Of a DNA stretch of 41,086 nt, positions 1-41,086 are shown in pieces; the stretch's first letter is position 1; each line of letters starts with the position of its first letter. The translations under genes were made by a program, and so were the position numbers. Source of the DNA: Akkermansia muciniphila (GTDB lineage Bacteria > Verrucomicrobiota > Verrucomicrobiia > Verrucomicrobiales > Akkermansiaceae); the NCBI GenBank assembly GCA_945862285.1, contig CAMAYN010000009.1:1-41086 (forward strand), written 5' to 3'. The notes beneath the pieces are model-generated. The model was not told where the DNA came from, ran no database searches, and was given only the letters and a program-made list of their open reading frames with translations.

Positions 1-408
1 ATCGAACTTCTTCCGGGCACAGGAGGTAAAGTCGCACGTGCTGCTGGTCAGCAAGCGATCCTATCCAACCGCGAAGCAGGTTTTGCTCTCGTCAAAATGC
101 CCTCTGGCGAAATTCGTAAGTTCCACGAAAACTGCCTCTGCACCGTTGGTCAGGTCGGCAACCGTGAACACATGAACGAAGTTTCCGGCAAAGCAGGTCG
201 CACTCGCTGGAATGGCGTTCGTCCAACCGTTCGTGGTATGACCATGAACCCTGTTGACCACCCGAACGGTGGTGGTGAAGGCCGCTCCAAATCCGGTGGT
301 GGTCGTAAGCACCTTCTCTCTCCATGGGGTCACGCCAAAGGCGAAAAGACTCGCAACAAGAAGAAAGCATCTGCTATCTTTATCGTTTCTCCACGCACCA
401 AAAAATAA
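1..408 (+). CDS. rplB: 50S ribosomal protein L2, C-terminal part (runs off window start)
   Basis: Frame 1 is open from base 1: [19 protein letters not shown]...[39 protein letters not shown], typical L2 C-terminus. Confidence 0.98.
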
Positions 409-430
409 TTTTAACTAACCACTACGCAAC

Positions 431-700
431 ATGCCTCGTTCGCTGAAAAAAGGTCCATTTATTGACCAGAAGCTCCTTGCCAAAATTGATACCGCTGCAG
501 CTGCTGGCGATCATAAAGCCATCAAAACTTGGAGCCGTAAATCCATGATCACTCCAGACTTCGTCGGGCTGAACTTTGCTGTCCACAACGGCAAAACCTT
601 CGTCCCCGTCTATGTTACGGAAAACATGGTCGGCCACAAGCTCGGTGAATTCGCACCAACACGTATCTTCAAGGCCCACGGCGGTATCGGTAAGAAGTAA
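431..700 (+). CDS. rpsS: 30S ribosomal protein S19
   Basis: [16 protein letters not shown]...[46 protein letters not shown]. Confidence 0.98.
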
Positions 701-714
701 TTTACATCTCCTGT

Positions 715-1473
715 TTGATCATTATGAAACATACACGCTTCATTCAACCATACCTCGCCACAGCTTTTGCTGTCGTGGTTGGTGGTGCGTGCCTTCACGG
801 TCAAACGGAAGTTCTTGGTGCGCCTGACGCACAATCGGAAATGGCTCTGCTTAAAATGGAAGTGGCAAAACTTCGCATACAGAACCAAACGCTTGCATCC
901 ACGATTGTTGATGCAAAACAGTCCGAAGCTAAGATCACAGAAGAACTTAACGAGATTAAACAGCGACTTGCAGCTTTAGGTAAAAATCTCTTAGACGGTG
1001 GCAATGATCGCCTCGTCCAAGCTGCTTCCGACCTTCAAGTCATGCAAGAACGCCTCAATGCCACGGAGAAAGCCGCGTTTAACATCGCTTCTGCTGCGCA
1101 AAATTACGCAAATGATGCCGTGGTTTCTAATCCCCAACTTCGATTAAAATTAGAAGTTTCCATCAGGGAACTTGACAGCACCATGGGTTTGATTCAAAAA
1201 CCCCAGCCCGACGTGAAGTCCGGTTCCATTCATCGCGCTGATATAGTCAGCATCGACTCGGAAAGCGGCCTGCTTCTCATCAATTCGGGAGCCAATCAGA
1301 ATCTCAAAATCGGCATGAACTACTCCATCCAACGTGGCCAGCAAACCTTCGGCAAAGCAATCATTGCCGAAGTACGCCAAAACGTCGCCGGAGCATTTGT
1401 CGAACAACTCAATTCACCAGATCAGCAAATACAAATCGGCGACACTCTAGTCCTCAATACCGAATCACGATAA
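715..1473 (+). CDS. Secreted coiled-coil protein of unknown function inserted between rpsS and rplV (start possibly ATG at 724)
   Basis: 252 aa ORF; N-terminal hydrophobic signal-like segment, Q/E/K-rich helical middle, C-terminal beta-rich SIDSESGLLLINSGANQNLKIGMNYSIQRG...IQIGDTLVL segment. Confidence 0.85.
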   Translation: MIIMKHTRFIQPYLATAFAVVVGGACLHGQTEVLGAPDAQSEMALLKMEVAKLRIQNQTLASTIVDAKQSEAKITEELNEIKQRLAALGKNLLDGGNDRLVQAASDLQVMQERLNATEKAAFNIASAAQNYANDAVVSNPQLRLKLEVSIRELDSTMGLIQKPQPDVKSGSIHRADIVSIDSESGLLLINSGANQNLKIGMNYSIQRGQQTFGKAIIAEVRQNVAGAFVEQLNSPDQQIQIGDTLVLNTESR

Positions 1474-1513
1474 TCATTCACACCCTCTTTAATCTACAGA
1501 TCCAACCAATACC

Positions 1514-1855
1514 ATGGAAGTCAAAAGCACTACAAAATACGTCCGACTATCAGCTAAAAAAGCGCGTGATGTCGCCCGCGCCATCCAAGGCCTGCCCGCT
1601 GCAAGCGCCATGGATATTCTGAAATTCACGCCGAAGAAGTCGGCTCAACTCATCAGCAAGACACTCAAAACAGCCATGGCTGATGCTGAGCACAACTTCA
1701 GTCTCAATGCCGACCAACTGATCATTAAAGAAGCTACTATTGGTATTGGTCCAGCTTTGAAGAGATTCAAGCCACGAGCCAAAGGTTCCGCCGGTGCCAT
1801 CCGCCGCCCTACCAGCCATATCTTTATCACTTTGACCGACGAAGCCAAAGCCTAA
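1514..1855 (+). CDS. rplV: 50S ribosomal protein L22
   Basis: MEVKSTTKYVRLSAKKARDVARAIQG...RFKPRAKGSAGAIRRPTSHIFITL. Confidence 0.97.
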   Translation: MEVKSTTKYVRLSAKKARDVARAIQGLPAASAMDILKFTPKKSAQLISKTLKTAMADAEHNFSLNADQLIIKEATIGIGPALKRFKPRAKGSAGAIRRPTSHIFITLTDEAKA

Positions 1856-1891
1856 TACTCATACCACACTTTACACTAACACCACGCTACT

Positions 1892-2623
1892 ATGGGACAA
1901 AAAGTCAACCCGATCGCCTTCCGCCTCGCCGTCAATAAAGACTGGCGCTCCAAATGGTTTGCCACTGGCAAGGATTACGCGAACAAACTTCACGAGGATC
2001 TCGCCGTCCGCGAATACGTCAAGAAGAATCTGCAATTCGCAGGAATTGCAAAAGTTGTCATCGAGCGCGCTTGGAATTCCGTCCGCGTTACTCTTCACTC
2101 CGCTCGACCAGGTCTGATCATCGGACGTAAAGGCACAGAGATTGAGCGTATGACTGTGGATATGTCCAAAATTTGCGGCGGTGCACAAGTAAAAATCGAT
2201 ATCCTCGAAATCCGTAAGCCCGAGCTTGAGCCTCAACTCATCGCTGAAAACGTTGCTACACAACTTGAACGTCGTGTTTCTTTCCGCCGTGCCATGAAGC
2301 GCTGCATACAAGTCGCCATGGAATTCGGTGCCGAAGGAATTCGTCTCCGCTGCGCAGGACGCCTTGGTGGTGCTGACATCGCTCGCGCCGAGTGGTATCG
2401 TGAAGGCAAAGTGCCTCTCCAAACGCTCCGCACGCCGATCGAATACGGATTTGCAGAAGCTCGTACCCTTTTCGGTATCATTGGTGTCAAGTGCTGGATC
2501 AATCGCCGCGAAGAAGAAGCTCGTCCCGCCAACTCTGGCGAACGCCGTGAGCGTCGCGAGCGTCGTGACGGACCACCACGTGGTGAGCGTCGCGATAACA
2601 ACCGCGGTGGCGATCGTCGCTAA
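1892..2623 (+). CDS. rpsC: 30S ribosomal protein S3 with arginine-rich C-terminal tail
   Basis: MGQKVNPIAFRL...RPGLIIGRKGTEIERM...GRLGGADIARAEWYREGKVPLQTLR...; tail GERRERRERRDGPPRGERRDNNRGGDRR. Confidence 0.98.
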   Translation: MGQKVNPIAFRLAVNKDWRSKWFATGKDYANKLHEDLAVREYVKKNLQFAGIAKVVIERAWNSVRVTLHSARPGLIIGRKGTEIERMTVDMSKICGGAQVKIDILEIRKPELEPQLIAENVATQLERRVSFRRAMKRCIQVAMEFGAEGIRLRCAGRLGGADIARAEWYREGKVPLQTLRTPIEYGFAEARTLFGIIGVKCWINRREEEARPANSGERRERRERRDGPPRGERRDNNRGGDRR

Positions 2624-2685
2624 GCTGCCTTTTTTAAAATCATCTACACCTTAACAACAACATTATTTAATAGGAGGAAAATCTT

Positions 2686-3105
2686 ATGCCTTTGATGCCC
2701 AAACGAACCAAGTTCCGCAAGTCATTCCGCGGTTCACGCGCTGGAAATGCTACTTCCGGAACAACCGTCGCCTTCGGCGACTTCGGCCTACAATCCATGG
2801 ATCGTGGCTGGATGACCAACAGACAAATCGAAGCCTGCCGTGTTGCGATTAACCGCTTCCTCAAACGGAAAGGAAAAGTCTGGATTCGCATCTTCCCACA
2901 CAAATCGATCACCGCACGTCCACCCGAAACCCGGATGGGTAAAGGTAAAGGCTCCGTCGAAGCATGGGTCGCCGTGATCCGCCCTGGCAATATGCTGTTC
3001 GAAATCGCCGGTGTTCCAGAATCACTAGCCCGCGAAGCGATGCGTCTCGCTTCTTACAAACTCGGTATCAGCACGCGCTTCATCGTCCGCAACCCACACA
3101 CCTAA
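2686..3105 (+). CDS. rplP: 50S ribosomal protein L16
   Basis: [16 protein letters not shown]...; strong SD TAGGAGG upstream of the ATG. Confidence 0.98.
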
Positions 3106-3131
3106 TCCTTAGCCACTCAATTTTTACTACT

Positions 3132-3335
3132 ATGGCCTCATCTAAAGCTAAAGACCTTCGCGGTTTGTCCGATGCCGACATCACTCGTCGCATCCGTGAG
3201 AACAAACTTGAATCCATCAACCTCAAGCTCCAGAAAGCGACTGGTGCTCTACAAAACACCGCTCGCGTTCGCACTCTGCGCCGCGAAAACGCCCTACTTC
3301 TGACCCTCCGCAATGAGGCAAAAAACAAAGCGTAA
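3132..3335 (+). CDS. rpmC: 50S ribosomal protein L29
   Basis: MASSKAKDLRGLSDADITRRIRENKLESINLKLQKATGALQNTARVRTLRRENALLLTLRNE; start trimmed from the longer track ORF, position in operon as expected. Confidence 0.93.
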   Translation: MASSKAKDLRGLSDADITRRIRENKLESINLKLQKATGALQNTARVRTLRRENALLLTLRNEAKNKA

Positions 3336-3365
3336 TCCCCCAATTTAACCGCAGCAACAACACTC

Positions 3366-3629
3366 ATGAGCGAAACAGCTACCACTACTACGAACCGTAA
3401 GACCCGCGTTGGCACTGTGATTTCCGATAAAATGGAAAAAACACTTGTCGTCGCCTACACCGCACGCGTTCCCCACCCACGCTTTAACAAGATCGTCAAA
3501 CGCACCAAGAAATTCTACGTGCACGATGAAAAAGGCGAAGCAAAAATCGGCGACAAAGTCCGCATCGTCGAATCTCGCCCTACATCAAAATTAAAGCGTT
3601 GGGCGCTTGACTCGATTCTCACTCACTAA
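3366..3629 (+). CDS. rpsQ: 30S ribosomal protein S17
   Basis: RKTRVGTVISDKMEKTLVVAYTARVPHPRFNKIVKRTKKFYVHDE...GDKVRIVESRPTSKLKRW. Confidence 0.97.
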   Translation: MSETATTTTNRKTRVGTVISDKMEKTLVVAYTARVPHPRFNKIVKRTKKFYVHDEKGEAKIGDKVRIVESRPTSKLKRWALDSILTH

Positions 3630-3687
3630 TACATACGCGACCCGCAATCGCATTTTTAAATTATTCAACCTCTACTAACCTCTAACT

Positions 3688-4053
3688 ATGCTTCAAATGG
3701 AATCCACTGTTGTCGTCGCAGACAACACCGGCGCTAAAACCGCCAAAATGATCGGCGTAATTGGCAAACGCACGCGCTTTGCTCACGTCGGTGATGTCAT
3801 CACCGCGCACATTCGCGATTCAATCCCCACAGCCGCAGTCAAAAAAGGCAGCGTGGTTAAAGCCGTTGTCGTCCGCACCAGTGCCCCGATTCGTCGTCCC
3901 GATGGTTCAGTTCTCCGCTTCGACACCAACGCCATCGTTGTCATCGACAAAGACAACAACCCACGCGGCACTCGGATCTTTGGTCCCGTAGCTCGTGAAC
4001 TTCGTGAAAAGTCTTTCATGAAGATCGTTTCCCTAGCCCCTGAAGTTGTCTGA
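3688..4053 (+). CDS. rplN: 50S ribosomal protein L14
   Basis: [26 protein letters not shown]...[28 protein letters not shown]. Confidence 0.98.
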
Positions 4054-4081
4054 TTTCACTTAAACATTTTTCTCGATTCAC

Positions 4082-4321
4082 ATGAGCAAAGTCAAAACAC
4101 ACGTCAAAAAAGGTGATACTGTTAAAGTCATCACTGGTCACAAAGACATCAAAGGCAAAGAAGGCACAGTCCTTGCAATCAACGCAAAAAAAGGCACTGT
4201 CATTGTCAGCGGTGTGCGCACTGTCACCAAAGCCACACGCAAATCTGAGCAAAATCCCGATGGCGGCCTGCTGCCACAGGATGCTCCCATCCACATCTCC
4301 AACGTCCAGAAACTGGGCTAA
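4082..4321 (+). CDS. rplX: 50S ribosomal protein L24
   Basis: [48 protein letters not shown]-type motif and operon position. Confidence 0.96.
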
Positions 4322-4353
4322 TCTCCGCAAGGAGAAAGCCCGCGCTTAAGCGC
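4315..4353 (+). promoter_or_regulatory. Structured intercistronic RNA element overlapping the rplX stop codon
   Basis: GGGCT-AA-TCTCC-GCAA-GGAGA-A-AGCCC forms a two-segment hairpin with a GNRA-type tetraloop; directly followed by the perfect 12-bp palindrome GCGCTTAAGCGC (4342-4353). Confidence 0.5.
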
Positions 4354-4400
4354 AAGCACAACAGGAACAATCCGCGCTGACCCGCTACAAACATACAAAA

Positions 4401-4991
4401 ATGAGCACACCACGCCTACTACAACACTACCGTGAGAAAGCCATACCGGCTCTCAAGGAAAAACTCGGATATACCAATCCGAATTCCGTACCGAAACTCG
4501 AAAAAATTGTCGTCACATCTTGCATGGGCAAGGCTCCTGACCGCAAGCTCGCGGTCGAAGACGCGGCAAACGAGATCGCAAAAATCACTGGCCAGAAGCC
4601 ATCCATCACCTTCTCACGAAAGGCTGTTGCGAACTTCAAGCTGCGCGCCGATGAACCACTTGGTGCCCGCGTTACCCTTCGCGGCTCTCGCATGTGGGAA
4701 TTCCTCGATCGTTTCATCCACATCGCTTCACCAAACATCCGTGACTTCCGTGGTATTCCTTACAAGTCCTTTGATGGACGTGGGAACTACGCCGTTGGCA
4801 TCCCTGATCAGTCCATTTTTCCAGAAATTGAAATCGATCAGATCAAACGCACCATCGGCTTTGACCTCATCTTCGTAACTTCCGCCGCCACTGACAAAGA
4901 AGGTTTTGAACTTCTGAAATCTCTTGGCATGCCCTTCCGCGAAAACAAACGCGAAACTGAAGGTGAAACCGCAGCCGCTGCTCAAGCCTAA
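4401..4991 (+). CDS. rplE: 50S ribosomal protein L5
   Basis: LQHYREKAIPALKEKLGYTNPNSVPKLEKIVV...RDFRGIPYKSFDGRGNYAVGIPDQSIFPEI. Confidence 0.98.
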   Translation: MSTPRLLQHYREKAIPALKEKLGYTNPNSVPKLEKIVVTSCMGKAPDRKLAVEDAANEIAKITGQKPSITFSRKAVANFKLRADEPLGARVTLRGSRMWEFLDRFIHIASPNIRDFRGIPYKSFDGRGNYAVGIPDQSIFPEIEIDQIKRTIGFDLIFVTSAATDKEGFELLKSLGMPFRENKRETEGETAAAAQA

Positions 4992-5014
4992 TTCTAATAC
5001 GAAATATCACCACC

Positions 5015-5413
5015 ATGGCCGTTCTTTCCGATCCCATCTCCGATTTCCTCACCCGCTTCAGCAATGCAAGCCGCGCGGGGAATGATTCTTTCACCGCTCC
5101 CTACTCCCGTATCAAAGCCGACATCGCCAAAATCCTCCAAGAGGAAGGCTACGTTTGGAGTTACGAGGTTGTTACTACCGAGGGTGCTCCAGTTCTTAAA
5201 GTCAAGCCCAAGTACGTTGATGGTCGCGCCGTTGTTACAGGGCTCAAGCGCGAGTCCAAGCCTGGACGTCGCTACTATGTTGGCACAGACGAGATTCCAC
5301 GTGTCATGTCGGGTCTTGGCATTTCCATCCTATCGACTCCCAAAGGAGTGATGACAGGTGGCCGCGCCAAGAAGGAAAATGTCGGCGGCGAACTACTCGC
5401 AACCGTCTGGTAA
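5015..5413 (+). CDS. rpsH: 30S ribosomal protein S8
   Basis: SDPISDFLTRFSNASRAG...GLGISILSTPKGVMTGGRAKKENVGGELLATVW. Confidence 0.98.
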   Translation: MAVLSDPISDFLTRFSNASRAGNDSFTAPYSRIKADIAKILQEEGYVWSYEVVTTEGAPVLKVKPKYVDGRAVVTGLKRESKPGRRYYVGTDEIPRVMSGLGISILSTPKGVMTGGRAKKENVGGELLATVW

Positions 5414-5450
5414 ATTGAACCATCCATTCACCGCTAACTCACATAACATC

Positions 5451-5993
5451 ATGTCACGCGTAGGAGTCAAACCAATCAGCCTTCCCGAAAAAGTTTCCGT
5501 CAAAAACGACGCGGGAAATGTCATCGTAGAAGGTCCAAAAGGCAAACTATCATTCTCTCTTCCCACAGGTATTTCACTATCGAGCGAAGAAAACAAAATC
5601 ACCATCAGCCGTTCCGTGGAATCGGATCGTGTGCAACGTGCCCTTCACGGCACCGCTCGCGCCATCATCAATAATATGATCACGGGCGTTTCCAAAGGCT
5701 TTGAGAAAAGCTTGGAAATTCAAGGCGTTGGTTTCCGTGCTGCGGTAAAAGGTAGCGATCTCGATCTTTCCTTAGGTCGTTCCCACCCACTACTGCACCC
5801 CATCCCTGCTGGCCTCACCGTCACGGTATCGGATAACACCAAGATTAAAGTAGAAGGTATCGATAAACAACTCGTTGGCCAATTTGCCGCAGAAGTTCGT
5901 GGATACTACCCACCAGAGCCATACAAAGGTAAAGGTGTCCGCTACGCTGGTGAACACGTTCGCCGTAAGGAAGGTAAATCCGTCGGTAAATAA
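5451..5993 (+). CDS. rplF: 50S ribosomal protein L6
   Basis: MSRVGVKPISLPEKVSV...EGPKGKLSFSLP...; start trimmed to ATG 5451, 180 aa. Confidence 0.97.
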   Translation: MSRVGVKPISLPEKVSVKNDAGNVIVEGPKGKLSFSLPTGISLSSEENKITISRSVESDRVQRALHGTARAIINNMITGVSKGFEKSLEIQGVGFRAAVKGSDLDLSLGRSHPLLHPIPAGLTVTVSDNTKIKVEGIDKQLVGQFAAEVRGYYPPEPYKGKGVRYAGEHVRRKEGKSVGK

Positions 5994-6031
5994 CCAGGTC
6001 ACACTAACAAACATCACGCTATACTATTTCC

Positions 6032-6388
6032 ATGAGTACAATCAATCGCAAAGAAATCCGGCAGCGCGTTCACAAGCGCATTCGCCGCAAGGTCGTAGGC
6101 ACCACGCAACGCCCACGTCTTGCCGTGTATTTCTCCAATCAACACGTTTACGCACAAGTCATCGACGACAGCACACATCGCACCATTTGTTCTGCTTCTA
6201 CACTCGACAAATCGGTTCAAGGCTCCCAAGCCAACGTCGAGTGCGCCAAGAACATCGGGGCACTGATCGCCGAGCGCGCCAAAGCTGCCAGCATTAGCAA
6301 CGTAGTCTTCGATCGCGGAGGCCACATTTACCACGGCAAGGTCAAAGCCCTCGCTGAAGCCGCCCGGGAAGCCGGACTCCAATTCTAA
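6032..6388 (+). CDS. rplR: 50S ribosomal protein L18
   Basis: [41 protein letters not shown]...[28 protein letters not shown]. Confidence 0.97.
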
Positions 6389-6401
6389 CATTATCTCTCA
6401 C

Positions 6402-7052
6402 ATGGTTACTGACTCAGATACTCCCGCTCCCGCACCCGCTCCAGAAAAACAAGCCCTAGGCCCAATCGCTGGCACCTCCACACAAGATCGTCGTGGTCCA
6501 CGCGAAGGCGGTGGCTTCAACAACGGCAATCGCGATCGCGGTCCACGCCGTGACAATCGCCGCCCTGAAGTGGATGATGGCATCGCCGAAAAAGTGGTAT
6601 TCATCAATCGTTGCGCCAAAGTCGTAAAAGGTGGTCGCCGCTTCAGCTTCTCTGCGCTCGTCGTCTGTGGCGACAAAGAAGGCAAAGTGGGTCTTGGCTT
6701 CGGCAAAGCGAAAGAAGTTTCCGATGCGATCAAAAAAGGTGGTCAAGCCGCTCGCAAGAACCTTACCACTGTTACCATCGTCAACGGCACCGTGCCTCAC
6801 GAAACCTACGCCGAATTTGGCGGAGGTAAAGTGCTCCTCAAGCCAGCATCTCCCGGAACGGGAATCATCGCTGGTGGTGGCGTCCGCGCCGTATGCGAAG
6901 CCGCTGGTGTAAAAGACATCCTTGCCAAATCCATGGGTTCTTCCAACCACGCTAACGTTGTAAAAGCTACCATCAAGGCTCTCTCCGGCCTCCGCACTCG
7001 CGAAAACATCTTGTCTTCACGTGGCAAAAAAGTCCGCGACAAAGCGATCTAA
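6402..7052 (+). CDS. rpsE: 30S ribosomal protein S5 with Pro/Arg/Gly-rich N-terminal extension
   Basis: Core [44 protein letters not shown]; extra N-terminus [17 protein letters not shown]...[25 protein letters not shown]. Confidence 0.97.
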
Positions 7053-7086
7053 CTTCATATAATACTATCTCCATCCTACAAGGAAC

Positions 7087-7533
7087 ATGAAACTTCACTC
7101 ACTCTCACCGAATCCCGGTTCTAAACATCGCGTCAAACGTCTTGGCTGCGGCGAAAGCTCTGGTCACGGAAAAACATCCGGCAAAGGCAACAAAGGTCAA
7201 AAAGCACGTTCGGGCGGCACAGTCCGCGTAGGCTTCGAAGGCGGTCAGATGCCCCTGCATCGTCGTCTTCCCAAGCGCGGCTTTAACAACTTCGATTACA
7301 AAGACGTTGTTGCCCCCGTAAACCTTGCTGCTCTCGAAGCGAACTTCGAGACTGGTGCTACCGTATCCGAAGAATCCCTTCGCGCCTGCGGTCTGGTCAA
7401 TGGTCGTTGCGACAAGGTGAAAATCCTCGGCACCGGCGATATCACCAAAGCCCTCGTCATCACCGTTGGTGCTGTCAGCGCTACGGCCAAAGAGAAAATC
7501 GAAAAGGCCGGTGGTTCCATCCAACTCGCTTAA
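7087..7533 (+). CDS. rplO: 50S ribosomal protein L15
   Basis: MKLHSLSPNPGSKHRVKRLGCGESSGHGKTSGKGNKGQKARSGGTVRVGFEGGQMPLHRRLPKRGF. Confidence 0.98.
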   Translation: MKLHSLSPNPGSKHRVKRLGCGESSGHGKTSGKGNKGQKARSGGTVRVGFEGGQMPLHRRLPKRGFNNFDYKDVVAPVNLAALEANFETGATVSEESLRACGLVNGRCDKVKILGTGDITKALVITVGAVSATAKEKIEKAGGSIQLA

Positions 7534-7584
7534 TTGCTTTTCCCTGCTTGCCTGATTGCATTACAAAAAATCTTTTCACTCTCG

Positions 7585-7617
7585 CGGGGAAGTGCTTGCG
7601 CACTTCCTCGTTTTATT
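7585..7617 (+). terminator. Hairpin + T-rich tail between rplO and secY (terminator/attenuator candidate)
   Basis: GGAAGTGC-TTGC-GCACTTCC stem-loop followed by TCGTTTTATTT. Confidence 0.6.
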
Positions 7618-7674
7618 TACATTCCCCCTCGCTTGCCCCCAAGCAACCAATTTTTTCTACTCTAAGTCTGTATC

Positions 7675-9171
7675 ATGATCTCCGCATTCGTTAACATTTG
7701 GCGTGTCTCCGAGCTACGCGACAGAATTCTTTTCACCCTGTTTATGGTAATCATTGTGCGCCTCGGTGTGCACATTACGATTCCTGGTGTGGACTCCACT
7801 GTTCTCGACAACTGGGCCAAAAATTACGGCAACAATGGCCAACAAGGAAATCCGCTCACCGCAATGCTTACCGTCTTCTCCGGTGGTGCTCTACAGCAAG
7901 CGGGAATTTTCGCCTTGGGAATCATGCCCTACATTTCTGCCTCCATCATGATTCAGTTGATGACCGCCGTGGTGCCGAAACTCTCGAAACTTTCCCGCGA
8001 AGATGGAGGACGTCAAAAAATTTCCCAGTGGACACGCTACCTCGCCCTTGGCATAGCATCGGTTCAGGGATTTTTCCTCGTCCGCACACTGACAAACGCC
8101 AACGCGATGGATGGCATTATGCCGGGTATCGGAAAATTCATGGAAACAACTCCATTAGTTCCCAATCAGGACTTTGGATGGTATGCCATATCGCTGCTAA
8201 TCATTGTCTGCGGCACCATGCTTCTCATGTGGATTGGTGATCAAATGACCGAACGCGGTATCGGTAACGGCACATCGATCATCATCATGGTCAACATCAT
8301 AAGCTCTCTTCCTGGCGCATTGATTCTGACTTGGAAAACTTTCACTCAAGGAGCAGACAAGAATCCGTTCGATCCGTTGAAACTCGTTTTCATGATTGCC
8401 TTCCTCGTGTTCGTTATTGCAGCGGTCATTGCGATCACCCAAGGAACTCGAAAAATTTTAGTGCAATACGCGAAACGTGTGGTTGGTAAAAAACAATTTG
8501 GTGGGCAATCGCAGCACATGCCGCTGAAAGTGAACTATGCTGGTGTGATGCCGATTATTTTCGTGTCAGCGATTATTTCGCTGCCTGTGATGTTGTTACA
8601 ACAAAGTGGCATCCGCGGCAAGTGGGTTGACACACTTGCCAATGCAGTGGGACAAGGATGGCTCTACTACGTGCTGGGCGCGCTCGGTATTTTCTTCTTC
8701 TCCTATTTCTGGGTTTCCACGATGTTCCAGCCTTCGCAAATCGCAGAGGACCTGAAACGTAATGGCGGATACATCCCTGGCGTGCGCCCTGGTCAGCCTA
8801 CGGCTTCGTTTCTCGACTACACCATGACTCGCCTGACATTTGCTGGTGCGATTTTTCTGACCATCATCTTCTTCCTGCCTTACGGTGTATCTGCGATGAT
8901 GAAACTCCCACAAGGCTCGCCGATTATTCAGTTCTTTGGTGGCACCAGTTTGCTAATTTTAGTTGGTGTGGTGCTTGATGTCATGCGCCAAGTGGAAACG
9001 CAACTCCTCCAACGTCACTACGACGGCTTCCTGCGCAAAGGAAAGCTCAAAGGCCGATATGATCGCCTTGCGCAATCAGGAAATACCGCATCTTCCACAC
9101 TTTTGGTCTATCTAGGCATTATTGTTTCCATTCTTGGTATCGCCGGAGCCATCGTTTGGTTTGCCAATTAA
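7675..9171 (+). CDS. secY: Protein translocase subunit SecY
   Basis: Multi-TM 498 aa; SELRDRILFTLFMVIIVRLGVHITIPGVD...GIGNGTSIIIMVNI...VVGKKQFGGQSQHMPLKVNYAGVMPIIF. Confidence 0.98.
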   Translation: MISAFVNIWRVSELRDRILFTLFMVIIVRLGVHITIPGVDSTVLDNWAKNYGNNGQQGNPLTAMLTVFSGGALQQAGIFALGIMPYISASIMIQLMTAVVPKLSKLSREDGGRQKISQWTRYLALGIASVQGFFLVRTLTNANAMDGIMPGIGKFMETTPLVPNQDFGWYAISLLIIVCGTMLLMWIGDQMTERGIGNGTSIIIMVNIISSLPGALILTWKTFTQGADKNPFDPLKLVFMIAFLVFVIAAVIAITQGTRKILVQYAKRVVGKKQFGGQSQHMPLKVNYAGVMPIIFVSAIISLPVMLLQQSGIRGKWVDTLANAVGQGWLYYVLGALGIFFFSYFWVSTMFQPSQIAEDLKRNGGYIPGVRPGQPTASFLDYTMTRLTFAGAIFLTIIFFLPYGVSAMMKLPQGSPIIQFFGGTSLLILVGVVLDVMRQVETQLLQRHYDGFLRKGKLKGRYDRLAQSGNTASSTLLVYLGIIVSILGIAGAIVWFAN

Positions 9172-9190
9172 TCATTTATATTCGAAAATT

Positions 9191-9227
9191 GTCGCACTCG
9201 CATCTAGGGTGCGACATTTCTTTTTTC
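9191..9227 (+). terminator. Hairpin + T-rich tail after secY
   Basis: GTCGCAC...GTGCGAC (7-bp stem) followed by ATTTCTTTTTTC. Confidence 0.65.
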
Positions 9228-9231
9228 TCCT

Positions 9232-10035
9232 ATGGCCAAGCGAAATCAAATTAAATTAAAGTTTGGCAGAGAGCGGGATTTGATGCGCACTGCCTGCGAA
9301 ACCGCGTCTGTGATTCTACAAGAACTAGCTGCCCATGTGACAGCGGGAATGTCCACGAAGCAACTTGACGAATTCGCAGGAAATCTGATGAAGCTGCGCG
9401 AGTGCAAAAGTGCCTTTCTTGGCTATCGAGGCTTTCCTGCACAGACATGCATCTCCCTCAACGAAGAAGTCGTCCACGGTATTGGTCGTCACGATCGGAT
9501 CATACAAAATGGCGACATCGTGAGCATCGACGTAGGCATTGTAAAAAACGGGTGGATTGGCGATAATGCCGTTACGGTGGCGGTGGGCGCAATTCCTGAT
9601 GAAACGAAACTCTTACTCGCAGCTACCGAAGAATCACTTTTCCAAGCCATTTCTCGCTGTTTACCAGGGAAACGGCTGGCCGACGTTTGCGGCGCGGTGG
9701 AGGATTACGTGAAACCGCGCGGATTTAGCATTGTGCGCGACTTTGTAGGACATGGCGTAGGGCGCGATCTTCATGAGGAACCACAGATTCCGAACTATCG
9801 CCCGCAGGGAAAAACGCCGATTCTCGAGCCTGGTATGACCTTAGCCATTGAGCCGATGGTGAATGCCGGCACGGCAGCAATTCGCATCCTCGCTGATCGC
9901 TGGACAGTCGTTACCACAGACGCGAAGCCCTCCGCGCACTTTGAGCATACCGTATTGATCACTGATGGAGAGCCAGAAATCCTTACATGGCGACCACGCA
10001 CAGCGCTTCCAGAGCAATTGGGCATTTCGCTCTAG
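9232..10035 (+). CDS. map: Methionine aminopeptidase, type I
   Basis: CISLNEEVVHGIGRHDRIIQNGDIVSIDVGIVKNGWIGDNAVTVAVG...GHGVGRDLHEEPQIPNY...EPGMTLAIEPMV. Confidence 0.96.
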   Translation: MAKRNQIKLKFGRERDLMRTACETASVILQELAAHVTAGMSTKQLDEFAGNLMKLRECKSAFLGYRGFPAQTCISLNEEVVHGIGRHDRIIQNGDIVSIDVGIVKNGWIGDNAVTVAVGAIPDETKLLLAATEESLFQAISRCLPGKRLADVCGAVEDYVKPRGFSIVRDFVGHGVGRDLHEEPQIPNYRPQGKTPILEPGMTLAIEPMVNAGTAAIRILADRWTVVTTDAKPSAHFEHTVLITDGEPEILTWRPRTALPEQLGISL

Positions 10036-10078
10036 CGATCGCGTTTGAAATAGGTTCGCAAGGTTCATTCGCTAATAA

Positions 10079-11188
10079 GTGCGTTTTATCTCGCTTGGAA
10101 ACCGATTTCCCCTAGTTTTCTTTCACAGAAACAAGCCCTTGCTTGCTTGTCTCATTGTGCGTTGCTACTTTTGGTGCGTGTTACCGTGGTTTGAATCAGG
10201 ACAATTTCCGTTATATCTCGCGCCGATGGCTGGGGTGACGGATGTGGTATTTCGTCAATTATGCAAGGAGCTTGGAGCCGATGTCATGGTGACGGAATTT
10301 GTCTCGGCAGATGGCATCATTCAACGAGATGAATATACTAGGAAATATACCGAATTTCCCGAAGAACAGAGACCTGTGGGAATTCAATTATTCGGCGCCG
10401 ACGGCGAGAGAATGGGTGAGGCTGCTCGCAAAATCATCGACTGGAAAAAGCCCGATTTCATCGACATCAACTTCGGCTGCCCTGTCAATAAGGTCGTTTC
10501 CAAAAACGGGGGTTCTTCTCTGCTAAAGGATTGTCCCGTCTTGGCTTCCGTTGCTGCGGGGGTGGTGCGTGCCGTGAATGGTCAAGTACCAGTTACGGCG
10601 AAAATTCGGATCGGCTGGGATTCTGAGTCCATTAATGCGCCGCATGTGTGCCATATCCTCGAGGACTGCGGAATTCAGGCCATCGCCATTCATGGCAGAA
10701 CGCGCGCGCAAAGTTACAGCGGTCTCGCCGACTGGAATGTCATCGATCAATGCGCTCACCAAGCCAGAGTGCCGATCATTGGCAACGGCGATATTCACAC
10801 GGGAGCCGATGTGGCCATGCGCAAGCAGAGCACCGCAGTTTCGGGGATTATGATTGGACGCGCAGCAATGCAAAATCCATGGATTTTTCGTGAGGCTAAG
10901 CATTTTCTTGCCACATCAGAAATGCCCTGTCCTACCTCACTGGAAGACCGCTGGAAATTAATCCTTCGCCATTGCGCCCTTGCAGTAAATAGCTCACGCT
11001 ATGGCGGCGAACGTCACGCGATGATTGCCATGCGTGGGCGCTTGATGGCTTATTGCAAGGGCTTTCCAGGAGCTAAGGAAACTCGCTTAAAGCTAACAAA
11101 AATCGAATCTCTTGCCGATGTTCACGCTGTTGCGGAGTTTTCCGCTGCGCATTTCCATGATGCAGAGCTAACTCCCCATTCGCCATGA
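10079..11188 (+). CDS. dusB: tRNA-dihydrouridine synthase (DusB-like); true start probably downstream, e.g. GTG near 10178
   Basis: PLYLAPMAGVTDVVFRQLCKELGADVMVTEFVSADG...INFGCPVNKVVSKNGGSSLLKD...AIHGRTRAQSYSGLADW...GNGDI. Confidence 0.92.
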   Translation: MRFISLGNRFPLVFFHRNKPLLACLIVRCYFWCVLPWFESGQFPLYLAPMAGVTDVVFRQLCKELGADVMVTEFVSADGIIQRDEYTRKYTEFPEEQRPVGIQLFGADGERMGEAARKIIDWKKPDFIDINFGCPVNKVVSKNGGSSLLKDCPVLASVAAGVVRAVNGQVPVTAKIRIGWDSESINAPHVCHILEDCGIQAIAIHGRTRAQSYSGLADWNVIDQCAHQARVPIIGNGDIHTGADVAMRKQSTAVSGIMIGRAAMQNPWIFREAKHFLATSEMPCPTSLEDRWKLILRHCALAVNSSRYGGERHAMIAMRGRLMAYCKGFPGAKETRLKLTKIESLADVHAVAEFSAAHFHDAELTPHSP

Positions 11189-11946
11189 ATTATTGTTCCT
11201 TCTCGTCGTCGAAGATTTTTCTGCTAGGATTCTTTTGTGCCTTGTGCCAATGCTCCTCACAGCGAGTAATTCCTGACCGCCGGCCACCAGATAGGCGAGC
11301 CTTACAAGTCGCAATCGCCCGCAAATGCGCCGTGGTTGTTTCCTCTCAAAAAGATCTCCATCCGTGGTTGAGAAAGGGATTTTCGCGAGAAAATGCTCCC
11401 AAAGATGGCCAAGCAGGCACGGCAAGCCCTGTAACTGCCGATGGCTACCTACTGACCGCAGATCATGTGATTCATCAGTATAAAAATCGTTATATCCATG
11501 TCGTTTACGGCACCGGTTCTCAATTGCGAATCGCCCAAGCACGCGTTGTTTGGCGTGCTCCGTCAAGTGATTTGGCCCTGCTTCATGCGCCGATCGCCAC
11601 ACCATTTTTTTATCATTTTTCCTCGCCAGATCGTCCGATTGCTGAAGGTACAAGTATTTTTCATGGAGGGCTAAGCACTGGTCTGTCGCCTCTCTATGGC
11701 TCGCTCAATGACACAATTCCCTCACAGAATTTTTTCTCTCCCCCACAGCGTTTCCGCATGGACATCCCCCTTGTTCCAGGCGACAGTGGGGGCCCGATAC
11801 TCGATAACAATGCTCGTCTCATCGGAGTCAATTCTTCCGTCGAGTTTCTCGTTCCCATGGAAACACCCATTTTTACGGAATCTCACGGAGTACGGCCGAA
11901 TGTGCGTCATATCTTGAAAACTATCGAACGCGATCGCCGTAGATAG
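11185..11946 (+). CDS. Trypsin-like (HtrA/S1-type) serine protease, putative lipoprotein
   Basis: Catalytic-triad motifs LLTADHVI (His), SSDLALL (Asp), PGDSGGPI (Ser); N-terminal hydrophobic segment ending FCALCQCSS. Confidence 0.88.
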   Translation: MNYCSFSSSKIFLLGFFCALCQCSSQRVIPDRRPPDRRALQVAIARKCAVVVSSQKDLHPWLRKGFSRENAPKDGQAGTASPVTADGYLLTADHVIHQYKNRYIHVVYGTGSQLRIAQARVVWRAPSSDLALLHAPIATPFFYHFSSPDRPIAEGTSIFHGGLSTGLSPLYGSLNDTIPSQNFFSPPQRFRMDIPLVPGDSGGPILDNNARLIGVNSSVEFLVPMETPIFTESHGVRPNVRHILKTIERDRRR

Positions 11947-11977
11947 TACAACTTTAGCATGCGCTAGCAGGTTTCCT

Positions 11978-12412
11978 ATGTATCAATTTCTGAGTGCGAT
12001 TATTTTGCTGTTGATCTTGTCGCAGTGCGCCACACATTCGGCTGCTTGGAATACAGGGCGCACGGATTCTTTGGCGGAAAATCAAATCATGCTGGTACTG
12101 GAAAAGCCAGAATCGCTGGGCTGGAAGCGCCTACAATACGCCACAGAGCTTCATCCAGAATTTGCATTTTTCTTGGAAAAAATTGGCAAACCAGACTGCA
12201 TTGCCGAGACCACACAAGGCGATCGTCATTACATGATTTGTTACCAACTTGAGCAACGCCGTGCTTTTTCCTGTCGTTCTATTTTAGATCGACCATCCAT
12301 CCCCATGCAAGTTTCTGGGCCATACCCCATGTCTCATAAGGAATACTCTACACTTCGTGGATTAAAAAAACGGGCAGAAAGTGAAATGCGCACGAAAAGC
12401 GCATCGGAGTAG
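11978..12412 (+). CDS. Hypothetical lipoprotein
   Basis: 144 aa with MYQFLSAIILLLILSQC lipobox-like start; same strand as the protease gene. Confidence 0.7.
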   Translation: MYQFLSAIILLLILSQCATHSAAWNTGRTDSLAENQIMLVLEKPESLGWKRLQYATELHPEFAFFLEKIGKPDCIAETTQGDRHYMICYQLEQRRAFSCRSILDRPSIPMQVSGPYPMSHKEYSTLRGLKKRAESEMRTKSASE

Positions 12413-12420
12413 CCGAGAAT

Positions 12421-12699
12421 CTATCTCTCGATGCGGAATCCTTTAACGCCTTCAAGTGGGGGAATCACTTGCGTAATCATACCCTGAATGTGATGCGCCA
12501 CGCTCGATTCCTCTGCTAATTCCTGTAAAAACGCCTCAAGTTCGGACGAAGATTCTGCCATACACTGCAACTCCACTGTGCCATCTGGCAAATTCTTCAC
12601 CCATCCACAGACATCAAACGAAAGGGATGCCTGCTTAGCCGCATCGCGAAATCCTACCCCCTGAACTCTACCGGAAAATATCACTCTTTTCGCAACCAT
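12421..12699 (-). CDS. acyP: Acylphosphatase
   Basis: KRVIFSGRVQGVGFRDAAKQASLSFDVCGWVKNLPDGTVELQCMAES (VQGVGFR and GWVKNLPDGTVE motifs). Confidence 0.95.
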   Translation of the reverse strand: MVAKRVIFSGRVQGVGFRDAAKQASLSFDVCGWVKNLPDGTVELQCMAESSSELEAFLQELAEESSVAHHIQGMITQVIPPLEGVKGFRIER

Positions 12700-12860
12700 A
12701 CGCCTGACGCGCCTCGTATTTCAGAGCCAGATTGATTTGTAAACTAAGATATTGTAAAAAAAGTGAACCTTTTTAGAAAAAAATCCGCTTATTTATAAGA
12801 GAATGACGTTATATTTATGCATTACGTAAATCAAACAGCTCACTCATGTATCACAAGGGT

Positions 12861-13132
12861 GCTGATACTTCCCTACATCAGCATCCGCTACCGACGCACG
12901 ATCTCCCCCCCGTGCGACGGTGGCATCAAAGTTTTTTTCCAAAATTTGCGATTCAAGATGACAAACAGCACGGAAACAAAGAATTTTTTAGATTTTTCTG
13001 ACTTTCTTCTTGCCAAGTTTGCTCACGCCGCTATTTTCACCGCCCCTTCCTAGGCCGCCTTGAAACAAAGAAAGATTGAGGGGATCTATGCGGCAAATCT
13101 TTCATCAGCGCTCTTTCTGATTTAAGAAGAGC
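12861..13132 (+). promoter_or_regulatory. Candidate structured 5' leader of rpsB-tsf
   Basis: Hairpins GCTGAT...ATCAGC (12861-12882), CCGACGCACG...CGTGCGACGG (12891-12920) with a nearby T-run (12931+), and GCTCTT...AAGAGC (13110-13132) before the rpsB ATG. Confidence 0.45.
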
Positions 13133-13147
13133 AAAAATACAACACAC

Positions 13148-13831
13148 ATGATTAACGAACTCATCAATGAAATGGTGGACGCTGGCGTTCACTACGGTCA
13201 CCAAACGAAAAAATGGAATCCAAAAATGAAGCCTTATCTCCTCAAAGATAAGAGCGGCATTTACATCATCAATCTTGAAAAAACCGTTAAGTGCCTTGAC
13301 AAAGCCGCGGACTTCCTCGCTGGCGTGGCAGGCAAGGGCAAAAAGATTCTTTTTGTAGGCTGCAAGCGTCAAGCGCAAGAAGCCGTACGTGAAGCGGCAG
13401 ATGCCACTGGACAAAACTACGTCAATCACCGCTGGCTCGGTGGCATGCTCACCAACATGGCTACCGTTCGCAAGAGCGTAGAGCGTTTACGTTATCTCGA
13501 AAACATCGAGAAACAACCCGAGTTCAAGGCCATGTCCAAGAAGGAACTTGCGGCACTCGGACGCGAGCGAGAAAAACTCCTCCGCAACTTGCGCGGGATT
13601 CGCAACTTAGACAAAGCTCCAGATGCCATCGTCATTGTTGACTCCGCTAGAGAGTCAATCGCCGTTGCGGAAGCTCGACGCCTCAAGATCCCTATCGTCG
13701 CCATCGTCGATACCAATGCTGACCCATCGAAAGTAGAATACCCAATTCCTGCAAACGATGACGCCATCCGTTCGATCCGCATCATCCTACAAAACCTCGT
13801 GGACGCCATCGTTGTGGCATCCAAGGCTTAA
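13148..13831 (+). CDS. rpsB: 30S ribosomal protein S2
   Basis: EMVDAGVHYGHQTKKWNPKMKPYLLKDKSGIYIINLEKTV...NHRWLGGMLTNMATVRKSVERL. Confidence 0.98.
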   Translation: MINELINEMVDAGVHYGHQTKKWNPKMKPYLLKDKSGIYIINLEKTVKCLDKAADFLAGVAGKGKKILFVGCKRQAQEAVREAADATGQNYVNHRWLGGMLTNMATVRKSVERLRYLENIEKQPEFKAMSKKELAALGREREKLLRNLRGIRNLDKAPDAIVIVDSARESIAVAEARRLKIPIVAIVDTNADPSKVEYPIPANDDAIRSIRIILQNLVDAIVVASKA

Positions 13832-13847
13832 TTCCCTTCTCATGAAT

Positions 13848-13883
13848 GGGGCGGCCTGAAAAAAATCAGCGCCGCCCCTTTTT
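13848..13883 (+). terminator. Terminator/attenuator between rpsB and tsf
   Basis: GGGGCGGC-CTGA-AAAAAA-TCAG-C-GCCGCCCC followed by TTTTT. Confidence 0.8.
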
Positions 13884-13911
13884 ACTTCAAACCATATACG
13901 ACCAACCAACA

Positions 13912-14778
13912 ATGATCACTGCACAACTCGTTAAAGAACTCCGCGAAAAAACCAACGCCGGCATGATGGACTGCAAGCGCGCCCTTGAAGAAACCAATGG
14001 CGACTTCGATGCCGCCATTACGCTACTACGCGAAAAAGGAATTGCCAAAGCCGTCAAAAAAGCCGACCGCGTTGCCAACGAAGGAACCATTACTGCACGC
14101 GTATCCTCTTGCGGCAAATCGGGACTCATTCTCGAAGTTAACTGCGAGACGGATTTCGTTTCTAAGAATGACAATTTCCAAGGATTCGTCAAAGGCCTTG
14201 CCGATGCCCTCATCGCATCGGACGCCGCTGACCTTGATGCCGCTAACGCCGTCACCCTCGATGGACTTACCATTGCCGATGGACTCAAAGGAAAGATTAC
14301 CGAAATCGGAGAAAACCTCCTTTTCCGCAAATACGTTCGCTACGAAGCTCAAGGTGAAGGTGCCATCGCTTCCTACATCCACATGGGTGGTCGCGTCGGT
14401 GTTTTGGTGGAACTTGGTGCTATCAAGCCTGAAACAGCGTCGCAAGATGCCTTCAAAGAGTTAGTAAAAGACATCACTCTGCACATCGCAGCATTGAGCC
14501 CCCGTGGTCTTGCGGCGGAAGATATTTCTCCGGAAGTTGTTGCCGCAGAGGAGTCGATCTACCGCGCCCAACTTGCCGAACAAGGTAAACCAGAAGCCAT
14601 GTTTGACAAAATCATTCCCGGCATGATGAAAAAATTCTTTGCCGAAAACTGCCTCTTGGAGCAAGGATTCGTCAAAGACCCTGGCACCTCCGTGAAGGCT
14701 CTCCTTGCGGCAAAAGGCAAAGAACTCGGTGACGAGGTTACCCTGCGCCGTTACGTTCGTTTCGGTCTGGGAGAATAA
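13912..14778 (+). CDS. tsf: Elongation factor Ts
   Basis: MITAQLVKELREKTNAGMMDCKRALEETNGDFDAAITLLREKG...LEVNCETDFVSKND; start trimmed to 13912. Confidence 0.98.
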   Translation: MITAQLVKELREKTNAGMMDCKRALEETNGDFDAAITLLREKGIAKAVKKADRVANEGTITARVSSCGKSGLILEVNCETDFVSKNDNFQGFVKGLADALIASDAADLDAANAVTLDGLTIADGLKGKITEIGENLLFRKYVRYEAQGEGAIASYIHMGGRVGVLVELGAIKPETASQDAFKELVKDITLHIAALSPRGLAAEDISPEVVAAEESIYRAQLAEQGKPEAMFDKIIPGMMKKFFAENCLLEQGFVKDPGTSVKALLAAKGKELGDEVTLRRYVRFGLGE

Positions 14779-14798
14779 TCGTCCCCATCCATCTTGTA

Positions 14799-14833
14799 GA
14801 AAAAACCGCGCCTGTCATGGGTGCGGTTTTTTT
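14799..14833 (+). terminator. Rho-independent terminator after tsf
   Basis: AAAAACCGCGCC-tgtcatg-GGTGCGGTTTTTTT stem-loop (one G:T pair). Confidence 0.85.
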
Positions 14834-15007
14834 GTTGATGCAGCGCGGATGATGGTGAATTAAAGCAAATCATAGGGTTGAGGGAATGACATCGACAAAA
14901 AATGGCGATTCTTATTCCCCTCATTTGCGGGAACTTTTGCCCCCATTTGTGGGAATTGTTAGATAGGCAATTTCCTCTAATTTTGTTCTCCGAAACAAAA
15001 TACTTCC

Positions 15008-15958
15008 ATGAACGCGAAACTCATTATTTCCAGTGCAACAATCTATCTAACAGCAGCAAACCAACTACAAGCACAGTCGGTTTATTTAACATCCAGCTTC
15101 ACTGGACGAACAGCGGAAGACTGGGTATTTACTCACAGTCTCGGCGAAGGTGCGAGCTTGACCGCGGCAACTAGGAGAGACCCCGATGGACAAGGGTGGC
15201 TCCGTTTAACCAATAACGCCGCTCATCAAGCGAGCTTTGTTTATTACAACAAACCCATCCCTACAAAAGCAGGATTGCAGATGGATTTTGATATGACCAT
15301 CTGGGGCAGCACACGCGAATTAGGCGACGGGATCAGCATTGCACTTTTTTCGACAGAGGGAACACCGATCGCTGGTGGGTATGGAGGCTCGCTGGGGTAT
15401 GCACAACGAAATAACATCGGCGGTCTAAGTGGAGGTATCCTTGGTGTGGGATTTGATGTTTTTGGAAATTTTTCATCACCCACCGAGGGCCGACTCGGTG
15501 GACCGGAGCGTATTCGTAATTCGATCGCTCTCCGTGGAAGCATGGGCGCGGATCCCACCACTGGATACGAATACATTACGGGGGTAACTCCAGAAACCTC
15601 TTTCGCAACGCCAAATATCCGCAGCCGTCTCGATGCTTCGATTTACAATGTCCGTCTGCTCATGCCAAATGAAAATCAGTTTACTCTGCAAATGAAATTG
15701 TCCGATGAAAGTGATTACGTGACGCTAATCGACGGCATCGATCCAGGCATCGATCTTCCGGATGATATCCGCTTCGGATTCACTGCCGGCACGGGAGGCG
15801 CCTACAGTTTTCAAGAAGTCCGAAATATCAGTGTCACCTCATTCACAGGTTCACTCCCCTATCCCGTTCCTGAGCCATCTGCCCTGCTTTTGCTGAGCAT
15901 CTCGATGACGGGATTGCTCTGTTATCGCCGCCGTAACAATCGAGAAAATTCATACTGA
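15008..15958 (+). CDS. PEP-CTERM sorting-domain protein, L-type lectin-like N-terminal region
   Basis: C-terminus PVPEPSALLLLSISMTGLLCYRRRNN = PEP motif + TM + Arg cluster; N-terminal secretion signal. Confidence 0.85.
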   Translation: MNAKLIISSATIYLTAANQLQAQSVYLTSSFTGRTAEDWVFTHSLGEGASLTAATRRDPDGQGWLRLTNNAAHQASFVYYNKPIPTKAGLQMDFDMTIWGSTRELGDGISIALFSTEGTPIAGGYGGSLGYAQRNNIGGLSGGILGVGFDVFGNFSSPTEGRLGGPERIRNSIALRGSMGADPTTGYEYITGVTPETSFATPNIRSRLDASIYNVRLLMPNENQFTLQMKLSDESDYVTLIDGIDPGIDLPDDIRFGFTAGTGGAYSFQEVRNISVTSFTGSLPYPVPEPSALLLLSISMTGLLCYRRRNNRENSY

Positions 15959-16072
15959 CGGGATTTTCACCCTCCGATTTCAGTAACTCCCGATTCAGCG
16001 AAAAATCGTAAATCGTGACATGGGTATAAATTTGATTGGTATATATACTAAAGTTGTTATAGTAGTGACGCG

Positions 16073-17467
16073 ATGAATGATTTTTCAGCAATTTTAGCAA
16101 AAATGACGACAGCAAAGGTCGCGCAACCTGCCATCGATTCCTTTCAGCATAACTACGAGGCACTGGTGCGAAACGAGTCTGGACTGATTCCTGAGCAAGC
16201 CATTCTTCCCGCTATCGATTTACCAAACTGGGACGAGATCGTGACCTCTTGTCCAAACGTCGATGAAGAATTGCTTGGTCAATGCGTTGTCATTAAGCTC
16301 AATGGCGGACTCGGGACGAGCATGGGGCTTCAAGCCGCGAAAAGCTTACTCGATGTGCGCGAAGGCACAAATTTTCTCGACATCATGGTGAAGCAAATTC
16401 TTTTCCTGCGCGAATCGAGTGGGAAAAAAGTGCGTTTGCTGTTGATGAATAGTTTCAGCACCAGCGAAGATACCTTGCAGCATCTTCTGCGATACGAGGC
16501 TAATGGACTCTCCGCCGCGTCGGAAGTCGAATTAATGCAAAATCAAGCACCGAAGCTCGATGCCGCCACCCTGCAACCCGCTTCATGGCCGCAGGATCCA
16601 GAACTGGAATGGTGTCCTCCTGGACATGGCGATCTCTACCCCGCCCTTCTCGGAAGCGGTTGGCTGGAAAAACTCCTCGCCGCCGGGGTGAAATACGCAT
16701 TTGTTTCCAATTCTGACAATCTAGGCGCGGTGCTTGAACCAGCACTTCTGCAGTATTTCGCCAATAGCGGTAGCCCGTTTTTAATGGAAGTTACGCGGCG
16801 CACTCCTGCCGATAAAAAAGGCGGTCACCTCGCTGTGCGAAAGTCCGATGGTCAACTCCTTCTGCGAGAAGTAGCGCAGTGCCCAAGCGATGATTTAGAT
16901 GCATTTCAGGATATCAATACGCACCAATATTTTAACACCAACAATCTTTGGCTACGTCTCGATGTTTTGATGGAAACCCTTCAGCGGAATAAGGGTATTT
17001 TGCCGTTGCCGATGATCGTGAATCGTAAGACCATTGATCCCAGAGATAAAAATTCCACACCCGTCATTCAGCTTGAAGTCGCCATGGGTGCTGCCATTGA
17101 ATGTTTTCAAGGTGCCTCTGCCATTGAGATCCCACGTAGCCGATTCGCGCCCGTAAAAACGACTGCCGATCTTTTCTGTCTGCGCTCTGATGCCTACGTC
17201 GTCGGCAATGACGGACGGGTGATGCTACATCCTGATCGCAAGGGCGTGCCGCCAAACGTCGTCATGGATGATCACTATAAACTTGTTGATTCCATCGCTG
17301 CCATCGGAATGCCCTCGCTCATCGGATGTGGAACGCTGAAAATGACGGGATTATTGAATTTCGCCGATGGTGTGATCATTCGCGGAAATGTCTCATTCGT
17401 CAATTCCTCTAACGCACCTGTAACCATTTCAGCAGGTACTTATGAAAATGCCGATTTTTCATGGTAA
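16073..17467 (+). CDS. UTP--glucose-1-phosphate uridylyltransferase (UDPGP family)
   Basis: CVVIKLNGGLGTSMGLQAAKSLLDVREGTNFLDIMVKQI...WCPPGHGDLYPALLGSG...FVSNSDNLGAVLEP. Confidence 0.92.
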   Translation: MNDFSAILAKMTTAKVAQPAIDSFQHNYEALVRNESGLIPEQAILPAIDLPNWDEIVTSCPNVDEELLGQCVVIKLNGGLGTSMGLQAAKSLLDVREGTNFLDIMVKQILFLRESSGKKVRLLLMNSFSTSEDTLQHLLRYEANGLSAASEVELMQNQAPKLDAATLQPASWPQDPELEWCPPGHGDLYPALLGSGWLEKLLAAGVKYAFVSNSDNLGAVLEPALLQYFANSGSPFLMEVTRRTPADKKGGHLAVRKSDGQLLLREVAQCPSDDLDAFQDINTHQYFNTNNLWLRLDVLMETLQRNKGILPLPMIVNRKTIDPRDKNSTPVIQLEVAMGAAIECFQGASAIEIPRSRFAPVKTTADLFCLRSDAYVVGNDGRVMLHPDRKGVPPNVVMDDHYKLVDSIAAIGMPSLIGCGTLKMTGLLNFADGVIIRGNVSFVNSSNAPVTISAGTYENADFSW

Positions 17468-17526
17468 AATACGATCCATGACATAAAAATTTGAAAAAAA
17501 TCTGCCAGATTTAAGTAACTAAACCT

Positions 17527-19416
17527 ATGACATCAGAGACTGTAAAACGCAGCATTTATCTAACGCTTCTTTCGTCTTTGTTTCCCGTGCCGCTTATGGC
17601 GCAGGAGCCAGACTTTATTCATGATGTAGTCCCCATCTTGAAAAAGCACTGCGCGGAATGCCACACAGCAGGCAAGCACAAAGGTGGCTTTACCATGAAC
17701 ACGCGCGAGGAACTCATGAAGGAAAATGACGACGGCTTCGTCCTTATTCCCGGAGATGCTTCGAATAGCCTATTAGTGGATTTAATCACGACAGATGACG
17801 AAGACCTGCGTATGCCGCCAAAGGGAAAAGGCCTTGTCGATAAGGAAGTCGCCGTCATTTCTGCATGGATCAATGCCGGAGCAAAATGGGATCCCACTTT
17901 CACTTTTGAGAAAAAAACCTACGAGCCACCCCTTGCGCCGCGCCGTCCCGAGTTACCCGCTGCGAAAAAAGGTCGCGAGCACCCCATCGACCGCATTCTT
18001 GATGCCCACCTTACTAAGGAAAAATCCAGCGCATCCTCACCCATCGATGACGAAGGTTTTGTCCGCCGCATCCATCTCGACATCGTAGGCTTGTTGCCAA
18101 CGCGTGAGGTCACTGAGTCCTTCGTTGCTGATCCATCACCCGATAAGCGCGCCAAAATCATCGCCAGCTTACTCGCCAATAACGAAGCATATACCGGCCA
18201 TTGGCTCACATTTTGGAATGATCTTCTGCGCAACGACTACGCCGGCACAGGTTACATCGACGGCGGCCGCAAGCAAATTAGCCAATGGCTCTACAAATCC
18301 CTTCTCGAGAATAAACCCTACAATCGATTTGCCGCAGAACTCATCGCTCCCGTGAAAGGTAGCGAAGGCTTTGCCCATGGCATTAAATGGCGTGGCGAAG
18401 TGAGTGCAGGACAAACAGTGCCCATCCAATACGCACAATCCGTCGGACAGACCTTCCTCGGCATCAATCTCAAATGCGCCTCCTGCCACGATTCCTTCAC
18501 AGATCGTTGGAAACTCACTGACTCCTACGGACTAGCTGCGGCGTTTTCTAACGAAAAAATCGAAATCGCTCGTTGCGATAAACCAACAGGAAAAATCGCC
18601 GAACCCTACTGGCTTTTCCCCGAACTCGGAAAAATCGATGCCTCCAAGCCTGTCAATGAACGCCTCGCCCAAGTCGCTAAGCTCACCACCATGCCACAAA
18701 ATGGACGATTTTCTCGCACCATCGTCAATCGCCTCTGGCACCGACTTATGGGGCGCGGCATCGTTCATCCCGTCGATGCCATGGGCTCCGAGCCATGGAA
18801 CGCTGACCTCCTCGACCACCTCGCCACATACCTTGTGGACAACGGCTACGACCTGAAAAAAACCATCGCTCACATCACGTCCTCGCACGCCTATCAGTCG
18901 CAATCACAAGTACTTGCCTCTGACGACGAATCAAAATGGAAATACACCGGTCCACGCTCCAAGCGCATGACCGCAGAGCAATTCGTCGATGCCATTTGGC
19001 AAATTACCGGCACCACACCTGCGAAGGCCGACTTCGCACCGCCATCACCCATCCAACAAGTGCGCGCTTCTTTGATGAAGTCCAATTTGCTGATGCGCTC
19101 CCTTGGTCGCCCCAACCGCGAACAAATTGTCACCTCACGCCCGAACGATCTCACCACGCTCGAAGCCATGGATTTGAACAATGGCGGCATTCTAACCCAA
19201 CTTCTGGAAAAAGGCGCACAACATCTGCTAGCAAAAAATAACAACGATAGCAAACTCATCGCCAACGACATTTTCCTACAAGCCCTAAGCCGCAAGCCAA
19301 CAGCCGAGGAAGCACAAATCATCCGCCAAACCCTCGGCGAAAAACCAGACCCATCCACCGTCCAAGATCTCCTCTGGAGCATCCTCGTCCTCCCTGAATT
19401 CCAACTCGTTCGATAA
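17527..19416 (+). CDS. PSCyt1-type heme-motif / DUF1549-DUF1553 protein
   Basis: HDVVPILKKHCAECHTAGKHKGGF, ADPSPDKRAKIIASLLANNEAYTGHWLTFWNDLLRN, NRLWHRLMGRGIVHPVDAMG. Confidence 0.9.
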   Translation: MTSETVKRSIYLTLLSSLFPVPLMAQEPDFIHDVVPILKKHCAECHTAGKHKGGFTMNTREELMKENDDGFVLIPGDASNSLLVDLITTDDEDLRMPPKGKGLVDKEVAVISAWINAGAKWDPTFTFEKKTYEPPLAPRRPELPAAKKGREHPIDRILDAHLTKEKSSASSPIDDEGFVRRIHLDIVGLLPTREVTESFVADPSPDKRAKIIASLLANNEAYTGHWLTFWNDLLRNDYAGTGYIDGGRKQISQWLYKSLLENKPYNRFAAELIAPVKGSEGFAHGIKWRGEVSAGQTVPIQYAQSVGQTFLGINLKCASCHDSFTDRWKLTDSYGLAAAFSNEKIEIARCDKPTGKIAEPYWLFPELGKIDASKPVNERLAQVAKLTTMPQNGRFSRTIVNRLWHRLMGRGIVHPVDAMGSEPWNADLLDHLATYLVDNGYDLKKTIAHITSSHAYQSQSQVLASDDESKWKYTGPRSKRMTAEQFVDAIWQITGTTPAKADFAPPSPIQQVRASLMKSNLLMRSLGRPNREQIVTSRPNDLTTLEAMDLNNGGILTQLLEKGAQHLLAKNNNDSKLIANDIFLQALSRKPTAEEAQIIRQTLGEKPDPSTVQDLLWSILVLPEFQLVR

Positions 19417-19419
19417 ATT

Positions 19420-20841
19420 ATGCAACAATTCCACAACCGCCGCGATTTCCTCAAAGCCATGAGCGCCTCCACCGCCGCCGCGTGGATGGCGAATGCGCCC
19501 CGACTCTTTGCTGATCAGGTAAAACACCCCGCTGCTAAGGCCGATAGCGTCATCCTCCTGTGGATGGCCGGCGGCATGGCGGCACCAGAAACCTTCGACC
19601 CCAAACGCTACCAGCCTTTTGAAAAAGGCACCCCCATGTCGAAGATTCTTAGCACTTTCCCTTCCATTCCTACCGCTGTTGATGGCATCCGCTTCTGCCA
19701 AGGATTAGAAAACATCGCCTCCGTCATGGATCGCGGCACACTCATCCGCTCCGCCATTCAGCCTGACCTTGGCTCCATTCTCCACTCCCGCCACCAATAC
19801 CACTGGCATACTGGCTACGTGCCACCACAAACTGTCGCCGCACCGCACATCGGCGCTTGGATGGCGAAAGTCCTCGGCCCACTCAATCCCGTCATGCCTG
19901 CCTTCATTAACATCGGACAACGACTCGAAGGCGTCGGCGAAAGCGAAGAACTCAAAGCCTTCACCACCGCAGGCTTCTTCGGCTCCGAATTCGGCCCCAT
20001 GAACCTGCCTTACCCCGATCAAGCCGCCGCTTCCGTTCGCCCCCCCGGTGGCATGACCCCGCAGCGCTTCCAGAGCCGTAGGAAAATGCTCAACCAACTC
20101 CTTGAAAAATCGCCCCATCGCGACTACATCTCGGATCACCAGCAAGAATCCATGCTGCGCTCCCTAGAAAACGCCCACCGCCTGCTTTCTTCCAAGGAGC
20201 GAGATGCCTTCGACATCACCCTTGAGAAAAAAGAAATTTTCGATGAATACAACACGGGGCGCTTCGGACAAGGTTGCCTGCTCGCCCGCCGCCTCGTCGA
20301 AAATGGAGCCCGCTTTGTGGAAGTCACAACCGAATACGTGCCATTCTTCCAATGGGACACTCACAAAAACGGTCACGATGTCGCATCCCAGATGCACAAA
20401 GAGATCGATCGCCCCATCGCCCGCTTGATCAAAGACCTCGAAGAACGGAAATTGCTCGATCGCACCCTCGTCATCGTTGCGAGCGAATTCTCCCGCGATG
20501 CCATGATGGAAGGCGGCCCAGGCTCCAAGGCGAAAGACCAAGCCACCGTCAAAGGTGACACGCTCGAAAGCCCTGCGCACTACGGTCTGCACCGCCATTT
20601 CACCCAAGGTTCTAGCGTCTTACTGTTTGGCGGCGGCATGAAAAAAGGTCACCTCCACGGCGAGACGGCTGATGAAAGACCACTCGTTGCCATCAAAGAT
20701 CCCGTCACCATTTCCGACCTTCACGCCACCATCTTCACCGCCATGGGCATCAGTCCCAAGACTGTTTACGATGTGGAACAACGTCCCTTCTACGCCACCC
20801 TCGATGGCAAAGGCGTACCCGTGAGCTCTGTCTTTGCCTGA
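19420..20841 (+). CDS. DUF1501 family protein with Tat-like signal
   Basis: N-terminal RRDFLKAMSASTAAAWMA; WMAGGMAAPETFDPK; immediately follows the DUF1549 gene (3-nt gap). Confidence 0.9.
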   Translation: MQQFHNRRDFLKAMSASTAAAWMANAPRLFADQVKHPAAKADSVILLWMAGGMAAPETFDPKRYQPFEKGTPMSKILSTFPSIPTAVDGIRFCQGLENIASVMDRGTLIRSAIQPDLGSILHSRHQYHWHTGYVPPQTVAAPHIGAWMAKVLGPLNPVMPAFINIGQRLEGVGESEELKAFTTAGFFGSEFGPMNLPYPDQAAASVRPPGGMTPQRFQSRRKMLNQLLEKSPHRDYISDHQQESMLRSLENAHRLLSSKERDAFDITLEKKEIFDEYNTGRFGQGCLLARRLVENGARFVEVTTEYVPFFQWDTHKNGHDVASQMHKEIDRPIARLIKDLEERKLLDRTLVIVASEFSRDAMMEGGPGSKAKDQATVKGDTLESPAHYGLHRHFTQGSSVLLFGGGMKKGHLHGETADERPLVAIKDPVTISDLHATIFTAMGISPKTVYDVEQRPFYATLDGKGVPVSSVFA

Positions 20842-20875
20842 AGCAAGCAGGAACTGTGATCCGTCAGGAATGCCG

Positions 20876-21205
20876 CTACGGTTTCTCGGGCGGCAGCGTG
20901 GGAACTGTTTCATCCGTCCTCTCGATTTTTCGATTCCATGGTTGGCCAGGCGGGTTAGCCGTCGGATTACTGCGGTTCGCCTCCTTGCCATCCGCACCTT
21001 GATAGGTGAACATGTCCGACGGATCGCGCAGTTGTGCCTGCAATCCTTGATTGACTGGAGCCTCTTTTTTCTCTTCGACCGGCGCGCTAGGAGCTTCCGT
21101 CACCGTTGGAATCATCTCCTTCACGGGCGGACGATCCGCACAAGAGCCGATGACAAAACAAAACAAATTCAAAAAGAAAAACTGATACTGTTTCACGCCC
21201 GTCAT
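20876..21205 (-). CDS. Hypothetical proline-rich lipoprotein
   Basis: MTGVKQYQFFFLNLFCFVIGSCADRPPVKEM...; start trimmed from 21361 to the ATG preceding a lipobox-like IGSC. Confidence 0.55.
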   Translation of the reverse strand: MTGVKQYQFFFLNLFCFVIGSCADRPPVKEMIPTVTEAPSAPVEEKKEAPVNQGLQAQLRDPSDMFTYQGADGKEANRSNPTANPPGQPWNRKIERTDETVPTLPPEKP

Positions 21206-21617
21206 CCTAGTATCACGAAGTAAAAATACAACCACCAATATGGAAAGATTCCTACAGATAGGAAGAGATTGGGCCAAATCAATCGCGCCATTTGTGCCTA
21301 CTTTTTTGCAATGATCGATAGGAGAATTTTCCTCAATAAATCCAACGGGATTACGCCTCAAAGCCTAGGTGGCCCGTCGGAAGCCTAGCGACCATTGGTA
21401 GAAGAGTTGTCACCGCGCATCTTGATGTATTTCTAGTTATACTGCGATTCCATCGCCGAATTCTTCCTTCGAATAATCAAGACTCGCAACACCGCCGTAG
21501 GCGCCAGCCGTAATTTACCGACTCAACCCCTTGTGTTACTTAGTTTCCTTTGCGGTTATCTCTTCTTCATCCATAGCGCTACGAATGACTGGCCAAATGT
21601 TCGATCCTTTGATCACG

Positions 21618-21636
21618 CCCCCCGCCCGCCCCGCCC
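21618..21636 (-). other. G-quadruplex motif (minus strand)
   Basis: Plus strand CCCCCCGCCCGCCCCGCCC = minus GGGCGGGGCGGGCGGGGGG: four G-runs with 1-nt loops. Confidence 0.7.
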
Positions 21637-21661
21637 ACAGTTTCGATATATCAGCCCGAAA

Positions 21662-21730
21662 CGTCGTTATATCACTCCCCCCCTAAGCCCCATCACTCCC
21701 CCCTCCACAAATCCCCTTGATATAACGACG
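21662..21730. repeat. 13-bp perfect inverted repeat enclosing a C-tract loop
   Basis: CGTCGTTATATCA (21662-21674) and TGATATAACGACG (21718-21730); 43-nt loop with C-runs of 7, 4, 6 and 4. Confidence 0.85.
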
Positions 21731-21846
21731 ATTCGTAAAATATCTAAGAAAATCACTTGAAATTCCAACACAAATCCAAAACACTCCTCCCGTCATTCCC
21801 ATTTGATATAACATTCCGATGGGATACTAATTTAACTGTTAGCCAA

Positions 21847-22260
21847 ATGAAACTGTTGCAACACCTATTTGCGGGAGGCGTATACATACTGTTGGTAGCC
21901 TGTTCCGTCTGTGATGACAGGTGCTCATCGAGATGTCAGGAGTATTTCGATTCCCATCAGACTGCAAGGCAGGGAGGTGTCAAAGCGGAACAAGACATTA
22001 TCAACGAAGGATACAAGATCTACCGATACGACATGCCTCCTATTCGGACCGGAGCTTGGTCGAGATATTACGCCCGATACGAACACTTCGGGATCGAAGA
22101 ACTAGGGGGTGGCTTGACTGGAGTTCCAACACTTGAATTTATGAAGGCGTATAACAAAAAAATGGATTCCTCCCTGCGCTCAAGATACGGGGCAGAGTAT
22201 TTGAAGTATCGGTCATATCTCATCCCTGGGCCTAACGACCTACCCTGCAAATTTGACTAG
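21847..22260 (+). CDS. Cassette 1 ORF: hypothetical Cys-rich lipoprotein
   Basis: MKLLQHLFAGGVYILLVACSVCDDRCSSRCQEYFDS...; ATG is 8 nt inside the cassette boundary; stop lies 2 nt before R''. Confidence 0.75.
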   Translation: MKLLQHLFAGGVYILLVACSVCDDRCSSRCQEYFDSHQTARQGGVKAEQDIINEGYKIYRYDMPPIRTGAWSRYYARYEHFGIEELGGGLTGVPTLEFMKAYNKKMDSSLRSRYGAEYLKYRSYLIPGPNDLPCKFD

Positions 22261-22262
22261 AC

Positions 22263-22389
22263 GGCTAACAAGACGCATCATCCAACCACTAGGAGCCGTT
22301 CTGTTTCCATGACTTTCCGTAACTACAACATCAACCCCGTGATCAAAGTGCGCCCTCGCTCCTAGCGGTGGATGTGCTAGACGTTCTCT
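22263..22389 (+). repeat. attC site 1
   Basis: Starts GGCTAACAAGACGCATCATCCAACCACTAGGAGC, ends GCTCCTAGCGGTGGATGTGCTAGACG|TTCTCT; arms CTAGGAGC/GCTCCTAG perfect, extended stem with a bulged A. Confidence 0.85.
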
Positions 22390-22396
22390 CAAAGAA

Positions 22397-22879
22397 ATGA
22401 AGAGCCTTCCTCAAGCACCTAATTCGCTGACTCACGGCGAAGTCAGCTTGGTGTTCGACCGAATGACCGATGGCGATGAGACACGAGGATTTGTCCCGGG
22501 ATATCATTTCAAGATACTCAACAACAAGGCCGTCGAGGTTGGCCACCTGAATTTCAGAATTGGCGATACAGCTCATGTTAAGTATGCTGCTGGTCATATA
22601 GGCTATGAAGTTGCCGAGAATTTCAGAGGGCATGGATACGCTGCCGATGCATGTTTTGCACTGGCTCCATGGATAGCCCAGATTTCACCCGAGGTTCTTA
22701 TCACTGTTGATCCATCCAATACGCCAAGTATTCGGACTATTGAGCGCATTGGTGCGAGCTTCATAGATGAAGTGGATGTTCCTGAGGGCGATCCACATTT
22801 TCTAAGAGGATCTTTACGTAAGCGACGTTATCGCTGGAATCCAACAGAAAGAGAACAAGTCGCTCCATCCAACCGCTAG
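22397..22879 (+). CDS. Cassette 2 ORF: GNAT-family N-acetyltransferase
   Basis: NNKAVEVGHLNFRIG...AGHIGYEVAENFRGHGYAADACFALAPW...VDPSNTPSIRTIERIGASFIDEVDVPEGDP = GNAT fold motifs; C-terminus overlaps the start of attC2. Confidence 0.85.
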   Translation: MKSLPQAPNSLTHGEVSLVFDRMTDGDETRGFVPGYHFKILNNKAVEVGHLNFRIGDTAHVKYAAGHIGYEVAENFRGHGYAADACFALAPWIAQISPEVLITVDPSNTPSIRTIERIGASFIDEVDVPEGDPHFLRGSLRKRRYRWNPTEREQVAPSNR

Positions 22880-22983
22880 GAGCCGCCCAGTTTATATGTC
22901 TTTTCCTAACTATAACCTCAACCTCAACCCCGTGATCGACGCTCGCCCCCGCTGATAGGGTTGCGTGCTCTTTGACGTTCGAT
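22850..22983 (+). repeat. attC site 2
   Basis: Starts AGAGAACAAGTCGCTCCATCCAACCGCTAGGAGCCGCC, ends CGCTGATAGGGTTGCGTGCTCTTTGACG|TTCGAT; homologous to attC1. Confidence 0.85.
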
Positions 22984-22998
22984 AAAATATTCCAATCG

Positions 22999-23331
22999 AT
23001 GAACAAAGGCTTTTTTCAATACGGATTCGGTGCAAAAGAGCTAAACGATCCAAGATATGAAGAATACTTGTTGGCAGATCGCAACGGACTCCAGCACCTC
23101 AGATCAAAAATCGACGAAGTTTTAGATGGTGCGGATGAAGTTGCATTTGATTCGGAGGAGGTTTCCACAGAACTCGCAGGCATTAGAATAGCTGGTTGCT
23201 ATAACCCGCCCAAGATCAAATCCAGCGAGAGCAGTGTGCTAATTAACTTTGGTTGCATTGCCCTAGCGATAATAGCGCTAGGAGTCTTTATTCTTGGAGT
23301 ATGGAAGGTAGTTGAACTGGCATTAAGGTAA
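22999..23331 (+). CDS. Cassette 3 ORF: small protein with C-terminal TM helix
   Basis: MNKGFFQYGFGAKELNDPRYEEYLLADRNGL...VLINFGCIALAIIALGVFILGVWKVVELALR; the TTG start at 22972 is upstream of the predicted cassette boundary, so ATG 22999 is preferred. Confidence 0.7.
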   Translation: MNKGFFQYGFGAKELNDPRYEEYLLADRNGLQHLRSKIDEVLDGADEVAFDSEEVSTELAGIRIAGCYNPPKIKSSESSVLINFGCIALAIIALGVFILGVWKVVELALR

Positions 23332-23343
23332 TTCCAAGAAGAA

Positions 23344-23463
23344 ATCGAACAATCCGCATCATCCAACCACTAGGAGCCGCCCTGTTTCGATGATTTTCCC
23401 TGACTACAGCTCAAATCCGTGAACGACGCGCGCCCTCGCTCATTGTTCGGATCTTGGTTGTCT
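23344..23463 (+). repeat. attC site 3 (right boundary uncertain)
   Basis: Starts ATCGAACAATCCGCATCATCCAACCACTAGGAGCCGCC; loop and GCGCGCCCTCGCTC 3' arm shared with copies 1 and 2; terminal R' degenerate (GTTGTCT at 23457 or GTTCGGA at 23445). Confidence 0.75.
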
Positions 23464-23570
23464 CTTTTTTTATTTTTTTGGGCGAATTGCGTACCAGATT
23501 CATGTCCAACAAATTCATTGCCAATGATGAAAATTTGCTCTTAAAGTCTTACACAACTTAAACACATCTT

Positions 23571-25337
23571 ATGAAAATTTTCCTCCTATCCCTGCTGGCG
23601 TCTGTCATTCATGTTTACGCGGAACATCCTGTTTCGTTGACGGAGCAGAAGCCTGTGTCGATTACCAAGTGCCCTGATGGAGCATATCTCGTCGATTTTG
23701 GTAAGGTCGCATTTGCTAATATTCAGTTAAGCCCGCCTGAAAGTACAACCGAGGAACTTACGATTCACTTTGGTGAGGCTTTTGATAAAAATGTACGGAG
23801 GATCAATCGCAAACCTCCCGGAACCGTGCGCTACAACTTGGCTAAAATCAAACTTGCGGGGGCCAAGTCGATCATTGTCGCCCCCCCAGCGGATGCGCGA
23901 AATACCGAGACCAAAACAGACAAACACCCTCCGGCAATTCTTACGCCGCCTGAATGGGGGGTGATTTTACCATTTCGTTGGGTCGAAATCGAGGGCTGGC
24001 CAGGGGATCTGAAACCAGAGCATATCACTCGTCGGGCGGCATTTGCTACTGCGTGGAATGATGAAGATTCGCGCTTTACTTCATCGAATGACACGCTGAA
24101 CAAGATCTGGAATCTTTGTAAATATTCCATTCAGGCCACGACATTTGCAGGAGTTTACGTGGATGGAGATCGCGAGCGTATCCCCTATGAAGCGGATGCT
24201 TACATCAATCAACTCTGCCACTACTATACCTCATTTGATTCAGACTTTGCTCGCCGCTCGTATGATTACCTGATCAATTATGGAACATGGCCTACCGAAT
24301 GGGCTCCGCACATGGTATTTATTGCTCACGCGGATTGGATGCGAAATGGCGATGCGAAATGGCTTGCGGCGCGCTACGAGAAGCTCAAAACAAAAACATT
24401 ACTTGAGCGAGCGGGGCTCGATGGGCTGATTAAATCCACCAAAAAACATATGACCAAGGGCGACATCGTTGACTGGCCGCATACGGAGCGTGATGGCTAT
24501 GTTTTTACTCATACAAATACCGTGGTGAATGCTTTTCACATCAAAGCTCTGCGCGATATGGGAGACATTGCCGAAGCGATCGGTAAAATGGACGAAGCGA
24601 AACATTTTCGCACTCTTGCCGCGCAGAAGCTTGTTACCTTCCAGAAAAACCTGTTCAATGAAGCGAAAGGAAATTACCGCGATGGCATAGGCACAGATCA
24701 TTCATCTCAACACGCGAATTTTTTCCCGCTGGCCTTTGGATTAGTCCCGCAAGATAAAAAGGACGGAGTGATTCGGTTCATTAGCAATAAGGGTATGAAC
24801 TGCTCCGTTTATGCCTCGCAGTATTTCATGGAAGCGCTTTTCCAGAATGGTGCCGATGCAGAAGCGATGAATCTCATTCTTGCGGATCATGATCGTAGCT
24901 GGAAGCACATGCTCAACACAGGCACCACCATTACTTACGAAGCATGGGATCAGAAATACAAGCCTAACCAAGATTGGAATCATGCTTGGGGTGCGGCACC
25001 GGCCAATCTTTTGCCGCGTTTTGTGCTCGGTGCGCAAGCACTCAAGCCAGGCTGGGGAAAAGCGCTGATCCGTCCCCATATTGCCAAGTTGAGTTCCGCA
25101 TCTGGAAAAATCCCTACCCCCAAAGGTGCCATTCTGGTGGATTGGAAAAACAAGGAAACCTTTACGATTTCGATCACGCTCCCCGATGGCATGACGGCAC
25201 AAGTTGAACTCCCTGCCACCCCTGGTTCACAGGGCGTATCTGTGAATGGAACACCTGCCAAAGCGGTGCGTAAAATGAATCGCTGGGTGTTAGAACAAGA
25301 AATCTCAGGTAAAGTTAATCTAACTGTTACGAAATAA
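23571..25337 (+). CDS. Alpha-L-rhamnosidase (GH78-like), secreted
   Basis: FRWVEIEGWPG..., YVDGDRERIPYEADAYINQL, YGTWPTEWAPHMVFIAHADWMRNGD, TTITYEAWDQKYKPNQDWNHAWGAAPANLLPRFVLG. Confidence 0.9.
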   Translation: MKIFLLSLLASVIHVYAEHPVSLTEQKPVSITKCPDGAYLVDFGKVAFANIQLSPPESTTEELTIHFGEAFDKNVRRINRKPPGTVRYNLAKIKLAGAKSIIVAPPADARNTETKTDKHPPAILTPPEWGVILPFRWVEIEGWPGDLKPEHITRRAAFATAWNDEDSRFTSSNDTLNKIWNLCKYSIQATTFAGVYVDGDRERIPYEADAYINQLCHYYTSFDSDFARRSYDYLINYGTWPTEWAPHMVFIAHADWMRNGDAKWLAARYEKLKTKTLLERAGLDGLIKSTKKHMTKGDIVDWPHTERDGYVFTHTNTVVNAFHIKALRDMGDIAEAIGKMDEAKHFRTLAAQKLVTFQKNLFNEAKGNYRDGIGTDHSSQHANFFPLAFGLVPQDKKDGVIRFISNKGMNCSVYASQYFMEALFQNGADAEAMNLILADHDRSWKHMLNTGTTITYEAWDQKYKPNQDWNHAWGAAPANLLPRFVLGAQALKPGWGKALIRPHIAKLSSASGKIPTPKGAILVDWKNKETFTISITLPDGMTAQVELPATPGSQGVSVNGTPAKAVRKMNRWVLEQEISGKVNLTVTK

Positions 25338-25353
25338 ACTTATCTGCCATCGA

Positions 25354-26115
25354 TCAGCGATACGGTGGGTATTCTGGCATGATGAAAGGATGAATCCCGC
25401 CATCAGCCCGCGGTAGCAAGAGCATGTAGCGGCGATACGCCACTTTTGCAGGCCAGCGAGTATCACAAAATGGCTCCCACTGATCTGCTTTCGAGTCTTT
25501 TTTAGCGGCGAGCGTGATTTGGGACATTTCTGGTTCAGTATCGATGCCGGGCTGTACAATTTCCGTTTTTCCGGGATTGATCTGCACGGATTTGCCCCCA
25601 AAAACACCAGCAACGATTTGGTTGGAAAAATTTTGCACAAGAACCTTGCCATCGCCGAATCGTTCCTTTGCTCCATCGAGCATGATGACCCGGTAAGGTT
25701 GGCTCGCATCGGGTTTCGCATTGGGGTCGGTGACTTTCGGAGTGAGGATGGCAATTGCGGTATCCGAGTCAGGCAAGCTAAAGGCGGTCAATGGTTTGAC
25801 CTCTAGGGTATCCTTGATTTTCTGAGCTGGACCACAGAAATTGTCATTCTTTTTCGGCGGCGCCGGGTCTAAGGCAATGCACAGATCACGTGTAGCAAAG
25901 CCCATGACATCACTGATCGTTTGCGTGGCCACTGTGATGCGCCAGCGGGCTAGCCAAACTTCGCCGCTTTTTTCTGCGATGATGAGATTTTCCATGCCTT
26001 TGACTTCGCCTACACAGAGCAAGCGTAAGCTATGGGGCGATGGTTTTTTTTCTGCCTCTTGTGCAAGGAGTAATGGAGAAAAAACGGCGAAAATGAGTGT
26101 GAGAAATTTTTTCAT
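25354..26115 (-). CDS. Secreted hypothetical protein
   Basis: MKKFLTLIFAVFSPLLLAQEAEKK signal peptide; 253 aa, 18 bp downstream of the next minus-strand gene. Confidence 0.75.
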   Translation of the reverse strand: MKKFLTLIFAVFSPLLLAQEAEKKPSPHSLRLLCVGEVKGMENLIIAEKSGEVWLARWRITVATQTISDVMGFATRDLCIALDPAPPKKNDNFCGPAQKIKDTLEVKPLTAFSLPDSDTAIAILTPKVTDPNAKPDASQPYRVIMLDGAKERFGDGKVLVQNFSNQIVAGVFGGKSVQINPGKTEIVQPGIDTEPEMSQITLAAKKDSKADQWEPFCDTRWPAKVAYRRYMLLLPRADGGIHPFIMPEYPPYR

Positions 26116-26133
26116 AACGTAGGGAAAAACGAT

Positions 26134-29100
26134 TTAGACCTCCTCGCGTTTCAGCCATTGAAAGCGGCGGATTTCAAAGCGTCGACCAAAGAGTCGATTC
26201 AGTGGACTGGTGAGTGAAGCACGAGCAACCGTGAGTTGGTCAGCTGGATCGACGTAGGAAGAAGTTCTCTGAATCAACGCCTCGCACCATGCTTCTGCTA
26301 GGATGTTTCCTTGAGAATCAGTAGCAGAACCGTAAGCACGAATGCGGAAAGTGTCGCCGCGCACGGTAAGTTGATTGGCCACCGAAGCGAGGACATCGGA
26401 TTGCATGATATAGCCAGGAATGCCCACGGCACGGGATAGGCCACCGCGCGTATTGCCTACGGCACTGCCGGGTAATCCAGCGAAATTGGCCGCGGAAATG
26501 GAACGCGTTCCTTGCTTAAGGTTTTGGTTGAGGCTTGTGGATTCGATGGCAGCTTGCACGGCGCCCATGAGTTGGGTATCGCCCGTGCCGCTAACGCGGC
26601 GATTGAGGAAGTCCGCCAGTGAAAGGAAGGGACCACGCGATTTTACTTCAACGACGATTTGTTCTGCTAGGTTTTGAATTTCTGAATCACTCAGAGCACG
26701 GAAGCCTGACCACTGTTGAATCTCCGTAGTTGAGTTCATGGGAGCAGCGGCTCCTGTGGTGACGATTCCGGTAGCGCCAACGGGTGTTTTTTGTGCGTTG
26801 GCAAAGATTTGCCCACTGCTATTGCGACGTTCCTGGTCTCGTGCGCTCGATAAAAGTGCCGCCCATGCCTTAACGCTTGTGGAATTGACATTAAATGCAC
26901 CATCGAGATAGACATACGCACCTACTAAGGACATGGCGTCAGCATTCAGTCCAGAGCCTGACTTTAAGCGAGTTAGCGCGTCATTGGGATTGCCAGCAGG
27001 CACAATGCGAGGGTTCATTAGGCGTGAATTTTTTTCCGTGCGTGATTTTTCAAAGAAATCAGTGAGAACATTGACGATCCCTCGGCGATCCGCAAAAGGT
27101 GCTCCGGCGGGAATCTTGGCGCCATCGTGAATGCTACTACAAAACCATGAATCAAATAACGCGGAATTTGTGAGGTAAGAATGATCAAAGCTGGGTACAT
27201 TTATGTTCTGACCACTATAAAATGGCCCCGTACCTGTTACCGCGTTCGGCGCAACAAAAGGCGACGCAAATGAATTACCAATGGCTCTCTGAATTTGTGG
27301 TGCTGCGTAACTTACTGCGGAAAAGGCAATATCCGATGACTGGAATTTCTCGTTGCCGTTTAAACCATCGGACTGGAGTCCATCCAGACCTTTTGATATG
27401 CGTTCCGCTGTCTGTGCATATCGATCAGCAAAGCCATTCGCGATGGCATGGCTAAGCGACATCAGGGAAAGAGTCGGAGCGACATCGAGCTGCCTTGAGG
27501 CAACGGTTGTCACACCTCTTTCAATCGTATGCCCACCGCCAAAGCGCCCTTGATCTTTACGATTGATATCAAGCAATGGTGAGTCGTAGGAAAGTGGCAG
27601 AGGGTCGGCGCGCCAGAAGATTTGCGTAGGATGATTGATTGTTGCTGAGGTGCCGCGAAAAGTACGCGAAAGAATCGTATGGTTGCTCATTAAATTAGGC
27701 ACGGAGGGGAAAGCATCCATTGTCGTGCTGGATGACTGTTCCGCATTGAGATAATGCCCAAAAATCATGAATGGCTTAGGAGAGCCGACATAATCCTGAA
27801 CTGTCAGGCGCTGGGTAGACCGGCAACTGGGGAAGTAGAGCGGATCAGGATTCGTGAAATCGATAGAACCAGGGACAGCAGTGGATCCAATCGCCAAACC
27901 TCCATTGCCTCCACTCGCTTGGGAACCAGCAGCGCGAATCCCAATCCACTGATTGCAGTATGTGCGAGTTGTTCCAGAACCGAAGCTATCCTTGTCTGGT
28001 GTTACAATAAATTCGATGCGATCCGTAGGATTGAGATTCCTCGCGCCAAAGTTGGCATCAATGAGAGATTGGCGTCCAGGCCCCCAGCCTGGCGAAAGAT
28101 TCACATTCGGATTCGTGGATGCCACATTGGCGTAGGTTTGCGCGCGATCATGGCCAAAGATTTTACATTCACCTGGTTCGAGAGTATAGCCTGTAGAAGT
28201 TCCTGACTGAGCCAGTCCGCCAATATTCCCGCGCAACCATTGAAAGGTGCGATGTCCGAAGTTGTTATTTGATGTTTGCCATCCACCCCGGTTAAGAGCA
28301 TAAGTATTTGATCCTGCAGTAGATTGCGCCGGCAAAGAAACTGGATTCCCTTCCGCATTTGTGACATTCCATTGCACTTTAAAGGGAACAGAAAGAAGCT
28401 GTACGGCATAACTTGCCCCGGGAGGGATGACCACCCGCACGTTATTGGGGTTCCACATTTTTACCAAAGCATCCATTTGCAACAACATGCGAAATTTTCC
28501 CGCACTTTGCGGTTCTGGTTGGGCAGAGAAAGAAAAAATGAATTGCACAGAAGCGAATACGGGCTTGCTGTAAGAATACCAAGGATCTGATAAAGCTCTG
28601 CGGCGAAAATCCGTAGCACCAGAATTTTCCGCACCACTCATCGCTAGCAATTCAGGACCAGCGCTGGACCAGCGTAAATTCCGATAGAGATTGGAGTAAA
28701 TCCACAACTCCTCCATATTGATCCCTGGCTGCTCGGTGGCATTGCCAAAATTGCCCAGCATGTTGGATGCGGCTTGGGTGTGTTGGCTATCGTTGATGAG
28801 CTGCCCGTTACGCACGGTAAAATCGTTCACGCGACCATTCGCTTTGTAGAGGGGGAGATTTTCTACTGACCTTCGACCCGATTGTGAAAATAGTGAGTAG
28901 TCGTACTTGAAACGTCCCCGCGTAACGTCAACAGGAAGACCGAGACTTGAGACGGAGACATCATGATATAAAGAAGTGGCAGCAGCATTACGCAAGCTCA
29001 ATTGGCCTTCCGTAATCAACGCACCACGAGTCGGATCATTTAATGTAATTTGACCTAGTGAAGCTAACGAAGTGGTATTGACCGTTTGTGCGGAATTCGG

Positions 29101-29733
29101 GGCAAGTAAGTGATCTGCAAGATTGGCAAAGTCCGGTCTGACATTGCCAGAAGTGACATGCGCTTTTTGGGACTCATCGCTACTCCACCATGCGCATCTT
29201 CCAGAAGTGGACGCGGTAGTAACCGCAACACTGGGCGCCCGTACTTCCGTGACGCTGTCGCCACCATTGCGGCGCGACACATCACTCAGCAGCATGACTT
29301 CATTGGGCTGGATGCTATCGACAAACGAAAGACTGCCCGCTTGATTAAGCGGCAGAGGAACGAGCCATTGTTGAAAAGTAGGATCGGGGCGATTGATATG
29401 ACCATTTGTGGCATTCCATGCATCATAAACTCCCGTCCAGCGCGCATGCGTGGAGGAAAGATCTGTTTTTTGTGCCGCAGGCACGGAGATCCTGCCGTCT
29501 GGCCCCATGGTCACTTGCAATTGCCCGATCGCCTGCATGAGAGCCATGCGGGCATTTGTCTTTGCTTGCGCCATAGCAGAGGATTTTGACGACGCGCGAA
29601 TTTCCACAGATGACAACGACAATAGTCCTATGGCAATCATAGCCAATAGCACCATCATGCTAAGGGTAATGACCAATGTGAAGCCAAGTTTATGCTGACT
29701 TTTTTTAAAATGGGTTTTCATAACGACGAGCAA
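26134..29733 (-). CDS. Verru_Chthon cassette protein A-like giant protein with prepilin-like N-terminus (start perhaps 29721)
   Basis: GFTLVITLSMMVLLAMIAIGLLSLSSVEIR pseudopilin-like helix; 1199 aa architecture and motifs recalled from the Verru_Chthon family. Confidence 0.75.
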   Translation of the reverse strand: MLVVMKTHFKKSQHKLGFTLVITLSMMVLLAMIAIGLLSLSSVEIRASSKSSAMAQAKTNARMALMQAIGQLQVTMGPDGRISVPAAQKTDLSSTHARWTGVYDAWNATNGHINRPDPTFQQWLVPLPLNQAGSLSFVDSIQPNEVMLLSDVSRRNGGDSVTEVRAPSVAVTTASTSGRCAWWSSDESQKAHVTSGNVRPDFANLADHLLAPNSAQTVNTTSLASLGQITLNDPTRGALITEGQLSLRNAAATSLYHDVSVSSLGLPVDVTRGRFKYDYSLFSQSGRRSVENLPLYKANGRVNDFTVRNGQLINDSQHTQAASNMLGNFGNATEQPGINMEELWIYSNLYRNLRWSSAGPELLAMSGAENSGATDFRRRALSDPWYSYSKPVFASVQFIFSFSAQPEPQSAGKFRMLLQMDALVKMWNPNNVRVVIPPGASYAVQLLSVPFKVQWNVTNAEGNPVSLPAQSTAGSNTYALNRGGWQTSNNNFGHRTFQWLRGNIGGLAQSGTSTGYTLEPGECKIFGHDRAQTYANVASTNPNVNLSPGWGPGRQSLIDANFGARNLNPTDRIEFIVTPDKDSFGSGTTRTYCNQWIGIRAAGSQASGGNGGLAIGSTAVPGSIDFTNPDPLYFPSCRSTQRLTVQDYVGSPKPFMIFGHYLNAEQSSSTTMDAFPSVPNLMSNHTILSRTFRGTSATINHPTQIFWRADPLPLSYDSPLLDINRKDQGRFGGGHTIERGVTTVASRQLDVAPTLSLMSLSHAIANGFADRYAQTAERISKGLDGLQSDGLNGNEKFQSSDIAFSAVSYAAPQIQRAIGNSFASPFVAPNAVTGTGPFYSGQNINVPSFDHSYLTNSALFDSWFCSSIHDGAKIPAGAPFADRRGIVNVLTDFFEKSRTEKNSRLMNPRIVPAGNPNDALTRLKSGSGLNADAMSLVGAYVYLDGAFNVNSTSVKAWAALLSSARDQERRNSSGQIFANAQKTPVGATGIVTTGAAAPMNSTTEIQQWSGFRALSDSEIQNLAEQIVVEVKSRGPFLSLADFLNRRVSGTGDTQLMGAVQAAIESTSLNQNLKQGTRSISAANFAGLPGSAVGNTRGGLSRAVGIPGYIMQSDVLASVANQLTVRGDTFRIRAYGSATDSQGNILAEAWCEALIQRTSSYVDPADQLTVARASLTSPLNRLFGRRFEIRRFQWLKREEV

Positions 29734-29883
29734 GATGGTTAAACTTGCTGTATTGACAATGAATATTTTTTATCAAAGCGTCAAGAAATTTTCCCGAATG
29801 CAATACTGTATGACAGAGAAAACACAATTACTGCGGTAACAACTGAAAAACAAAGGGTTCGCTCCGGCTTTCTGTACTAAAAA

Positions 29884-32601
29884 TTAGCGAGGATTAACTT
29901 CAAGGAGAGCCTTCTTTTCTTTCTCGGCTGGCGAAGTGAAAACAACGTGATTCCATGTAGGTTTCGCGATGGAACCAGTTCCGTGGAATTGAAATAGCCC
30001 TTTAATGATGGGAGAAAGTGGCCAAGTAATGAAGCCAATGATGCCGCGGGCATTCATGCGCATAGTCATATCGATGGTTTGATTGCCTAAATCGACTTTC
30101 CCATTTCCGGTAAACTTCAGATTCGAGGTCTGGGTGACGAAGTCGGATGTTTCCATGATTCCCTGAGTGATGGTAAAGTTCGCAAATGCATCTTTCGCTT
30201 TCTCGAATCCAATCCTTTTTTTATCGTCCACCATACCGGATACGAGGTCAGAGAGTGGCCCAAAGAGCGGAACGGCAAAAAGTTCGCCTTTTTCTAAATT
30301 GCAGAGACCATCGCCTTCGAGAGACACAGTGCCGCGATTATCTCCTTTCAGGCTGATTTTCCCCGTGAGCTTGCCGTAGCCTTGCTCTTTGAATTGATGC
30401 GTTTTGGCAATTTCTTCCATCAACATCCCCTGCCATGTCGCATCAACGGAGTAGGCATTATTCTTGCGTATTTGCACGGCGATGTTACCCGAAACGTCAC
30501 CGCCAAAGAGTTTGCAGCGGAGGGGATTGAGGGTGACTTGATCATCGTTTACGATGACTTGGGTCGATATTTCACTAAAAACGGTAGGCTGACCGATAAA
30601 TTTCCATGTCATGGCATCGCAGCGTGGCATATCGATGATGACTTTGGTGTTTTTCGCTTTTCTTACATCGATGATGCCCGAAGCACTGAGTTGTGGAGGT
30701 GCATGAAATCGATAATCTTCTAGGTTCTCAGCGATGCTAGGAGCGAACATACGCAACAGTGGTGCAGGAAATAGTGTGCCGTTGAGCTTATGAATTTCTA
30801 CATGTCCGTGTTCGCTAATCCAGTGAACATGCGCGGCCTTTACTGGGCCATTTTTGACAGCGGAAAATTCTTTGCGGAGTGGGTAATCTTCATAATTGAA
30901 GTTCACTTCTATATCAGTGAATTTTAAAAATCCGCTAGAAAGATCCATGGAGCAGGCGGCACCATAAACAGGGACACCACGATATGCTGTGTTTTTAACG
31001 GAGGCTTTGCCTTCGACATGCCACTTGTAGATGTCTGTCGTGTCAGCAGTGCCTTTCAGCGAGACATACGTTTCATCAGCCCCGGCTGGAGAGAATGCAT
31101 CCAAGACTTTCTCTAAAGGCTGACCAACAAAAAAAGGTTTCCCAAGAGCGGGAGGGAAATTACTTTCGATTTGATAGCTCACATCCTTGCCTTTTAATTG
31201 AGCACTACCTTTGAGCCAACCTTGTTTGTGGTTGACTTCGAGGTCGCTGACTGTGAGTGATTCTAGCGCAAAACCATTTTCTAGATCGGCGCGGGCGACG
31301 AGTGTGGCATGGCACTTGGAAAGGCCTGTGACAACAAGGTTTTCTAGAGCAGGCGAAATGACCTTGTGATTGAATAAAGGCCGCAAAACATCGAGCGGAA
31401 TATAGCCTTGAGAGCGCGCTTGTAATGTATGCCCCTTTTTCATGAGAGATAGATTGAGATTCCCTTGCGCATGGTGCAGCTCGAGATCACGCAAGAAAAA
31501 ATCCTGGTTATTCAACGAGAAGTCGAATTGTAAATGATCGAATATATGGTTACGGAATTGGAGCGTTTTACATGTGGTTTTACCAGTCGCTTGGAACTGG
31601 GATTTTTCGTGATTGAGATCAAAGAATCCTTCGACTTCCAACTGCGGCTCAGTAATGGCGGCAATCTCCGGCACAACGGGGCGTGAACTAAATCCGCGCG
31701 CCAAAGCAAGAAGATTGGCAGACGAAGTCGCGAGGAAATTCCCTTGGAGTTTATGCAAGTCCAAATTGAGCGATGCATGTACATGCCCATGCGAATCACT
31801 GGCAGAACATTCCTGAAGCGTAAGTTGCCATTGTTTTATGGAACCATTCAGCGCAACATCTTTCAGCTCCATGCCGCCACGTTTGAGTGATTTGGAAGAG
31901 AATGTAAGTTTCGCCTGAAGATCACTCCATTTCGTAAGATCCGCAGCAAGATCAAGTTGTAGCTCCGGCGGAGAAGCTAAATCCCATTCCCAGAGAGAGA
32001 TCTCACGAACAAATTGATGGAGGTATTCTTTATAAGTAAAATCGTTTTTATCCGAATCTTGATCCGCTTTTGATTTGCCCCATGAAAGTATGTCGGCATT
32101 GAGCACGATTTTCACTCCAGCTATGTATCCCTCCACGCGGGAAATTTTAACCTTCTGATTGCGATGGAATAAGACAGCTCCCGATAAATCTGTAATCGTA
32201 AGGTTGCCGTTTTTTCCCTCTGGCGAAATGGTGGGGATGAGAAGATCGGTATTGCCGAGTTCGATTTTCGTGAGCTGCTGAATCCCACGCATGGCCTTGG
32301 TTTTATCGAAGTCGAAAATCAGTTGTTTGAGATTCGCCATCTCTTCCGTGCGATCGCTGGACGTAAAGACGTGAATGTTTTGCATTTTGACCCCAATCCA
32401 AGGGATGTAGCTCAGGTGTCCGATACGAACATGATAGCCTTTTTCCGCGATTTTATTTTCTAGTGCGGTGCGCCATGATTGCGGCATACCAATTGCATTG
32501 AGCCAAAGCAGGGAAATCGTAATTCCAATGAAAGAAACTAGCGTAGTGAAAAACAATACGCTGCGCAGTTTACGGAAAAATCTAGATGGCAAGAATGTCA
32601 C
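29884..32601 (-). CDS. AsmA-like / DUF3971-type large membrane-anchored protein
   Basis: N-terminal TM; C-terminal LEGDGLCNLEKGELFAVPLFGPLSDLVSGM...NLKFTGNGKVDLGNQTIDMTMRM, AsmA-like. Confidence 0.8.
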   Translation of the reverse strand: MTFLPSRFFRKLRSVLFFTTLVSFIGITISLLWLNAIGMPQSWRTALENKIAEKGYHVRIGHLSYIPWIGVKMQNIHVFTSSDRTEEMANLKQLIFDFDKTKAMRGIQQLTKIELGNTDLLIPTISPEGKNGNLTITDLSGAVLFHRNQKVKISRVEGYIAGVKIVLNADILSWGKSKADQDSDKNDFTYKEYLHQFVREISLWEWDLASPPELQLDLAADLTKWSDLQAKLTFSSKSLKRGGMELKDVALNGSIKQWQLTLQECSASDSHGHVHASLNLDLHKLQGNFLATSSANLLALARGFSSRPVVPEIAAITEPQLEVEGFFDLNHEKSQFQATGKTTCKTLQFRNHIFDHLQFDFSLNNQDFFLRDLELHHAQGNLNLSLMKKGHTLQARSQGYIPLDVLRPLFNHKVISPALENLVVTGLSKCHATLVARADLENGFALESLTVSDLEVNHKQGWLKGSAQLKGKDVSYQIESNFPPALGKPFFVGQPLEKVLDAFSPAGADETYVSLKGTADTTDIYKWHVEGKASVKNTAYRGVPVYGAACSMDLSSGFLKFTDIEVNFNYEDYPLRKEFSAVKNGPVKAAHVHWISEHGHVEIHKLNGTLFPAPLLRMFAPSIAENLEDYRFHAPPQLSASGIIDVRKAKNTKVIIDMPRCDAMTWKFIGQPTVFSEISTQVIVNDDQVTLNPLRCKLFGGDVSGNIAVQIRKNNAYSVDATWQGMLMEEIAKTHQFKEQGYGKLTGKISLKGDNRGTVSLEGDGLCNLEKGELFAVPLFGPLSDLVSGMVDDKKRIGFEKAKDAFANFTITQGIMETSDFVTQTSNLKFTGNGKVDLGNQTIDMTMRMNARGIIGFITWPLSPIIKGLFQFHGTGSIAKPTWNHVVFTSPAEKEKKALLEVNPR

Positions 32602-32654
32602 TTGCGAGGCTTGTAAGAAGGGGAGATGAAATGGTGAAAAATGTGTGGGAACAT

Positions 32655-33767
32655 TTACGGAGCCGTCTGATTTGTACGGGGAGTAACGGCACGACGATAG
32701 AGTAGGACAGCATCAGAAATCCCACGCGAAACGGCTTCAAGGTATTTCGGATTTTGAATCAGGCGTGATTCATAGGGATGGCTCATAAAGCCGCCTTCCA
32801 CAAGAATCGCTGGGTGCTTTACGCCAGTAAGTACACTGTAACGAGCCCGTTTGATGCCACGGTCATACGTGTTAGCACCTAGCCTCACACGCAACTGCCC
32901 ATGAACGGCGGTAGCTAGAGCAATGTTGGCAGAGTCATTTTGATTCCCTTGGATTTCTTGAGCATCAGACTCGCGGGAGGCTCTGCCGTAGTGAGCTACG
33001 CCAGCGGGCGATAGGGTAAATGTTTCGATACCACGCGCAGACCGTCCGCCAGCATTAAAGTGGATACTAATAAATACCGCAGAATCCTTCACAGCATTCG
33101 CGATGTCAACGCGTTCTTGGAGGCTTAGATAGGTATCACTTTCGCGGGTCATGATGACGCGAAAACCCTTAGCGGTAAGGGTTTTCTTCACCTGCTGCGC
33201 AACGGTAAGGTTGTAGGCTTTTTCTGTATTATAGGCATTGACAGCACCACTGTCTTTGCCACCGTGACCCGCATCAAGAATTACAGTGCGGAATTGCCCC
33301 GCTCCCTTGATGTAGGATGGGCGGAGCACGGGTTCGATCAGCTTTTGCAAGTCAAGACGAGAAATACAGGTATGCGTCCCTACTTCGACGACGGGATCTG
33401 AGCAGACAAACTTCACGCCATTGAGGGAACACTCTTGATCCCCAACGCTAAGCTGAAATTTGATCTTGGGCTGATCGAGACTGATCTTCTTGCCTTCGCG
33501 ATGGATCGTAGAAAATTGATAAAAATTCTTCACACTTTCCAATGTAATGTACGATTTATCTTGGTGCTTAACCTCTTCTAATACGATTTTCGCAGGCGCA
33601 GCATGGGACAACGTGAAATTCATCGCGATCCAGAAGAATAACGATACACCAATGAAAGGAAGTGGGCTTTGAGAGCGAGTCATGCGATAACGCAACGTTG
33701 ATAGGCGAATCATGCATTGATGTTGATTTCCTAGCAAGCACGATTTTTTCATAAATTGGCGTGACAT
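32655..33767 (-). CDS. N-acetylmuramoyl-L-alanine amidase (Amidase_3)
   Basis: VILDAGHGGKDSGAVN...TRESDTYLSLQERVDIANAVKDSAVFISIHFNAGG...ILVEGGFMSHPYESRLI. Confidence 0.93.
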   Translation of the reverse strand: MSRQFMKKSCLLGNQHQCMIRLSTLRYRMTRSQSPLPFIGVSLFFWIAMNFTLSHAAPAKIVLEEVKHQDKSYITLESVKNFYQFSTIHREGKKISLDQPKIKFQLSVGDQECSLNGVKFVCSDPVVEVGTHTCISRLDLQKLIEPVLRPSYIKGAGQFRTVILDAGHGGKDSGAVNAYNTEKAYNLTVAQQVKKTLTAKGFRVIMTRESDTYLSLQERVDIANAVKDSAVFISIHFNAGGRSARGIETFTLSPAGVAHYGRASRESDAQEIQGNQNDSANIALATAVHGQLRVRLGANTYDRGIKRARYSVLTGVKHPAILVEGGFMSHPYESRLIQNPKYLEAVSRGISDAVLLYRRAVTPRTNQTAP

Positions 33768-33811
33768 GCAGTTGCGATTTCAGCAGTTTGGATTCGCACA
33801 AATTACGCCAT

Positions 33812-34666
33812 ATGAAACTATCAACATCCTTGCTACTTATCGGACTTACATCATTTCTATGGACGAGTTGCACCCCAGATCCTACGCCGCCGAATACCTT
33901 CCGGCCAAGTTATGAAAGAACGCGATCGGCAGAAAATGCCCCACCCGCTAACACAGGACGCAAAAATCCAGACATACAACTACCCAATCAATTTGGCAAG
34001 AACACAGGTGTCACCGTGAGCCGCGTGGCTGCCGCTGGTCCTTATGTCGCCTTGACCTTTGATGATGGACCACATGCCCAAAATACCCCACGTTTGCTCG
34101 ATATTTTGCGTGCGCGCAATGTAAAGGCCACTTTCTATGTGATCGGTAAAAACGTAGATCTCTACCCAGGAATTGTAAGACGTACTGTCGCCGAAGGCCA
34201 TGAAATTGGCAATCATACCTACAATCATCCAAAGCTTTCATCCATGAGCATGGCCAGTGTCAATCAAGAGCTATCTCGCACCGCGAACTCAATCGAACGT
34301 GCCTGCGGCGTGAAACCTAAGACCATGCGCCCTCCGTATGGCGCATTGTTGCAGAATCAGCGGCAAAACATTTACGACAACTTCGGCTACCCTACCATCA
34401 TGTGGTCAGTCGATCCGCTCGACTGGCGTCGCCCTGGCACCTCAGTGGTGACTTCACGCATCTTGAACGGCACCAGCAATGGCGGCATCATCCTCCTGCA
34501 CGACCTCCACGCGAGTTCGGTAGATGCTGTGCCAGGGGTGATCGATGGACTCCTGCGCAAAGGATATCGCTTTGTCACCGTCTCGCAGTTACTTGCCATG
34601 AGCGGCAAATCACAGGCTCATTCGCCTACCCAACCCAGAGATTCCGTGGCCAGCACAAGTGAGTGA
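33812..34666 (+). CDS. Polysaccharide deacetylase (NodB homology), lipoprotein
   Basis: VALTFDDGPHAQNTPRLLDILRARNVKATFYVIGKNVD...EIGNHTYNHPKLS...RPPYGALLQNQRQ; start trimmed to ATG 33812 (lipobox WTSC). Confidence 0.93.
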   Translation: MKLSTSLLLIGLTSFLWTSCTPDPTPPNTFRPSYERTRSAENAPPANTGRKNPDIQLPNQFGKNTGVTVSRVAAAGPYVALTFDDGPHAQNTPRLLDILRARNVKATFYVIGKNVDLYPGIVRRTVAEGHEIGNHTYNHPKLSSMSMASVNQELSRTANSIERACGVKPKTMRPPYGALLQNQRQNIYDNFGYPTIMWSVDPLDWRRPGTSVVTSRILNGTSNGGIILLHDLHASSVDAVPGVIDGLLRKGYRFVTVSQLLAMSGKSQAHSPTQPRDSVASTSE

Positions 34667-34729
34667 TTTCTCCCTGACCTGGTCACTCATGAGCCTCGGG
34701 CCTAGGAAAATTATCATAAAAATCTTTCC

Positions 34730-36481
34730 ATGATCGGTGACAAATACTTTGCCTCACGAGATGAATTATTGCGCCTAGCTGATGAAATCTTTGACTTTGC
34801 CGCAGCACTTGGTGCCAGCGAACAAGATGATCGAAACACAGCGATCTCTCCCGAGAATGATACATCGACGAAAAGCGGCATTCAGCAAACACTACTACGC
34901 CCCTTCACCATCCTAGCCTGTGGCGAAGTGAACTCGGGCAAATCTTCGCTGTTAAATGCCATCATCGGTGAAGATCTATGCCGAGTGCATGACCTCCCAC
35001 AAACAAGCCAGGTCAATCATTTGATCTTTCACACCCGCGACCGCGCCATCAATTCCGTAGAAGGCATCAACCTCTGCCCACACACCTCTGAAAAATTGCG
35101 CTTGATCGAACTCATCGAAGCTCCAGGCACCGATGCCACACCACAACTCACTCATGCCACCGCAAAAAAAATGATCGCCTTGGCAGACGCCGTCTTGGTA
35201 CTGTTTCCTGTAACCAATCCATGGGGCGCTCCCACGTGGGACTTCGTCACCCGCTACTCTGCGGAAGTTTTAGAAAAAACCACATTCATTTTACAACAAT
35301 GCGACAAAAAATCACCCGCTGACCTCCCCGTCTTACTCGGACATTTGCGCGATCTATCCATGAAACGCATCGGCCGTGTGCCACCCCTCTTCCCCATCGC
35401 CGCGAAGCTAGCCAACGAATCCCGCCAATCCCATCGCGATCGCTCACTCCTCCAAAAAAGCGGCTTGCCCGCACTGGAGCAACACCTAGAACGCCAACTC
35501 CTCGCATCACCATCGCGCCGCGCCGCGCTAAAAATGGTACGCATTGCTTTGCTTGATCGATTGCATCGCATCGAAGAACTCATCGAAGTCCGCTCACGGC
35601 AACTCCTCATGGATGGACAAGTGCTCGCTGAAATCGAAAAAGAAATCGAACAAATGCGCATCGATACCGTACGCAACCAATCGCACAGTCTTGGCGGCGT
35701 AGGTGAAATGTTTCAAAAAGAAGCAGGCCACGCCGCAATCATCCTCAAGAAACGTCTCTCCTTACCCAAATGCCTCGTGCGCCTGTTCACTGGCGAAGAT
35801 ACCGCCTACGCCGTCGAAGCATTGATCCAACCGCAACTCCTCAAAGCCCTTGCCGATGCGACAGGGCATGATTTCCAGAGCTTAGTCCTTTCCTGCTGCC
35901 ATCACTGGCTCTTACTCGCCAACCGGATAAAAAATTCCATCGGCGCAGAAATCCAAGCTCTTGAAATCACCCGACAGCGCCTAGAGCAATCGGCAGAAGA
36001 TTTTGTCAGCCGCATGGCAAAAGCGTCAGTGCGCGCCACCAATCACCTGCGATTGCGAGGAACCCTCGATGCCGCCTTGCGCGTCCATCATCATAGCATG
36101 CGTGTGATCCTCGGAATCACATTATTTTTTACCATCATCGCCGGCGTTTGTGGTGGCTTACATTTCGATGTACCAGCCATCATTTTTCTCGCCATCGCCT
36201 GTGGACTTTTTTGCTACCTCGTCAGCTTGATGCTCCGCAATCGGAATGAAATCGTCCAGGAATTTGGTTCTCGCTTATCGAGCCATCGTGACTCATTCGT
36301 GGACTCCATGCGCGGCGATTACGAAGAAGGAATGCGACTCTTTTATAAAGACTATAACCACTGCCTTGATTCGGTCCGATCGCATCTAGTCAGAAAAAAA
36401 CAAGCCTTACAGCCACAAATCAAAAAATGGAATGACCTCTTTCTCGCCCTAAAAGCACTAGAGCAAGACCTCATCGAATGA
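34730..36481 (+). CDS. Bacterial dynamin-like / large GTPase with C-terminal TM hairpin
   Basis: P-loop GEVNSGKSSLLNAIIG; G3-like EAPGTD; G4-like QQCDKK; two adjacent TM segments near the C-terminus. Confidence 0.82.
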   Translation: MIGDKYFASRDELLRLADEIFDFAAALGASEQDDRNTAISPENDTSTKSGIQQTLLRPFTILACGEVNSGKSSLLNAIIGEDLCRVHDLPQTSQVNHLIFHTRDRAINSVEGINLCPHTSEKLRLIELIEAPGTDATPQLTHATAKKMIALADAVLVLFPVTNPWGAPTWDFVTRYSAEVLEKTTFILQQCDKKSPADLPVLLGHLRDLSMKRIGRVPPLFPIAAKLANESRQSHRDRSLLQKSGLPALEQHLERQLLASPSRRAALKMVRIALLDRLHRIEELIEVRSRQLLMDGQVLAEIEKEIEQMRIDTVRNQSHSLGGVGEMFQKEAGHAAIILKKRLSLPKCLVRLFTGEDTAYAVEALIQPQLLKALADATGHDFQSLVLSCCHHWLLLANRIKNSIGAEIQALEITRQRLEQSAEDFVSRMAKASVRATNHLRLRGTLDAALRVHHHSMRVILGITLFFTIIAGVCGGLHFDVPAIIFLAIACGLFCYLVSLMLRNRNEIVQEFGSRLSSHRDSFVDSMRGDYEEGMRLFYKDYNHCLDSVRSHLVRKKQALQPQIKKWNDLFLALKALEQDLIE

Positions 36482-37014
36482 TTGATATGCAAGACTCGAA
36501 TACCAGAACCACAGTAAAACAAATTCGACTAGCCCTATTCATAGTAATATTTGGGCTAGTATTAAGCGGTGTCACAGCATTTCCGCTACTCCATGAAATG
36601 AACTGGATTTGCCAAATCATTGCCGGAGAATCGCGGGATCCGGCTCTGCATGCTGGCTTTACCAAATGGCTGCTCATCGTCCGACAAGGGCTTGAAGAAA
36701 CCTACGAAAAATTCCCCTTCATCGCCTACGGCACCGATTGGCTCGCCTTTGCGCATCTAAGCATCGCGCTATTTTTCATCCTTCCATGGCGCGACCCCAT
36801 TCGTTACCAAGGCGTTCTACACATCGGGGTATGGATGTCGATCTTAGTCATCCCACTCGCTCACATCTGCGGCCCCATCCGCGGCATCCCATTTTGGTGG
36901 AGAATGATCGATAGTTCATTCGGCATCCTATGCCTACCACCACTATGTTACGCCCTATGGAAAATCCGGCTGCTGGAAAAAAACTGTTCGTCGCGGACGC
37001 AGCCAGACGTGTGA
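36478..37014 (+). CDS. Hypothetical multi-TM protein, overlapping the GTPase gene by 4 bp
   Basis: 178 aa; several hydrophobic segments; ATGA overlap with upstream stop. Confidence 0.75.
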   Translation: MIDMQDSNTRTTVKQIRLALFIVIFGLVLSGVTAFPLLHEMNWICQIIAGESRDPALHAGFTKWLLIVRQGLEETYEKFPFIAYGTDWLAFAHLSIALFFILPWRDPIRYQGVLHIGVWMSILVIPLAHICGPIRGIPFWWRMIDSSFGILCLPPLCYALWKIRLLEKNCSSRTQPDV

Positions 37015-37029
37015 TAAGTTGCATCACGT

Positions 37030-37270
37030 TTAAGCCCTGCCTAGATCGCTAAGTTCTTGCTGAATTACAGTCCAGCCGTGCAGACGATATCGTTTGCATA
37101 CAAGTGATATTTCATCCAGTGACACATCGGGATTTCTGCGCAAAAGCTCGATAATATCCGCATACGATTTCCAGCCTCCCGCATAAAGTTTAAGCGCAAC
37201 TAACTGAGGGATGGGCATCACTCTCAATTGGCCAGCGATCTCTGTGCGAATTTCTTCACCGGAAAATGCA
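37030..37270 (-). pseudogene. Remnant C-terminus of a nucleotidyltransferase-like protein
   Basis: Open frame KDAFSGEEIRTEIAGQLRVMPIPQLVALKLYAGGWKSYADIIELLRRNPDVSLDEI... runs upstream into a TAG with no start region. Confidence 0.5.
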
Positions 37271-37295
37271 TCCTTCTATTTCTGCAGGCGGTTAT

Positions 37296-38159
37296 CTAAG
37301 CACTCAATTTCTTGATAAGTAGATTTAATTGACGCCGAACTTTCAATTTTATCTTTCGTAAATCTTCATCCAGTTCATTTGCCCAAAGGACATCTCCCAT
37401 CATTTGCGATAACGCCATATCTGGTATGGTCAAATTGTTGCCGATGTGTTTTTTTACTGCGTTCATTATTACATGGCGAACAGCGCTAAATACAAAATGC
37501 CCCCTATAGAAATGAAAAGACGAACGAGCTGTAAGATAAGTATTGCAGGACTTGGATATTTCTCGTAAGTGTTTTTTCTGATTTGAAGTTAGTTGTTTGA
37601 CTGATTCTTTATATTTGAGAATTTTCGTATCACAAAAAGACATTGAATCACTTCGTTTTAATATAGCATGAATATTTGGAGGGAATGCCACTACTCCAAT
37701 TGATTGATTCCTTACAAAAACATCCATAATTAGCAGGTCATCAAAACATGATTTTTTATTCTCCATACTAGCAAATCCACTACTAACCAAATCTTTGGAG
37801 TTTCTCTGAACCCCAGACAATTTGCAAGCAACTTCGTTCAATAAATCCCATCGCCAAAAATAATTTTCGAAGGAATAGCGGGACAATCTAATTATTTGGC
37901 GATGCTTAGACCGTGCGGCAGTAAACAGCGTGTAATCTCCATCGTAACAAATTAAATAAGGTGAGCCATTTCTTAAAATTTGCTGTTCAATCTTTGGACC
38001 TGCTAACTCTCCATTTAACTTCTCAATTTTACATTCTATACCATGAATCATACCTTCATAGAAATTAATATCAGTTTTCCCCTCAACATAAAGAATTACC
38101 TTAGGATTGAAAAACCAATATGCAGATTGCCCTGAGGCTGTACGAGTAAAGTCGTTCAT
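37296..38159 (-). CDS. DUF4435/TOPRIM-like protein, AriB-like (PARIS)
   Basis: VILYVEGKTDINFYEGMI...YLICYDGDYTLF...IRLSRYSFENYFWRWDLL; overlaps the upstream ATPase gene by 4 bp. Confidence 0.75.
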   Translation of the reverse strand: MNDFTRTASGQSAYWFFNPKVILYVEGKTDINFYEGMIHGIECKIEKLNGELAGPKIEQQILRNGSPYLICYDGDYTLFTAARSKHRQIIRLSRYSFENYFWRWDLLNEVACKLSGVQRNSKDLVSSGFASMENKKSCFDDLLIMDVFVRNQSIGVVAFPPNIHAILKRSDSMSFCDTKILKYKESVKQLTSNQKKHLREISKSCNTYLTARSSFHFYRGHFVFSAVRHVIMNAVKKHIGNNLTIPDMALSQMMGDVLWANELDEDLRKIKLKVRRQLNLLIKKLSA

Positions 38160-39445
38160 ATTTCTTCCAGCCTAGAAATTTTTATAATTGAGTCCGTGTC
38201 TCCGCCTGTTATGTCAGGGGAGTGTGTAGCAATAATAAGCTGACAATCACCCGCAAGTGCCTTAATTGAGTCAATCAACATTTCCTGCCATTCAACATGC
38301 AGTGATAATTCAGGCTCATCAGCAATATATATAACAGGTTTATTACTCCATACTAGAGCTTGTATCAAAAGAATCAAAATTTGCTTCTCGCCGGATGATA
38401 GCATTTTCCACTCAAGCGCATCTGCATTTCTTAGAGATGATACTATAATTAATCCATTCGGGCTGATATTCACCAGTTTATCTTTGAAAAATTTCTTACA
38501 AATTTTAACAAAAACATCAATCGCTTGATATAATTTCAATCTTTCTTGCTCTAGTTCCTGAGCGAAAGAAACTAAATTCTGTGTTCTTCGTATCAAAGGA
38601 AAAACAAATAAATCATTGATCGGGAACCCATCATTTTCGCCTAAATTATTTATTTTATCAAGAGCCACCTTAGACGCCTTAAAGTGATCATCAATTTGCA
38701 TTTTGATCGCGCCATTTAAGATACCTAATGTATCAAAAGCATGTATTAGATTTTTCTTGTCCTCATCCGTTGGTTGCGGGATATTTTTTATATCAAAAGT
38801 ACCATCAATTGATTTGTTGAATAGTAGATTTTTGAGTGCTTCCTGCTCAAATTTTTTTTGTAAAAGTGTGTGTTCACGTGCTAAAGAGCTACAATAGTTC
38901 TGCAATTCCCTTTCGAGATCTGTAAGACACATATCTACAGATTCGACATCGTCGCTACGAGTTGCACGTCGGTCAATTCGATCTTCTTCGGACAAGGGTA
39001 GTCTCCTACTAACGGGGAGCCAGGCGATCGGAGTTATTTTTGCAAGCTTATCTTTAATCAAATCATAGTCTCCGCTTATGAATCGTTCAATCATGCGCAT
39101 CCCATACCTAATTCCCCCTCCTCGCAGTCCTGATTTATCAATGTCGACTTTGAACTTCAGTTCGTCTAATTCGAAAAGCATTTTAGATTCGGAAATATTA
39201 ACATTGAGGATAGAATAATTTCCTGACTTTAGATCCTTAAGTCCGATATTCAACTGGGTAAAATCGAGCTTTACCAACTCACTAAGATTTACTCGTAATG
39301 CACTATGAATAAGAGCAATTATGGTTGTCTTACCACATCCATTGCGGCCGATTAGAAAATTTACTTTGTCATTAAGTTTCAATTTATATGATGAACGGCC
39401 CCAAAGCCCCTTAATTTCAATACTGCTTATTATGTGTGATTCCAT
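38156..39445 (-). CDS. AAA/ABC-type ATPase, AriA-like (PARIS)
   Basis: Walker A FLIGRNGCGKTTIIALI; signature LSSGEKQILILLIQALV; Walker B VIYIADEPELSLHVEWQ; H-switch LIIATHSPDI. Confidence 0.82.
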   Translation of the reverse strand: MESHIISSIEIKGLWGRSSYKLKLNDKVNFLIGRNGCGKTTIIALIHSALRVNLSELVKLDFTQLNIGLKDLKSGNYSILNVNISESKMLFELDELKFKVDIDKSGLRGGGIRYGMRMIERFISGDYDLIKDKLAKITPIAWLPVSRRLPLSEEDRIDRRATRSDDVESVDMCLTDLERELQNYCSSLAREHTLLQKKFEQEALKNLLFNKSIDGTFDIKNIPQPTDEDKKNLIHAFDTLGILNGAIKMQIDDHFKASKVALDKINNLGENDGFPINDLFVFPLIRRTQNLVSFAQELEQERLKLYQAIDVFVKICKKFFKDKLVNISPNGLIIVSSLRNADALEWKMLSSGEKQILILLIQALVWSNKPVIYIADEPELSLHVEWQEMLIDSIKALAGDCQLIIATHSPDITGGDTDSIIKISRLEEI

Positions 39446-39579
39446 GATTTAATTGGTTAATTGTCTATTGCCTGATTCATCTTTGGCGTCAGTCCGCGCG
39501 CGGCAACATATTTTTGAGTTCATAATGTTATTTCGGTATCTCATTGTAGCTTTATTCCTTATTGCGTAAAATAAATTAC

Positions 39580-39993
39580 CTAATTATCATGCCCCCTAGT
39601 GAGGCGTTTGGCAATCCAAATGTTTCCCCGACACTTCGGAAAATTCAGAACGACCTTCCAAACGCTTCCCAAGCAGCTTTGAAAATCCAAAGCGACTTTC
39701 CACGCGTTTCCCTGGCACCTTTGAAAATTCAAAGTGCCTTCCCATGCATTTTCCCAGCACCTTTGAAAATCCAAAGTGACTTCCCAAACGTTTCCCCAGC
39801 ACCTTTGAAAATTCAAATCGACTTTCCACGCGTTTCCCCGGCACCTTTGAAAATTCAAAGTGCCTTCCCATGCATTTTCCCAGCACCTTTGAAAATCCAA
39901 AGTGCCTTTCCATGCGTTTCCCCGGCACCTTTGAAAATTCAAAGCGACTATGCATGCATTTTCCCATAACCTTTGAAAATTCAAAATTTTCAT
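39580..39993 (-). CDS. Possible 14-residue-repeat protein encoded by the 42-bp tandem repeat (coding status uncertain)
   Basis: ATG preceded by AGGAG-TAAAG; MKILNFQRLWENACIVALNFQRCRGNAWKGTLDFQRCWENAWEG... Confidence 0.35.
   Translation of the reverse strand: MKILNFQRLWENACIVALNFQRCRGNAWKGTLDFQRCWENAWEGTLNFQRCRGNAWKVDLNFQRCWGNVWEVTLDFQRCWENAWEGTLNFQRCQGNAWKVALDFQSCLGSVWKVVLNFPKCRGNIWIAKRLTRGHDN
39636..39986. repeat. 42-bp tandem repeat block, about 8 contiguous units (degenerate copy further left)
   Basis: TTTGAAAAT core at 39678, 39720, 39762, 39804, 39846, 39888, 39930, 39972: exactly 42 bp each; degenerate at 39636. Confidence 0.95.
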
Positions 39994-40084
39994 CTTTACT
40001 CCTCGACACCGCAGCGTCATCAGTTAAAATATGGTCACTGTTTTTTGGCAGTATTATTACGTTAACCCTAAAAGAAGTACCATC

Positions 40085-40798
40085 ATGAAACGACTAACTA
40101 CCTATTTAGAAAATCCCTTCGATGATTATACCATCAGCATGGCAGAACTCCTCGCCTTTTCCACCGATCACAGCGCACGGCTCATCGCTAATAATAGCAA
40201 CGGGCAGTTTGATGACTTGATCGCCGCCTTATCCGCCGCCCTCGCCCAGGTGGAGGAATATGTCACCGATGATCAAAGCCTGCTCGGCATCCGCAAAGCG
40301 CGCAAGGCAGCCAAGGACAATTACCGCGAAACCACCATCCCCGCCGAGGTCAAACGCATCGAGGCTGGCATCATTGCTGCCTTTGGCGCAGACTCACCCA
40401 TCCTCCTCGAAGCACTGCCCTCGGGACGCAGCATTTTCCAATCTTGCCGCGATGACCAAATGGCCACCCACCTACAAACCCTGCTCAACGCCGTCACCCG
40501 TCATCAAGCCAGCCTCGCCCCGTCTGCCCTCACCCAAGCCACGACCCTGCGCAACAACTGGACGACACTCTACCAAGCAAGCGAATCCTCCACCGGAAAC
40601 AAATCCGTGACCCAACTCGGCAAAAAAGAAGCCCGCCAAGCCCTGCAACTTCAGCTTTTCCTCAACCTGCTCAAGCTCGGCAGCCTATTCCCCCGCCAGC
40701 CCGAAATTCTCAGCACCTACATGCAACAGCATTTACTAGAAAACCCCACATCCCCCGCCGACCCAGAGCCTACCGAACCCGACACGAATCCAACGTAG
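40085..40798 (+). CDS. Hypothetical protein
   Basis: MKRLTTYLENPFDDYTISMAELLAFSTDHSARL...; 237 aa, GC shift relative to upstream, start trimmed to 40085. Confidence 0.7.
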   Translation: MKRLTTYLENPFDDYTISMAELLAFSTDHSARLIANNSNGQFDDLIAALSAALAQVEEYVTDDQSLLGIRKARKAAKDNYRETTIPAEVKRIEAGIIAAFGADSPILLEALPSGRSIFQSCRDDQMATHLQTLLNAVTRHQASLAPSALTQATTLRNNWTTLYQASESSTGNKSVTQLGKKEARQALQLQLFLNLLKLGSLFPRQPEILSTYMQQHLLENPTSPADPEPTEPDTNPT

Positions 40799-40819
40799 GA
40801 TTTCTACGACAGGGAAAAT

Positions 40820-41086
40820 TTACTCATTTCCCACCACCTTGCTGGTGATTTGGCCGTCCATCAGTCGCGTTGTCAAAATCGCCCCTGCGGGGGCCTCGTT
40901 AATGCTGCGCAGCAACTGGCCGCTCGCATCATAGGTGATCGAGTATCCCCGCTGCAATGGCGCATCAGGATTCAAGGTGCGTAGTAAATTTTTCAAATTC
41001 ACCAACTCCCTTTCCCGCGCCTGCAAGATCTGAAACGCCGCTTGCTGCAACCTCGGGGCGAGCATCGCGAGCTTCTCGGACATCGT
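40820..41086 (-). CDS. xseA: Exodeoxyribonuclease VII large subunit, C-terminal part (runs off window end)
   Basis: LRTLNPDAPLQRGYSITYDASGQLLRSINEAPAGAILTTRLMDGQITSKV. Confidence 0.88.
   Translation of the reverse strand, partial: TMSEKLAMLAPRLQQAAFQILQARERELVNLKNLLRTLNPDAPLQRGYSITYDASGQLLRSINEAPAGAILTTRLMDGQITSKVVGNE

Follow-up and report, generated by a model that had tools for sequence, protein, structure and literature searches.

An integrase-less cassette array as a probable platform of a distributed integron in an Akkermansiaceae-like lineage

How does a row of gene cassettes come to stand on a chromosome with no integrase beside it? Integrons are generally viewed as having a single integrase that serves a single docking site in cis, which gives the first position and expression to one cassette at a time. 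The question is raised by the window, the whole stretch of DNA analysed here, which is the entire 41 kb contig C9 of a 3.65 Mb draft genome (279 contigs, 92.3% complete). The initial annotation had described it as a three-cassette integron array without a visible integrase on a Verrucomicrobia-like chromosome. Our comparison covers this genome and nine genus-mates (G001-G009), ten drafts in total, and the evidence for what follows is comparative sequence from draft genomes throughout. We conclude that the window array is probably an integron platform devoid of intI, consisting of an attI and three captured cassettes, and forming one node of a distributed integron.

The recombination sites were scored with a covariance model (R1) built from 11 well-formed attC copies of the own genome, and with an out-of-genome HMM whose 126 training copies exclude all own-genome sequences. 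The cassettes and their attC sites are as follows.

21839-22383, plus strand: cassette 1, R' GTTAGCC (21838-21844) pairing with R'' GGCTAAC (22263-22269) at 7 of 7 positions
21847-22260, plus strand: ORF of cassette 1, 137 aa, lipoprotein-like, no Pfam match
22263-22389, plus strand: attC1, well formed with extrahelical bases; R1 146.9 bits (an R1 training copy), out-of-genome HMM E 7.4e-36
22384-22977, plus strand: cassette 2, R' GTTCTCT pairing with R'' AGAGAAC at 7 of 7 positions
22397-22879, plus strand: ORF of cassette 2, 160 aa GNAT acetyltransferase (PF13302, E 8e-10), its 3' end overlapping attC2
22850-22983, plus strand: attC2, mosaic-looking; R1 103.4 bits (an R1 training copy), out-of-genome HMM E 1.6e-30
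22978-23445, plus strand: cassette 3, R' GTTCGAT pairing with R'' ATCGAAC at 7 of 7 positions
22999-23331, plus strand: ORF of cassette 3, 110 aa, a small membrane protein according to the initial annotation, no Pfam match
23344-23451, plus strand: attC3, degraded, L' arm missing; R1 62.7 bits, out-of-genome HMM E 9.4e-21

The window thus holds an integron cassette array, as had been proposed: attC sites lie between the ORFs in one orientation, and R' and R'' pair at 7/7 positions in all three cassettes. The six R-box heptamers reported earlier are all where they had been placed, complementarity counted from GTT stops after exactly 7 bp in every cassette, and the three repeats are indeed homologous, with 79% mean column identity when aligned. 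One boundary changes. Cassette 3, previously taken to end at ~23457, ends at about 23445 (R' is GTTCGGA, 23445-23451), since attC3 has no L' half. The covariance model that the initial annotation had called for scores the window sites far above background, and with the out-of-genome HMM 25 shuffled windows gave nothing below E 0.9. An Rfam scan of the array region returned no match above chance.

The repeats recur genome-wide, and they do so accompanied by R-box pairing and ORFs, an outcome in favour of the initial annotation. The attC core turns up 17 times in the own genome, spread over 13 contigs (reversed-pattern control, 0), and R1 finds 30 sites there and from 2 to 101 per genome across the nine genus-mates. 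The same core is present in Akkermansiaceae, Verrucomicrobiaceae, Luteolibacter and Prosthecobacter sequences, in agreement with the Verrucomicrobia-like chromosome named at the outset. Intervals bounded by consecutive attC sites in the fetched genus loci were treated as putative cassettes (n=100), and the four variable R positions pair fully in 45 of them, where 2000 shuffled re-pairings gave 5.8 on average and 17 at most; R'-R'' agreement at position 8 is at background level. Some of the non-pairing remainder probably hide an undetected attC of another type in between. Position 4 of the R box is C in 76 of the 100, so that the box here mostly begins with GTTC, in contrast to the published consensus GTTRRRY (PMC3518468). 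A cassette of G008 (L169, 736-1596) carries GATAGCC and GGCTATC, with the GTT altered on both sides and the R'-R'' pairing retained.

The three attC sites of the window differ in state. In the consensus stem derived from 11 copies, the unpaired positions on the L'' side are the usual extrahelical bases, and 4 of 19 pairs show compensatory double changes. This stem is formed by attC1, where it is predicted on both strands, with a bottom-strand total energy not significantly different from that of shuffles (z -1.4). In attC2, L' and L'' are mismatched and the hairpin is not formed (z -0.1 against shuffled sequence), and in attC3, which is without its L' half, the stem is likewise not formed (z -1.1). 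Since attC2 does not fold and attC3 lacks L', only attC1 looks fit for excision; cassette 1 is probably still excisable, and the other two are probably trapped in the array. The HMM match to attC3 stops at 23445, and its CGCTCATTGTTCGGA is, one substitution aside, the remnant expected from a deletion between two GCTC copies, by which L' was apparently lost. The sequence of attC2 joins a GGAGC-type L'' to the L' half of the GATAGGG..TGCTCTTTGAC type found in other attC sites. This mosaic of two genus attC types, with its hairpin lost, suggests homologous recombination between attC sites in their conserved middle.

The absence of a visible integrase extends well beyond the window. A search with the TIGR02249 profile (cut-off 265 bits) found no intI over the cut-off anywhere in the 3.65 Mb own draft; the best matches, at 86.6 and 76.5 bits, have the size and motifs of XerC/XerD-like proteins. 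Own contig C11 ends in a truncated tyrosine recombinase, which was weighed as a possible IntI fragment and rejected: its TIGR02249 score is only 23 bits, and it closely resembles a separate recombinase near the G004 integron. The own-genome IntI may have been lost, which would make the window array a fossil, or it may merely be missing from the draft, given its 92% completeness and 279 contigs. Four of the nine genus-mates have an intact IntI (G003, G004, G008 and G009), one has a short fragment and four have none. Intact intI is thus found at most once per genome, in 4 of the 10 genus genomes. The best genus IntI reaches up to 345 bits, and in a wider set 25 of 57 genomes have an IntI over the cut-off.

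What does precede the cassettes is an element absent from the initial annotation, which lies directly 5' of cassette 1 and whose end coincides exactly with the first G|TT.

21657-21735, plus strand: upstream part of the attI, with an inverted repeat, CGTCGTTATATCA (21662-21674) and TGATATAACGACG (21718-21730), and a variable spacer between its arms
21793-21840, plus strand: attI-like site, TGATATAAC...GGGATACTAATTTAACTGTT, terminating at the first G|TT crossover

The site in the window reads TTGATATAACATTCCGATGGGATACTAATTTAACT|GTT. An HMM trained on 19 attI sites from other species only matches it at 21793-21831 with E 1.8e-7; elsewhere in the window no match is better than E 0.054. Our sequence-only attI model (R2) gives it 41.5 bits, with the window site in the training set. 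The same element is common to many loci, lying 5' of the first cassette and ending precisely at the first GTT, and in all four intI-bearing genomes (G003, G004, G008 and G009) it lies between the divergent intI and the first GTT. Judged by sequence and position, the window array is headed by an attI. A scan of this attI for sigma-70 promoters found no consensus match.

The attI-like site belongs to a longer module. The inverted repeat of the window is exact, and the stretch folds at -12.4 kcal/mol (z -9.7). Many other attI loci in the genus have an equivalent repeat. In G009 and G001 the module runs from an inverted repeat, CGTTCGTATATCAG and CTGATATACGAACG, about 175 nt upstream to the GTT, and the spacer inside the repeat is variable. 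In most attI copies the conserved unit ends at this repeat, ~180 nt before G|TT. The depth of upstream homology varies among copies, however, up to ~520 bp before G|TT, and some copies reach into intI, taking in up to 55 codons from the start of the part searched. The repeat could provide IntI with additional binding sites, act as an operator for the intI promoter, or form a hairpin that insulates. Both in the window (21662-21730) and in the sister equivalents it shares a TGATAT motif with the attI repeat.

At an R2 cut-off of E 0.01, the ten genomes contain 77 attI sites, from 1 to 27 per genome: own genome 10, G001 5, G002 1, G003 9, G004 2, G005 10, G006 3, G007 3, G009 7, and G008 27, this last figure to be treated with care because G008 is an outsized 9.4 Mb bin that may be mixed. 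In a family sample outside the genus attI matches are few and weak, which indicates that the attI is lineage-specific. We examined 45 loci for intI and found four with an intact gene, two with an N-terminal piece and 39 with no trace, a few of the loci having less than 750 bases available upstream. In line with a role as docking sites, 25 of 45 attI copies have behind them a cassette with an R'' complementary to the attI-adjacent R' (shuffled R', mean 3.7, maximum 11). Among copies outside the training set the count is 10 of 24, several of the failures having less than 820 bases to the contig end. Similarity among copies is higher inside one genome (0.70) than across genomes (0.58). The attI at G009_C7 has 96% identity to the intI-linked copy at G009_C1 and 82% to its own orthologue at G001_C14a, the latter being about the level of the flanks. 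These figures point to homogenisation of attI copies within species, as would be expected if one IntI must recognise all of them.

Several further features of these loci were observed. The attI loci on own contigs C41 and C105 (L234, L235) are 85% identical over ~2-3 kb upstream and have tandem repeats close to the attI; they represent a paralogous duplication. At three contig ends of G001 (L216, L217, L218) the start of an IS110-like transposase directly follows the attC R'' ..GAACAAG, and the assembly breaks there; the element resembles insertion sequences known to target attC. In G009 an identical sequence of 146-148 bp stands at several array ends at contig ends (L210, L211, L215). It had no match in Rfam, which gave no confirmation of a group II intron.

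Present or past activity of orphan attI sites is indicated most strongly by a locus of two sister species. G009:C7 and G001:C14 share a left flank with 78-81% identity over ~7 kb, up to the attI plus 14 nt, and a right flank with ~81% identity over more than 6 kb, starting at +5197 and +5844; between the flanks lie 5.2 and 5.8 kb that are unrelated except for attC-like stretches. No intI was seen at either attI locus. The initial annotation had suggested comparing sister strains for cassette gain and loss at G|TT, and at this shared intI-less attI, which is not the window locus, sister species do differ in their cassettes, with homology ending within 14 nt. Comparison of seven G009 loci with five G001 loci gave one orthologous attI pair within the fetched stretches, so one such pair with different cassettes is shown here.

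Mobility of the module, with gain of an attI at a new place, is indicated at G009:C6. There the left-flank homology stops 234-323 nt before G|TT in most relatives, just outside the module, and the fetched stretches of these relatives contain no attI. The spacing from leuC to a lipid-kinase gene, ~5 kb at the attI array of G009:C6, is 24 kb in G001 and 47 kb in G005 (L214, L256, L257). Because the two sides of the array are so much further apart in other species, we place this attI array on a rearrangement breakpoint; a rearrangement accompanied the event, and what had been taken up as an empty-site test revealed that rearrangement instead. For the window itself, the PSCyt-DUF1501 block upstream of the array is conserved in all ten genomes, with homology ending at the DUF1501 stop in each, and the downstream flanks are not conserved in relatives; consequently no empty site is definable for the window attI. 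The window attI was not found behind this gene block in the sister genomes, with one exception: in G001 an attI lies ~3.9 kb beyond the DUF1501 gene on its downstream side. Homologues of the rhamnosidase gene that follows the window array occur in eight sister genomes, none of them with the window neighbours or an attC.

Taken together, we consider it likely, if with slightly less assurance than for the window itself, that a ~180-bp attI module has spread over the chromosome of this Akkermansiaceae-like lineage (Verrucomicrobiota), that up to ten or more platforms per genome, each in a genomic context of its own, are loaded and reshuffled by one IntI, and that the attI is mobile and evolves in concert. 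In the mechanism we propose, a single IntI made elsewhere in the genome would act in trans on all attI copies. Circular cassettes would be inserted at G|TT via the bottom-strand attC hairpin, each attI serving as a separate docking site. The module, comprising the inverted repeat, DR-like motifs and the core, would be copied to new loci, sometimes together with the 5' end of intI, and its copies would be homogenised within a species.

The most serious competitor is decay, the usual route by which a CALIN arises through loss: whole integrons would have been duplicated or gained repeatedly, each copy losing its intI and leaving an attI with static cassettes. We regard this as improbable, although intI fragments do occur at 2 of the 45 loci, as a decay model predicts (at G009_C13 the N-terminal 55 aa of IntI survive with 100% identity, and G001_C23 has a broken 5' end of the gene), and the depth of upstream homology varies from copy to copy. 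Decay is harder to reconcile with the 39 loci that lack any intI trace, with a conserved unit that mostly ends at the inverted repeat, with cassettes exchanged at an intI-less locus common to two species, and with attI copies homogenised within species.

Two other explanations are far less probable still. Off-target insertion by IntI at chance genomic sites (attG), known experimentally in E. coli (Loot et al. 2024, cited in PMC12444791), would disperse cassettes without any attI, and the own genome does contain attC sites ending in GAT rather than GTT (contigs C56, C119 and C243) and single cassettes with no attI-like sequence 5' of them, such as that on C53, all of them candidate natural attG insertions. 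Such insertion may account for loci like C53 and C56; at the window and at many other loci, by contrast, the 5' flank is a conserved attI-like element of 50-180 nt and not a chance GNT, so that for the window an attG-type origin, prompted by the GAT ends, is contradicted by the attI match. An artefact of assembly or binning, in which one large integron is split over contigs or strains or species are co-binned, is very unlikely for other reasons. CALINs are overestimated in draft genomes (PMC9024848), many arrays here are cut off by a contig end within repeats of 146-149 bp that they share, and 2225 bp of own contig C239 (L140), with two attC, are 100% identical to G006:C37 (L159) of a different species, which reflects either a contaminant contig or a very recent transfer. 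The window array, however, lies in the interior of its 41 kb contig, flanked on either side by ordinary chromosomal genes, the attI loci of G009 and G001 have differing left flanks of several kb, and contamination would not give attI copies that are more alike within than between genomes.

The arrays described here share with sedentary chromosomal integrons the R''-L''-L'-R' architecture of attC, the G|TT boundaries, the R'-R'' complementarity, an attI core with upstream repeats and an IntI from the same genus. They differ in having many attI copies away from intI, where usually a single attI lies close to the integrase (PMC9024848). With three attC and no intI adjoining its attI, the window array is a CALIN by the usual definition and not a complete integron, yet it is attI-headed and one of many per genome; CALINs are defined by attC only, whereas here a conserved attI that recurs genome-wide heads the array. 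Insertion at attG resembles this arrangement in that IntI scatters cassettes over the chromosome away from its own attI, but what is targeted here is a set of attI-like elements whose upstream parts are conserved, as opposed to chance sites. The Delta-attI-type cassettes of mobile integrons also place an attI outside its normal position, where it is functional with IntI1; there the attI, sometimes truncated, belongs to cassettes within one array (PMC12901181), whereas the modules described here head separate arrays chromosome-wide.

In the open-licence papers searched we found no description of multiple dispersed attI platforms. The attI is poorly described outside class 1 integrons and is not detected there by IntegronFinder (PMC9024848), so attI-headed layouts could be commoner than is known and be counted as CALINs. 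Three origins of CALINs have been published, namely off-target insertion, loss of intI and rearrangement (PMC8618304), and attI dispersal, which is not among them, would if true be a fourth. Many attI platforms served in trans would, if real, offer many simultaneous first positions in different chromosomal contexts, and whether CALINs are dead or alive becomes testable by comparing cassettes at orphan attI sites.
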